This document shows positions 1 to 64,000 of a stretch of 64,000 nucleotides of DNA, piece by piece. The DNA is from Rubrivivax gelatinosus. Its GTDB lineage: Bacteria; Pseudomonadota; Gammaproteobacteria; Burkholderiales; Burkholderiaceae_C. The notes beneath the pieces are model-generated. The model saw only the letters and a program-made list of their open reading frames with translations, searched no databases and had not been told where the DNA came from. How positions within the stretch are numbered: the stretch's first letter is position 1; every line of letters begins with the position of its first letter. Position numbers and translations under genes: made by a program. Where the stretch lies: assembly GCF_004340905.1 (NCBI RefSeq), contig NZ_SLXD01000009.1, positions 62,001 through 126,000 on the forward strand, in the 5' to 3' direction.

Positions 1-344
1 GCGACCACGTCGTCACGCGGCTGCCCAGCGCGCCGCGGCTGAACCTCTCCGGCGCCAAGGAGCCGCCGCCCGAGCCGCCCCAGGCCCCCAGGACGCCCAA
101 GGCCCCGGCCACCGATGCCGACCTGCAGGCCGCCTGGCTGGGCGCGGTGCGCCAGCTGCTGGCCGCTACCGAGGACGTCGGCGGCCGGTTCGCCGAGGAG
201 GCGCGGCGCATCCACTACGGCGAGAGCGAGAACCGCGGCATCCGCGGCCAGGCCTCGCCCGAAGAGCGCCAGGCGCTCAGCGACGAAGGCATCGAGGTGC
301 TGACGGTGCCGCTGCCGGCGGCGCTGAAGGGGCCGCTGCAGTAA
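1..344 (+). CDS. DUF1178 family protein, C-terminal part
   Basis: Partial gene entering from the left edge; the readable frame starts at base 3 and ends at the TAA at 342-344. The visible 113 residues begin with DHVVTRLPSAPRLNLSG. In DUF1178 proteins this segment follows a pair of CxxC zinc-ribbon-like motifs, which lie outside the window. The rest has the family's typical RFAEEARRIHYGE and RGIRGQASPEE blocks and the PLPAALK end. The family is small (about 150 residues), widespread in Proteobacteria and has no proven function. It converges on the FAD oxidase gene, with 21 bases between the stop codons. The family call is firm; the function is unknown. Confidence 0.88.
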   Translation, partial: DHVVTRLPSAPRLNLSGAKEPPPEPPQAPRTPKAPATDADLQAAWLGAVRQLLAATEDVGGRFAEEARRIHYGESENRGIRGQASPEERQALSDEGIEVLTVPLPAALKGPLQ

Positions 345-365
345 GCCGGCAGGCCCGGCCCGGGC

Positions 366-1772
366 TCAGATCACGCGCCCGGGGTTCAGCAGGTTCTGCG
401 GGTCCAGCGCGGCCTTGATCGCCCGCATCATCGCCAGCGCCACCGGCGACTTGCGTTCGGCGAGTTCGTCGCGCTTCAACTGCCCGATGCCGTGTTCGGC
501 CGAGATCGAGCCACCGCAGGCCACCACGGCGTCGTAGACGATGCGGTTGACCGCCGGCTCCTGCTCGGCGAGGAAACGCTTGGCATCGCCGCCTTCGGGG
601 GCCTGCACGTTGTAGTGCAGGTTGCCGTCGCCGAGGTGGCCGAAACACACCAGCCGCACGCCGGGTATCGCTGCGGCCAGCGCGGCGTCGGTCGCGGCGC
701 AGAAGCCGGGGATCGCCGACACCGGCAGCGCGATGTCGTGCTTGATGTTCAGCCCTTCCTCGGCCTGGGCGAGCGGGATCGACTCGCGCAGATGCCACAT
801 CGTGTGCGACTGCGACAGGTTGGCGGCCACCGCGGCGTCACCGACGATGCCGTCTTCCAGCGCCGTGCCCAGCAGGGACTCGAAACGCTCCTGCGCTGCG
901 GCCTCGCCGTCGGTGTCGCTCTGCTCCAGCAGCACCGTCCACGGTGCACCCGGCAGCGGCCGCGGCAGCGCCGGGAAGTGTTTGGCCACCAGTTCCAGCG
1001 CGAAGCGGCCCATGACCTCGAAGCCGGTCAGCCCGGCGCCCAGGCGCGTGCGGGCCAGGTTCAGCAGTGCGACGCAGTCGTCCAGGCTCTCGCAGGCGGC
1101 AAGGACCGTCGTCACCGCCGCCGGCTGCGGGAAGAGCTTCAGCGTCGCCGCGGTGATGATGCCCAGCGTGCCCTCGCTGCCGACGAAGAGGTCGCGCAGG
1201 TCGTAGCCGGTGTTGTCCTTGCGCAGGCCGGACAGCCCGTCCCAGACCTCGCCGGCCGCGGTGACGACCTCCAGCCCCAGGCACAGCTCGCGCGCGTTGC
1301 CGAAGCGCAGCACCTGGGTGCCGCCGGCGTTGGCCGCGAGGTTGCCGCCGATCGTGCAGCTGCCTTCGGCCGCCAGGCTCAGCGGGAACAGCAGGCCCTG
1401 GGCCGCGGCCGCCTCCTGCACCGCCTGCAGCACGCAGCCGGCTTCGCAGCTCAGCGTCAGGTTGGCGGCGTCGATCGCGCGGATGCGGTTCAGGCGCTGC
1501 AGGCTCAGCAGCACCTGGCGGCCGCTCTCGTCGGGCACGCCGCCGCCGACCAGGCCGGTGTTGCCGCCCTGCGGCACGATGGGGACACCGGCGGCCGCGC
1601 AGGCGCGCACGACCGCCGCGACCTCGGCGGTGCTGCCCGGGCGCACGACGGCCAGCGCGCGCCCGCGCCAGCGGCGGCGCCAGTCGAGTTCGTAGGCCGA
1701 GAGATCGCCTTCGGTCAGCACCTGCGCTGCGCCGACCACCTCGCGCAGCGTCTGCAGCAGCCCTTCGTTCAC
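366..1772 (-). CDS. FAD-binding oxidase, GlcD / D-lactate dehydrogenase type
   Basis: A 468-residue flavoprotein of the vanillyl-alcohol oxidase fold. The N-terminal FAD-binding PCMH domain (about residues 40-215) shows PIVPQGGNTGLVGGGVPDE and the IGGNLAANAGGTQVLRFGN block. The C-terminal FAD-oxidase domain holds GHLGDGNLHYN and ends with SAEHGIGQLKRDEL and DPQNLLNPGRVI, which are hallmarks of GlcD and D-2-hydroxyacid dehydrogenases. It probably oxidises a D-2-hydroxy acid (glycolate, D-lactate or D-2-hydroxyglutarate) and passes electrons to a quinone or cytochrome; the exact substrate cannot be read. I chose the GTG at 1772 because it gives the family's usual length; the frame stays open upstream without further homology. 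It lies 68 bases downstream of the DUF2069 gene on the same strand. Confidence 0.87.
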   Translation of the reverse strand: MNEGLLQTLREVVGAAQVLTEGDLSAYELDWRRRWRGRALAVVRPGSTAEVAAVVRACAAAGVPIVPQGGNTGLVGGGVPDESGRQVLLSLQRLNRIRAIDAANLTLSCEAGCVLQAVQEAAAAQGLLFPLSLAAEGSCTIGGNLAANAGGTQVLRFGNARELCLGLEVVTAAGEVWDGLSGLRKDNTGYDLRDLFVGSEGTLGIITAATLKLFPQPAAVTTVLAACESLDDCVALLNLARTRLGAGLTGFEVMGRFALELVAKHFPALPRPLPGAPWTVLLEQSDTDGEAAAQERFESLLGTALEDGIVGDAAVAANLSQSHTMWHLRESIPLAQAEEGLNIKHDIALPVSAIPGFCAATDAALAAAIPGVRLVCFGHLGDGNLHYNVQAPEGGDAKRFLAEQEPAVNRIVYDAVVACGGSISAEHGIGQLKRDELAERKSPVALAMMRAIKAALDPQNLLNPGRVI

Positions 1773-1840
1773 TGGGGCACCCTTCGGCCTGGCGGCCGGT
1801 CCCGCCGGGCGGGAATGAGCCCCGGACAAGTCCTGCGGGC

Positions 1841-2230
1841 TCATGCCGCCGCCTTCACACCGCGCAGCCGCCGGCGCACGTACAGCGAGCAGAAGACGAA
1901 GAGCACGATGCACAGCACCAGCTCGACGATGGCCATCGCCTGGCCGGCGCCACGTTCGCTGGTCGAACGCACCAGCGCCTCGGTGACGTAGAGCCACAGC
2001 GCCATGCTGACCCAGCGGAAGGTGTAGAGCCGGTGGCGCAGCATGCCGGGCACGGCGGCCACCAGCGGCAGCACCTTCAGCGCCAGCGTGCCGCTGCCGG
2101 TGGGCGCGATCCACAGCTCCCAGGCCAGGCCCTGCACGATCAGGGCGATCAGCGAGGCCAGGGCCAGCGCGCGGGTCTGCCGCACGGCGGCATCGGGGAC
2201 AGCGGGGACAGCGGGGACAGCGGAAACCAT
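1841..2230 (-). CDS. DUF2069 family membrane protein
   Basis: A 129-residue integral membrane protein with about four hydrophobic segments (around residues 15-35, 43-60, 66-85 and 98-118). It ends in a basic tail, YVRRRLRGVKAAA. The pattern LKVLPLVAAVPGMLRHRLYTFRW, split here as LKVLPL, LRHRLYTFRW and SMALWLYVTEALVR, is typical of DUF2069. Role unknown. The start at 2230 (MVSAVPAVP) follows from its divergent position against the YihY gene, only 18 bases away. A 9-base tandem repeat codes for its N-terminal AVP triplets. Confidence 0.82.
   Translation of the reverse strand: MVSAVPAVPAVPDAAVRQTRALALASLIALIVQGLAWELWIAPTGSGTLALKVLPLVAAVPGMLRHRLYTFRWVSMALWLYVTEALVRSTSERGAGQAMAIVELVLCIVLFVFCSLYVRRRLRGVKAAA
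2195..2221. repeat. 9-bp tandem repeat, three units
   Basis: Three perfect copies of GGGGACAGC lie just inside the 5' end of the DUF2069 gene, where on the minus strand they encode repeated Ala-Val-Pro. The unit is a multiple of three, so copy-number change would not break the frame. They sit 30-50 bases from both divergent start codons. Confidence 0.85.
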
Positions 2231-2248
2231 GCTGGCATCATATCCAGC

Positions 2249-3481
2249 ATGACATCGTCTCCGGCCCTGGCGGCCCGCCTGCGCGTGTTGTGGCAGGACT
2301 CGCTCGCCGCCCTCCGCCGCTGGCCCTGGCTCGACACGCTGCGCACGCTGCGCCAGCGTTTCCGCGAAGACCGCCTCGGCCTCACCGCCAGCAGCCTGAC
2401 CTTCACGACGCTGATCGCGCTGGTGCCGCTGGTCACGGTGATGCTGGCCGTCTTCACCGCGTTCCCGATCTTCGCCAAGTTCCAGATCTCGCTGGAGAAG
2501 TACTTCCTGCAGTCGCTGGTGCCCGACACGATCGCGCGCCCGGTGATGCGTGCGCTGACGCAGTTCGCCTCGCAGGCCAACCGGGCCGGTTCGGTGGGCC
2601 TGCTGTTCCTCGGCGCCACGGCGCTGGCGCTGATGCTGACCATCGACCGCACGCTCAACGCGATCTGGCGCGTGCGCCAGCCGCGGCCGATCGCGCAGCG
2701 TGTGCTGGTCTACTGGGCTGCGCTGACGCTCGGTCCGCTGGTCGTCGGTGTCAGCCTGTCGATGACCTCCTACGCGCTGTCGGCCTCGCGCGGCCTGGTC
2801 GGCGTGCTGCCCGGTGGCGTCAGCGCGGCGCTCAGCGTCGCCGAGTTCGCACTGCTGGCCGCGGCGCTGGCGGGCCTGTTCCACTACGTGCCCAACACCA
2901 CCGTGCGCTGGCGCCACGCCTGGGCCGGTGCGCTGTTCGTCGCCGTCGCCTTCGAGTTCGCCAAGGAAGGCCTGGCCTGGTACGTCGACAAGGTGCCGAT
3001 GTACGCCTCGGTCTACGGCGCTTTCGCCTCGCTGCCGATCCTGCTGCTGTGGATCTATCTCAGCTGGGTCATCGTGCTGCTGGGTGCGGTGATCGCCGCC
3101 TACGCGCCCAGCCTGCAGATGCGCGTCGTGCGCCGGCCGCCCACCGCCGGCCACCGCTTCGAGCTGGCGCTCGTGGTGCTGCGCCAGCTCGCCGCCGCGC
3201 GCCACGGCCCGGGCCACGGGCTGTCGCTGCCGACGCTGTCCGAGCGACTGCGTGCCGACCCGCTGGAGCTCGAGCCGGTGCTGGAGCTGCTGACCGGCTT
3301 CGACTGGGTCGCCCGGCTCGACGAAGGCGGTACCGCGCGTCACGTGCTGCTGTGCGACGCCGAGGCGACGCCGGCGCTGCCGCTGTTCGACGCCTTGCTG
3401 CTGGCGCCCGGCGCGACGGTCGACGAGCTTCGTGATCGCCTGCGCCTGCGCGAGCTGACGCTGGCCGAACTGCTGCGCTGA
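2249..3481 (+). CDS. YihY/virulence factor BrkB family inner-membrane protein
   Basis: A 410-residue protein of the YihY/BrkB family (once misnamed ribonuclease BN). The N-terminal 270 residues carry about six membrane helices with the family marks ASSLTFTTLIALVPLVTVML, IDRTLNAIWRVRQPRP, YWAALTLGPLVVG, LFHYVPNTTVRWRHAWAGAL and YGAFASLPILLLWIYLSW. The remaining 130 residues form a soluble winged-helix-like tail, also seen in betaproteobacterial members. Biochemical role uncertain; a transport or envelope function is usually assumed. The start ATG at 2249 is the first methionine matching the family N-terminus and lies 18 bases from the divergent DUF2069 start, so the two genes must share a compact control region. 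Confidence 0.9.
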   Translation: MTSSPALAARLRVLWQDSLAALRRWPWLDTLRTLRQRFREDRLGLTASSLTFTTLIALVPLVTVMLAVFTAFPIFAKFQISLEKYFLQSLVPDTIARPVMRALTQFASQANRAGSVGLLFLGATALALMLTIDRTLNAIWRVRQPRPIAQRVLVYWAALTLGPLVVGVSLSMTSYALSASRGLVGVLPGGVSAALSVAEFALLAAALAGLFHYVPNTTVRWRHAWAGALFVAVAFEFAKEGLAWYVDKVPMYASVYGAFASLPILLLWIYLSWVIVLLGAVIAAYAPSLQMRVVRRPPTAGHRFELALVVLRQLAAARHGPGHGLSLPTLSERLRADPLELEPVLELLTGFDWVARLDEGGTARHVLLCDAEATPALPLFDALLLAPGATVDELRDRLRLRELTLAELLR

Positions 3482-3598
3482 CCTCGTGCCCTGCGGGGCC
3501 GCGCATCTCGGGGGGGCGCGCCGCAGGCGTCGCTTCCCGTCACGGACGCTTCATGCCGCCTGGATAGCGTGCGCCCCCATCACCTGAAGGAGGGGAAC

Positions 3599-6391
<2,793 letters not shown>

Positions 6392-6405
6392 CGATGGAGA
6401 CCCGG

Positions 6406-6936
6406 ATGACCCGTCAAATCATTTCCGCCCTGGCGCTCGCCGCCACGCTGTTTGCAGGACTGGCCGCGCCCGCGCAGGCCGCGCTCTACCGCATCGACGG
6501 CCTCGTCGATTCCGGCTCGCTGGCCGGCACCGCCTTCAGCGGCAGCCTCGGTTTCGAGGACCCGGTTGCCGGCTACGACGGCAGCGTCGAACTCAGCAGC
6601 TTCACGCTGGACTTCGCCGGCGCCCGCTACACGCTGGACGGCATCGACGCCGACAGCCTGCCGCTGGCCTGGTTCTCGGCCGGCAGCCTGCTGGGCGTGG
6701 ACCTGATGTTCAGCGGCGCCGGCGCGCTGTCGCAGCCGCTGCTGGCGCTGGCGGCCGGCTTCACCGAAGCCAGCCAGGCCTTCCTGGCCTACGACACCAC
6801 CGGTGCCGGCACTGAAGGCTTCGGCAGCGTCGTGTTCACGGAGGTGACGCAGGACGTGCCGGAGCCGGCCAGCGCGGCGCTGGTGATGGCCGCGCTGGCC
6901 GCGGCGGCGCTGGCGCGCCGCCGCCGCCCCGCCTGA
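6406..6936 (+). CDS. PEP-CTERM sorting-domain protein
   Basis: A 176-residue secreted protein. Signal peptide: TRQIISALALAATLFAGLAA, then PAQA|AL. The middle is Gly/Ser/Asp-rich and unlike any enzyme I know. The C-terminus has the full PEP-CTERM signal: VPEP motif, a hydrophobic helix (AALVMAALAAAALA) and an RRRR basic cluster. Such proteins are cut and sorted at the membrane by an exosortase, which must lie elsewhere in the genome. I chose the ATG at 6406 because GGAGA lies 4-8 bases upstream; the ATG at 6394 would place four residues in front of the signal. The gene follows the nuclease gene by 14 bases, so the two are probably cotranscribed. Confidence 0.85.
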   Translation: MTRQIISALALAATLFAGLAAPAQAALYRIDGLVDSGSLAGTAFSGSLGFEDPVAGYDGSVELSSFTLDFAGARYTLDGIDADSLPLAWFSAGSLLGVDLMFSGAGALSQPLLALAAGFTEASQAFLAYDTTGAGTEGFGSVVFTEVTQDVPEPASAALVMAALAAAALARRRRPA

Positions 6937-6943
6937 GAGCGGC

Positions 6944-7981
6944 TTACCGGCGCGCCGCGATCGCCTTCTCGGCGGCGTCGACCAGGTCGGTGCCGATCTG
7001 CTTCTTCCACTTGTCGTAGACCGGGCGCGTGGCCTTCACGAAGGCCTCGCGTTCGGCCGGGCTCAGCTTGGTGATCGTGACGCCGAGCGCGCCGATGTCC
7101 TTGAGCAGCGGCTGGTCGGCTTCGGCCAGGCCCTTGCGCGCGATCACCACCTGCTGCTTGCCCGCGTCGACGGCGGCCTGACGCACGATGGCCTGGTCGG
7201 CCGGCGTCCAGCTCTTCCAGACCTCCTTGTTGACGACGAAGATCAGCGGGTCGGCGACGTAGCCCCACAGCGTCAGGTGCTTCTGGCCGACGGTGTGCAG
7301 CTTGGCCGCGGTGAAGATCGACAGCGGGTTCTCCTGGCCGTCGACGGCGCCCGAAGCCAGCGCCGGCTGGGCGTCGGCCCAGCTCATCTGCGTCGGGTTG
7401 GCGCCCAGCGCGGTGAAGGTGTCCAGGAACAGCGGCGAGCCGACGACGCGGATCTTCATGCCCTTCAGGTCGGCCGGCGTGCGGATCGGCTTCTTGCTGT
7501 TGCTGATCTCGCGGGTGCCGTTCTCGCCCCAGGCCAGCGGCAGCGCGCCCGCCTTGTCGATGGCCTGGAAGATCTGCTGGCCGACCACGCCCTGCGTCAG
7601 CGCGTCCAGCGCGGCGTGGTCGGGCATCAGGAAGGGCATCGAGAACAGGTTCAGCTGCCTGACCTGCGGCGACCAGTTGATCGTCGAGCCGACCGCCAGG
7701 TCGATGACGCCCTGGCGGATCGCCGGGAACTCGCGCGTCTGGTCGCCAGCCACCAGCGAGGTGCCCGGGTACAGCTTGATGTTGATGCGGCCCTGCGTGC
7801 GCTCGCGCACGAGGTTGGCCCAGATCTCGCCGCCCTTGCCCCACGGGAACGCGGTGCCCAGCACCAGGCTCATGCGGTACTCGGCCTTGTAGCCGGGCGG
7901 CAGCGTGCTCTGGGCGCTGGCGACACCGGCGGCGGCCAGCGCGCAGGCGGCCAGCGTGAACTTCAGGAACGTGCGCTTCAT
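6944..7981 (-). CDS. TRAP transporter substrate-binding protein (DctP type)
   Basis: A 345-residue periplasmic binding protein with a signal peptide cut after about residue 23 (GVASA|QST). It matches the DctP/TeaA fold: FPWGKGGEIWANLVRERTQG, INIKLYPGTSL, the DLKGMKIRV strand carrying the conserved Arg that clamps the substrate carboxylate, and SWADAQPALASGAVDGQENP. The ligand is probably an organic acid (dicarboxylate, keto acid or sugar acid); which one cannot be told. AGGAGAAG upstream of the ATG at 7981 supports the start. It is the third gene of a dctQ-dctM-dctP operon, 26 bases after dctM. Confidence 0.92.
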   Translation of the reverse strand: MKRTFLKFTLAACALAAAGVASAQSTLPPGYKAEYRMSLVLGTAFPWGKGGEIWANLVRERTQGRINIKLYPGTSLVAGDQTREFPAIRQGVIDLAVGSTINWSPQVRQLNLFSMPFLMPDHAALDALTQGVVGQQIFQAIDKAGALPLAWGENGTREISNSKKPIRTPADLKGMKIRVVGSPLFLDTFTALGANPTQMSWADAQPALASGAVDGQENPLSIFTAAKLHTVGQKHLTLWGYVADPLIFVVNKEVWKSWTPADQAIVRQAAVDAGKQQVVIARKGLAEADQPLLKDIGALGVTITKLSPAEREAFVKATRPVYDKWKKQIGTDLVDAAEKAIAARR

Positions 7982-8007
7982 CGTCGTCTTCTCCTCGGGT
8001 AAGAGCG

Positions 8008-9306
8008 TCAGTAACCCAGCTTCGCGGGCAGCCACAGCGCGAGCTGCGGCCACACGATCACCGCGACCATCACCATGAACATCGCCAGCAGCATCCAGCC
8101 GACCCAGCGCACGGTCTCCTCCATGCGCACGCCGGCGATGCGGCACGAGACCATCAGGTTCACCGCCAGCGGCGGCGTGAACTGGCCCAGCGCCACCTTC
8201 AGCGTCAGCAGCACGCCGAACCACACCGGATCCCACTGGTAGTGGGTCATGATCGGCTGCAGCAGCGGCACGAAGATCAGGAAGATCGAGACCCCGTCGA
8301 GGAACATCCCGACGACGATCAGCAGCAGGATCAGCAGCGACAGCACGCCGTACTCGCCGAGCCCGGAGTTGACGATCGCGTTGGTCACCGGGTCGATCAC
8401 GCCCATCGTCGACAGCGAGTAGGCGAAGATGCCCGCCAGCGCGACGACGAACAGGATCACCGCCGACAGCTCGCCGGACTCGCGCAGGATCGGCGCCAGG
8501 TCGCGCAGCGCGATCGTGCGGTGGATGAAGACGCCGACGAACAGCCCGTAGAACACCGCGACGACGGCGGCCTCGGTCGGCGTGAACCAGCCGGCGCGCA
8601 TGCCGCCGAGGATCAGCACCGGCGCGAACAGGCCCCAGCTCGCTTCGCGCAGGCTGGCCCAGAACGGCGGGCGCGGCAGCGTCGCCTCGGCGGCGCCCAT
8701 GCCGTGTTTTCGCGCCAGCCACACCGCCGGCAGGATCAGTGCGATGCCGGCCAGGATGCCGGGCACCATGCCGGCGGCGAACAGCGCCGGCACCGAGGCG
8801 CCGGAGACCAGCACCGAGTAGACGATGAAGGCGACGCTGGGCGGGATCAGGATGTCGGTGGCCGCCGCGGCGCCGACGACGCTGGCCGAGAACGAGGCCG
8901 GGTAGCCGGCGCGCGCCATCGCCGCGATCATCACGCCGCCCACCGCGGCGGCGTTGGCCGGGCCCGAGCCCGAGATGCCGCCGAGGAACATCGCGACGAC
9001 GATCGCCACCAGCGGCAGCATGCCGGGGCCGCGGCCGACGATCGCGATGGCGAAGTTCACCAGCCGCAGCGCGACGCCCGAGCGGTCGAAGATCGAGCCG
9101 ACGAGCACGAACATCGGGATCGCCAGCAGCGGGTACTTGCCCAGGCCGGCGAAGAAGTTCTGCGGCACGGCCAGCAGCCCGAACCACTGCGTGTCCAGGT
9201 TGGCCAGCGCGATGGCCGCGGTGCCGGCCAGGCCGAGCGCGACGCCGATCGGCACGCCGAGGAACATCAGCGCCAGAAAACCGACGAAGAGCAGCGTCGG
9301 GATCAT
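8008..9306 (-). CDS. TRAP transporter large permease (DctM type)
   Basis: A 432-residue protein with about 12 membrane helices, the ion-coupled channel subunit of the TRAP system. Family features: FLGVPIGVALGLAG, PMFVLVGSIFDRSG, the GGISGSGPANAAAVGGVMI loop, ILIPPSVAFIVYSVLVS and PIM near the end. Its length is normal for DctM. The start ATG at 9306 overlaps the dctQ stop by four bases (ATGA), so translation of the two membrane subunits is coupled. Confidence 0.94.
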   Translation of the reverse strand: MIPTLLFVGFLALMFLGVPIGVALGLAGTAAIALANLDTQWFGLLAVPQNFFAGLGKYPLLAIPMFVLVGSIFDRSGVALRLVNFAIAIVGRGPGMLPLVAIVVAMFLGGISGSGPANAAAVGGVMIAAMARAGYPASFSASVVGAAAATDILIPPSVAFIVYSVLVSGASVPALFAAGMVPGILAGIALILPAVWLARKHGMGAAEATLPRPPFWASLREASWGLFAPVLILGGMRAGWFTPTEAAVVAVFYGLFVGVFIHRTIALRDLAPILRESGELSAVILFVVALAGIFAYSLSTMGVIDPVTNAIVNSGLGEYGVLSLLILLLIVVGMFLDGVSIFLIFVPLLQPIMTHYQWDPVWFGVLLTLKVALGQFTPPLAVNLMVSCRIAGVRMEETVRWVGWMLLAMFMVMVAVIVWPQLALWLPAKLGY

Positions 9307-9836
9307 CGCCCGGCCTGCACGTCGTCGTCACGCTCGCGGCCGCGGCGCACGAACAGCCCGATCGCGCGGCCGGCGATCACCACCGAGAGGATCGGCAGCC
9401 AGATCGAGTACCACCACTGCGGCACGCCGATGCCCGGCGAGGTCTCCTCCCACTGAACGTGGTCCCAGACGATGCGTGCGCTGAGCACGGCCATGATCGC
9501 GAACAGCAGCGCCACCATCAGCGCACCGAATCGCGCCAGCGCGCGCTGGCGCTGCGGCGGGCCGGCGTCGGCGAAGGCTTCGATGCGGATGTGCCGGTTG
9601 CGCGCCACCGCGGCCGAGCCGGCCACCAGCGCCAGCACGATCATCAGGAAGACCGAGATCTCCTCGGTCCAGGCGAAGGACTGGTCGCTGAAGTAGCGCA
9701 CCAGCACGTTGGCGAAGGTGATCAGCGCCAGCGCCGCCATCACGGCGACGGTGAGCCAGTCCTCGATCTTCAGCGGTACCGCCGTCTTTTCATCGGGCGT
9801 GGCAGGGGCGGGCGGCAGTTCGGACGGAGAGGACAT
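9303..9836 (-). CDS. TRAP transporter small permease (DctQ type)
   Basis: A 177-residue, four-helix membrane protein, first gene of the TRAP operon. The DctQ pattern is clear: VLVRYFSDQSFAWTEEISVFLMI, GSAAVARNRHIRIEAF and a last helix ending IGLFVRRGRERD. A proline-rich cytoplasmic N-terminus of about 25 residues precedes the first helix. I start it at the ATG at 9836 (MSSPSELPP); the frame is open further upstream, but that stretch is low-complexity Arg/Pro/Gly and not protein-like. It ends with a four-base overlap with dctM. Confidence 0.9.
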   Translation of the reverse strand: MSSPSELPPAPATPDEKTAVPLKIEDWLTVAVMAALALITFANVLVRYFSDQSFAWTEEISVFLMIVLALVAGSAAVARNRHIRIEAFADAGPPQRQRALARFGALMVALLFAIMAVLSARIVWDHVQWEETSPGIGVPQWWYSIWLPILSVVIAGRAIGLFVRRGRERDDDVQAGR

Positions 9837-10128
9837 CGGGGGTGCGCGGCGAAGGGAAGGCGGCGACACGAGCGTCGTGCGCCGGGTGCGCGAGCGCGGA
9901 TGGCGCTGCCAGCGGCCGGGCGGCGGCCGGTGGGCCGCGGCGGGGGGAAGGGGCGCCGCGCCAGGGGGTGGCGGCGCGCCGCGGCGTTGCCGCGGGCCCC
10001 GGGGCCATCCATTTTGAGGATGGACGGTCATTGTAGGTGTGGGCGCCGCGTTCGAGGCCGGCTGTGGCCGCGAGGGGTGGGCCTGCCCTCACCCCGGCCC
10101 TCTCCCGCGAGCGGGAGAGGGAGACGGG
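9837..10128. other. Intergenic region upstream of dctQ
   Basis: These 292 bases separate the alpha/beta hydrolase gene from dctQ, both on the minus strand. The first two thirds are extremely G/C-rich and open in several frames on both strands, but none shows protein-like composition or a homologous motif. The part next to the hydrolase stop holds one copy of the short palindromic repeat (10086-10121). I see no convincing sigma-70 promoter for the TRAP operon. Confidence 0.6.
10086..10121 (+). repeat. Short palindromic intergenic repeat, copy A
   Basis: A CCCTCACCCC head is followed by a perfect 11-bp inverted repeat (CCCTCTCCCGC at 10098-10108 and GCGGGAGAGGG at 10111-10121). Two more copies lie at 10319-10356 and 23894-23926. 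Located just after the hydrolase stop, it could fold in the transcript and act as a 3' end stabiliser or weak terminator. Elements of this sequence class are scattered in many GC-rich proteobacterial genomes. Confidence 0.85.
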
Positions 10129-10971
10129 TCAGTCGAGCAGCGCGCGCAGCGCCGCGAGCACGCCGTCGGGCGCCTCGGCCATCAGCGAGTGACCGGCCGG
10201 CAGCGTCGTCACACACGCGTTCAGCGCCGCGGCCAGTTCGCGCGCGGCCTTGGGCGGCGTCATCGTGTCCTTGGCGCCGACGACGACGGCCACAGGGCAG
10301 CGCAGCGCCGACGTGGCTCCCTCTCCCGCCGCGCGGGAGAGGGCGGGGGGTGAGGGCTGCCCCCGCCCATACGCGTCGCAGATCGCGAAGTCGTGCGCGA
10401 ACAGGTTCAGCCCCTGGGCTTCGGCCTGGCCTTGCAGCCGGCGCATCAGCGCGCGCTGGGCGCCGTGCAGCCAGGTGCCCGGCGCCGGGTACGAAGGTTT
10501 GGCGGCGATCGTCGACAGCGAGAAGGCGTTGACCAGGTCGATCGCCGCCTGCGGCGTCTCGCGTGCGGTGGCCAGCAGGGCCGGGCTGACCTTCATCGGG
10601 AACGCGGTGCCGACCAGCCCCAGGTGCGTGACACGATCCGGCGCGCGTGCCGCGGCTTCCAGCGCGATCAGCGAACCCAGGCTGTGGCCGACGAGCGCCG
10701 CACGTTCGACGCCGGCGGCGTCCAGCAGCGCCTGCACGCCGTCGGCCGCGGCCTCGACGCTGGCCGGCGGCGGGCCGCCGCTGCGGCCGTGGCCGGGCAG
10801 GTCCACCGCCAGCACCGTGCGCCCGTGGTGTGCGAACCAGCGCGCCAGCAGCGTCCAGACGCTGTGGTCGTTGAGCGCGCCGTGCACGAAGACGACGCAG
10901 GGCAGGGCGGGGTCGAACTCGACGCCGCCGGTGTAGGCGTACAGCGCGTGGCCGTTGACGACGAGTTTCAT
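10129..10971 (-). CDS. Alpha/beta hydrolase, with an in-frame repeat insertion
   Basis: A 280-residue alpha/beta-fold hydrolase. Oxyanion strand VVFVHGALNDHSVW, DLPGHGRSGG, nucleophile elbow GHSLG (Ser97), acidic residue in VVVGAKDTMTPP and the late histidine in LPAGHSLMAEAP form a full Ser-Asp-His set. Substrate unknown: esterase, C-C hydrolase or peptidase-like. Between YGRG and ALRCPV (around residues 205-218) the repeat element copy B is translated as [13 protein letters not shown], so the protein has an extra loop ahead of the strand that carries the acidic residue. The frame is kept. Its start overlaps the metY stop by four bases, so it is the second gene of a metY operon. Confidence 0.88.
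   Translation of the reverse strand: MKLVVNGHALYAYTGGVEFDPALPCVVFVHGALNDHSVWTLLARWFAHHGRTVLAVDLPGHGRSGGPPPASVEAAADGVQALLDAAGVERAALVGHSLGSLIALEAAARAPDRVTHLGLVGTAFPMKVSPALLATARETPQAAIDLVNAFSLSTIAAKPSYPAPGTWLHGAQRALMRRLQGQAEAQGLNLFAHDFAICDAYGRGQPSPPALSRAAGEGATSALRCPVAVVVGAKDTMTPPKAARELAAALNACVTTLPAGHSLMAEAPDGVLAALRALLD
10319..10356 (-). repeat. Short palindromic repeat, copy B, inside a coding region
   Basis: The same element as copy A, on the minus strand: CCCTCACCCC-like head, then an inverted repeat CCCTCTCCCGC (10319-10329) / GCGGGAGAGGG (10333-10343) read on the plus strand. It lies within the alpha/beta hydrolase gene and is translated in frame as [13 protein letters not shown]. Confidence 0.85.
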
Positions 10972-12266
10972 GCCGCACGCTCCGCGGCCTTCAAGGCGCG
11001 TTTCAGGTCCTCGATCAGGTCGGCCGGGTCTTCCAGGCCGATCGACAGCCGCACCGTGCCGGGGCCTATGCCGGCGGCGGCCAGTGCCGCGTCGTCCATG
11101 CGGAAATGCGTCGTCGACGCCGGGTGGATGACCAGCGAGCGGCAGTCGCCGACGTTGGCCAGGTGCGAGAAGATCTGCAACGCCTCGATGAAGGCCTGGC
11201 CCTGGCGGCGGCTGCCGCGCAGGTCGACGCTGAACACCGAGCCGCAGCCGCGTGGCAGCAGGCGTTTGGCGAGTGCGTGGCTGGGGTGGCCCGGCAGCTC
11301 CGGGTGGCGCACCCGTTCGACGAAGGCCTGGCCGGCGAGGAACTCGGCGACGCGGTGTGCGTTGGCTACATGGCGCGCCATGCGCAGCGGCAGCGTCTCC
11401 AGTCCCTGCAGCACCAGCCAGGCGGTGTGCGGGCTCATGCAGGCGCCGAAGTCGCGCAGGCCTTCGCGGCGCGCGCGCAGCAGGAAGGCGCCGACCGTGC
11501 TCTCCTCGCTGAACACCATGCCGTGGAAACCGGCGTAGGGCTCGGTCAGTTCGGGGAAACGCCCCGAGGCCTCCCAGTCGAAGCTGCCGCCGTCGACCAG
11601 CACGCCGCCGACGACGGTGCCGTGGCCCGACAGGAACTTGGTCGCCGAATGGAAGACGAGGTCGGCGCCGTGAGCGAAGGGCTGGATCAGCCAGGGCGTC
11701 GTGAAAGTCGAGTCGACCAGCAGCGGCAGGCCGGCGTCGTGCGCGACGGCGGCCACGGCCGGGATGTCCAGCACCTCCAGCCCCGGGTTGCCCAGCGTCT
11801 CGCCGAACAGCAGGCGGGTGTTGGGCCGGATCGCGGCACGCCAGGCGTCGACGTCGGCGGGATCGACGAACGTCGTCTCGATGCCGAAACGCGGCAGCGT
11901 CCAGGCCAGCAGGTTGTGCGAGCCGCCATAGAGCGCCCGCGAGGCGACGAGGTGGCTGCCGGCGCCGGCGATCGTCGTGATCGCCAGGTGCAGCGCGGCC
12001 TGGCCGCTGGCGGTGGCGATGGCGCCGACGCCGCCTTCGAGTGCTGCCATGCGCTCCTCGAACACCGCCGTCGTCGGGTTGCTGATGCGGCTGTAGACGT
12101 GGCCTGAACGCTCCTGGTCGAAGAGCGCGGCGGCGCCCTCGGCGCTGTCGAAGACGAAGCTCGTCGTCAGGTGGATCGGCACCGCGCGTGCCCCGGTGGC
12201 GGGGTCGGGCGCGGCGCCGGCGTGAAGCGCTAGCGTGTCGAATCCGGGGTCTGACGGACCGGGCAT
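10968..12266 (-). CDS. metY: O-acetylhomoserine sulfhydrylase
   Basis: A 432-residue PLP enzyme of the Cys/Met metabolism family that makes homocysteine from O-acetylhomoserine and sulfide (cytoplasm, methionine synthesis). Seen: GFDTLALHAGAAPDPATGAR, the phosphate-binding YSRISNPTT motif, ATASGQAALHLA, GETLGNPGLEVLDI, VDSTFTTPWL and the Schiff-base lysine in HSATKFLSGHGTVVGG (Lys210). The long insert NPNT-like block and WEASGRFPELTEPY are typical of MetY rather than MetZ or MetB, whose chains are shorter (about 390). It leads a two-gene operon with the hydrolase and is divergent from the CBS gene, 52 bases between starts. Confidence 0.88.
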   Translation of the reverse strand: MPGPSDPGFDTLALHAGAAPDPATGARAVPIHLTTSFVFDSAEGAAALFDQERSGHVYSRISNPTTAVFEERMAALEGGVGAIATASGQAALHLAITTIAGAGSHLVASRALYGGSHNLLAWTLPRFGIETTFVDPADVDAWRAAIRPNTRLLFGETLGNPGLEVLDIPAVAAVAHDAGLPLLVDSTFTTPWLIQPFAHGADLVFHSATKFLSGHGTVVGGVLVDGGSFDWEASGRFPELTEPYAGFHGMVFSEESTVGAFLLRARREGLRDFGACMSPHTAWLVLQGLETLPLRMARHVANAHRVAEFLAGQAFVERVRHPELPGHPSHALAKRLLPRGCGSVFSVDLRGSRRQGQAFIEALQIFSHLANVGDCRSLVIHPASTTHFRMDDAALAAAGIGPGTVRLSIGLEDPADLIEDLKRALKAAERAA

Positions 12267-12306
12267 CGTTGACCTTCCACGGGGCAGGAGGGCGCCGATT
12301 GTGGGC

Positions 12307-12312
12307 TATATT
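12307..12312 (+). promoter_or_regulatory. Candidate -10 box of the CBS gene
   Basis: TATATT lies six bases before the ATG at 12319 in otherwise GC-rich DNA. Its distance would put the transcription start at or next to the start codon, giving a leaderless or near-leaderless message. No ribosome-binding site lies between the box and the ATG. No good -35 hexamer is visible at 17 bases. Confidence 0.35.
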
Positions 12313-12318
12313 GACCGC

Positions 12319-12780
12319 ATGAAAGTCACCGACATCCTGCGCGTCAAGGGCAACACGACCTACACGGTTTCGCCGGACCAGCTGCTCGCCGACGCGATGA
12401 AGTCGATGACCGAGTTCGACGTCGGTTCGCTGGTCGTCATGGAGCACGGCGACCTGGTCGGCATGCTGACCTTCCGCGAGGTGATCTCGGCGGTCGTCGA
12501 GTGCCACGGCAACGTCGGCAACCGCCACGTGCGTTCGGTGATGGACGACGCGCCGCTGACCTGCACGCCCGAGACCAACATCGACGAGGTGCGCCGCATG
12601 ATGCTGCTGCGCCACGCGCGCTACATGCCGGTGCTGGACCACGGCACGCTGATGGGCGTGATCTCGTTCTACGACGTCGCCAAGTCGGTGGTCGACGCGC
12701 AGGACTTCGAGAACCGCATGCTGAAGGCCTACATCAAGGACTGGCCCGAGGAAGACGCCTCGGCGCGGCCGACGGCCTGA
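12319..12780 (+). CDS. Two-CBS-domain protein
   Basis: A 153-residue protein made of two CBS motifs. The first (about residues 3-60) has [49 protein letters not shown]; the second (about 75-135) has [53 protein letters not shown] pairs bind adenine nucleotides and usually sense energy state; stand-alone proteins of this size have no assigned target. The ATG at 12319 is chosen because it fits the family N-terminus; an upstream in-frame ATG at 12235 would extend into the metY gene. Confidence 0.88.
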
Positions 12781-12835
12781 GCGGCCCGGCCGGGGGCCGC
12801 CGCATAGAATCCGCTGCCCCCAACGCAGCGTTCCC

Positions 12836-13945
12836 ATGTCCGGCAGCACCCTCGGCGAACTCTTTCGCGTCACCAATTTCGGCGAGAGCCACGGCCCGGC
12901 GATCGGCTGCGTCATCGACGGCTGCCCGCCCGGCCTGGCGCTGTCCGAAGCCGACATCCAGCCCGAGCTCGACCGCCGTCGCCCCGGCACCAGCCGCCAC
13001 GTCACGCAGCGCCAGGAAGCCGACCGGGTGCAGATCCTGTCGGGCGTCTACGAAGGCCTGACCACCGGCACGCCGATCGCGCTGCTGATCCAGAACACCG
13101 ACCAGCGCAGCAAGGATTACGGCAACCTGCTGGACACCTTCCGCCCCGGCCACGCCGACTACGCCTACTGGCGCAAGTACGGCCTGCGTGACCCGCGTGG
13201 CGGCGGGCGTTCGTCGGCACGCACCACGGCGCCGACGGTGGCGGCTGGCGCCGTCGCGCGCAAGTGGCTGCGCGAGCGTCACGGCTGCACCTTCACCGGC
13301 TGGATGAGCGCACTCGGCGAGATCGAGATCCCGTTCGAGGACGAGCGCCACATCGGTGCCAACGACTTCTTCGCCGCCAACGCCAGCGACATCCCGCGGC
13401 TGGAGGCCTACATGGACACGCTGCGCAAGGCCGGCGACTCCTGCGGCGCACGCATCGAGGTGCGCGCGCGCGGCGTGCCGGCGGGCCTGGGCGAGCCGCT
13501 CTATGACCGCCTGGACGCAGCCATCGCCCACGCGATGATGGGCCTGAACGCCGTCAAGGGCGTCGAGATCGGCGCCGGCTTCGCCTGTGTCGCCCAGCGC
13601 GGCAGCGAACACGGCGACGAGCTGACGCCCGAGGGCTTCGCCAGCAACCACGCCGGCGGCGTGCTCGGCGGCATCTCCACCGGGCAGGAGCTGGTGGTGC
13701 GCCTGGCGATCAAGCCGACGAGCTCGATCCGCATCGCCCGCGCCTCGATCGACCGCGCCGGCCAGCCGACGACCGTCGAGACCCACGGCCGCCACGACCC
13801 CTGCGTCGGCATCCGCGCGACGCCGATCGCCGAGGCGCTGCTGGCGCTGGTGGTGATGGACCACGTGCTGCGCCAGCGTGCGCAGTGCGGCGACGTCGAG
13901 CTGCCGATCCCGCCGATCCCCGCGGCCCGGCCGGCCGGCGCTTGA
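12836..13945 (+). CDS. aroC: Chorismate synthase
   Basis: A 369-residue enzyme that converts 5-enolpyruvylshikimate-3-phosphate to chorismate with reduced FMN, the last common step of aromatic synthesis. All three signatures are present: [18 protein letters not shown] near the N-terminus, [19 protein letters not shown] in the middle and [16 protein letters not shown] near the end. Length is normal (about 360). The last 20 residues, Pro-rich, are outside the conserved core. The stop overlaps the TTG start of the MFS gene. Confidence 0.97.
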
Positions 13946-15114
13946 GCCCCGCGCCCACCGGGCTGCGCGCCTTCGGCGCGGTCTGGTTCGTCTATTTCGC
14001 CGGCATCGCGCTGTTCAACCCCTACGCGCCGCTCTGGTTCAAGGAGCTGGGCTTCTCGACGCTGCTGATCGGCGCGGTGGCCTCGCTGCAGAGCTGGACC
14101 CGCGTCGTCGCGCCCTACGGCTGGGGCTGGTGGGCCGACCACGGCGGGGGCCGCGTGCGCCTGATCCGGCTGGCCGCGGCGATCGCGCTCGCGGCAGCGG
14201 CCGGTTTTCTCGTCGCCCGTGGCGAATGGGCGGTCGCGGCCTGCACTGCGGCGCTGTTCCTGGCCAACGGCGCGATCGTGCCGCTGTCCGAAGCCGCGCT
14301 GGCCGCGCGGCTGAGCGCCGGCGGCGGCTTCGACGCGAGCCGCTACGGCCGTGTGCGTGTCTGGGGCTCGATCGGCTTCGTCGTCTCGGTGGTGGCCGCC
14401 GGCGCGCTGCTGCAGCGCCAGGGCATCGCCCTGTTCCCGCTGCTGCTGTGCGCGCTGTACGCGCTGCTGCTGGGGGTGGCGCTGCGCCTGCCCGGCGGCG
14501 GCGCCGATGCGGCGCCCACCACGGCGCCGCCGCCGGTGCTGCCGGTGCTGCGCCGGCCGGCCGTGGCCTGGTTCTTCGCCTCGGTGGCGCTGACGGTGCT
14601 GGCGCACACCGCGCTCTACGCCTTCTTCTCGCTGCTGCTGGACGCGCGCGGTTACCCCAAGAGCGCCGTCGGCGCGCTGTGGGCGGTGTCGGTGCTGGTG
14701 GAGATCGTCTTCTTCTGGTTCCAGGGCCAGGCGCTGGGGCGTTTCGACGCCTACCGCTGGCTGCAGTGGGCGGGGCTGGCGTCGGCGCTGCGTTTCGCGC
14801 TGACGGCCGTCGCCGGGGCGTCGACGGCGCTGCTGGTGCTCGCCCAGTTGCTGCACGCGCTGACCTTCGCGGCCCACCACGCCGCCAGCATCGTGCTGGT
14901 GAGCCGCCACTTCCCGGGCGCGCTGCGCACGCGCGGCCAGGCGCTGTACTCGGTGCTCGGCTACGGCGTTCCGGGCGTGATCGGCGGGCTGGCCGGCGGC
15001 TGGGTGGCCGAGCACCACGGGCTGTCCACCGTCTTCTGGCTGGCGGCCGTTGCCGGCCTCGGCGGCGCTGCGGCGGCGGCCAAGGCGTCGAAATGTGACG
15101 TCGAGGTCACGTAA
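13942..15114 (+). CDS. MFS permease, HcaT/3-phenylpropionate-transporter-like
   Basis: A 390-residue major facilitator protein with about 12 hydrophobic helices. It begins [33 protein letters not shown] and has [17 protein letters not shown], the pattern of the PPP (phenylpropionate permease) and nucleoside symporter-like MFS group. Substrate unknown. No ATG fits: I chose the TTG at 13942, which overlaps the aroC stop (TTGA) and gives coupling; a GTG at 13981 is the alternative. Despite the link to aroC, there is no direct evidence that it handles aromatic compounds. Confidence 0.83.
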
Positions 15115-15117
15115 CCC

Positions 15118-15132
15118 GCTTCAGACTGAAGC
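15118..15132 (+). terminator. Weak hairpin after the MFS gene
   Basis: GCTTCA-GAC-TGAAGC forms a six-base-pair stem with a three-base loop just past the MFS stop. No T tract follows, so it is at most a weak or factor-dependent terminator. Confidence 0.35.
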
Positions 15133-15195
15133 CGCGAGCGCCGATAACCGGGACGGCGAATCCTGCGCCGGCCGGCCCCTACCGCACCTGACCCG

Positions 15196-17598
15196 ATGGA
15201 ACCCAGCACGTCGACCACGCCCGCCAGCGTCGACCGCGCGCACCGGCGCATCCGCCATGCGCTGCTGTTCACCTTCGTCGCGCTGGTGGCGCTGGCAGGT
15301 TTCCAGTCCTGGTACAACGGCCGCCTCGAACGTGTGCGCGCGCTGGACGCCGACCTCGTCGGCCTGGCCGGCACGCAGCGCATCTTCTGCCAGCAGATCG
15401 GCCGCCTGGCCGCGCTGGCCGAAGGGGGCGAACTGCGGTCGGGCGGCGATGCCCAGCTGATCTCCGACGCCATCGAGCGCTCGCGCAGCGACGCCCTGCT
15501 GGTCGAGACCCTGCTGTCGGCGCAGCGCGTGCTGTCCGGCCGCAACGAGGCGGCGGTGGCGGCGGCGCTGTCGCGCTGGCAGGACACGCGCGAGCGCCTC
15601 TGGTACCGCGCCGATTCGATGGTCCGGCACCTGGGCCTGCACGACGGCGAGGGCATCACGACGGCCGCCTATGCGCTGCAGGCGGAGATCGAGCCGGCGA
15701 TCGCCGCCGCCGATCTGCTCTACCAGCGTCTGCAGGAGGCCTCGCAGTCGCGTGCCGTGCACCAGGCCCGCATGCTGCAGTGGGGCGTCGGCCTGACGCT
15801 GCTGGTGCTGGCGGCGGTGGTGATGCTGGTCGCGGTGCCGACGGCGCGCGCCCTGCGCACCCAGGTGCAGCGCCTGTCGGCCCAGACGCGCGAGCTGCGC
15901 CGCCTGGCGCAGATCGTCTCGCGCACCGACAACGGCGTCATCGTGTCCGGGCTGGACGGGCGCATCGAGTGGGTCAACGACGGCTTCGTGCGCCTGACCG
16001 GCTGGTCGGCCGACGAGGTGCGCGGCCGCCCGGTCGATGTCGCGCTGCACAGCGCCGACAACGACCCGGCCGACGTCGCGCCCTACCACGAGGCGCTGCG
16101 CACGCGCGGGCCGGCACGCTTCGAGGTGCTGACCCGCCGCAAGCACGCGAGCGACGGCTGGTTCGAGGTCGACCTGCAGCCGATGCTCGACGAAGACGGC
16201 GGGCACTGCGGCTACGTCTTCCTGGCCACCGACGTCACCGGCCGCCACGAGCTGAGCGAGCGCCTGCGCCAGGCCGCCAGCACCGACGCGCTGACCGGCC
16301 TGCCCAACCGGGCCGCGGCGATCCAGCGCCTGCACCGTGCGATCGGCCACGCGCGCCGCCACCCGGGCTACGGCTTCGCGGTGCTGTTCATGGACTTCGA
16401 CCGTTTCAAGCAGATCAACGACACGCTCGGCCACCACGAAGGCGACGGGCTGCTCAAGCAGATGGCGCAGCGCATCGAGCTGGCGCTGCGTCCGGGCGAT
16501 GCGGTCGCACGGGTCGGCGGCGAACACACCGCGGCGCGCCTGGGCGGCGACGAGTTCGTCGTCGTGCTCGATGGCGTCGCCGGCGCCGAGGCGGCACGGG
16601 CGATCGCCGAGCGGCTGCTGCTCGACCTGGCCGAGCCCTACACGGTGGATGGCCGCTCGGTGCAGTCGACCGTCAGCATCGGCGTCGTCGTCGCCGGCGC
16701 CGACGCACGCAGCCCCGACGAGCTGCTGCGCGACGCCGACACCGCGATGTACGAGGCCAAACGTGCCGGCCGCGACTGCTGCATGGTCTTCGACCCGGCG
16801 ATGCACGAACGTGTCGTGCGCCAGCTGGAGAACGAGAACGACCTGCGCCGCGCGCTGCGCGAGGACGAGCTCTTCGTCGTCTACCAGCCGATCGTCGCGC
16901 TGCCGGGCGGCCGCGCCACCGGCGTCGAGGCGCTGGTGCGCTGGCGTCACCCGACCCGCGGCGTCGTGTCGCCGGCCGAGTTCATCGCCGTGGCCGAGGA
17001 AGTCGGCCTGATCGACCAGATCGGCGAGTACGTGCTGCGCGAGAGCTGCGCGCGTTTTGCCGACTGGCGCTCGCGCCTGGGGTCCCGGGCGCCGGGGCAG
17101 CTCAACGTCAACCTGTCGCGCGCCCAGCTGCGTTCGCCGGGGCTGGTCGAGCAGGTGCGCGCCACGCTGGAGCGGCACGGCCTCGCGCCGGGCCTGCTGC
17201 AGCTGGAGGTGACCGAGACGCTGGCGGCGCAGGACGAGGGGGTGCAGGCGACGCTGCGTGCGCTCAAGCAGCTGGGCGTGCGCCTGGCGCTCGACGACTT
17301 CGGCACCGGTTACTCGTCGCTCGCCTGTCTGCACCTGCTGCCGGTGGACACGGTGAAGATCGACCGCAGCTTCATCGCCCACGCCGAGACGGTGGAGTAC
17401 CACCGCGTGCTGATCGAGGCCACGATCCGGGTCGCGCAGTCGCTGGACATGGTGACGGTGGCCGAAGGCATCGAGACCGCCGGCCAGGCGGCGCTGATGA
17501 CGCGGCTGCGCTGCGACCACGGCCAGGGCTGGCTCTACGGCCGTCCGGTCGAGGCGGCCGAACTCGAGCGCCGCATCACCGAGGCGACGGCGGCCTGA
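15196..17598 (+). CDS. Membrane PAS-GGDEF-EAL cyclic-di-GMP enzyme
   Basis: An 800-residue inner-membrane signalling protein. Two membrane helices (about 21-43 and 196-216) frame a periplasmic domain whose LAGTQRIFCQQIGRLA resembles the PilJ-type sensor helix of chemoreceptors. A PAS domain follows (about 235-345: NGVIVSGLDGRIEWVNDGFV, LTGWSADEVRGR). The GGDEF motif is intact (450-454), preceded by an extra stretch (VGGEHTAA) between VAR and RLGGDEF. The EAL domain has its motif at 578-580 plus LNVNLSR, LEVTET, LDDFGTGYSS and AEGIET, so both cyclase and phosphodiesterase sites look usable. Likely controls attachment or motility in answer to a periplasmic cue. It stands alone in its transcription unit. 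Confidence 0.93.
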   Translation: MEPSTSTTPASVDRAHRRIRHALLFTFVALVALAGFQSWYNGRLERVRALDADLVGLAGTQRIFCQQIGRLAALAEGGELRSGGDAQLISDAIERSRSDALLVETLLSAQRVLSGRNEAAVAAALSRWQDTRERLWYRADSMVRHLGLHDGEGITTAAYALQAEIEPAIAAADLLYQRLQEASQSRAVHQARMLQWGVGLTLLVLAAVVMLVAVPTARALRTQVQRLSAQTRELRRLAQIVSRTDNGVIVSGLDGRIEWVNDGFVRLTGWSADEVRGRPVDVALHSADNDPADVAPYHEALRTRGPARFEVLTRRKHASDGWFEVDLQPMLDEDGGHCGYVFLATDVTGRHELSERLRQAASTDALTGLPNRAAAIQRLHRAIGHARRHPGYGFAVLFMDFDRFKQINDTLGHHEGDGLLKQMAQRIELALRPGDAVARVGGEHTAARLGGDEFVVVLDGVAGAEAARAIAERLLLDLAEPYTVDGRSVQSTVSIGVVVAGADARSPDELLRDADTAMYEAKRAGRDCCMVFDPAMHERVVRQLENENDLRRALREDELFVVYQPIVALPGGRATGVEALVRWRHPTRGVVSPAEFIAVAEEVGLIDQIGEYVLRESCARFADWRSRLGSRAPGQLNVNLSRAQLRSPGLVEQVRATLERHGLAPGLLQLEVTETLAAQDEGVQATLRALKQLGVRLALDDFGTGYSSLACLHLLPVDTVKIDRSFIAHAETVEYHRVLIEATIRVAQSLDMVTVAEGIETAGQAALMTRLRCDHGQGWLYGRPVEAAELERRITEATAA

Positions 17599-17758
17599 GA
17601 GGCCCTGCGCCGCCGTTCGTCGCCGCGGCTTGCCGTCCGTCGGCGCGTCCGGCAGCTGATGCCGCCGCCGCTGCGCTTCGTCGCAGCGCCGTCAGGGGCA
17701 TCGGCCGCCTTCCTACACTGCGAGCCGCTGCCCGCCAAGGGCGGCCAGGAGGCATTCG

Positions 17759-18922
17759 ATGAGAACGAGAACCTGGGTGTCGGCCGCCGTCGTGCTGGCA
17801 CTCGCCGGCGGCGGTGCCGCCGTCTGGATGAAGAACGCCGGGGGCAAGCCCGCCGACAAGCCGGCCGGCCCGCCGCCGCTGGAGTTTGTCGCCCGCGAGG
17901 TGACGCTGCCGCAGCGCGCCTCGATGCCTGAGCGCATCGAGTTCTCCGGCCCGCTGGTTGCGCCGCAGACGGCCATCGTGCGCGCCAAGGCCGCCGGCAC
18001 GCTGCTGGCGCTGGAGGTCGCCGAAGGCAGCCGCGTCAAGGCCGGCCAGCCGCTGGGGCGCATGGACCTGTCCGAGCTGTCCAGCCGCGTCGCCGAGCGC
18101 GACGCCCAGCTCGCCGCCGCCAAGGCCACGCTGGTGCAGGCCGAGCGCACGCACGAGTCCAACGAACGCCTGGCGCAGCAGAAGTTCATCTCGCCGATCG
18201 CGCTGGAGAACTCGCGCGCCGCACTCGAGACCGCACGTGGCGCCTTCGACGCCGCCGGGGCGGCGCGCGACACGGTGCGCACCACGATGCGCGAGGCCGC
18301 GCTGGTGGCGCCGATCTCGGGCATCGTCGCCAAGCGCCACGCGGTGCCCGGCGAGAAGCTGGCCGAGGAGCAGCAGCTGCTGACCATCGTCGACATCCGG
18401 GAGCTCGAGCTTGCCGGCAGCGTCGGCACGCACGAGGTGGGCAAGCTGACGCCGGGCATGACGGCTGAAGTGCGCATCGAAGGGCTGGCCGAGCCTTTTG
18501 CCGGCCGTATCGCGCGCATCGCGCCGGCCGCCGAGGCCGGCACGCGTTCGATCGGCGTGACGATCGCGCTGGACAACCCCGGCGAGCGCCTGCGCGCCGG
18601 CCAGTACGCCGTCGCCGCGGTGACGCTGAAGGATGCCGCCGAGCGCCTGACGCTGCCGGTGGACGCGGTCGCGCGTGTCGGCGGCCAGGACCACGTCTGG
18701 GTCATCGAGAACGGCGTGCTCGCGCGCCGTGCGGTCAAGCTCGGCCGCCGCGACGACGCCGCCGGCCGTGTCGAACTGCTGTCGGGCGTGCCCGAGAAGG
18801 CGACGGTGCTGGCGATGCGCTTCGACAACCTGCGCGAAGGCGCCAAGGCGCAGGTCGCCACGGCCGGCAGCGCGGGGTCGGTGGCCTCGGCGGCTTCGGC
18901 GCCCGACACCCGCGTGGAGTAA
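17759..18922 (+). CDS. RND efflux periplasmic adaptor (membrane fusion protein)
   Basis: A 387-residue HlyD/AcrA-type adaptor. One N-terminal membrane anchor or signal (WVSAAVVLALAGGGAAVW) is followed by a first barrel-lipoyl half (IEFSGPLVAPQTAIVRAKAAGTLLALEVAEGSRVKAGQPLGRMD). An alpha-hairpin comes next (SRVAERDAQLAAAKATLVQAERTHESNERLAQQKF), then the second lipoyl half (ALVAPISGIVAKRHAVPGEKL) and the beta-barrel. It bridges the RND pump to an outer-membrane channel, which is not encoded here. It precedes the pump gene by three bases. A TACACT at 17714 could be its -10 box. Confidence 0.92.
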   Translation: MRTRTWVSAAVVLALAGGGAAVWMKNAGGKPADKPAGPPPLEFVAREVTLPQRASMPERIEFSGPLVAPQTAIVRAKAAGTLLALEVAEGSRVKAGQPLGRMDLSELSSRVAERDAQLAAAKATLVQAERTHESNERLAQQKFISPIALENSRAALETARGAFDAAGAARDTVRTTMREAALVAPISGIVAKRHAVPGEKLAEEQQLLTIVDIRELELAGSVGTHEVGKLTPGMTAEVRIEGLAEPFAGRIARIAPAAEAGTRSIGVTIALDNPGERLRAGQYAVAAVTLKDAAERLTLPVDAVARVGGQDHVWVIENGVLARRAVKLGRRDDAAGRVELLSGVPEKATVLAMRFDNLREGAKAQVATAGSAGSVASAASAPDTRVE

Positions 18923-18925
18923 GGC

Positions 18926-21900
18926 ATGTGGATCACCCGCGTCGCGATCCGCAACCCCGTCTTCGCGACCATGGTCATGGTCGCGCTGTGCGTGCTGGGG
19001 CTGTTCTCCTACGTCCGCCTGGGCGTCGAGCAGATGCCCGACATCGCGCTGCCCGGCGCCTACGTCGAGGTGTCGTATCCGGGCGCCTCGCCGGAGGCGG
19101 TGGAGCGTGAGGTCACCAAGCCGCTGGAGGAGTCGGTCAACGGCATCGCCGGCGTCAAGCGCCTGACCTCGCGCAGCTTCGAGGGCCGCAGCCAGACCAG
19201 CATCGAGTTCACGCTGGACACCGACATGGGCCGCGCGATGCAGGACGTGCGCGACCGCGTCGCCGCCGCCCAGGCGCGTTTCCCCGACGACGCCGAGCCG
19301 CCGCTGATCAACCGCTTCGACAACGAGAACTCGCAGCCGGTCGTCGCGCTGGCGCTGCTGTCGGACACGCGCAGCCAGCGCGAGCTGTCGATCATGGCCG
19401 ACCAGGTGGTCAGCCGGCGGCTGCAGCGCGTGGAAGGCGTCGCGCGCGTCGACGTCAGCGGCCTGGCGCTGCGCGAGGTGCGCATCGACCTGGACCCCGA
19501 GCGCCTGCGCGCCTACGCGGTGACGCCAGCCGAGGTGGCTACCGCGCTGGACGAGGCCAACGCCGACGAGCCGGTGGGCCTGCTCAGCAACGATCGCGCC
19601 GACGCCCTCCTGCGCGTCGAGGGCCGCGTGCGCGACCCGCGCCAGTTCGAGCAGGTCATCGTCGCCCACCGCAACGGCCTGCCGCTGCGCCTGGGCGACC
19701 TGGGCCGGCTGGTCGAGCGCGAGCGCGAGCCCGACTCCTTCGCCCGGCTCAACGGCCGCACGGCGATCAACTTCAACGTCTTCAAGCAGCAGGACGCGAA
19801 CATCGTCGCCACCGGCGAGAAGGTGAAGGAGGCGATGGACGAGCTCGGCCGCACGCTGCCGCCGGACACCAAACTCGAGCTCGTCTACGCCGCCAGCGAC
19901 TGGGTCAAGGGCTCGCTGGTCGGCCTGCGCCACACGCTGATCGAAGGCGCGCTGCTGACGGTGGCCATCGTCTTCCTGTTCCTGCATTCGTGGCGCAGCA
20001 CGGTCATCACCGGGCTGACGCTGCCGATCGCGGTGATCTCCAGCTTCATCGCCGTGCACGCCTTCGGCTTCACGCTGAACTTCATGACGATGATGGCGCT
20101 GTCGCTGTGCATCGGCCTGCTGATCGACGACGCGATCGTCGTGCGCGAGAACATCGTGCGCCACGTGCACATGGGCAAGGACCACTACACCGCCGCCGAC
20201 GAAGGCACGCGCGAGATCGGCCTGGCGGTGATGGCGACGACCTTCGCGCTGTGCGCGGTGTTCGTGCCGGTGGCCTTCATGGGCGGGATCATCGGCAAGT
20301 TCTTCTACCCCTTCGGCATCACCGTCGTCGTCGCGGTGCTGGTCAGCCTCTTCGTCAGCTTCACGCTCGACCCGATGCTGTCCAGCGTCTGGCGCGACCC
20401 GCCGTCGGCGCGCCTGGCGCGGCTGCCGGTCATCGGCGCGATGCTGCGCGGCGTCGACCGCGGCATGGACTTGCTGCACACGGTCTACGAGCGCCTGATC
20501 CACTGGGCCTTCGGCCCGAAACGCTGGCGCCTGTTCGGCGTGCCGGCCTTCGCGCGGCCCTTCGGCGCCGACGGCCTGCGCGACCGCAGCCAGCGCCGCC
20601 GCTGGCGCTGGGCGACGCTGACGCCGCGAGGCGTCGTGATGGCCGCCGGCGGGGCGAGTTTCGTCGGCGCGCTGATGCTGGCGCCCCTGGTCGGCTCGGA
20701 GTTCGTGCCGCAGACCGACGAGGGCTTCACGCAGCTGTCGATCCGCATGCCGGTGGGCTCCAGCCTGGAGCGCAGCGACGCCAAGGTGCGCCAGGTCGAG
20801 GAGATCGTCGCCTCCTTCCCCGAGGTCAAGAACGTCGCCACCACGGTCGGCGGCCAGGGCGCGGGGCTGTCGACCGGCCGCAACCAGGCGGTGCTGAACA
20901 TCAGCCTGCTCGACCGGCGTGAGCGCTCGCGCACGCAGAAGCAGGTCGAGGACGCGATGCGCGAGCGCATCGCGGCGATCCCGGGCATCGAGACCTCGGT
21001 CGGCTTCGACCGCCCGATCTACGTCGCCATCCTCGGCAGCGACCCCGAGGGCCTGGCGCGCGTGGCCAGCGACTTCGCCGAGAAGGTGAAGAAGATCCCG
21101 GGCATCGCCGACGTCGAACTCTCGGTCAAGCCGGGCGTGCCGGCCTACGCGGTGCGTCTGCTGCCGGCGGCGGTGCGCGAGCTCGGCCTGACGGCGCCGC
21201 AGCTGGCGTCCAGCCTGCGTGCCTACGTCAACGGCGAGGCCGCGACCTACTGGACGACGCCCGACGGCGAGCAGGTCGAGGTGCTGCTGCGCCTGCCGCA
21301 GGCCTCGCGCGAGCAGCTTGAGCAGATGCGCAAGCTGCCGGTGGCGTTCGCCAAGGACGGCACGCCGATCCCGCTGGACGCGGTGGCCTCGATCGAGTCG
21401 GTGGTCAATCCGGAGGTCATCCGGCGCCAGAACCTGCAGCGCCGCGAGGCGATCTTCGCCGGCGTGCAGGGCCGCCCGGCGGGCGACGTCGGCGCCGACG
21501 TGCAGAAGCTGATCGCCGAGACTTCGCTGCCGCCGGGTTTCAGCTTCGACGTTGGCGGCCAGACCAAGGACCAGAACGAGGCCTTCCAGGGCATGCTGGG
21601 CGCGATGGCGCTGGCGGTGATCTTCATCTACATCGTGCTGGCCAGCCAGTTCGGCAGCTTCGTGCAGCCGGTGGCGATCATGGCCTCGCTGCCGCTGTCG
21701 CTGATCGGCGTGATGATCGCCTTGCTGGTCTCGGGCTCGACGCTCAACGTCTTCTCGATGATCGGCCTGGTGATGCTGATGGGCCTGGTGACGAAGAACG
21801 CGATCCTGCTCGTCGACTTCGCCAACCACGCGCGGCGCGACGGCGCCAGCGTGCACGAGGCGCTGCTGCAGGCGGGGCTGACGCGCATGCGGCCGATCGT

Positions 21901-22147
21901 CATGACGACCGCGGCCATGGTCTTCGGCATGCTGCCGCTGGCGCTGGCCTTCAACGACGGCGGCGAGATCCAGGCGCCGATGGGCCGCGCGATCATCGGC
22001 GGCGTCATCACCTCGACGCTGCTGACGCTGGTCGTCGTGCCGGTGCTCTACAGCTACCTGGTGCGCGAGCGCAGGCCGAAGCCGGCGCCGGCGGTCGAAC
22101 CGGGCGGCGGGGTGCTGCCGGCGGGGGCGAGCGCCGACCGCGACTGA
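18926..22147 (+). CDS. RND efflux pump, HAE-1 family
   Basis: A 1073-residue proton-driven inner-membrane pump of the AcrB fold. Typical features: N-terminal [29 protein letters not shown], the porter domain, a first TM block with [34 protein letters not shown] (the paired aspartates of the proton relay), a second porter domain and a second TM block with [25 protein letters not shown]. Drug substrates cannot be predicted. A loop of about 60 residues between the first TM block and the second porter domain is rich in Arg ([20 protein letters not shown]). The operon is ended by a strong hairpin. Confidence 0.94.
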
Positions 22148-22150
22148 AAG

Positions 22151-22178
22151 AAGAAGGCCGCCCGAGGGCGGCCTTCTT
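22151..22178 (+). terminator. Rho-independent terminator of the RND operon
   Basis: A perfect 12-bp stem (AAGAAGGCCGCC / GGCGGCCTTCTT) closes a four-base CGAG loop four bases after the pump stop. The pyrimidine-rich 3' arm and following TTCC supply the weak-pairing tail. Because the stem is symmetrical it would work on both strands. Confidence 0.85.
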
Positions 22179-22307
22179 CCTGGTGCGTGGGTATCGGGCC
22201 GTGCTGGGGCGCACTGCGCGCCGATGACTTTGACGGCATCCCTCTCGGCGCTGCGTGCGCTTGAGAGAATCAGCGGCTGTACTTCTTGATCCGCCCCTCC
22301 CGACCGC

Positions 22308-24882
<2,575 letters not shown>

Positions 24883-24890
<8 letters not shown>

Positions 24891-26151
24891 GCTGCTTCCG
24901 CGAGGCTGGCGAGAGCACTCGTTTGGCGATCTGTGCGAGCGAGTGGTCAATGGCGGGACGCCATCGACCGATGTTCCGTCGTACTGGGGCGGTAAGACTC
25001 CGTGGGTGACTGGCGCAGACTTCACTACGCACGGGATAGGCGAAATCCGGCGCTTCGTGACGGACCTCGGTATTCGATCAAGCCCCGCTTCCGTGGTCAG
25101 GGCGGGTAACTTGCTAGTGGTCACCAGGACGGGGGTTGGAAAGCTGGCCATCGCGCCATTTGACATCGCAATCAGCCAGGACGTTACCGGCGTCTACCTC
25201 GATCGAACTCGTGCCGATGTGGGGTTCGCCTATCACCTTCTTTCTCGCGAGCTTGAGGAACTGAAGAAGCTGAACCAGGGCACCAGTATCAATGGCATCG
25301 TCCGCTCGGATCTCGAGGGGCACCTGGTTCGCATCCCCGGCAGCCTGCGGGAGCAGCAGCGTATCGCCGCGATCCTCGCCAGCCTCGACACCGCCATAGA
25401 AGCCACCGAAGGGCTGATCGAGAAGCACAAACAGATCAAGGCCGGGCTGATGCACGATCTGTTCACGCGGGGAGTGGACGATACGGGACACATCGGGCCG
25501 GCGGCCCAAAATCTCCCGATGGGCTGGCGGTGGGTCCCACTGGGCCAACTCGCCCAGATCGTCAGCGGCGTGACGCTGGGAGGCAAGGGGCCGGAAGCCG
25601 GTGTCACCGTGCCTTACCTCCGCGTGGCCAACGTCCAGGACGGTTATCTTGATCTCGCCGAGGTCAAACCCATCTGTGTTCTGCCCTCCGTGCTCGAGCA
25701 GCTGCGACTGCTGCCGGGCGATGTCCTGATGAATGAAGGTGGTGACTTCGACAAACTTGGTCGAGGCACGGTCTGGGGCGGTGAAATCGAGAACTGCATT
25801 CACCAGAATCATGTCTTCCGTGTGCGTACCAATCGAGCTTCGCTGTTGCCGGAGTACCTGGCTTTCCACTCCGAGTCCGCATACGGCAAACGCTACTTCT
25901 TGATCAGTTCCAAGCAGTCGACGAATCTTGCGTCGATCAACGCAACGCAATTGCGCAACTACCCGATCGCTTTGCCGCCGCTTGATGAGCAGGCGCGAAT
26001 CGTCCAGCAGATCAGTGCGGCCAACGCATATCGGCTTGGGCTGGGGCGCGCCATCGAAAAGCTCCGCATGCAGAAACAAGGCCTGATGCAAGACCTCCTC
26101 ACCGGCAAAGTCCGCGTGCCGCTGCACGAGCCCGAACCCGCCGTCGCCTGA
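24883..26151 (+). CDS. hsdS: Type I restriction-modification specificity subunit
   Basis: A 422-residue HsdS that sets the bipartite DNA target of the complex. Two target-recognition domains (about 8-155 and 215-365) are each followed by a helical spacer. The spacers are visible repeats: [20 protein letters not shown] with [13 protein letters not shown], and [18 protein letters not shown] with [15 protein letters not shown]. The first domain has [16 protein letters not shown], a common HsdS opening. The start ATG at 24883 overlaps the hsdM stop. Base composition is clearly less GC-rich than in all neighbours, with many codons ending in A or T, as expected for specificity genes that are often swapped between strains. 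Confidence 0.94.
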
Positions 26152-26165
26152 GCCACACTCCGGCC

Positions 26166-27730
26166 ATGCCCGCCACGCTGCCGATCAAGCTCGACGACCT
26201 GCTGCAGCAGCGCACGGTCGAAGGTGAGCGCATCGAATACAAGGCCGGCTGGAACCCCGACGCCGTGCTGCGCACGCTGTGCGCCTTTGCCAACGACTTC
26301 GCCAACCTGGGCGGCGGCTACGTGGTCATCGGGCAGGACTGCGACGCCGCTGGCCGCCCCATCTTCCCGCCGGCTGGCCTGGCCGAGAACCAGCTGGACA
26401 GGATCCAGCGCGAGCTGCTCGCGGCCTGCCAGCTGATCCAGCCGCCTTATTTCCCGCTGCTGAGCGTGGTGCAGGTGCAGGGCCGCCACCTCATCGTGCT
26501 GCAGGCGCCTGGCGGCATGAACCGGCCCTACAAGGCGCCGGCGTCCGTGGCGGCCAGACACAAGAGCTGGCACTACTACATCCGCCGCTACAGCAGCACC
26601 GTCGAAGCCAAGGGCGAGGACGAGCAGGAACTGCTGGGCCTGGCGGCCAACGTGCCCTGGGACGACCGGCTGGCGCAACAGGCCCGGGTGGAGGACCTGT
26701 CGCACCCGCTGATGCTGGCGTACCTACACGAGGTGGGCAGCGCGCTGGCCGACGATGCCTCCGGCCTGTCCCTGGCCGAACTCGGGCGGCAGATGAACGT
26801 GGTGGGCGGGCCCAGCGAAGCGCCCTGGCCGAAGAACGTGGGGCTGCTGTTCTTCAACGAAGCGCCGGACCGTTTTTTCCCCTGCACCCAGATCGACGTG
26901 GTGTGGTTCCCCGAGGGTGCCGGCGGCGACCGCTTCGACGAAAAGACCTTCAAGGGCCCGCTGGCGCGCATGACGCGCGAGGCGCTGGCCTACATCCAGC
27001 GCAACTACCTCACCGAAACCGTGCTGAAGCACCCCGACCGGGCCGAAGCCACGCGGGTCTGGAACTTCCCCTACGTGGCCATCGAAGAGGCTTTGGTCAA
27101 CGCCGTCTATCACCGTTCGTACGAAGAGCGCGAGCCGGTGGAGGTGCGCATCAGCCGCGACGAACTGGCGATCCTGAGCTTTCCCGGGCCCGACCGATCC
27201 ATCCGCCTGGCGGACTTCGAGGCCGGCCGGGCCGTGAGCCGGCGCTACCGCAACCGCCGCATCGGCGAGTTCCTGAAGGAGCTGCAGCTCACCGAAGGGC
27301 GCAGCACCGGTGTGCCCAAGATCCTGAAGGCGATGGCTGCCAATGGCTCGCCGCCGCCGGTGTTCGAGACCGACGACGACCGGGCGGCGTATGTGATCCG
27401 GCTGCCGGTGCACCCGCTGGCGCAGGCGGCGGCGCCCGAAGTCACCGGGGAAGTCACCGGGGAAGTCACCGGGGAAGTCACCGGGGAAGTCACCGGGGAA
27501 GTCGCTCGCCTGCTGCGGGCCATCGTCGGCGAGATGTCTCGCCAGCAATTGCAGGATGCACTGGGCCTGCGCCATGAAGACCACTTCCGTGCAGCCTACC
27601 TGGGGCCCGCGCTGGCCAGCGGCTGGATGGCCATGACCTTGCCCGACAAGCCCCGCAGCAGCAGGCAGCGCTACCGCCTCACGGACCAGGGCCGCCAATG
27701 GCTGCAGGCGCACCCGGCCGGTGACCCGTC

Positions 27731-27734
<4 letters not shown>
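26166..27734 (+). CDS. AlbA_2 / GHKL-ATPase protein, RecG-like regulator family, in RM locus
   Basis: A 522-residue accessory protein. Residues about 12-135 form an AlbA_2 (Schlafen-type) domain: EGERIEYKAGWNPDAVLRTLCAFANDFANLGGGYVVIGQD. Residues about 290-415 resemble the C-terminal HATPase_c_4 domain of COG2865 proteins (YVAIEEALVNAVYHRSYEEREPVEVRI, GRSTGVPKILKAM). A spacer of five EVTG units comes next (12-bp DNA repeat), then a winged-helix end (LQDALGLRHEDHFRAAYLGPALASGWM). Such proteins are often called transcription regulators or ATP-dependent helicase-like, but their function is unproven; they recur beside type I RM genes. It lies 14 bases after hsdS and overlaps hsdR by four bases, so it is made with the complex. 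Confidence 0.85.
27438..27503. repeat. 12-bp tandem repeat, 5.5 units, inside the AlbA/ATPase gene
   Basis: Five perfect copies of GAAGTCACCGGG plus half a copy. It is translated as repeated Glu-Val-Thr-Gly between the ATPase and the winged-helix domain. The identity of the copies at DNA level points to recent slippage. Each unit adds four residues without changing frame, so copy number would alter only the linker length. Confidence 0.95.
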
Positions 27735-30992
<3,258 letters not shown>

Positions 30993-31003
<11 letters not shown>

Positions 31004-31718
31004 TGCCGTACCCATCATCCGCAAGGTGAAGGACATCGAGTACCGCCTGCTGCCCGGCACGGCGCGCCAGACCACCGACATCGTCATCGAGCGCGACGGT
31101 TGTGTCACCGTGCGTCCACCCGCGCGCATGACGCCCGAGCAGGTGGACGAGACCGTGCTGAGCCGCAGGCACTGGATCTACCGCAACCTGGCCGAATGGC
31201 GCGACCTGAACGCCACGCGTGTGCTGCGCGAATGGGTGAATGGCGAGAGCTTCCTGTACCTGGGAAGCGCTTACCGCCTGTTGCTGGTGATGGAGCAGGA
31301 CGCGCCCTTGAAGCTGAAGGACGGCCGCTTCTGCCTGCTGCGCAGCGTGGTGGAACAGGGCGGCAAGACGGCCGCTCAGGACGCTTTCCGCGACTTCTAC
31401 GTCGCCAGAGGCCTGGCGCGCCTCGCCCTGCGAGTCGAGCACTTCGCGCCGCGCGTGGGCGTGCAGCCGGGCCCGTTGCAGGTGAAGGATCTGGGCTACC
31501 GCTGGGCCAGCAGCCTGCCTGGCGGAGGCCTGCACTTCCATTGGAAGTGCCTGATGGCTCCGCCCAAGATCACCGACTACATCGTCGTGCACGAGCTGTG
31601 CCACATGCACCACCGCGATCACACCGACCTCTTCTGGAACGAGGTGGACAAGGTGATGCCGGACTACCGCGAGCGCAAAGCGTGGCTGCGGCAGCGGGGG
31701 GCCGGGATGGATCTGTAG
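30993..31718 (+). CDS. YgjP-like M48/DUF45 zinc metallopeptidase
   Basis: A 241-residue protein of the YgjP (DUF45, SprT-like) family. The zinc site is intact: HELCH at 200-204 and the third ligand and tryptophan in HRDHTDLFWNEVDKVMPDY. Family proteins resemble wss1/SprT proteases, but the natural substrate is unknown. It overlaps the hsdR end by 11 bases and is the last gene of the RM operon. Members are repeatedly found next to hsdR in other genomes, which suggests a part in controlling or clearing the complex; that is inference. It converges on the sugar ABC ATPase gene. Confidence 0.88.
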
Positions 31719-31724
31719 TGCGAC

Positions 31725-31742
31725 TCCCGGCGAGAGCCGGGA
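31725..31742. terminator. Bidirectional hairpin between convergent operons
   Basis: TCCCGGC-GAGA-GCCGGGA is a perfect seven-base-pair stem with a GAGA tetraloop, seven bases after the YgjP stop and 21 bases from the ATPase stop on the other strand. There is no T run. It is placed where a shared terminator would be expected. Confidence 0.45.
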
Positions 31743-31763
31743 CACATCGTCAACTCCCCCGCT

Positions 31764-32828
<1,065 letters not shown>

Positions 32829-32831
32829 GGT

Positions 32832-33686
32832 TCAGCCCTTCACCGCGCCGGCCGTCAGGCCGCGCACGAAGTACTTGCCCGCGACGACGTAGACGAAGAG
32901 GGTGGGGAGGGCCGCGATCAGTGCCGCGGCCATGTCGACGTTGTATTCCTTCACGCTGCTGGAGGTGTTGGCGAGGTTGTTGAGACCGACGGTGACCGGC
33001 TTGCTGTCGGCACCGGAGAAGACGACCCCGTAGAGGAAGTCGTTCCAGATGTTGGTGAACTGCCAGATCAGCGTCACGACGAGGATCGGCGTGGACAGCG
33101 GCAGCACGATGCGGGTGAAGATCTTCCAGAAGCCGGCGCCGTCGAGCATCGCGGCCTTGATCAGTTCGTCGGGCAGGCCGACGTAGTAGTTGCGGAAGAA
33201 CAGCGTCGTGCTCGGGATGCCGGCGACGACGTGCACCAGGATCAGGCCCCAGATCGAGCTGGCGATGCCCAGCCAGCCGAGCACCTGGCTCATCGGCAGC
33301 AGCACCACCTGCATCGGCATGAACACGCCGAAGAGCATCAGCGCGAACATCGTCTCGCTGCCGCGGAAGCGCCACTTCGACAGCACGTAGCCGTTGAGCG
33401 AGCCGATCGCCGTCGACACCAGCACCGCCGGCACGACCATCAGCACCGAGTTCATGAAGAAGGGCTTCAGGCCGCCGCAGTCGGTGCCGGTGCAGGCGCT
33501 GCCCCAGGCACGCGCCCAGGCCTCGAGGCTGGGGCTGGTGGGCAGCGACAGCAGGCTGCCGGCGCGCACCTGGTCCATGTCCTTCAGCGAGGTGGTGACC
33601 ATCACGTACAGCGGCGTCAGGAACCAGGCCGCGAACAGCAGCAGGGCCGCCCACAGCAGGGCGCGTTGCACGGCGTGGCGGCTCAT
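32832..33686 (-). CDS. gtsC: Sugar ABC transporter permease, GtsC type
   Basis: A 284-residue inner-membrane permease of the MalG group, about six helices. The EAA loop, the contact to the ATPase, is ELIKAAMLDGAGFWKIFTRIVLPLSTP. Other family marks: FFMNSVLMVVPAVLVSTAIGSLNGYVLSKWRF and WNDFLYGVVFSG. Start ATG at 33686 overlaps the gtsB stop by four bases. The insertion ACTGTDCGGLKPFF after the first helix, with two cysteines, lies in a periplasmic loop and matches what I recall of Gts-type glucose permeases. Confidence 0.9.
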   Translation of the reverse strand: MSRHAVQRALLWAALLLFAAWFLTPLYVMVTTSLKDMDQVRAGSLLSLPTSPSLEAWARAWGSACTGTDCGGLKPFFMNSVLMVVPAVLVSTAIGSLNGYVLSKWRFRGSETMFALMLFGVFMPMQVVLLPMSQVLGWLGIASSIWGLILVHVVAGIPSTTLFFRNYYVGLPDELIKAAMLDGAGFWKIFTRIVLPLSTPILVVTLIWQFTNIWNDFLYGVVFSGADSKPVTVGLNNLANTSSSVKEYNVDMAAALIAALPTLFVYVVAGKYFVRGLTAGAVKG

Positions 33687-34561
33687 CGCTTGGCCCTCAG
33701 TTCGCTGTACAGATAGGGCACGACGATCGCGGCCACCGTGGCCAGCATCACCGTCGCGCTGGCCGCGCCCAGGCCGATCTGGCCGCGCGAGAAGGCCATC
33801 GCGTACATGAAGGTCGCCGGCAGGTCGGTGGCGTAGCCGGGGCCGCCGGCGGTCAGCGCCATCACCAGGTCGAAGCTCTTGATCGCCAGGTGGCTGACGA
33901 CCATCAGCGTGCTGAAGAACACGGGCCTGAGCGTCGGGATCACGATGCGCCAGTAGATCAGCGGCAGGCTCGCGCCGTCGACCTGCGCGGCCTTGATGAC
34001 CGAGTCGTCGATGCCGCGCAGGCCGGCCAGGAACAGCGCCATCACGAAACCCGCGCTCTGCCAGACGCCGGCGATCGCGACGCAGTAGATCGCCTTCTCG
34101 GGGTCCACCAGCCAGCCGAAGCTGAAGCTCTCGAAGCCCCATTGCTGGACCACGTGTTCCAGCCCCAGGCCGGGGTTGAGGATCCACTTCCAGGCCGTGC
34201 CGGTGACGATGAACGAGATCGCCATCGGGTACAGGTAGATCGTGCGCAGCAGGCCTTCGGCGCGGATCTTCTGGTCCAGCAGGATGGCCAGCAGCAGGCC
34301 CAGGGCCATCGCGCCGCCGATGAACAGCGTGCCGAAGATGCCCATGTTGACGAGCGCGACGTGGAAGCGCTCGTTGTCGAACAGGCGCACGTACTGCTCG
34401 AGCCCGACGAATTCGTAGTTGGGCAGCAGCCGCGAGGCCGACAGCGACAGGTAGCCGTTCCAGGCGATCAGCCCGTAGATGAACAGGAACGACAGGACGA
34501 AGGACGGCGCGACGACCAGCTTGGGCAGCCAGCGTGCGCCCGCGGGCGATGAAGACACCAT
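33683..34561 (-). CDS. gtsB: Sugar ABC transporter permease, GtsB type
   Basis: A 292-residue permease of the MalF group, partner of GtsC. It closely follows the glucose-transporter subunit of pseudomonads: WLPKLVVAPSF, LLPNYEFVGLEQYVRLFDNERF, IYLYPMAISFIVTGTAWKW, LNPGLGLEHVVQQWG and the EAA loop DSVIKAAQVDGASLPLIYWRIVIPTLRPVFF. Six membrane helices are visible. It follows the binding-protein gene by 66 bases. Confidence 0.91.
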   Translation of the reverse strand: MVSSSPAGARWLPKLVVAPSFVLSFLFIYGLIAWNGYLSLSASRLLPNYEFVGLEQYVRLFDNERFHVALVNMGIFGTLFIGGAMALGLLLAILLDQKIRAEGLLRTIYLYPMAISFIVTGTAWKWILNPGLGLEHVVQQWGFESFSFGWLVDPEKAIYCVAIAGVWQSAGFVMALFLAGLRGIDDSVIKAAQVDGASLPLIYWRIVIPTLRPVFFSTLMVVSHLAIKSFDLVMALTAGGPGYATDLPATFMYAMAFSRGQIGLGAASATVMLATVAAIVVPYLYSELRAKR

Positions 34562-34627
34562 GGAGGCGGCGGCAGGCGCGCCGCGCCCCGCTGGCGGGGG
34601 ACGCGGCGCGCCGGTTCTACGGCGGGG

Positions 34628-35878
34628 TTACTGGGCCTTGGCGGCGTTGGCGATGCGCGTCATCGCGTCCTTGGCGCTCATCTTGTCGCTGTTCCAGTAC
34701 TGGCTGACGACGTCCTTGATCGCGCCTTCGATGGCCGGGGCGACGGCCATGCCGTGGGCGATCGACGGCACCAGGCCGCCGCTCTTGGACGTGGCGACGA
34801 AGTCCTTGGACGACAGCTTGGCGCAGTCGTCGAACTTGTCCATGTTCATGCCCAGGCGCACCGGGATCGAGCCCTTGTTGAGGTTGAACACCTCCTGGAA
34901 CTCGGGCGACATGATGGCCGCGGCCAGCGCCTTCTGCGCCTTGGTGTTCTCGGCGTTCTTCAGCTTGAACATCGCGAACGAGTCGATGTTGAAGGTGAAG
35001 GCCTGCGCGGTGCCCGGGGCCGGGGCGCAGACGAAGTCCTTGCCCGGCAGCTTGCCGGCGGCGACGAACTCGCCCTTGGCCCAGTCGCCCATCAGCTGCA
35101 TGCCGGCTTCGCCCTTGATGACCATCGCGGTCGCCAGGTTCCAGTCGCGGCCCGGGGCGTTGCGGTCGGTGTAGCCCTTCACGCGCTTGAAGGTCGCGAG
35201 CACCTTCTCCATCGTCGGGCTGTTCAGCGTCGCCGGGTCGAGCTGCACCAGGGCCTTGCGGTAGAACTCGGTGCCGCCGACACCCAGCGCCACGCTCTCG
35301 AAGGTGGTGAAGTCCTGCCAGTTCTGGCCGCCGTGCGCCACGGGGATGATGCCGGCCTTCTTCAGCGCCTCGGCGGCGACGAAGAACTCGTCCCAGGTCG
35401 TCGGCACCTTGACGCCGGCCTTCTTGAAGGCTTCCGGGTTGGCCCACAGCCAGTTCACGCGGTGCACGTTCACCGGCGCGGCGATGTAGCTGCCCTTGTA
35501 CTTCATCACGTCGGCCACGGCCTTGGGCAGCACGGCGTCCCAGTTCTCGGCCTTGGCGACGTCGTCGATGTTGGCGAGCACACCCTCGGCCGCCCATTCC
35601 TGCAGCGCCGGGCCCTTGATCTGCGCCGCGGCCGGGGCGTTGCCCGAGACCACACGCGACTTCAGCACCGTCATCGCCGAGTCGCCGCCACCGCCGGCGA
35701 CCGCGAAGTCCTTCCAGGTGTGGCCCTTGGCCTGCATCGTGGCCTTCAGCGCCGCCGCGGCCTTGGCTTCGCCGCCGCTGGTCCACCAGTGCAGGACCTC
35801 GACTTCGCCGGCCTGGGCCACGCCACAGGCGGCCCATGCGGCGGCGGCCGCCAGCGTGCGGATGGGGATGTGCTTCAT
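34628..35878 (-). CDS. gtsA: Sugar ABC transporter substrate-binding protein, GtsA type
   Basis: A 416-residue periplasmic protein with a signal peptide ending at about residue 23 (GVAQA|GEV). The start of the mature chain, EVEVLHWWTSGGEAKAA, and the internal VHRVNWLWANPEAFKKAG, PTTWDEFFVAAEALKKAGI and GDWAKGEF are typical of glucose/mannose-binding proteins of the GtsA group. It is the first gene of gtsABC plus ATPase, so glucose (or mannose) is the likely cargo; I rate the sugar call as probable, not proven. The region upstream (35879-36128) carries the operon's promoter. Confidence 0.9.
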   Translation of the reverse strand: MKHIPIRTLAAAAAWAACGVAQAGEVEVLHWWTSGGEAKAAAALKATMQAKGHTWKDFAVAGGGGDSAMTVLKSRVVSGNAPAAAQIKGPALQEWAAEGVLANIDDVAKAENWDAVLPKAVADVMKYKGSYIAAPVNVHRVNWLWANPEAFKKAGVKVPTTWDEFFVAAEALKKAGIIPVAHGGQNWQDFTTFESVALGVGGTEFYRKALVQLDPATLNSPTMEKVLATFKRVKGYTDRNAPGRDWNLATAMVIKGEAGMQLMGDWAKGEFVAAGKLPGKDFVCAPAPGTAQAFTFNIDSFAMFKLKNAENTKAQKALAAAIMSPEFQEVFNLNKGSIPVRLGMNMDKFDDCAKLSSKDFVATSKSGGLVPSIAHGMAVAPAIEGAIKDVVSQYWNSDKMSAKDAMTRIANAAKAQ

Positions 35879-36128
35879 GTCCGTCTACCTCGTGTGCGCC
35901 GCTCGTGGCGGCTGTCGTTCGTGGAGGGTGGCGCGCGGCGCCGGCATCGTCGTCGTGGTGACGACGCCGTTACGGCGCTCCGGCGAGGATGCGCCCGTCA
36001 GGCAGTCAGATCAAGGGCCGTAACCCGGTGGAATCCGATGAAAGCGCGCGCTGAGGGCCGGGCGCAACGCCGGCCTCCCATACGCTTGACTCGGTCTGCG
36101 ACCTCGCGTTTGGCGGCTCGCGGCGGCC
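35879..36128. other. Intergenic region upstream of gtsA with palindromes
   Basis: These 250 bases lie between gtsA and sdaA, both on the minus strand. About 70-100 bases before the gtsA start are two adjacent inverted repeats: CGTCGT-GGTG-ACGACG (35951-35966) and CGCCGT-T-ACGGCG (35965-35977). They could bind a sugar-responsive repressor or form a folded leader. No coding frame is convincing and I see no strong promoter hexamers. Confidence 0.4.
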
Positions 36129-37523
36129 TCAGCACTCGACGATGTTGACGGCGAGGCCGCCGCGCGCCGTTTCCTTGTACTTGGTCAGCATGTCGGCGCC
36201 GGTCTCGCGCATGGTCTTGATGACTTGGTCCAGGCTGACCTTGTGCGTGCCGTCGCCGCGCAGCGCGATGCGTGCGGCGTTGATCGCCTTCACCGCGCCC
36301 ATCGCGTTGCGTTCGATGCAGGGGATCTGCACCAGGCCGCCGACCGGGTCGCAGGTCAGGCCCAGGTGGTGCTCCATGCCGATCTCGGCGGCGTTCTCGG
36401 CCTGCGCCGGGCTGCCGCCGAGCACCGCGCACAAGGCCCCGGCGGCCATCGAGCAGGCGACGCCGACCTCGCCCTGGCAGCCGACCTCGGCGCCGGAGAT
36501 GCTGGCGTTCTCCTTGTAGAGCAGGCCGATGGCGCCGGCGGTGAGCAGGAAGTCGACGACGCCGCGCTCGCTGGCGCCGGGCACGAAGCGCATGTAGTAG
36601 TGCAGCACCGCGGGCACGATGCCGGCGGCGCCGTTGGTCGGCGCGGTGACGACCCGGCCGCCGGCGGCGTTCTCCTCGTTGGTGGCGAGCGCGAAGAGGT
36701 TCACCCAGTCGAGCACCGCCAGCGGGTCGGCCGGCGTGCCCTCGGGCTGCTGCGCCTGCAGCGCCTCGGCCAGGTCGGGCGCGCGCCGCCGCACCTTGAA
36801 GCCGCCGGGCAGCGTGCCGCGCGTGCGCATGCCGCGCGCCACGCACTGCTGCATCACCTGCCAGATCGCCAGCAGGCCGGCGTCGATCTCGGCGTCGGTG
36901 CGCCAGTGGCGCTCGTTGCGGCGCATCACGCCGGCGATGTCGCAGCCGAGTTCGGTGGTCAGCGCCAGCAGCTCGGCGGCGGTGTGGAAGGGGTGCGGCA
37001 GCAGCGTCGTGTCGGGCGCGATCACCGGGTGCCGGCTGCCGTCGGCCACGACCTCGTCGCTGACGACGAAGCCGCCGCCCGCCGAGTAGTAGCGGCGTTC
37101 GGCCAGCAGCGCGCCGGCGGCGTCCCAGGCGGCGAAGGCCATGCCGTTGGCGTGGAAGGGCAGGGTCTCGCGGCGGTGGAACTTCAGGTCGCGTTTCTCG
37201 ACGAAGTCCACCGCCTGACGGCCCAGCAGTTCGAGCCGGGCGCCGGTGCGGATCGCCGCCAGCAGCGCCGGCACCTCGTCGATCGGCACCGTGTCGGGCT
37301 CGTGGCCGGCCAGGCCCAGCAGCACCGCGGTGTCGCTGCCGTGGCCCTTGCCGGTGGCGCCCAGCGAGCCGTAGAGCTGCGCGGCGACCCGCGCCGTGCG
37401 CTCCAGCAGGCCTTCGTGCGCCAGCCGCGAGGCGAACAGCCGCGCGGCGCGCATCGGCCCCACGGTGTGGCTGCTGCTCGGCCCGATGCCGATCTTGAAG
37501 AGGTCGAAGACGGAAACGGCCAT
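36129..37523 (-). CDS. sdaA: L-serine ammonia-lyase (iron-sulfur type)
   Basis: A 464-residue L-serine dehydratase that turns serine into pyruvate and ammonia. It opens with [21 protein letters not shown] and has the [26 protein letters not shown] and [24 protein letters not shown] blocks. [19 protein letters not shown] and the C-terminal cysteine at the very end (NIVEC) complete the set. These cysteines hold the 4Fe-4S cluster, and the terminal Cys is thought to act as a fourth ligand. It follows gcvP by 47 bases as the last gene of the glycine operon, where it would drain serine formed from glycine. Confidence 0.95.
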
Positions 37524-37570
37524 CGTGACCTCCGACGATGGCGGGCGCGGCGACGGCCGCGCCCGCGGGT

Positions 37571-40459
<2,889 letters not shown>

Positions 40460-40489
40460 GGGCGGGGGACTGCTAGGAGGAAAGGGGGA

Positions 40490-40864
40490 TCAGAGCGTCT
40501 TCAGCAGCGCGTCGTAGGCGGGCGGGTCCATCAGCTGGTCGAACTCGCCCATGTCGGCGACGTGGACCTTGAAGAACCAGCCGTTGCCCATCGGGTCGCT
40601 GTTGGCCAGCGCCGGCTCGTCGCGCAGCGCTTCGTTGACCTCGACGATCTCGCCGCTGACCGGCATGTAGAGGTCGGCGGCGGCCTTCACCGACTCGACG
40701 ACGCCGGCCACCTCGCCCTTCTTGAACGTGCGGCCGACCTCGGGCAGCTCGACGAAGACGACGTCACCGAGCGCGTCCTGCGCGTGCGGCGTGATGCCGA
40801 CGACCGCGGCTTCGTGGTCTTCGATGTTGATCCATTCGTGGTCGGGGGTGAACATGGTGGTCAT
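40490..40864 (-). CDS. gcvH: Glycine cleavage system H protein
   Basis: A 124-residue lipoyl carrier shuttling the aminomethyl group between GcvP, GcvT and the L protein. The sequence is complete: HEWINIEDHEAAVVGITPHAQDALGDVVFVELPEVG, the lipoylated lysine in ESVKAAADLYMPVSGE and GNGWFFKVHVAD near the end. It lies 18 bases after gcvT, with AGGAGA before its ATG. Confidence 0.97.
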   Translation of the reverse strand: MTTMFTPDHEWINIEDHEAAVVGITPHAQDALGDVVFVELPEVGRTFKKGEVAGVVESVKAAADLYMPVSGEIVEVNEALRDEPALANSDPMGNGWFFKVHVADMGEFDQLMDPPAYDALLKTL

Positions 40865-40882
40865 CGGCTTCTCCTGAAGATT

Positions 40883-42031
40883 TCAACCGCGGTGGTAGCG
40901 GTGGGGTTGGAACGGCATCGGGGTCACGCGCATCGGCAGGCGTTTGCCTCGCACCTCGGCGTAGACCTCGTGTTCGGGGGCGGCGTGGTCGCGCGGCAGA
41001 TAGGCCATCGCGATCGGACGGTCGACCCCGGGCGCCAGCGTACCGCTGGTCACGCGGCCCAGCGCATGACCGTGAGCATCGACGATGGCCGTGCCTTCGC
41101 GTACCGGCACACGTTCCAGGCCGACCAGGCCCACACGCTTGCGCATCGCGCCGCCGGCCAGATGGCGTTCGACGGCCGCCGCGCCGGGGTAGCCGCCTTC
41201 GCGCGCGCCGCCCGGGCGGCGCACCTTCTGGATCGCCCAGGTGAGGCCGGCTTCGACCGGCGAGGTGTTCTCGTCGATGTCGTGGCCGTACAGGCACAGC
41301 CCCGCTTCCAGGCGCAGCGTGTCGCGTGCGCCCAGGCCGGCAGGCTTGACCTCGGGCAGCGCCAGCAGCGCCGAGGCCAGCGCCTCGGCACGTTCGGCCG
41401 GCACCGAGATCTCGAAGCCGTCTTCGCCGGTGTAGCCCGAGCGCGTGACGAAGCAGGGCGCGTCGGCGAGTTCGAAGACGCCGCCGGTCATGAACACCAG
41501 TTCCTTGACGCCCGGGTTCAGCCGCGCCAGCGCGTCGGCGGCCAGCGGGCCCTGCAGCGCCAGCAGTGCGCGTTCGGGCAAACCGACGACGCTGCAGCGG
41601 TGGCCGATGTGGGTCTGCAGATGGCGCAGGTCGGCGTCCTTGCAGCCGGCGTTGACGACGAGGAACAGGTCGCCGAAGCCGGTGCCCGGCTCGGGGCGCG
41701 AGATCATCAGGTCGTCGCGCAGGCCGCCGTGTTCGTTGGTGAAGAAGGCGTAGCGCTGGCGGCCGACCGCGAGGTCGACGACGTCCACCGGTACCAGGGT
41801 CTCCAGCGCGGCCGCGGCATCGGGGCCGGACAGCCGGATCTGGCCCATGTGCGAGACGTCGAACAGCGCCGCGGCGCTGCGGCACTGGCGGTGTTCGGCG
41901 ATCAGGCCGTCGCGGTACTGCACCGGCATCGCATAGCCGGCGAACGGCACCATGCGGGCACCGAGGCTCAGGTGCAGCGCGTGCAGGGGCGTCTTCAGAA
42001 GGTCGCTCACGGCGGACTCCATCGAGGGCAT
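40883..42031 (-). CDS. gcvT: Glycine cleavage system T protein (aminomethyltransferase)
   Basis: A 382-residue tetrahydrofolate-dependent enzyme that releases ammonia and makes methylene-THF. Seen: LKTPLHALHLSLGARMVPFAGYAMPVQY, SAAALFDVSHMGQIRLSG, the folate-site SRSGYTGEDGFEI-like stretch (TRSGYTGEDGFEIS), GLGARDTLRLEAGLCLYGHD and SPVEAGLTWAIQK. The start is either 42031 or the ATG three codons later at 42022. It is the first gene of the operon, directly after the glycine riboswitch. Confidence 0.96.
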   Translation of the reverse strand: MPSMESAVSDLLKTPLHALHLSLGARMVPFAGYAMPVQYRDGLIAEHRQCRSAAALFDVSHMGQIRLSGPDAAAALETLVPVDVVDLAVGRQRYAFFTNEHGGLRDDLMISRPEPGTGFGDLFLVVNAGCKDADLRHLQTHIGHRCSVVGLPERALLALQGPLAADALARLNPGVKELVFMTGGVFELADAPCFVTRSGYTGEDGFEISVPAERAEALASALLALPEVKPAGLGARDTLRLEAGLCLYGHDIDENTSPVEAGLTWAIQKVRRPGGAREGGYPGAAAVERHLAGGAMRKRVGLVGLERVPVREGTAIVDAHGHALGRVTSGTLAPGVDRPIAMAYLPRDHAAPEHEVYAEVRGKRLPMRVTPMPFQPHRYHRG

Positions 42032-42071
42032 CGTCTTCGGATCGCCGGCTTGTCGCCGACGCACGTGCCCC

Positions 42072-42256
42072 CGCTGTCCGCTTTACCTGAGAGATTCGGA
42101 AGCCACCCCGGCGGTGGTCCTTGCCCCTTCGGTGGGCCGCCGCTCGTTGGAAGCGGCGACCTCTCTCCAGTGAGGTGGAAAGCCAGTCCTTTTGCCTGAG
42201 CGTTCGGGCGAACCCTGCGCCTTCGGCGGCCCGCTCGAGGCGGGCTCTCTCCTGAC
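42072..42256 (-). promoter_or_regulatory. Tandem glycine riboswitch in front of gcvT
   Basis: On the minus strand two similar aptamers follow each other. The first has GGAGAGAGCCC, a GCCGAAGGCGCAGG internal helix and CTCAGGCAAAAGGAC. The second has GGAGAGAGGTC, CACCGAAGGGGCAAG and CTCTCAGGTAAAGCGGAC. These are the conserved cores of the glycine (gcvT) riboswitch class, which binds glycine and raises expression of glycine breakdown genes. About 40 bases separate the second aptamer from gcvT. I did not find an obvious terminator between them, so control may be at translation. Confidence 0.93.
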
Positions 42257-42263
42257 GGCGCGC

Positions 42264-42269
42264 AGTGTA
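42264..42269 (-). promoter_or_regulatory. Candidate -10 box of the gcv operon
   Basis: TACACT on the minus strand lies about eight bases before the 5' edge of the riboswitch, the position expected for the -10 element. The -35 region is GC-rich and does not match the consensus. Confidence 0.45.
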
Positions 42270-42373
42270 TCAGCGCCTTCCCGGCGCCGCGCACCCGCCG
42301 CGACCGTGGGGCCGAGGCAGCCTCGTGTCAGCCGCTTGCATAACATTCGGCGCGCACCGACAGGAGACCGGGC

Positions 42374-44020
42374 ATGAACATCTACGAGCAGCAGCTGGAC
42401 CGCAACGCGGCCAATTTCGTGGCGCTGTCGCCGACGAGTTTTGTCGAGCGCAGCGCCGAGGTCTTCGGCGACCTGCCGGCCGTGATCCACGGCGCGCGCC
42501 GCTACACCTGGGCCCAGGTGCGCGAGCGCAGCGCGCGGCTCGCGGCGGCGCTGCGCTCGCTGGGCGTGGGCCGCGGCACGACGGTCAGCGTGATGCTGCC
42601 CAACACGCCGGAGATGGTCGAGGCGCACTACGCGGTGCCGGCCGTCAACGCCGTGCTGAACACGCTGAACACGCGGCTGGACGCGCCGCTGCTGGCCTGG
42701 CAGATGAACCACTGCGAGACCGCGGTGCTGATCACCGACCGCGAGTTCGGCCCGCTGATGGCCGACGCGCTGGCGCGGCTGAAGGCCGAGCACGGCCGCG
42801 AGCCGGTCGTCATCGACGTCTGCGACAGCGAATACACCGGCCGCGGCGACCGCGTCGGCACGCTGGAGTACGAGGCGCTGCTGGCCGCGCACGCGCCGCT
42901 GGCGCGCCTGGAAGGCCCGGCCGACGAGTGGGACGCGATCGCCATCAGCTACACCAGCGGCACGACGGGCGACCCCAAGGGCGTCGTCACCCACCACCGC
43001 GGCGCCTACCTCAACGCGGTCGGCAACGCGGCGACCTGGACGATGCCGCACTTCCCGAAGTACCTGTGGACGCTGCCGATGTTCCACTGCAACGGCTGGT
43101 GCTTCCCGTGGACCGTGGCGATGCTCGGCGGCACGCACGTCTGCCTGCGCCGCGTCGAGCCCCGGGCCATCCTCGACGCGATGCGCGAGCACGGCGTCGA
43201 CCACTACTGCGCCGCGCCCATCGTGCACGGGCTGATCATCAACGCGCCGGCCGAGTGGCGCGAGGGCATCACGCAGCAGGTGCGTGGCATGGTCGCCGGC
43301 GCCGCGCCGCCGGCCGCGATGATCGAGGGCATGGCGAAGCTCGGCTTCGACATCACCCACGTCTACGGCCTGACCGAGGTCTACGGCCCGGCCGCGGTGG
43401 CCGTGAAGCGAGCCGCCTGGCGCGACGCCGACCTCGGCGAGCAGACGCGCTTGAACGGCCGCCAGGGCGTGCGCTACGCGCTGCAGGAAGGCATGACGGT
43501 GCTCGACCCGGAGACGATGCAGGAGGTGCCCGCCGACGGCCAGACCATGGGCGAGATCATGTTCCGCGGCAACATCGTCATGAAGGGCTACCTGAAGAAC
43601 CCGTCGGCGACCGGCAAGGCCTTTGCCGGCGGCTGGTTCCACACCGGCGACCTGGCGGTCATCGAGCCCGACCGCTACCTGAAGATCAAGGACCGCAGCA
43701 AGGACATCATCATCTCCGGCGGCGAGAACATCAGCTCGCTGGAGGTCGAGGACGCGCTGTACCGCCACCCGGCGGTGCTGGCCTGCGCGGTGGTCGCCCG
43801 GCCCGACCCGAAGTGGGGCGAGTCGCCGATGGCCTACGTCGAGCTCAAGCTCGGCGTCGACGTCAGCGCCGAGGAGCTGATCGCCCACTGCAAGCGCCTG
43901 CTCGCCGGCTACAAGGTGCCCAAGGAGATCCGTTTCGAGACCATCCCGAAGACCAGCACCGGCAAGATCCAGAAGTTCCAGTTGCGCCAGCGGGCCAGGA
44001 GCTCGGCGGCGATCGAATGA
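42374..44020 (+). CDS. Acyl-CoA synthetase, DmdB/medium-chain type
   Basis: A 548-residue AMP-forming ligase that activates a carboxylic acid with ATP and CoA. Motifs: AISYTSGTTGDPKGVVTHHRGA (the ATP loop), YGLTEVYGPA, GWFHTGDLAVIEPDRYLKIKDRSKDIIISGGENISSLEVE and the catalytic lysine in PKTSTGKIQKFQLR. The overall look (TLPMFHCNGWCFPW, LNTRLDAPLLAWQMNH) is that of DmdB-like and medium-chain ligases; the true substrate may be a short or medium fatty acid. CAGGAGA lies seven bases before the ATG. It is divergent from the gcv operon and followed by the enoyl-CoA hydratase-like gene 10 bases on. Confidence 0.91.
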   Translation: MNIYEQQLDRNAANFVALSPTSFVERSAEVFGDLPAVIHGARRYTWAQVRERSARLAAALRSLGVGRGTTVSVMLPNTPEMVEAHYAVPAVNAVLNTLNTRLDAPLLAWQMNHCETAVLITDREFGPLMADALARLKAEHGREPVVIDVCDSEYTGRGDRVGTLEYEALLAAHAPLARLEGPADEWDAIAISYTSGTTGDPKGVVTHHRGAYLNAVGNAATWTMPHFPKYLWTLPMFHCNGWCFPWTVAMLGGTHVCLRRVEPRAILDAMREHGVDHYCAAPIVHGLIINAPAEWREGITQQVRGMVAGAAPPAAMIEGMAKLGFDITHVYGLTEVYGPAAVAVKRAAWRDADLGEQTRLNGRQGVRYALQEGMTVLDPETMQEVPADGQTMGEIMFRGNIVMKGYLKNPSATGKAFAGGWFHTGDLAVIEPDRYLKIKDRSKDIIISGGENISSLEVEDALYRHPAVLACAVVARPDPKWGESPMAYVELKLGVDVSAEELIAHCKRLLAGYKVPKEIRFETIPKTSTGKIQKFQLRQRARSSAAIE

Positions 44021-44030
44021 GGAGACCGCG

Positions 44031-44825
44031 ATGAACGACACGACGCCGCTGCTGCGGCACGAGAAGGACGAGCGCGGCGTCGTCACGCTGACGCTGGACC
44101 GGCCGCAGGCCTTCAACTCGCTGTCCGAGGCGATGATCGCGGCGCTGCAGGCCTCGCTGGAACGTGTCGCCGAGGACACGACGGCGCGGGTGGTGGTCAT
44201 CGCCGCCGCCGGCCGCGCCTTCTGCGCCGGCCACGACCTGAAGGAGATGCGCGCCGAGCCTTCGCTGGCCTACTACGAACGCCTGTTCGCGGCCTGCGCA
44301 CGCATGATGCTGACGATCCAGAAGCTGCCGGTGCCGGTCGTCGCGCGTGTGCACGGCATCGCCACCGCGGCCGGCTGCCAGCTGGTCGCGATGTGCGATC
44401 TGGCGGTCGCCTCGCGCGATGCGAAGTTCGCCGTCAGCGGCGTCAACCTGGGCCTGTTCTGCTCGACGCCCAGCGTCGCGCTGGCGCGCAACCTGCCGCG
44501 CAAGGCGGCTTTCGAGATGCTCGTCACCGGCGAGTTCATCGGCGCCGATGAGGCCTGCGCCAAGGGCCTGGTCAACCGCGTCGCCGCGCCCGAGGACCTG
44601 GACGCCGAGCTCGAGCGCCTGGTCGCGACCATCGTCGCCAAGCCTCAGGTCGCGATCGCCGCCGGCAAGGCGCTGTTCTATCGTCAGGTCGAGACCGGCA
44701 TCGCCGCCGCCTACGAAGACGCCGGCCGCACGATGGCCTGCAACATGATGGACCCGGCCGCACTCGAAGGGGTGCAGGCCTTCATAGACAAACGCAAGCC
44801 CTCCTGGGCCGATGGTGGACGATGA
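44031..44825 (+). CDS. Enoyl-CoA hydratase/isomerase family protein lacking catalytic glutamates (ECHDC3-like)
   Basis: A 264-residue crotonase-fold protein. The CoA-binding blocks are clear: LTLDRPQAFNSLSEAM and AFCAGHDLKEM, with HGIATAAGCQLVAMCDLAVA. By alignment from memory with the mitochondrial hydratase, the two catalytic glutamates fall on Gln117 (in AAGCQL) and Gly137 (in SGVNLGLFCSTP). The GLFCSTP signature marks the ECHDC3 group, where this is the rule. So a plain hydratase role is doubtful, although the fold is intact. The gene follows the acyl-CoA synthetase by 10 bases and overlaps the peptidase gene by four (ATGA). Confidence 0.88.
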   Translation: MNDTTPLLRHEKDERGVVTLTLDRPQAFNSLSEAMIAALQASLERVAEDTTARVVVIAAAGRAFCAGHDLKEMRAEPSLAYYERLFAACARMMLTIQKLPVPVVARVHGIATAAGCQLVAMCDLAVASRDAKFAVSGVNLGLFCSTPSVALARNLPRKAAFEMLVTGEFIGADEACAKGLVNRVAAPEDLDAELERLVATIVAKPQVAIAAGKALFYRQVETGIAAAYEDAGRTMACNMMDPAALEGVQAFIDKRKPSWADGGR

Positions 44826-46819
44826 GACGAATGCTGTTTTCCGCGGCCTGTGCCGCCGCCGCGCTGGCGCTCGCCGGCTGTGCCAGCGCACCGGCCCCCG
44901 AGGCGGTGGTCGCGCCCAACGCCAACCTCGTCGTGCAGGGCATCCCGGCGATCCCGCAGTCGCTGGCCGAGCGTGTGCAGCGCTACAACGACTTCCGCGG
45001 CCACGGCTTCGCCGACTGGCACCCGACACGGCGCGAGATGCTGGTGCTGCACCGTGGCGAGAACGACGCCACCGCACAGCTCTGGCGCGCCGCCGCGCCC
45101 GGTGCCGCGCTGGAGCGCCTGACGGCCGAACCCGACCCGGTGGCCGAAGCGAGCTGGGAGCCGCGCGAGGGCCGCTACATCGTCTTCGCACGCGGCCGCG
45201 GCGGCAACGAAGCGACCCAGCTCTACCGCCTGGACCCGGCGACGCGCCAGGCCACGCTGCTGACCGACCCGGACCAGCGCCACGACTTCATCGGCTGGCT
45301 GCACGGTGCGTCCAAGCTGGTCTACGGCGCGGTGCCGCTGGACCGCACCGCCGACGGCGGCCGGCGCACCTCGATCGACACGGCGCTGTGGCTGATGGAC
45401 CCGCTGGCCCCCGAAGGCCGGCGCCAGATCGCCGTGCTGCCCGGCGCTGGCTGGTTCGGCGGCGCCATCTCCCATGACGACCGCACGCTCGCGATCACGC
45501 GCTACGTCTCGGCCACCGAGTCCGAGGCCTGGCTCGTCGACCTCGCCAGCGGCGAGCGCCGGCGCGTGCTGCCGGCGCCCGGCGAGACGCTGAAGGCCGC
45601 GCACTTCCCGGTCGCCTTCCGCCCCGACGGCTCGGGGCTGCTGTTCCTCAGCGACCGCGCCGGCGAGTTCCGCGAGCTGATGCTGCTGTCGCTGGCCGAC
45701 GGCCGCATCACGCGGCTCACGTCGCAGATCCCCTGGGACGTCAGCGGCGTCGCGCCCAGCGAGGACGGGCGCTGGATCGCCCTCCAGGCCAACGTCGAGG
45801 GCCGCGACGAGCTGCGATTGCTCGACGGCCGCACGCTGAAGGAAATGGCGCTGCCGCCGCTGCCCGCCGGCAGCATCGGCAGCGCGGCCTTCGACCGGCG
45901 TGGCGAGGAACTGGCGTTCTCGACCAACAGCGCGCAGGGCCCGAACCGGCTGCATTCGCTGCGCCTGGCCGGCGGCGCGGTCGCCGACTGGACCTCGCCC
46001 CACGTGCCGCCGGGCGTCGACCCGTCGCGCTTCGGCGAGGCCGAGATCGTGCGCTGGACGAGTTTCGACGGCCGCACGATCTCCGGCCTGCTGCACCGCC
46101 CGCCGGCGCGCTTCGCCGGGCCGCGCCCGGTGCTGATCCAGATCCACGGCGGCCCCGAAGGCCAGGCCACCGTCGGCTTCATGGGGCGCTACAACTACCT
46201 GCTGCAGGAGCTGGGCATCGCCATCGTGCAGCCCAACGTGCGCGGCTCGGAAGGCTTCGGCAAGACCTTCCTGTCGCTGGACGACGGCTTCAAGCGCGAG
46301 GACTCGGTCAAGGACATCGGCGCGCTGCTCGACTGGGTCGCCAAGCAGCCGGGCCTGGACGCCTCGCGTGTGCTGGTGGCCGGCGGCAGCTACGGCGGCT
46401 ACATGACGCTGGCCAGCGCGGTGCACTACGCCGACCGCATCGCCGGCGCGGTCGACGACGTCGGCATCTCGCACTTCGTGACCTTCCTGCAGAACACCGA
46501 GAGCTACCGCCGCGACCTGCGCCGCGCCGAGTACGGCGACGAACGCGACCCGGCGATGCGCGAGTTCCTCGACCGCATCTCGCCGCTGACCAACGCGGCG
46601 AAGATCCGCAAGCCGCTGTTCGTCGTCCAGGGCCGCAACGACCCGCGTGTGCCGTACACCGAGGCCGAGCAGATCGTCGCCCAGGTGCGCGCCAACGGCA
46701 CGCCGGTCTGGTACCTGCGCGCCGAGAACGAAGGCCACGGCTTCCAGCGCAAGGAGAACGCCGACTGGCGCTTCTACGCCTTCGTGCGTTTTGCCGAGCA
46801 GGTGCTGCTGGGGCGCTGA
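44822..46819 (+). CDS. S9 family prolyl oligopeptidase-like lipoprotein
   Basis: A 665-residue serine peptidase. A lipobox (ALALAGC) at about residue 20 suggests anchoring by a lipid to the envelope. Residues about 60-380 form a WD40-like beta propeller (repeats such as HPTRREMLVLH, RPDGSGLLFLSDRAGEFRE, SEDGRWIALQAN). The catalytic domain has GGSYGGY with Ser523, Asp607 (GRNDPRVP) and His639 (NEGHGF). It probably trims short peptides in the periplasm. Translation is coupled to the enoyl-CoA hydratase-like gene, although no functional link is evident. Confidence 0.92.
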   Translation: MRRMLFSAACAAAALALAGCASAPAPEAVVAPNANLVVQGIPAIPQSLAERVQRYNDFRGHGFADWHPTRREMLVLHRGENDATAQLWRAAAPGAALERLTAEPDPVAEASWEPREGRYIVFARGRGGNEATQLYRLDPATRQATLLTDPDQRHDFIGWLHGASKLVYGAVPLDRTADGGRRTSIDTALWLMDPLAPEGRRQIAVLPGAGWFGGAISHDDRTLAITRYVSATESEAWLVDLASGERRRVLPAPGETLKAAHFPVAFRPDGSGLLFLSDRAGEFRELMLLSLADGRITRLTSQIPWDVSGVAPSEDGRWIALQANVEGRDELRLLDGRTLKEMALPPLPAGSIGSAAFDRRGEELAFSTNSAQGPNRLHSLRLAGGAVADWTSPHVPPGVDPSRFGEAEIVRWTSFDGRTISGLLHRPPARFAGPRPVLIQIHGGPEGQATVGFMGRYNYLLQELGIAIVQPNVRGSEGFGKTFLSLDDGFKREDSVKDIGALLDWVAKQPGLDASRVLVAGGSYGGYMTLASAVHYADRIAGAVDDVGISHFVTFLQNTESYRRDLRRAEYGDERDPAMREFLDRISPLTNAAKIRKPLFVVQGRNDPRVPYTEAEQIVAQVRANGTPVWYLRAENEGHGFQRKENADWRFYAFVRFAEQVLLGR

Positions 46820-46903
46820 ACTCGTCTGGTCGGGGGAGGGCGCCGTGGCCGGCGCGCTCCCCGCCTGTATCCTCGCCGGCTTCGCATTCGCGCCCCGGGT
46901 TTC

Positions 46904-48115
46904 GTGAAACGGCTTGCCCAGCGCCCGCGTCCCGGCTGGCAGCGCCGCCTGGAGGACCAGGGCTTCCATTTCCACTCGATCGACCCGGACGGCGAAGACC
47001 GTGCCGGCCAGACCGATCGCTTCCTCTACTGGCGCGAGGACGTCGCCTACGAGTTCGGCGAGGCGGCGATCGAGCACCTCTACGACGTCAGCGGCGAGCT
47101 GCACGCGATGAGCGTGGACCTCGCCGGCGAGCTGGTGCGCCGCGGCGACCTGGCGCGGCTGGGGCTGCCGGCGGCGTCGCAGGCGCTGGTCGAACGCAGC
47201 TGGCGCCGTGGCGACCCGCATCTGTACGGCCGCTTCGACTTCAGCTGGGACGGCGTGGCCGAACCCCGGCTGCTCGAATACAACGCCGACACGCCGACCT
47301 CGATCATCGAGACCGCCGTCGCGCAATGGCACTGGCTGCAGGACGTGCACCCGGATGCCGACCAGTTCAACTCGCTGCACGAGGCGCTGCTCGCCCGCCT
47401 GGGCTCCATCGCGCGCGAACGCGGCCTGCGTAGCCTGCACCTGGCCGGGCTGCTGGACTGTCAGGAGGACTGCGGCAACCTCGAGTACCTGCTCGACCTC
47501 GCGGTGCAGGCTGGGCTGCAGGCCTCGCTGATCGACATGAACCACATCGGCCGCACGCCGCAAGGCGGCTTCGTCGACCTCGACGACCGGCCGATCGAAG
47601 CCTGCTTCAAGCTCTATCCCTGGGAATGGATGGCCGGGGAGGCCTTCGGCGACGGCGTGCTCGACGCGCCCACCGTCTGGCTGGAGCCGGCCTGGAAGAT
47701 GGCGCTGTCGAACAAGGCGCTGCTGGCGCTGCTGTGGGAGCGCCACCCGGGCCACCCGAACCTGCTGCCGGCCTTCTTCTCGCCCGAGCCGCTGGGCCGC
47801 ACGCCCTACGTGAAGAAGCCGCTGCTGTCGCGCGAAGGCGCCAACGTCGAGTTCGTGCACGACGGCGTCGTCGCGCTGAAGACCGACGGCGGCTATGGCG
47901 CCGAAGGCCACGTCTACCAGGCCGCGGCGCCGCTGCCGGCCTTCGCCGCGCCCGAGGCGACGTCCTGGCACGGCCCGCTCGACGCGGTGCACGCCGTCGT
48001 CGGCGCCTGGATGGTCGGCGACGAGGCCGTCGGCATGGCGGTGCGCGAGGACGTCACGCCGGTCACCTCCAACACCGCCTACTTCGTGCCCCATTTCTTT
48101 CGCCCCGGGACCTGA
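46904..48115 (+). CDS. Glutathionylspermidine synthase-like ATP-grasp protein (YjfC/YgiC type)
   Basis: A 403-residue protein of the glutathionylspermidine synthase pre-ATP-grasp family. Marks: RRLEDQGFHFHSID, FDFSWDGVAEPRLLEYNADTPTSIIET, PWEWMAGEAFG, EPAWKMALSNKALLALLW and YVKKPLLSREGANVEF (the ATP-grasp lysine). The true bifunctional enzyme of E. coli has an extra N-terminal amidase; this one has only the synthetase part, like YgiC and YjfC, whose substrates are unknown. It starts with GTG at 46904 and leads a three-gene set with DUF350 and a DUF1190-like gene. Confidence 0.88.
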   Translation: MKRLAQRPRPGWQRRLEDQGFHFHSIDPDGEDRAGQTDRFLYWREDVAYEFGEAAIEHLYDVSGELHAMSVDLAGELVRRGDLARLGLPAASQALVERSWRRGDPHLYGRFDFSWDGVAEPRLLEYNADTPTSIIETAVAQWHWLQDVHPDADQFNSLHEALLARLGSIARERGLRSLHLAGLLDCQEDCGNLEYLLDLAVQAGLQASLIDMNHIGRTPQGGFVDLDDRPIEACFKLYPWEWMAGEAFGDGVLDAPTVWLEPAWKMALSNKALLALLWERHPGHPNLLPAFFSPEPLGRTPYVKKPLLSREGANVEFVHDGVVALKTDGGYGAEGHVYQAAAPLPAFAAPEATSWHGPLDAVHAVVGAWMVGDEAVGMAVREDVTPVTSNTAYFVPHFFRPGT

Positions 48116-48123
48116 ACCGCAGC

Positions 48124-48516
48124 ATGCAAGGCTTCCTCAACTTCAACGTCTACCTGCTCGTCTGCCTGGGCCTTTGGCTGGGCAGTCTTTGGATCTACGT
48201 GCGCATCACGCCGTACCCGGAGTTCAAGCTCGTCGAGCAGGGCAACGTCGCTGCCGCCTGCAGCCTGTCGGGCGCCGCGCTCGGCCTGGCGCTGCCGCTG
48301 GTCAGCCTGGCGCTGCATGCCGCCGGCCTCGCCGACCTCGCGGCCTGGGCGGCGATGGCGCTGGCCTACCAGCTGGCGCTGTGGTGGCTGCTGGGCCGCA
48401 CGGTGCTGCGCGGGCTGGCGCGTGCGGTGCCGGAGGGCAACGTCGCCGTCGGCCTGACGCTGGGCGCTTTCAGTCTCGGGCTGGGGGCGCTGAACTTCGG
48501 CTGCCTGTCCTACTGA
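48124..48516 (+). CDS. DUF350 membrane protein (YjfL-like)
   Basis: A 130-residue protein with four membrane helices. DUF350 features are the ITPYPEFKLVEQGNVAAACSLSGAALGLALPL segment and the matching second half, PEGNVAVGLTLGAFSLGLGALNFGCLSY, an internal duplication. In other bacteria DUF350 proteins sit beside YjfC-like ligases and DUF1190 proteins, as here. Function unknown. It starts eight bases after the ligase gene. Confidence 0.87.
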   Translation: MQGFLNFNVYLLVCLGLWLGSLWIYVRITPYPEFKLVEQGNVAAACSLSGAALGLALPLVSLALHAAGLADLAAWAAMALAYQLALWWLLGRTVLRGLARAVPEGNVAVGLTLGAFSLGLGALNFGCLSY

Positions 48517-48524
48517 GGCCGGCG

Positions 48525-49013
48525 ATGGGAGACCGTGAAGGTTACGGCGTGCTGGCGCTGGTGATCATCGCCGGCGGTGCCACCTACGCCTGGGAACGCC
48601 AGGGCTACCAGCTGGACGACCAGCCGCACGAGCTGACGCGGCCGGTCTACTCCAGCCGCATCGACTGCCATCTCGACTGGGGCGACGACGAGTTCTGCGA
48701 AGAGGGCTACGAGCCCTCCGCCGACGGTGGCGGAAGTTCCGGCAGCAGTGTCAGCGGCGGAGGCGGTGGCAGTGGCGGCGGCGGCGGCGGCGCCCGCCGC
48801 CGCGTGGTCCTGGGCCCCTACTACAGCGCCCACGAGGGCTACTACTACGGCTACGACGGCAAGAAGGGCAAGCTGCTGCGCCAGCCCAAGCTGGCCATTC
48901 GCCAGATCCAGGAGACGCTGTCGACCCGCCAGATCGTCGCCAAGGGCGGGCAGTACACCAACGCCCGCGGTGGCTTCGGCACCCGCGCCCGCATCTTCTC
49001 GGGCGGTGGCTGA
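48525..49013 (+). CDS. Small Gly/Ser-rich protein, DUF1190/YjfM-like
   Basis: A 162-residue protein third in the YjfC-YjfL-like cluster. A short hydrophobic stretch near the N-terminus (GVLALVIIAGGATYAW) may anchor it. SSRIDCHLDWGDDEFCEEGY holds two cysteines and resembles the acidic Cys-containing region of YgiB/YjfM. A Gly/Ser linker follows, then GPYYSAHEGYYYGYDGKKGK and a basic, Gly-rich end. The family call rests on synteny and composition more than on clear motifs. It begins eight bases after the DUF350 stop. Confidence 0.68.
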   Translation: MGDREGYGVLALVIIAGGATYAWERQGYQLDDQPHELTRPVYSSRIDCHLDWGDDEFCEEGYEPSADGGGSSGSSVSGGGGGSGGGGGGARRRVVLGPYYSAHEGYYYGYDGKKGKLLRQPKLAIRQIQETLSTRQIVAKGGQYTNARGGFGTRARIFSGGG

Positions 49014-49021
49014 GTCTGGAC

Positions 49022-49059
49022 GTGAGAGGCCGGAAGGCCTCGAACGCCCCGGCTCTCAC
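49022..49059. terminator. Bidirectional hairpin between convergent genes
   Basis: GTGAGAG-G-CCGG pairs with CCGG-CTCTCAC across a 15-base loop that itself contains GGCC. It lies between the DUF1190-like stop and the ETF-QO stop and runs into the last codons of the latter. There is one bulged G and no T tract. Confidence 0.42.
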
Positions 49060-50732
49060 ATGCCCGCGTAGTTCGGCCCGCCGCCGCCTTCGGGCGTGAC
49101 CCAGACGATGTTCTGCGTCGGGTCCTTGATGTCGCAGGTCTTGCAGTGAACGCAGTTCTGGGCGTTGATCTGCAGGCGCTCGCCGCCGCTGCCGTCGGCC
49201 ACGAACTCGTAGACCGCGGCCGGGCAGTAACGGCTCTCGGGGCCGGCGTAACGCGCCAGGTTCACCGCCACCGGCACCGACGCGTCCTTCAGCGTCAGGT
49301 GCGCCGGCTGGTTTTCCTCGTGGTTGGTGTTGCTGAGGAAGACCGAGCTCAGGCGGTCGAAGGTCAGTTGGCCGTCGGGTTTCGGGTAGACGATGGGCTC
49401 GACCTGGCTGGCCGCATGCAGCCGCGCGTGGTCAGGCGTGTGGCGGTGGAGGGTCCACGGCGGGCTCTTCATGCCCAGCTTGGGCAGCAGCCACTGCTCG
49501 ATGCCGGTCATCAGCGTGCCGATCGTGTTGCCCTTCTTGAACCAGGTCTTGAAGTTGCGGCTGGCCTCCAGCTCCTCGTGCAGCCAGCTGGCACGGAAGG
49601 CCTGCGGGTAGGCCTCGAGCTCGTCGCCGGCGCGGCCGGCGGCGACGGCTGCGGCGGCGGCCTCGGCGGCCATCATCCCGGTCTTGATCGCCGCGTGGCT
49701 GCCCTTGATGCGCGCGGCGTTCAGCGTGCCGGCTTCGCAGCCGACCAGCGCGCCGCCGGGGAACACCAGCTTGGGCACCGACAGCAGGCCGCCGGCGGTG
49801 ATCGCACGTGCGCCGTAGCCGACACGTTTGCCGCCTTCGAGGTGGCGCCGGATCGCCGGATGCGTCTTCCAGCGCTGCATCTCGTCGAACGGGCTGATCC
49901 AGGGGTTCTGGTAGTCCAGGCCGACGACGTAGCCCAGCGCGACCTGGTTGCCTTCCATGTGGTACAGGAAGCCGCCGCCGTAGGTCTGCTCGTCGACCGG
50001 CCAGCCGGCGCTGTGCAGCACCAGGCCGGGCCTGGCGACCGCCTCGGGCACTTCCCACAGCTCCTTGATGCCGATGGCGTAGGTCTGCGGGTCGCGGCCC
50101 TTGTCGAGCGCGAAACGTTCGATCAGCTGGCGACCCAGGTGGCCGCGTGCGCCCTCGGCGAAGATCGTGTACTTGCCCAGCAGCTCCATGCCGAGCTGGA
50201 AGCCGTCGTGCGGCTGGCCGTCCTTGCCGACACCCATGTTGCCGGTGGCGACGCCACGCACCCGGCCGTCCTCGCCGTACAGCACTTCGGCGGCGGCGAA
50301 GCCGGGGAAGATCTCGACGCCCAGCCCCTCGGCCTGCGCGGCCATCCAGCGGGTCACCGCGCCCAGGCTGATGATGTAGTTGCCGTGGTTGTGCAGGCAG
50401 CCCGGGATCAGCCAGGCCGGCGCCTCGTGGTGCGTGCCGTTGGCGTTCAGGAACAGCACCTCGTCCTCGCCGCAGGGCTGGTTCAGCGGCGCGCCGCGTT
50501 CCTTCCAGTCCGGGATCAGCTCGGTCAGCGCGCGCGGGTCCATCACCGCGCCGGACAGGATGTGCGCGCCCGGTTCGCTGCCCTTCTCGAGCACGACGAC
50601 CGAGAGCTCGGGGTTCAGCTGCTTGAGCCGGATCGCCGCCGCGAGCCCGCCGGGCCCGGCACCGACGACGACGACGTCGTACTCCATCGCCTCGCGCGGG
50701 CCGTACTGCTCGAGGATTTCTTCTGGGCGCAT
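49056..50732 (-). CDS. Electron transfer flavoprotein-ubiquinone oxidoreductase
   Basis: A 558-residue membrane-associated enzyme that passes electrons from ETF, and so from acyl-CoA and amino acid dehydrogenases, to ubiquinone. N-terminal FAD site: YDVVVVGAGPGGLAAAIRLKQ. Middle: EPGAHILSGAVMDPRAL, KYTIFAEGARGHLGRQLIERF, GGGFLYHMEGNQVALGYVVGLDYQNP. The C-terminal 4Fe-4S site is intact (RYCPAAVYE, NCVHCKTCDIKDPTQNI). It is usually called etfD or etf-QO. A TetR-type palindrome lies 55 bases before the start, fitting control by a fatty-acid or branched-chain amino-acid degradation repressor. Confidence 0.97.
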   Translation of the reverse strand: MRPEEILEQYGPREAMEYDVVVVGAGPGGLAAAIRLKQLNPELSVVVLEKGSEPGAHILSGAVMDPRALTELIPDWKERGAPLNQPCGEDEVLFLNANGTHHEAPAWLIPGCLHNHGNYIISLGAVTRWMAAQAEGLGVEIFPGFAAAEVLYGEDGRVRGVATGNMGVGKDGQPHDGFQLGMELLGKYTIFAEGARGHLGRQLIERFALDKGRDPQTYAIGIKELWEVPEAVARPGLVLHSAGWPVDEQTYGGGFLYHMEGNQVALGYVVGLDYQNPWISPFDEMQRWKTHPAIRRHLEGGKRVGYGARAITAGGLLSVPKLVFPGGALVGCEAGTLNAARIKGSHAAIKTGMMAAEAAAAAVAAGRAGDELEAYPQAFRASWLHEELEASRNFKTWFKKGNTIGTLMTGIEQWLLPKLGMKSPPWTLHRHTPDHARLHAASQVEPIVYPKPDGQLTFDRLSSVFLSNTNHEENQPAHLTLKDASVPVAVNLARYAGPESRYCPAAVYEFVADGSGGERLQINAQNCVHCKTCDIKDPTQNIVWVTPEGGGGPNYAGM

Positions 50733-50786
50733 CTTGACCTTTGTCTCCTGGGTGAGGCCGCGCGCATTCTATTAGTCCGGGCCCCG

Positions 50787-50810
50787 AAAAACGAACGGTC
50801 GTTCTATTTT
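50787..50810. promoter_or_regulatory. TetR-type operator upstream of ETF-QO
   Basis: The core GAACGGTCGTTC (50793-50804) is a perfect 5-2-5 inverted repeat. A-rich bases on one side (AAAA, 50787-50790) match TTTT on the other (50807-50810), giving an imperfect 24-bp dyad. It lies 55 bases in front of the ETF-QO start and covers the stop codon of the FAD oxidoreductase. In proteobacteria, ETF genes are often repressed by TetR proteins of fatty-acid breakdown, which use such dyads. Confidence 0.65.
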
Positions 50811-51931
50811 GAGGTCGCGGAAGGGACAATGCGCCCGGCCACCTCGTCGGCGAGCGCCAGGCAAGCGGTGAGCCCGGGCGACTCGATGCCGAAGAGCTGC
50901 ACGACCCCCGGCACGCCGTGTTCGGCCGGGCCGGCGACGACGAAGTCGGCTGCCGGCTCGCCAGGGCCCGAGATCTTGGGCCGGATGCCGCTGTAGGCCG
51001 GCTGCAGTGCGCCGGCCGGCAGGCCCGGCCAGTAGCGCCGGATGTCGTCCTCGAAACCGGCCTGGCGCGCGGGGTCGACGGCGTAGTCCAGTGGCGCACC
51101 GGGCGCCAGCCACTCGACGTCGGGGCCGAAACGCGCCTGGCCGCCCAGGTCCAGCGTCAGATGCACGCCCAGGCCGCCGTCGACCGGCGTCGGGTACACG
51201 AGGCGCGAGAACGGCGCGCGCCCGGCGAGCGAGAAGTAGTGGCCCTTGGCGCGCCAGGTCGGCGGCACCGCGGTGGCCGGGAAGCCCTGCATCGCAGCTG
51301 CGACCTGCTGCGCATCGAGCGCGGCGGCGTTGACGATCCAGCGCGTCGCCAGCTCGAAGGCTTCGTCGCCGCCGGTGGCGACGATCCAGCCCTCGCCGTC
51401 GCGGCGTGCGGTGGCGAAGGGCGAGCGCAGCGCCAGCAGCGCGCCGGCGTTCTCGGCGTCGCCCAGCAGCGCGGTCATCAGCCCGTGGCTGTCGACGATG
51501 CCCGACGACGGCGACCACAGCGCGCCGGCGCAGGCCAGCGCCGGCTCCATCGCCATCGCCTCGGCGGCCGACAGGCGTTGCAGGTCCTCGACACCGGCGG
51601 CGTGGCCGCGGGCCGCGATCGTGTCGAGCTTGTGCAGGTCGGCTTCGGTCGTCGCGACGACCAGCTTGCCGCAACGCCGCGCGTCGACGCCGCGTTCGGC
51701 GCAGTAGGCGTAGAGCCGCTCGCGGCCCTGCATGCACAGGCGCGCCTTCAGGCTGCCGGCTGGGTAGTACAGCCCGGCATGCACGACCTCGCTGTTGCGC
51801 GACGAGACGCCGCTGCCGATCGCGCCTTCGCGCTCCAGGATCAGCACTTCCAACCCGGCGCACGCCAGCGCGCGCGCCACCGCGAGGCCGACGACCCCGG
51901 CCCCGACGACGACGACTTCGACACGGTCCAT
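50804..51931 (-). CDS. FAD-dependent oxidoreductase, L-2-hydroxyglutarate oxidase (LhgO)-like
   Basis: A 375-residue DAAO-fold flavoprotein. Nucleotide site [16 protein letters not shown] with the acidic end of the second strand in [28 protein letters not shown]; further marks are [12 protein letters not shown]-like ([21 protein letters not shown]) and [14 protein letters not shown]. This [14 protein letters not shown] pattern is characteristic of LhgO and its paralogues, which oxidise L-2-hydroxyglutarate and feed electrons to quinones. The precise substrate is uncertain. It ends at 50804 inside the ETF-QO operator and starts 72 bases from the divergent SDR gene. Its neighbour suggests electron flow in the same direction. 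Confidence 0.87.
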
Positions 51932-52003
51932 GGGCCGATTGTCGGCCACGGCTTCGGTGCTATCGTGCCCGCGCCTCCGACAGACCGAACAAGGACTCCA
52001 CCG

Positions 52004-52786
52004 ATGAGCTACCAGATCGACCTTTCCGGCCGCGTCGCCTTCGTCACCGGCGCCTCCAGCGGCCTGGGCGCAAGCTTCGCCAAGACGCTGGCCCGTGCTG
52101 GTGCCGGCGTCGTGCTCGCCGCGCGCCGCGTCGAGCGCCTGAAGACCCTGCGTGCCGAGATCGAGGCCGAAGGCGGCGACGCCCACGTCGTCACGCTCGA
52201 CGTCACCGACCCGGCGAGCATCGCCTCGGCCGTGGCCCACGCCGAGACCGAGATGGGTGTCATCGACATCCTCGTCAACAACTCCGGCGTCAGCACGACG
52301 CAGAAGCTGGTGGACGTCACGCCCGAGGACTACGACTACGTGATGGACACCAACACCCGCGGCGCCTTCTTCGTCGCCCAGGCGGTGGCCAAACGCATGA
52401 TCGCGCGCAGCCGCGGCCAGGCGCCGGGCACCTACACCGGCGGGCGCATCGTCAACATCGCGTCGATGGCCGGGCTGCGTGTGCTGAGCCAGATCGGCGT
52501 CTACGCGATGAGCAAGGCCGCGGTGATCCACATGACGCGCGCGATGGCGCTGGAGTGGGGCCGCCACGGCATCAACGTCAACGCCATCTGCCCGGGTTAC
52601 ATCGACACCGAGATCAACCACCACCACTGGCAGACCGAGGCCGGCCGCAGGATCATCGACATGCTGCCGCGCAAGCGCGTCGGCAAGCCCGAGGACCTGG
52701 ACGCGGTGCTGATGATGCTGTGCGCCAACGAGAGCCACTTCGTCAACGGCGCGGTGATCTCGGCCGACGACGGCTTCGGCGTCTGA
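52004..52786 (+). CDS. Short-chain dehydrogenase/reductase (SDR)
   Basis: A 260-residue classical SDR. Cofactor site [19 protein letters not shown] with an Arg-rich follow-up (AARRVERLK) that suggests NADP(H). NNSGVS, the catalytic serine in NIASMAG and YAMSKAA (Tyr and Lys) are all present. The [16 protein letters not shown] segment is common in FabG-like SDRs of beta-proteobacteria. Substrate unknown; a 3-hydroxyacyl-CoA or hydroxy acid is likely from context. The gene is divergent from the LhgO-like gene and followed 12 bases later by yceH. Confidence 0.9.
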
Positions 52787-52798
52787 GGGGCGTGCAGC

Positions 52799-53458
52799 AT
52801 GCGTGACCTGACCCCGCTCGAAGCGCGTGTGCTCGGCGTGCTCGTCGAGAAGCAGCACACCGTGCCCGACACCTACCCGCTGTCGCTGAACGCGCTGGTG
52901 GCCGGCTGCAACCAGAAGACCGCGCGCCAGCCGGTGATGGAGGCCGCCGACGCCGACGTGCTGGCGGCGCTGGAGGGGCTGAAGTCGCTGGCTCTCGTCA
53001 ACGAGGTCAGCGGCAGCCGCGTCGTGCGTTTCGATCACAACGCCGCGCGTGGCCTGGGTGTGCCGGGCGCGGCCGTGGCGCTGCTGGCGGTGCTGATGCT
53101 GCGCGGCCCGCAGACCGCGGCCGAGCTGCGCCTGAACTGCGAGCGCCTGCACCGCTTCGCCGACATCTCCTCGGTCGAAGGCTTCCTGGAGGAACTGGCC
53201 GAGAAGCAGCCGCCCAAGGTCGTCAAGCTGGCGCGTGCGCCCGGCGAACGCGAGTCGCGCTGGGCGCAGCTGCTGTGCGGCGAGGTCGTGCAGCCGGTCT
53301 ACGCGGCCGGCGCCGCCGCGCTGCCGGCCGACGCCGTGTCGGCCGGCGAGCTGTCCGCGCTGAAGGCCGAGCAGGCCCGGCTGGCGGCCGAGGTCGCCAC
53401 GCTGCGTGCGCTGGTCGAGCGGCTGGCGCGCGAGCTGGGCGTTTCGGCCACCGATTGA
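52799..53458 (+). CDS. YceH family protein (DUF480)
   Basis: A 219-residue protein. It starts [40 protein letters not shown], the signature of the YceH/DUF480 family, and has two tandem winged-helix domains (the second around 95-155, [22 protein letters not shown]). A coiled-coil tail ([27 protein letters not shown]) follows. Role unproven; the fold suggests DNA or protein binding. It is 12 bases after the SDR gene and likely cotranscribed with it. Confidence 0.92.
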
Positions 53459-53504
53459 TCCCCGCGCCCGGCCGCGGGCGGGCCGGGCCACGCTGGAGCA
53501 CCCC

Positions 53505-53927
53505 ATGCGTTTCACCCTGCCCGAACACAAGACCCTGACCCACGAGACGGTGATCCCGATCCGCTGGGGCGACATGGACGCGATGGGCCATGTCAACAAC
53601 ACCGTCTACTTCCGCTACCTGGAGATCGCGCGGCTCGAGTGGCTGTACCGCATCGGCGGCCCGGCGCATCCGAGCCACGGCAGCGGCCCGGTGATCGTCA
53701 ACGCGTTCTGCAACTTCGTGCGCCAGCTCGAGTTCCCCGGCGAGGTGCTGGCGCGCCACTACATCGCCAACCCCGGGCGCACGAGCTTCGAGACCTACGT
53801 CGTGATGGAACGCGTCGGCGAACCCGGCGTGGTCTACGCCGAGGGCGGCGCGAAGACGGTGTGGACCGACTACGCGGCGAAGAAGGCGGTGTCGCTGCCC
53901 GAGTCGGTCCGGGCGCTGTTCGGCTGA
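53505..53927 (+). CDS. Acyl-CoA thioesterase, 4HBT family
   Basis: A 140-residue hot-dog-fold thioesterase. The catalytic block [25 protein letters not shown] holds the usual aspartate of the 4-hydroxybenzoyl-CoA thioesterase group. The second half has [19 protein letters not shown] and [27 protein letters not shown]. Substrate probably a medium or aryl acyl-CoA. The ATG at 53505 was chosen; the frame upstream is open but not protein-like. It converges on the GST gene with three bases between stop codons. Confidence 0.88.
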
Positions 53928-53930
53928 GCC

Positions 53931-54605
53931 TCAGCCGATGATCGAATACGGCCCGCCACGCTCCAGCGCGCGGCCGTAGGCGGCGCGTGCGTGCACGCGC
54001 TTGAGCCAGTCCTGCAGCTTCGGGTAGCGGGTGTCCAGCCCGGCGCGCGCGGCGGCGGCTTCGAGCGGGAAGCTCATCATCACGTCGGCGGCGCTGAAGG
54101 CCTCGCCGGCGAACCAGGGGCGGGCGCTCAGTTCGGCTTCCATGAAGGCCAGCTGCGCGGCGATGTTCGGCGCGATGAAGCTGCCCGTCACCTTGTCGGC
54201 GATGCCCTTGACGACGGGCTTGATGAAGAACGGCACCGGCGCGCTGCGCACGCGGTCGAACACGAGCTTCATCAGCAGCGGCGGCATCGCGCTGCCTTCG
54301 GCGAAGTGCAGCCAGTAGCTGAAGCGCCGGCGGGCCTCGGTGCCCGGCGGCGGGCGCAGCCGGCCGTCGGCGTCGTAGGTGTCGAGCAGGTACTCGACGA
54401 TGGCGCCGGTCTCGGCCACCGTCACCGCGCCGTCGACGATCACCGGCGACTTGCCCAGCGGGTGCACACGCTTGAGTTCAGGCGGCGCGAGCATCGTTTC
54501 GCGGTCGCGCTCGTAGCGCTTCACTTCGTAAGCCAGGCCCAGTTCCTCGAGCAGCCACAGCACACGCTGCGAGCGCGAGTTCTCCAGGTGGTGGACGACG
54601 ATCAT
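53931..54605 (-). CDS. Glutathione S-transferase
   Basis: A 224-residue GST. N-terminal thioredoxin domain: VHHLENSRSQRVLWLLEELGLAYEVKRYER, PLGKSPVIVDGAVTVAETGAIVEYLLD (the SNAIL-like TE(S/T) glutathione site, here AETGAI). The all-helical C-terminal domain has FAEGSAMPPLLMKLVF and the AFSAADVMMSFPLE N-capping box. The length and the EGSAMPPLL pattern point to the bacterial class often annotated as YfcF-like or beta-like; a physiological substrate is not known. It ends back to back with the thioesterase and lies 16 bases from the LuxR gene's stop, on the same strand. Confidence 0.88.
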   Translation of the reverse strand: MIVVHHLENSRSQRVLWLLEELGLAYEVKRYERDRETMLAPPELKRVHPLGKSPVIVDGAVTVAETGAIVEYLLDTYDADGRLRPPPGTEARRRFSYWLHFAEGSAMPPLLMKLVFDRVRSAPVPFFIKPVVKGIADKVTGSFIAPNIAAQLAFMEAELSARPWFAGEAFSAADVMMSFPLEAAAARAGLDTRYPKLQDWLKRVHARAAYGRALERGGPYSIIG

Positions 54606-54621
54606 GCGGTGTTCTCCAGGT

Positions 54622-55167
54622 TCAGCCGTTGAGGAGCTTGTTGACCAGTTCGGGCGTCGTCGCCGCGCCCGTCTTGCGCATCAGCCGTGCGCGGTAGACG
54701 TCGACCGTGCGCGGGCTGATCGCCAGCTTGCGGCCGATTTCCTTGCTCGTGTGGCCCTCGATGACCAGGGCCGCGATCTCGCGCTCGCGTGGCGTGAAGT
54801 CGACCTTCAGCACGCGCCGCGCCGACAGGTCCTCGAAGGACCAGATGCCCGCCGCGTGCGGCGTGCGCGTGTCCAGCGCGTGGCCCGAGACGTGGCACCA
54901 GAAGAGCTCGCCGCCGGCGCGCTTCATGATGCGGTCGTCGGCGTAGCGGCCCTGGGCGTCGAGCATCTCGACGATGCGCTCGCCGGTGCGTTCGTACTCG
55001 GCCGCGGTGGGGTACAGCACCTCGAAGGACCGGCCGACGATCTGCTCGCGCACGGCGCCGAAGATCGCCAGCATCTCGGCATTGCAGTCGATCATCACGC
55101 GCTCGCGGCTGATCACCAGGCCGATCGGCGCCAGTTCGAACGCGCTGCGGTAGTCCAGCGTCTGCAT
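54622..55167 (-). CDS. PAS-LuxR family transcription regulator
   Basis: A 181-residue one-component regulator. A PAS domain (about residues 8-115: YRSAFELAPIGLVISRERVMIDCNAEML, GRSFEVLYPTAAEYERTGERI, WCHVSGHALD) is followed by a LuxR/FixJ helix-turn-helix (about 120-178: LTPRE-like FTPREREIAALVIEGHTSKEIGRKLAISPRTVDVYRARLMRKTGA). It is transcribed away from scoAB with 111 bases between starts, and that region holds repeated TACGTA-core sites. It therefore probably senses a small metabolite and controls the CoA-transferase genes and itself. Confidence 0.92.
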   Translation of the reverse strand: MQTLDYRSAFELAPIGLVISRERVMIDCNAEMLAIFGAVREQIVGRSFEVLYPTAAEYERTGERIVEMLDAQGRYADDRIMKRAGGELFWCHVSGHALDTRTPHAAGIWSFEDLSARRVLKVDFTPREREIAALVIEGHTSKEIGRKLAISPRTVDVYRARLMRKTGAATTPELVNKLLNG

Positions 55168-55197
55168 CGCCGAAGGCGGGTCCTGTGGGGGCTGCTC

Positions 55198-55239
55198 CGT
55201 AGTCAATTCTACGTAACGACTACTTAACCCCTTACGTAG
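55198..55239. promoter_or_regulatory. Dyad sites between the PAS-LuxR gene and scoA
   Basis: A perfect inverted repeat CTACGTAA (55209-55216) / TTACGTAG (55232-55239), a one-mismatch direct copy CTACTTAA between them (55220-55227), and a second dyad CGTAG-TCAATT-CTACG (55198-55213) overlapping the first arm. FixJ/LuxR-type helix-turn-helix proteins are known to use TACGTA-like cores, so this is a likely operator of the adjacent PAS-LuxR protein. It lies in the only AT-richer stretch of this area. Confidence 0.7.
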
Positions 55240-55278
55240 TACGCTGCGCCGGTTTTCCCGAGCGCGAGAGGCGTCCCG

Positions 55279-55983
55279 ATGAAGAAGCTCTATCCGAGCG
55301 CGCAGGCCGCGCTCGCCGGCATCGTGCGCGACGGCCAGCTGATGGCCGTCGGCGGTTTCGGCCTGTGCGGCATCCCCGAGGCGCTGATCGCCGCGCTGCG
55401 CGACAGCGGTGTCAAGGAGCTGACCGTCGTCTCCAACAACGCCGGCGTCGACGGCTTCGGCCTCGGCCAGCTGCTGGAGACGCGCCAGATCCGCAAGATG
55501 GTCTCCAGCTACGTCGGCGAGAACAAGGAGTTCGAGCGCCAGTTCCTGGCCGGCGAGCTGGAGCTGGAGTTCACGCCGCAGGGCACGCTGGCCGAGAAGC
55601 TGCGGGCCGGCGGCGCCGGCATCCCGGCGTTCTTCACGCGCACCGGCGTCGGCACGCTGGTCGCCGAAGGCAAGGAGACACGCGAGTTCGACGGCAAGCT
55701 CTACGTGATGGAGCGCGCCATCGTGCCCGACGTCTCGCTCGCCAAGGCCTGGAAGGCCGACGAGAGCGGCAACCTCGTGTTCCGGCGCACGGCGCGCAAC
55801 TTCAACCCGGCAGTCATCATGGCCGGGCGCGTCAGCGTCGTCGAAGTCGAGGAGATCGTGCCGGTGGGCACGTTCGACCCGGACGAGGTGCACCTGCCCG
55901 GCATCTACGTGCACCGCCTGGTGCACAACCCGCAGCCGGAGAAGCGCATCGAGAAGCGCACGATCCGCGAGAAGACCGCCTGA
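55279..55983 (+). CDS. scoA: 3-oxoacid CoA-transferase subunit A
   Basis: A 234-residue alpha subunit of a class I CoA-transferase. Typical: [66 protein letters not shown] and [25 protein letters not shown]. With ScoB it moves CoA from succinyl-CoA to acetoacetate or another 3-oxo acid, opening ketone-body and leucine-type breakdown. It starts 40 bases after the dyad sites and is followed 10 bases later by scoB. Confidence 0.95.
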
Positions 55984-55993
55984 AGGAGTGAGC

Positions 55994-56635
55994 ATGGCCT
56001 GGACCCACGACGAGATGGCGGCGCGTGCCGCCAAGGAACTGCAGGACGGCTTCTACGTCAACCTCGGCATCGGCCTGCCGACGCTGGTGGCCAACTTCGT
56101 GCCGCCGGACATCGAGGTCTGGCTGCAGAGCGAGAACGGCATGCTGGGCATCGGCCCGTTCCCGACCGAGGACGAAGTCGACGCCGACCTGATCAACGCC
56201 GGCAAGCAGACGGTGACGACGATCGCCGGCTCCAGCATCTTCGGCAGCCACGACAGCTTCGCGATGATCCGCGGCGGCAAGATCAACCTGTCGATCCTGG
56301 GCGCGATGCAGGTCAGCGCCAAGGGCGACCTGGCCAACTGGATGATCCCCGGCAAGATGGTCAAGGGCATGGGCGGCGCGATGGACCTCGTGGCCGGCGT
56401 GCGCAGCGTCGTCGTGCTGATGGAGCACGTCGCGAAGAAGAAGGACGGCTCGGGCTTCGAGCTGAAGATCCTGCCGCAGTGCACGCTGCCGCTGACCGGC
56501 GTCGGCGTCGTCGACCGCATCATCACCGACCTCGCGGTGCTCGACGTCACGCCGCACGGGCTGAAGGTCGTCGAGATGGCGCCCGGCGTCACGCGCGACG
56601 AGCTGCAGGCCAAGACCGGCGTGCCGCTGCAATAG
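55994..56635 (+). CDS. scoB: 3-oxoacid CoA-transferase subunit B
   Basis: A 213-residue beta subunit. The catalytic glutamate lies in [14 protein letters not shown] (Glu47), and [19 protein letters not shown]-like ([16 protein letters not shown]), [30 protein letters not shown] and [21 protein letters not shown] match the family throughout. The ATG at 55994 fits the AAGGAG five bases upstream better than the GTG at 55988. Second gene of scoAB. Confidence 0.95.
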
Positions 56636-56677
56636 CGTTTAGCGTGTTTCGGGCTGCCGTGCGCGGCCCGCGCGCGA

Positions 56678-56696
56678 CGACCATCCGGGATGGTCG
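56678..56696. promoter_or_regulatory. 19-bp perfect palindrome upstream of fruB
   Basis: CGACCATCCGGGATGGTCG (56678-56696) is a perfect dyad around a central G. It lies 42 bases after the scoB stop and 60 bases before the fruB start. It may be an operator of the fructose operon or a hairpin ending scoAB; no T tract follows, which favours the first. Confidence 0.6.
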
Positions 56697-56756
56697 GAAC
56701 TCGCCGGCCACGGCGGCCTGCGCTACCGTCGCAGGACAAAACGACGGAGCCACGAC

Positions 56757-59273
56757 GTGTCCACCTTCCCCGCAAGCGGCCTGCTGCCGCGAGAACTGGT
56801 CCGCCTGGACGCGCGCGTGGCCGACAAGGCCGACGCCATCCGCCAGGCCACCGGCCTGCTGACCGCCGCCGGCTGCGTGCGCCCGGCCTTCGAAGCCAGC
56901 ATGCTGCGCCGCGAGGCCGCCGCCGACACCTTCCTCGGCAAGGGCATCGCCATCCCGCACGGCATGGTCGACGAGCGCGAGCTGATCCAGCGCGACGGCA
57001 TCGCCGTGCTGCAGGTGCGCGACGGCGTCGAATGGAATGCCGGCCAGCGCGCCCACTTGATCGTCGCGATCGCCGCGCGCTCCGACGCCCACATCGGCAT
57101 CCTGCGCCGCCTGACGCGGCTGATGGCCGACGACGAACGTGTCGCGGCGCTGGCGCGCACCGACGACGCGGACGCGCTGATCCGCGCGCTGGCCGGCGTC
57201 GAGATCGCGCCCGACGAAGCCGACGCCCCGGCCGAGGACTTCGCGCGCCGTTTCGACTGGGTCGTCGACTACCCCAGCGGCCTGCATGCGCGCCCGGCCA
57301 CCGAATGGGCCGAGACCGCACGCCGCTTCGCCGCCCGGGTGCGGGTGCGCCACGGCGCCGAAGCCGCCGACGCGCGCAACCTGATCGCGCTGCTGCAGCT
57401 GGGCCTGCGCTGCGGCGACACCGTCACCGTCTCGGCCGACGGCCCCGACGCCGCCGACGCGCTGGCCACGCTGCGCATCGTGCTCGCGGGCCTGAGCACC
57501 CGCGAGAAGGCCGACGCCGAGAAGGCCGAGCGCAAGCGCCGCGCCGCCGCCGGCGCCTGGCAGCCGCCGGGCACGCCCGAGGCCGTCACCGGCGTCGGCG
57601 CATCGCCGGGGCTGGCGATCGGCAGGCTGCACCGGCTGCACGCCGGGCCGATGGTCGTGCCCGACGAGCCGGTCGACCTGGTCGAGGCCGCCGACCGACT
57701 GCACGGCGCGCTCGCCCGCGCCCGCGACGAGCTGCGTGCCGTCGCCGACGACACCAGCCGCCGCCTGGGCGCCGCCGACGCGGCGATCTTCCGCGCCCAG
57801 GCCGAACTGCTGAACGACCCGGCGCTGATCACGCTGGCTTCGCAGCACCTGGTCGAAGGCCACGGCGTCGCCTGGGCCTGGCACGCGGCCGTCGAGGAGA
57901 CCGCCGGCCGCCTGGCCTCGCTGGGCAACGCCGTGCTCGCCGGCCGCGCCACCGACCTGCGCGACGTCGGCCACCGCGTGCTGGCGCAGATCGACCCGGC
58001 GCTGGCGCGCCCGGCCGCCGCCGAGGTGCCGGCCGGCAGCATCCTCGTCGCCGAGGACCTGACGCCCAGCGACACCGCCGGGCTGGACGCCGAACGTGTC
58101 GTCGGCCTCGTCACCGCCCAGGGCGGGCCGACCTCGCACACCGCGATCCTGGCGCGCACGCTGGGGCTGCCGGCGGTGGTCGGCGCCGGGGCCGCGCTGG
58201 CAGCGCTGGAAGCCGGCGCGCCGGCCATCGTCGACGGCAGCGGCGGCCGGCTGTTCCTGGCGCCGTCGGACGCCGATCTGGCCTCGGCGCGTGCCTGGAT
58301 CGCCGCCGAGGAGGCGCGCCGCGCCCAGGCCGCCGAGGCGCGTGCGCTGCCGGCACGCACGCGCGACGGCCACACGGTCTCGATCGGCGCCAACATCAAC
58401 CTCGCCGACCAGGCCGCGTTCGCGATCGCCCAGGGCGCCGAAGGCGTGGGCCTGATGCGCACCGAGTTCCTGTTCCTCGAACGCGGCGAGACGCCGTCCG
58501 AGGAAGACCAGTACCAGGCCTACAAGGCGATGGCCGACGCGCTGCAGGGTCGGCCGCTGGTCATCCGCGCGCTGGACATCGGCGGCGACAAGCAGGTCGC
58601 GCACCTGGAGCTGCCGCGCGAGGAGAACCCCTTCCTCGGCGTGCGCGGCGCGCGCCTGCTGCTGCGCCGGCCCGAGCTGCTGGTGCCGCAGATCCGCGCG
58701 CTGTACCGCGCCGGCCGCGACGGCGCGCCGATCTCGGTGATGTTCCCGATGATCACCTCGGCCGCCGAGCTGCTGGCGCTGCGCGAGACCTGCGAGCGCA
58801 TCCGCGAGGAGCTGCAGGCGCCCAAGCTGCCGCTGGGCATCATGATCGAGGTGCCCTCGGCGGCGCTGCTGGCCGCCGACCTGGCGCAGCACGCCGACTT
58901 CTTCTCCATCGGCACCAACGACCTGACGCAGTACACGCTGGCCATCGACCGCCAGAACCCGGTGCTGGCACCCGAGGCCGACAGCCTGCACCCGGCGGTG
59001 CTGCGGCTGATCGGGCTGACGGTGCAGGGCGCGCACCTGCACGGCCGCTGGGTCGGCGTCTGCGGCGGCCTGGCGGGCGACCCGCACGGCGCCGCGCTGC
59101 TCGCCGGCCTGGGCGTCGACGAGCTGTCGATGACGCCGCGCGACATCCCGGCGGTCAAGGAGCGGCTGCGTGCCGCCGAGCTGCCGGCGCTGCAGGCGCT
59201 GGCGCGCCAGGCGCTGGCCGCGCCCGACGCTGCCGCGGTGCGCGCGCTGGCCGACGGCGGGGAGGGCGCATGA
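56757..59273 (+). CDS. fruB: Fructose PTS multiphosphoryl transfer protein EIIA-HPr-EI
   Basis: An 838-residue fusion that carries phosphate from PEP to the fructose permease. Domain order: EIIA-Fru (about 5-150, His68 in GKGIAIPHG), HPr (about 165-255, His177 in [13 protein letters not shown]) and enzyme I (about 285-830). In enzyme I, the phosphohistidine is His461 in [12 protein letters not shown], with [42 protein letters not shown] and the late GVCGGLAGD. All three phosphorylation sites are intact. This EI-containing form, as in Rhodobacter and Xanthomonas, needs no separate EI or HPr. It starts with GTG, with GGAG eight bases before. Confidence 0.97.
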
Positions 59274-60241
59274 CGATCCGCTGCGTCAGCTTCAACCCGG
59301 CGATCGACCAGACGGTGACGCTGGAGCGCCTGGTGCCGGGCGAGGTCGTGCGCGCGCTCGCCGTGCGCCACGACGCCGGCGGCAAGGGCGTCAACGTCGC
59401 CTCCTGCCTGGCCGACGCGGGCCAGGCGGTCGAGCTGCACGGGCTGCTGGGCCGCGACAACGCGGCGATCTTCGAGCAGCTCTTCGCCGCCAAAGGCATC
59501 GCCGACCGGCTGCAGCGTGTGGCCGGCGCGACGCGCACCAACGTCAAGCTGCTGGAGACCGGCGGCCGCACCACCGACGTCAACCTGCCGGGGTTCACGG
59601 CTGGCGAGGCCGATGCCGAGGTGGTGTTCGCCGGGCTGGCCCAGGTCGGCGCTGGCGAGCTGGTCGTGATCTCCGGCAGCCAGCCGGCTGGCCTGGCGGC
59701 CGACACCAGCGCGCGCCTGGCCGCGGCGCTGGCCGGGCGCGGCGCGCGCGTCGTCGCCGACCTCAGCGGCGCGGCGCTGGACGCCGTGCTCGCCTTGCCG
59801 CCCGGCGCGCTGCCCTACGCCGTCAAGCCCAACCGCGCCGAGCTCGAAGCCTGGGCCGGGCGGCGCTTCGACGAACGCACGGCGCTGGTCGACGCGGCGC
59901 GCGCGCTGGTCGCGCGCGGCATCGCGCTGGTCGTCGTCTCGCTGGGCACCGAAGGCGCGGCCTTCGTCAGCGCCGAGGGCGCGCTGCAGGCGGCGCCGCC
60001 GCGGCTGGCCACCGGCAGCACGGTGGGCGCCGGCGACGCGATGGTCGCCGGCATCGCCTCGGCGCTGGCCGACGGCCTGGCGCTGGAGGCGCTGGCGCGC
60101 CGCGCGACGGCTTTTGCCGCCGGCAAGCTGGGCCGCGAAGGCGCGCATTTGCCGCCGGCCGCCGAACTGGAAGCCCTGGCCGCCGCGGTGCGGCCGCAGC
60201 CGCTGGACGTCTGGGCCGCGGCCCCCGGGAGCAGAACATGA
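59270..60241 (+). CDS. fruK: 1-phosphofructokinase
   Basis: A 323-residue PfkB-family kinase that turns fructose 1-phosphate into fructose 1,6-bisphosphate. Seen: [70 protein letters not shown] and the catalytic [18 protein letters not shown] with the base Asp. Its ATG overlaps the fruB stop and its stop overlaps the fruA ATG, each by four bases, so the whole operon is translationally coupled. Confidence 0.96.
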
Positions 60242-62010
60242 GCCACATCGTTGCCGTCGTCGGTGCCGGGGACCGCGGCACCCACGCCTACCTCGTGCGC
60301 GAGGCCTTGCGGCGCGCGGCGCGCGAAGCCGGGCGCACGATCGCCGTCGAGCTGCACACCGAGGACGGTGTGATCGACCCCCTGGACGCCGCCGCGCTGC
60401 GCGAGGCGCATGCCTTGCTGCTGGTCGGCGACCTGCGGCCCGACGCGCGTTTCGACGGCCTGTCGCCGTACACCGCGACGCTGGCCGAGGTGCTGCACGA
60501 CGCGCGTGCGGTGCTGGTGCTGGCCGGGGCCGCGGCGGCGACGCCGGCCGGTGCGGCCAGCGCGCCGCGGCCCGCCGCGCCGGCGCCCGCGGCACCGGCT
60601 TCGTCGTCTTCTGCAGCGCCGCTGAAGATCGTCGCCGTCACGTCCTGCCCGACCGGCATCGCGCACACCTTCATGGCCGCCGAAGGGCTGCAGGAAGGCG
60701 CCAAGGCGCTGGGTCACCAGATCCGCGTCGAGACCCAGGGCTCGGTCGGCTCGCAGGACGCGCTGACGCCGGCCGAGATTGCCGCAGCCGACCTGGTGCT
60801 GATCGCCGCCGACCGCCAGGTCGAGCTCTCGCGATTCGCCGGCAAGCGCCTGTTCCAGTCGCCGACCAAACCGGCGATCGGCGACGGCGCCGGGCTGATC
60901 AAGCGCGCGCTGGCCGAGGCGCGTGTGCACGGCGGCGAGGCCGCGCCGGAGGCGTCGGCGTCGGCCGCCGCCCCGGCCGCGCGCACCGGCGTCTACAAGC
61001 ACCTGATGACCGGCGTGTCCTTCATGCTGCCCTTCGTCGTCGCCGGCGGGCTGCTGATCGCGATCGCCTTCGCGCTCGGCGGCATCTACGTCTACGACGA
61101 CGCGCACCAGGGCACGCTGGGCTGGACGCTGTTCCAGATCGGCGCCAAGGGTGCGTTCACGCTGATGGTGCCGGCGCTGGCCGGCTACATCGCCTACTCG
61201 ATCGCCGACCGGCCGGGCATCGCGCCGGGCATGACCGGCGGCGTCATCGCCGGGGCGATCGGCGCCGGTTTCCTCGGTGGCATCGTCGCCGGCTTCATCG
61301 CCGGCTACGGCGTGCTGTGGCTGAACAAGGCGATCAAGCTGCCGCGCACGCTGGAGGGGCTCAAGCCCGTGCTGATCCTGCCGCTGCTGGGCACGGCGGC
61401 GACCGGGCTCCTGATGTACTACGTCGTCGGCGCCCCGGCGGCGACGCTGCTGGCGGCGCTGACCACCTGGCTGCAAGGCATGCAGGGCGCGTCGGCCGTG
61501 GTGCTCGGGCTGATCCTGGGCGGCATGATGGCGGTGGACATGGGCGGGCCGATCAACAAGGCGGCCTACGTCTTCGGCACGACGCTGATCGCGGCCAACG
61601 TCACCGAGCCGATGGCCGCGGTGATGTGCGCCGGCATGACGCCGCCGCTGGCGCTGGCCGTGGCCTGCAAGCTGCTGCCTTCGCGTTTCACCGCCGAGGA
61701 GCGCGAGGCCGGCAACGCCGCCTTCGTGCTCGGGCTGGCTTTCGTCACCGAAGGCGCGATCCCGTTCGCGGCGCGCGACCCGCTGCGTGTGATCCCTTCG
61801 CTGATCGCCGGCTCGGCGGTCGCCGGCGCGATCTGCCTGGCGATGGGCGTGCAGCTCAAGGTGCCGCACGGCGGCGTCTTCGTGCTGCCGATCCCGAACG
61901 CGGTGACGCACCTGGGCGCCTTCGTCGTCGCGCTGGTGGTCGGCACCGCGGTTTCGGTGGCGGCGCTGGCCGTCGCCAAGCGCCGCGTCACTGCGCCGGC
62001 GGCAGCGTGA
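60238..62010 (+). CDS. fruA: Fructose PTS permease EIIB'BC
   Basis: A 590-residue fructose-specific permease that imports fructose as fructose 1-phosphate. An N-terminal EIIB-like domain without a phospho-cysteine (about 1-100) is followed by an Ala/Pro linker, EIIB (about 128-225) with the phosphocysteine Cys137 in [18 protein letters not shown], and EIIC (about 250-590). In [49 protein letters not shown] and [22 protein letters not shown] are characteristic. Coupled to fruK upstream and to the LanC-like gene downstream (GTGA). Confidence 0.96.
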
Positions 62011-63230
62011 GCGTCGCCATCCTCGACCCTTCGCGCCACGAGCCGCTGGCGGCGGCCTGGTCGGAGGCTGCCGCGCGCCAGTCGCTGGCGCGCATCGTCT
62101 CCTCGGCGCTGGACGAAGCCGACGCGCTCGGCTGGCCCGCCCACCCGCTGGACGACCCGGAGTCGCCCGACGACCACCGCCACGCGCTCTACCACGGTGC
62201 CGCCGGCGTGCTGTGGACGCTGCGCCGGCTGGTGCAGGACGGCGCCATCGCCGACTCGCCGAAGCGCCGGGCTCTGGAAGACCGCCTGCTCGACGGCCTC
62301 GTCGAACGCAACGCCGCGGCGCGCAAGCCCGACGAACGCGGCTCGTTCTGGCTCGGCGACACCGGGCTGGAACTGCTGGCCTGGCAGGTGCGCAAAGACG
62401 CCGCGACGCTGGACCGGCTGGAGGCGCTGCTGACGGCGCAGCTCGACCACCCGTCGCTGGAGTCGCTGTGGAGCTTCCCGGGCAGCGCGCTGGCCGCGGT
62501 GCACCTGGCCGAGCAGGACGGCGGCGCACGCTGGCGCTCGCTGGCCGAAGCCGCCGTCGCCCGGCTGCTGGCGACCCGCATCGCCGACCCCGAGACCGGT
62601 ACGCCGGTCTGGGAACAGGATCTCTACGGCCGCCGCGTGCGCTGGCTGGGCGCCGGCCACGGGCTGGCCGGCAACGTCTACCTGGCGCTGCGTGCGCGCC
62701 GTCTGGTGCCCGAGACCGCGGTCGCGTCGCTGCTGGATGGTGCGTACACGACGCTGGCCGCGACCGCGCTGCGTGGCGAAGGCGCGCAGGCCGGCGCCTG
62801 GAACTGGCACCCGATGATCGACGCCGCGCGTGTCGCCGGCCGGCTGCCGCTGCTGCAGGACTGCCACGGTTCGCCCGGCATCCTGGCCCGGCTGGCCGAG
62901 GCGCCGCGCACGCCCGAGTGGGACGAGCTGCTGCTCGCCGCCGGCGAAGCGGTCTGGCTCGCCGGCCCGCTGAGCAAGGGCCCGAGCCTGTGCCATGGCA
63001 CGGCCGGCAACGCGCTCGCGCTGCTGCGCCTGGCCGAACGCAGCGGCGACGATCGCTGGCGCGAGCGTGGCCTGGCGATGCTGGCGCACGCCGCGGCGCA
63101 GGTGGAAGCGGCACGCGAGCAGCACGGCCGCGGCCGGCCGTCCTTGTGGACCGGCGACCTGGGCGTCGCCTGGGGGTTGGCCGAGGCGCTGGCCGGGCGC
63201 GCCCGGCTGCCGCTGCTCGACGTGTTCTGA
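62007..63230 (+). CDS. LanC-like zinc protein at the end of the fructose operon
   Basis: A 407-residue protein whose repeated HG/GxxG motifs fit the alpha/alpha-barrel of LanC cyclases: [47 protein letters not shown] (His218), [13 protein letters not shown] (Cys286) and [18 protein letters not shown] (Cys329-His330). Cys286, Cys329 and His330 would be the zinc ligands and His218 the acid/base residue, as in NisC. No lanthipeptide precursor, dehydratase or exporter is nearby. Bacterial stand-alone LanC-like proteins may join thiols such as glutathione to dehydroamino acids, or do something else. It starts with GTG overlapping the fruA stop, so it is made together with the sugar system. Its stop is one base from that of pyrD. 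Confidence 0.8.
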
Positions 63231-63231
63231 A

Positions 63232-64000
63232 TCAGCGCCGCGCCAGCGCGCGTGCGGCTTCGCCGACCAGCGCGGAGCCGCGGTAGATCAGCCCGGTGTA
63301 GATCTGCACCAGGTCGGCGCCGGCGTCGAGCTTGGCGCGTGCGTCCTCGGCGTTCATCACGCCGCCGACACCGATGATCGGGAAACCCGCGCCCAGCGCC
63401 GCGCGCAGGCGGCGGATGACGCGGTTGCTGGCTTCGGCCACCGGCCGGCCCGACAGGCCGCCGGTTTCTTCGGCGTGGCGCAGGCCCTGCACGGCCTCGC
63501 GCGAGATCGTCGTGTTGGTGGCGATGACGCCGTCCAGCCCGTGCCGTCGCAGCGTCGCGGCGACGACGTCGACCTGGGCCTCGTCGAGGTCGGGCGCGAT
63601 CTTCACGAACATCGGCACGCGCCGGCCCAGCGTCCTGGCGAGTTCGTCGCGGCGCGCGGCGAGTGCGCCCAGCAGCGCGTCCAGCGCCTCGTCGCTCTGC
63701 AGCGCGCGCAGGTTCTTGGTGTTCGGGCTGGAGATGTTGACGGCCACGTAGTCGGCGTGCGGCGCCACGCCGTCCAGGCCGATCAGGTAGTCGTCGACGG
63801 CGCGCTCGATCGGCGTCGCGGCGTTCTTGCCGATGTTCAGGCCCAGGATGCCGCCGGCGGCGCGGAAGGACTTGGCGCGCTGCACGTTGGCGACGAAAGC
63901 CGCCAGGCCGTCGTTGTTGAAGCCCATGCGGTTGATCAGCGCCTCGGCCTCGGGCAGGCGGAACATGCGCGGCTTCGGGTTGCCCGGCTGCGGCCTGGGC
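63232..64000 (-). CDS. pyrD: Dihydroorotate dehydrogenase (quinone, class 2), N-terminus outside window
   Basis: The last 256 residues of PyrD, which oxidises dihydroorotate to orotate in pyrimidine synthesis, handing electrons to quinone at the membrane. The frame enters from the right edge ([31 protein letters not shown]). FMN and catalytic motifs follow: [28 protein letters not shown] (with the catalytic Ser), [75 protein letters not shown]. The catalytic serine (rather than cysteine) marks class 2. Everything before these residues is cut off. It ends one base from the LanC-like stop, with no room for a separate terminator. Confidence 0.96.

What the first reader, a model, noticed from the sequence alone, without database searches (positions are those of the whole stretch)
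26166..27734. AlbA_2/ATPase protein translated with the restriction complex
This gene sits between hsdS and hsdR with 14-base spacing and ATGA overlap. It has an AlbA_2 domain, a GHKL-like ATPase region and a winged helix. It is not a standard RM subunit. Coupled translation with HsdR suggests a stoichiometric role, such as control of restriction, an added abortive response, or nucleic-acid sensing.
Basis: partly seen in the sequence, partly recalled or inferred. Interest (0 to 1): 0.6.

Follow-up and report, generated by a model that had tools for sequence, protein, structure and literature searches.

The report
Schlafen-type defence gene with swappable tail
Inside a bacterial restriction operon sits a gene that probably makes an RNA-cutting anti-phage protein; it looks like an interchangeable passenger rather than a restriction subunit, and its DNA-binding-type tail, joined by a 12-base tandem repeat that is rebuilt in each lineage, is exchanged between relatives, which could be a bacterial way of reshuffling what an immune protein recognises.

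Summary
Observation confirmed: 26166-27734 encodes SLFN_AlbA_2 + HATPase_c_4 + winged helix (Fic-like_C), 14 nt after hsdS, ATGA overlap with hsdR. Interpretation partly supported. It is unlikely to be a stoichiometric subunit: of 79 rows (window plus 78 of the 80 best relatives kept), 20 lie in type I operons, 38 do not, 21 could not be judged, with at least 11 changes of state on the tree. In 18 loci of the same HsdR family, the gene before hsdR is this or another AlbA_2/ATPase gene (6), something else such as DarT/Macro, FitA/PIN, YhcG or Fic (9), or hsdS itself (3). So it is cargo in a known slot (PrrC and DarTG2 are published precedents). The first domain matches the SAMD9 tRNase domain and Schlafen nuclease lobes, and the Schlafen ExxxxExK motif is invariant in 79 of 79; best reading: an abortive tRNA/RNA nuclease. 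New here: 75 of 80 genes carry a perfect 12-bp array before the winged helix, with 24 unit peptides but a constant period; the winged helix is exchanged between otherwise near-identical proteins and shared with DUF4062 and Fic proteins. All functional steps are inferred.

The parts
22308..24890 (+). hsdM (860 aa)
   Evidence: N6_Mtase E 2.8e-100, HsdM_N; PADLOC MTase_I
24883..26151 (+). hsdS; most likely ATG 24883, 8-nt overlap with the hsdM stop (mechanical ORF starts at GTG 24829)
   Evidence: Methylase_S, two stretches; start read from sequence
26166..27734 (+). the gene of the finding (here 'X'): SLFN_AlbA_2 - HATPase_c_4 - tetrapeptide array - Fic-like_C winged helix, 522 aa
   Evidence: AlphaFold2 model mean pLDDT 82.6
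26220..26609 (+). AlbA_2 / Schlafen-like domain (residues 19-148)
   Evidence: Pfam; VIA-align Z 12.5 to the SAMD9 tRNase domain 9o0d (rmsd 3.0, 151 aligned), Z 6.4-9.5 to Schlafen 5/11/12/13/14 chains, first unrelated row Z 5.1
26220..26243 (+). E19xxxxE24xK26, the Schlafen ExxxxExK motif
   Evidence: E19, E24, K26 in 79 of 79 sequences; motif definition from PMC12215978 passages
27135..27383 (+). HATPase_c_4 (GHKL-like) match; N-box-like EExxxNAxxHR at residues 307-317 just upstream
   Evidence: Pfam; E307, E308, N312, A313, H316, R317 in 79 of 79
27438..27503 (+). perfect 12-bp tandem array, 5.5 copies of GAAGTCACCGGG, coding (EVTG)n; low-confidence linker in the model (residues 424-441 pLDDT < 50)
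27498..27683 (+). Fic-like_C winged helix (residues 445-506), the exchanged tail
   Evidence: Pfam; 4rgl Z 12.8, rmsd 1.2 over 71 residues; exchange
27731..31003 (+). hsdR (1090 aa), ATGA overlap with X
   Evidence: HSDR_N, SWI2_SNF2, TIGR00348
30993..31718 (+). YgjP-like metallopeptidase gene, overlaps hsdR; recurrent at this place
   Evidence: PF01863 E 1.9e-50; same order in relatives

Best explanation
X is a self-contained, modular anti-phage effector carried as interchangeable cargo in the hsdS-hsdR gap of a type I operon. Its N-terminal Schlafen/SAMD9-type AlbA_2 domain is most likely a metal-dependent tRNA/RNA nuclease that stops translation when activated (inferred). The GHKL-like domain most likely gates it with ATP (inferred). 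The C-terminal winged helix is the variable recognition or docking module (inferred from its exchange): it hangs on a probably disordered linker made of a 12-bp tandem array, whose copy number differs in whole 4-residue steps and near which the tail has been replaced by recombination (shown by comparison between species, not within a strain). In the operon it shares expression with the restriction enzyme and would act as a second, abortive layer if restriction fails, as PrrC does (inferred); the same family also occurs without any type I system nearby, so the trigger need not be the restriction complex.
For: Accessory, not subunit: 20 type I / 38 not / 21 undetermined of 79 rows, at least 11 changes of state on the tree, AU test rejects one origin of the M-S-X-R arrangement; in 18 loci of the same HsdR family the place before hsdR holds X or another AlbA_2/ATPase gene in 6, other genes in 9 (DarT/Macro, FitA/PIN, YhcG twice, Fic and others) and only hsdS in 3. 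More distant relatives with the same tail lie in operons of other type I subfamilies: DUF4062 version M-S-X-R-YgjP (L169), AlbA_2 versions M-S-X-R-YgjP (L172), M-S-X-R (L173), R-X-S-M (L174). Nuclease: ExxxxExK invariant in 79 of 79; SAMD9 tRNase domain Z 12.5; of the 20 best rows 18 are named DIP2311, RecG-related, SAMD9 or Schlafen and 2 only 'DNA/RNA binding protein'. Modular tail: for 33 of 38 pairs (8 of 11 pairs without shared members) with 90% or more identity over residues 1-415, the winged helix is less alike than any of 32 windows elsewhere; 24 of 79 have their best winged-helix partner outside their best N-part partner; wHTH data reject the N-part sister pair in 4 of 6 tests; N-part data reject the wHTH pair in 2 of 3 finished tests; versus six remote proteins the core is 26-32% but the tail 45-69% identical. 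Array: 75 of 80 genes, 24 unit peptides, 73 of 75 longer than 95% of synonymous resamplings; 60 perfect arrays (59 of period 12) in 127 kb of X genes against 4 in 1.23 Mb outside, none of those of period 12; in 15 close pairs (sharing members) without tail change, all linker differences are multiples of 4 residues.
Against: No activity is shown here for any member. ExxxxExK and the AlbA_2 fold are also seen in other bacterial AlbA_2 proteins (L005, 2kyy), and SLFN5 is reported to have the fold without nuclease activity (PMC12215978 passage). The third acidic position of Schlafens is only partly kept (residue 58 acidic in 64 of 79, residue 60 in 77 of 79). The canonical GHKL DxGxG box is not seen. 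The wHTH AU tests for L062/L074 (p 0.14) and L036/L046 (p 0.098) and the N-part test for L052/L053 (p 0.12) do not reject; the pairs were chosen after seeing the data; 3 of 11 independent pairs show no excess divergence of the tail. Copy-number differences are between species or bins, not within a strain. The identity step lies near nt 1260-1320 and is not resolved to the array itself.
Confidence: 0.62

Rival explanations
1. PrrC-like guard: X is held inactive by physical contact with the HsdM/S/R complex and released when a phage anti-restriction protein disables it.
For: Same operon position and same predicted kind of activity as prrC, which is embedded in the EcoprrI operon, sequestered by the complex and released on T4 infection (PMC3874165 passages; PMC2610378 passages). 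Repeated insertion next to hsdR or hsdM, often with ATGA overlap, in unrelated type I subfamilies.
Against: 38 of the 58 classifiable rows have no type I operon around the gene, so a dedicated type I silencer in cis cannot be general (action in trans is not excluded); the tail varies even between closely related type I-linked copies (L036/L046).
Confidence: 0.2
2. X is a transcription regulator of the operon: the winged helix binds the hsdM promoter and the AlbA_2/ATPase part senses nucleic acid.
For: The tail has a MarR-like winged-helix fold (Z up to 10.9); Pfam names the C-terminal domain of the remote relative DIP2311 a transcriptional regulator domain; an imperfect inverted repeat lies at 22209-22260 upstream of hsdM.
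Against: X is mid-operon with 14 nt before it, and many relatives stand alone; E19/E24/K26 are kept in 79 of 79, which a plain DNA-binding regulator would not need; at the comparable EPEC island a dedicated small repressor, RptR, regulates the promoter (PMC12255303 passages).
Confidence: 0.1
3. X is a stoichiometric subunit or brake of the restriction enzyme.
For: Operon position and ATGA overlap.
Against: Occurs in many loci without type I genes; the same HsdR family has hsdS directly before hsdR (L153, L161, L163) or other cargo in 12 of 18 loci.
Confidence: 0.04
4. The 12-bp array is a neutral by-product: slippage in an unconstrained linker, and the tail simply evolves fast instead of being exchanged.
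For: The linker is modelled with very low confidence, as disordered stretches are; units differ freely between lineages (24 kinds).
Against: The best array has period 12 in 74 of the 77 genes with any array of period 4-60; arrays are about 145 times denser here than in the neighbouring 1.23 Mb; tail and N-part data conflict, and tails are more alike between remote proteins than their cores, which fast evolution alone does not give.
Confidence: 0.2

Closest known systems
PrrC anticodon nuclease in the EcoprrI type IC operon
   Same: Predicted tRNA-cutting suicide effector embedded among hsd genes
   Different: PrrC has an ABC-type ATPase and a different nuclease domain, and its orthologues were described as invariably linked to type Ic loci (PMC2610378 passages); X is Schlafen-type and often unlinked
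[quoted passage not shown]
   Same: Same gene order hsdM-hsdS-cargo-hsdR-metallopeptidase; authors call the place a potential recombination hotspot
   Different: Cargo is a toxin-antitoxin pair; in the window it is a single AlbA_2/ATPase gene; no rptR-like gene was looked for in the window
[quoted passage not shown] preprint, seen only as a reference entry)
   Same: Same domain order
   Different: Those passages describe BREX context; array and tail exchange are not mentioned in the passages seen
SAMD9/SAMD9L and Schlafen 11-14 nucleases
   Same: AlbA_2 fold (Z 12.5, and 6.4-9.5); ExxxxExK spacing as in Schlafens
   Different: Eukaryotic, other sensor domains; the SAMD9 triad is spaced differently (E184/E196/D241, PMC11221667 passages)
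EcoR124I / EcoR124II HsdS TAEL repeats
   Same: 12-bp coding repeat, 4 residues per unit, copy number changes the distance between domains (PMC3874165 passages)
   Different: In HsdS, helical, sets the gap of the recognition site; here in a probably disordered linker of another protein with 24 different units
DIP2311 (3lmm) and the Nitrosomonas RecG-related protein (2kyy)
   Same: AlbA_2 fold; 3lmm also covers the ATPase part (Z 19.8, 359 aligned, rmsd 13.7 for the whole model)
   Different: No function known from the calls; DIP2311 has another C-terminal domain family in Pfam (PF22168)

Membership tests
SLFN_AlbA_2 (PF04326) | Score above curated cut-off | tested here: met
   43.4 bits against cut-off 25.3, residues 19-148
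Schlafen/SAMD9-type nuclease | AlbA_2 nuclease-lobe fold | tested here: met
   Domain model pLDDT 84.8; 9o0d Z 12.5, Schlafen chains Z 6.4-9.5, unrelated rows from Z 5.1
Schlafen/SAMD9-type nuclease | ExxxxExK motif | tested here: met
   E19, E24, K26 in 79 of 79; definition
Schlafen/SAMD9-type nuclease | Third acidic site residue | tested here: inconclusive
   Acidic at position 60 in 77 of 79, at 58 in 64 of 79; structural equivalence not measured
Schlafen/SAMD9-type nuclease | RNA/tRNA cleavage | not testable with these tools
   needs biochemistry
Type I RM subunit | HsdM, HsdS or HsdR domains, present in all loci of the system | tested here: not met
   no Hsd domain; 12 of 18 loci of the same HsdR family have no AlbA_2/ATPase gene before hsdR
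PrrC | ABC-type ATPase | tested here: not met
   no ABC or P-loop ATPase match at E up to 0.1 in Pfam, NCBIfam or PADLOC; whether these libraries hold a model named PrrC was not checked
Embedded cargo gene of a type I locus (rlo-type) | Gene between hsdS and hsdR, interchangeable with other genes in relatives | tested here: met
Fic-like_C (PF21247) tail | Score above curated cut-off | tested here: met
   85.9 bits against 27; 4rgl rmsd 1.2 over 71 residues
GHKL ATPase | N-box and canonical G1/G2 boxes | tested here: inconclusive
   HATPase_c_4 above cut-off; N-box-like residues invariant; canonical DxGxG not seen; part of 345-380 modelled with low confidence

The most novel reading that the evidence does not exclude
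X belongs to a family of bacterial immune effectors that diversify by exchanging their recognition tail at a self-renewing 12-bp minisatellite. One winged-helix cassette, joined by an array of constant 12-bp period but freely changing sequence, is passed among different killing modules (Schlafen-type AlbA_2, DUF4062, Fic), and array copy number tunes the reach of the tail in 4-residue steps. Type I operons are one recurrent landing place of this family. It would be a domain-shuffling system for innate phage recognition in bacteria.
Probability: 0.42. Interest if true: 0.8.

Novelty: new variant of a known kind. Interest (0 to 1): 0.6.

Why it matters
Embedded abortive genes in type I loci are known, but what makes such effectors recognise particular phages is mostly open. 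A family in which the effector and ATPase stay almost constant while the tail is swapped and the linker length steps by whole repeats points at the tail as the specificity element, gives natural pairs for swap experiments (L037/L053, L063/L068, L073/L087), and offers a sequence signature (perfect 12-bp array before a winged helix) with which more such effectors can be sought.

Tried and rejected
Stoichiometric subunit: judged unlikely. Single origin of the M-S-X-R arrangement: rejected by the AU test. ABC-type ATPase as in PrrC: no hit. Operator just upstream of X: no inverted repeat in 26100-26200. Strain-level copy-number variation in E. coli: no match of the L109 gene or of the L033 tail in E. 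coli genomes, so not testable there. Plasmid and phage collections: 4 plasmid and 5 phage records with X relatives at the limits used. Literature: no paper in the held library contains TPQVTPQV, TGEVTGEV, TPEVTPEV, TDQVTDQV or GEVTGEVTGEV; 'Schlafen + type I restriction + AlbA' gave one pAgo paper; 'COG2865 + restriction' four; 'bacterial Schlafen + phage' one; a slot search one.

Failures and corrections: a whole-genome background for arrays was not possible, so flanks of fetched loci were used. In one search my motif filter wrongly dropped 27 of 79 rows and the script stopped; redone with a profile. In one search my gene caller took the wrong strand for L157 and missed several hsdS and hsdM genes; one search found them (hsdS directly before hsdR in L153, L161, L163). 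My 'Fic' profile was seeded with L180, which turned out to be an AlbA_2/ATPase protein, so its Fic label on L172, L178, L180 and L219 is not trusted. The N-part test for L055/L063 did not finish.

L079 (broken gene) was left out of all alignments and, but counted; L080 was left out of alignment A2. 21 of 79 rows had under 3 kb of flank on a side and no Hsd gene seen, and were left out of the linkage count. L037 (HsdR homologue 4.6 kb upstream) and L085 (weak HsdM-like hit) were counted as not type I. L092, L093 and L098 were counted as M-S-X-R although their contigs end before hsdM/hsdS. Linkage states were set by hand. 71 of 91 chosen neighbour proteins were scanned (left out: repeats of near-identical loci, very short ones and most Hsd genes already known). 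Of 20 places, three (G034:C250, G133:C83, G056:C182) were not looked at further.

Full report
WHAT IS THERE. The ORF at 26166-27734 is real and is as described: 522 aa, 14 nt after the hsdS stop, ATGA overlap with hsdR. Pfam gives SLFN_AlbA_2 (19-148), HATPase_c_4 (324-406) and Fic-like_C (445-506). The operon is hsdM-hsdS-X-hsdR-ygjP. hsdS most likely starts at ATG 24883, overlapping the hsdM stop by 8 nt.

IT IS CARGO, NOT A SUBUNIT. With profiles for HsdM/S/R built from these loci and a simple gene caller, the 79 rows of alignment A2 (window plus 78 of the 80 loci) fall into 20 inside or abutting type I operons, 38 without, and 21 with under 3 kb of flank and no call. The 20 are 13 of the window's M-S-X-R order (three of them cut off upstream), 5 of a different R-S-X-M order, one R-M-S-x-x-X (L053) and one X-S-M (L077). 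On the tree of residues 1-415 the type I state needs at least 11 changes and the M-S-X-R state 7; a single clade for M-S-X-R is rejected (p-AU 8e-82). Apart from Hsd and YgjP genes and shadow ORFs, the largest other families around the gene are found in 8 of 80 loci. Among 71 neighbouring proteins scanned (of 91 chosen), the families shown include type I methylases, RhuM, TOTE primase, McrBC, BrxL, AbiEii-like AAA_21 and SNF2 proteins, but also housekeeping proteins such as HSP70, a glycyl-tRNA synthetase subunit and PrmA (only the first 25 families are listed by each call).

The reverse test starts from HsdR. Matches at E 1e-200 or better occur in 11 of 370 class genomes and 8 of 148 relatives, the window's genome counted in each. 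The other 17 loci were fetched. What stands before hsdR in the 18 loci: X in 2 (window, L157); other AlbA_2/HATPase_c_4 genes in 4 (L152, L164, L166, L167); other genes in 9, namely FitA-like RHH + PIN (L154), DarT + Macro (L155), YhcG (L165, L168), Fic (L162), PIN_3 + HTH_17 on the opposite strand near a contig edge (L160), Trypsin_2 (L159), a protein without Pfam match (L158), and a split hsdS with an IS630-like HTH ORF (L156); and hsdS directly in 3 (L153, L161, L163). Close kin of X share the gap with YhcG (L046) or RhuM (L098). This is the published picture of the slot: DarTG2 between hsdS and hsdR, followed by a metallopeptidase gene, in EPEC, called a potential recombination hotspot (PMC12255303, passages), tgvAB (PMC11411939, passages) and prrC (PMC3874165, passages). 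Four-nt overlaps also join X to upstream non-Hsd genes in loci without type I genes (L043, L052, L074, L088), so the overlap itself says little.

WHAT THE PROTEIN LOOKS LIKE. An AlphaFold2 model from 79 sequences has mean pLDDT 82.6, with residues 424-441 under 50. The N-terminal domain modelled alone (pLDDT 84.8) matches DIP2311 (Z 13.2), the SAMD9 tRNase domain (9o0d, Z 12.5, rmsd 3.0, 151 aligned), 2kyy (Z 12.0) and chains of Schlafen 5, 11, 12, 13 and 14 (Z 6.4-9.5, most above 8); the first unrelated row has Z 5.1. The Schlafen motif ExxxxExK (defined in PMC12215978, passages) is present as E19xxxxE24xK26 and invariant in 79 of 79. SAMD9L needs its equivalent site for antiviral and translation-blocking activity (PMC11221667, passages). 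Motif and fold also occur in other bacterial AlbA_2 proteins, so they support but do not prove a nuclease. Proteins of the same domain order are described around BREX loci as Schlafen RNases with a minimal histidine kinase and wHTH (PMC12839542, passages), which cites a 2025 preprint on bacterial Schlafens in anti-phage defence that I saw only as a reference entry.

THE ARRAY. Of 80 genes (window plus 79 loci), 75 carry a perfect period-12 array of at least two copies; over all periods from 4 to 60 the best array has period 12 in 74 of the 77 genes that have one, starting at codons 376-542 (median 427). The unit peptide differs between lineages (24 kinds, for example TGEV, TPQV, TMEV, TDQV, TTQE, GQDN), so the period is kept while the sequence is not. 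In 73 of 75 the perfect stretch is longer than in 95% of synonymous resamplings with the gene's own codons, so it is the DNA that has been homogenised, not only the protein. Perfect arrays of three or more copies and 30 bp or more number 60 (59 of period 12) in 126,795 bp of X genes and 4 in 1,227,517 bp outside, none of the latter with period 12. In 15 close pairs without tail change, which share members, the linker differs by 0, 4, 8, 12 or 16 residues and by nothing else; two Marinomonas genes almost identical otherwise differ by 24 bp there. A published parallel is the 12-bp TAEL repeat of EcoR124 HsdS (PMC3874165, passages).

THE TAIL IS EXCHANGED. In 33 of 38 pairs with at least 90% identity over residues 1-415 the winged helix is less alike than the lowest of 32 windows of equal length elsewhere (median 65% against 83%); of 11 pairs without shared members this holds in 8; DNA identity steps down near nt 1260-1320 of the gene in the exchanged pairs. 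L073 and L087 are 93% identical in the N part although L087 carries another kind of winged helix (HTH_24) and L073 the Fic-like_C kind; 9 of 79 lack the Fic-like_C kind. For 24 of 79 the best winged-helix partner is not the best N-part partner. wHTH data reject holding N-part sisters together in 4 of 6 tests; N-part data reject wHTH partners in 2 of 3 finished tests. The pairs were picked after inspection. Against six remote proteins the picture inverts: core 26-32%, tail 45-69% identical. Three of these six have DUF4062 in place of AlbA_2, one of them (L033, seen with flanks as L169) in the hsdS-hsdR gap of another type I subfamily. In the plasmid collection the tail was found in 12 records, of which 8 are annotated Fic family protein; of 9 records fetched, 4 have an annotated type I gene next to it; L180 has an HsdR-like ORF as well by my profile, and L178 and L180, annotated as Fic, hold AlbA_2 and ATPase matches. 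In an even sample of 397 phylum genomes the tail family occurs at 32 places in 27 genomes; of 30 fetched, 5 lie with at least two Hsd genes, 17 do not, 8 have short flanks. One of the 5 (L221) is the contig of L046.

HOW IT MOST LIKELY WORKS. Shown: gene content, cargo behaviour, predicted fold, invariant motif, array, exchange between species. Inferred: an activated AlbA_2 domain cuts tRNA or other RNA and halts the infected cell; the GHKL-like domain gates it; the winged helix recognises or docks to a variable partner. Whether the type I complex itself silences X (as with PrrC) is open; the many copies outside type I loci argue against that as a general rule.

NOVELTY. Embedded cargo in type I loci, and Schlafen-ATPase-wHTH proteins, are known. 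The constant-period, variable-sequence array and the tail exchange across effector types were not found in the literature available here, which holds no bioRxiv preprints and lacks most subscription papers.

Noticed in passing
window 23906-23927 (inside hsdM) and 10085-10106: A 22-bp REP-like element (GCCCTCACCCCGGCCCTCTCCC) lies in frame in hsdM (peptide [12 protein letters not shown]), in a stretch of variable length among relatives, and has an identical copy elsewhere in the window; 2 matches found where 0.02 are expected. L068 hsdM has a different insert in the same stretch.
   Followed up: partly
window 30993-31718: A YgjP-like metallopeptidase gene overlaps hsdR and keeps this place in many relatives of the operon and, as an M48-family peptidase gene, in the published EPEC island; its role in type I loci is not explained.
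   Followed up: partly
window 26259-27380 (X residues 32-405): PADLOC's pAgo model PDLC02394 and two short-pAgo-associated (Aga_SIR2) models match parts of X, in line with published Schlafen-AlbA_2 fusions of some long Argonautes (PMC6299218 passages).
   Followed up: no
L152 6058-8079: A HATPase_c_3 protein sits next to another AlbA_2/HATPase_c_4 gene in the hsdS-hsdR gap: possibly a two-gene ATPase system.
   Followed up: no
L178, L180: These AlbA_2/ATPase proteins are annotated 'Fic family protein', perhaps only because of the shared Fic-like_C tail.
   Followed up: partly
window 22150-22179: Perfect 14-nt inverted repeat between the upstream efflux gene and hsdM, followed by an imperfect one at 22209-22260; terminator- and operator-like, not tested.
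   Followed up: no
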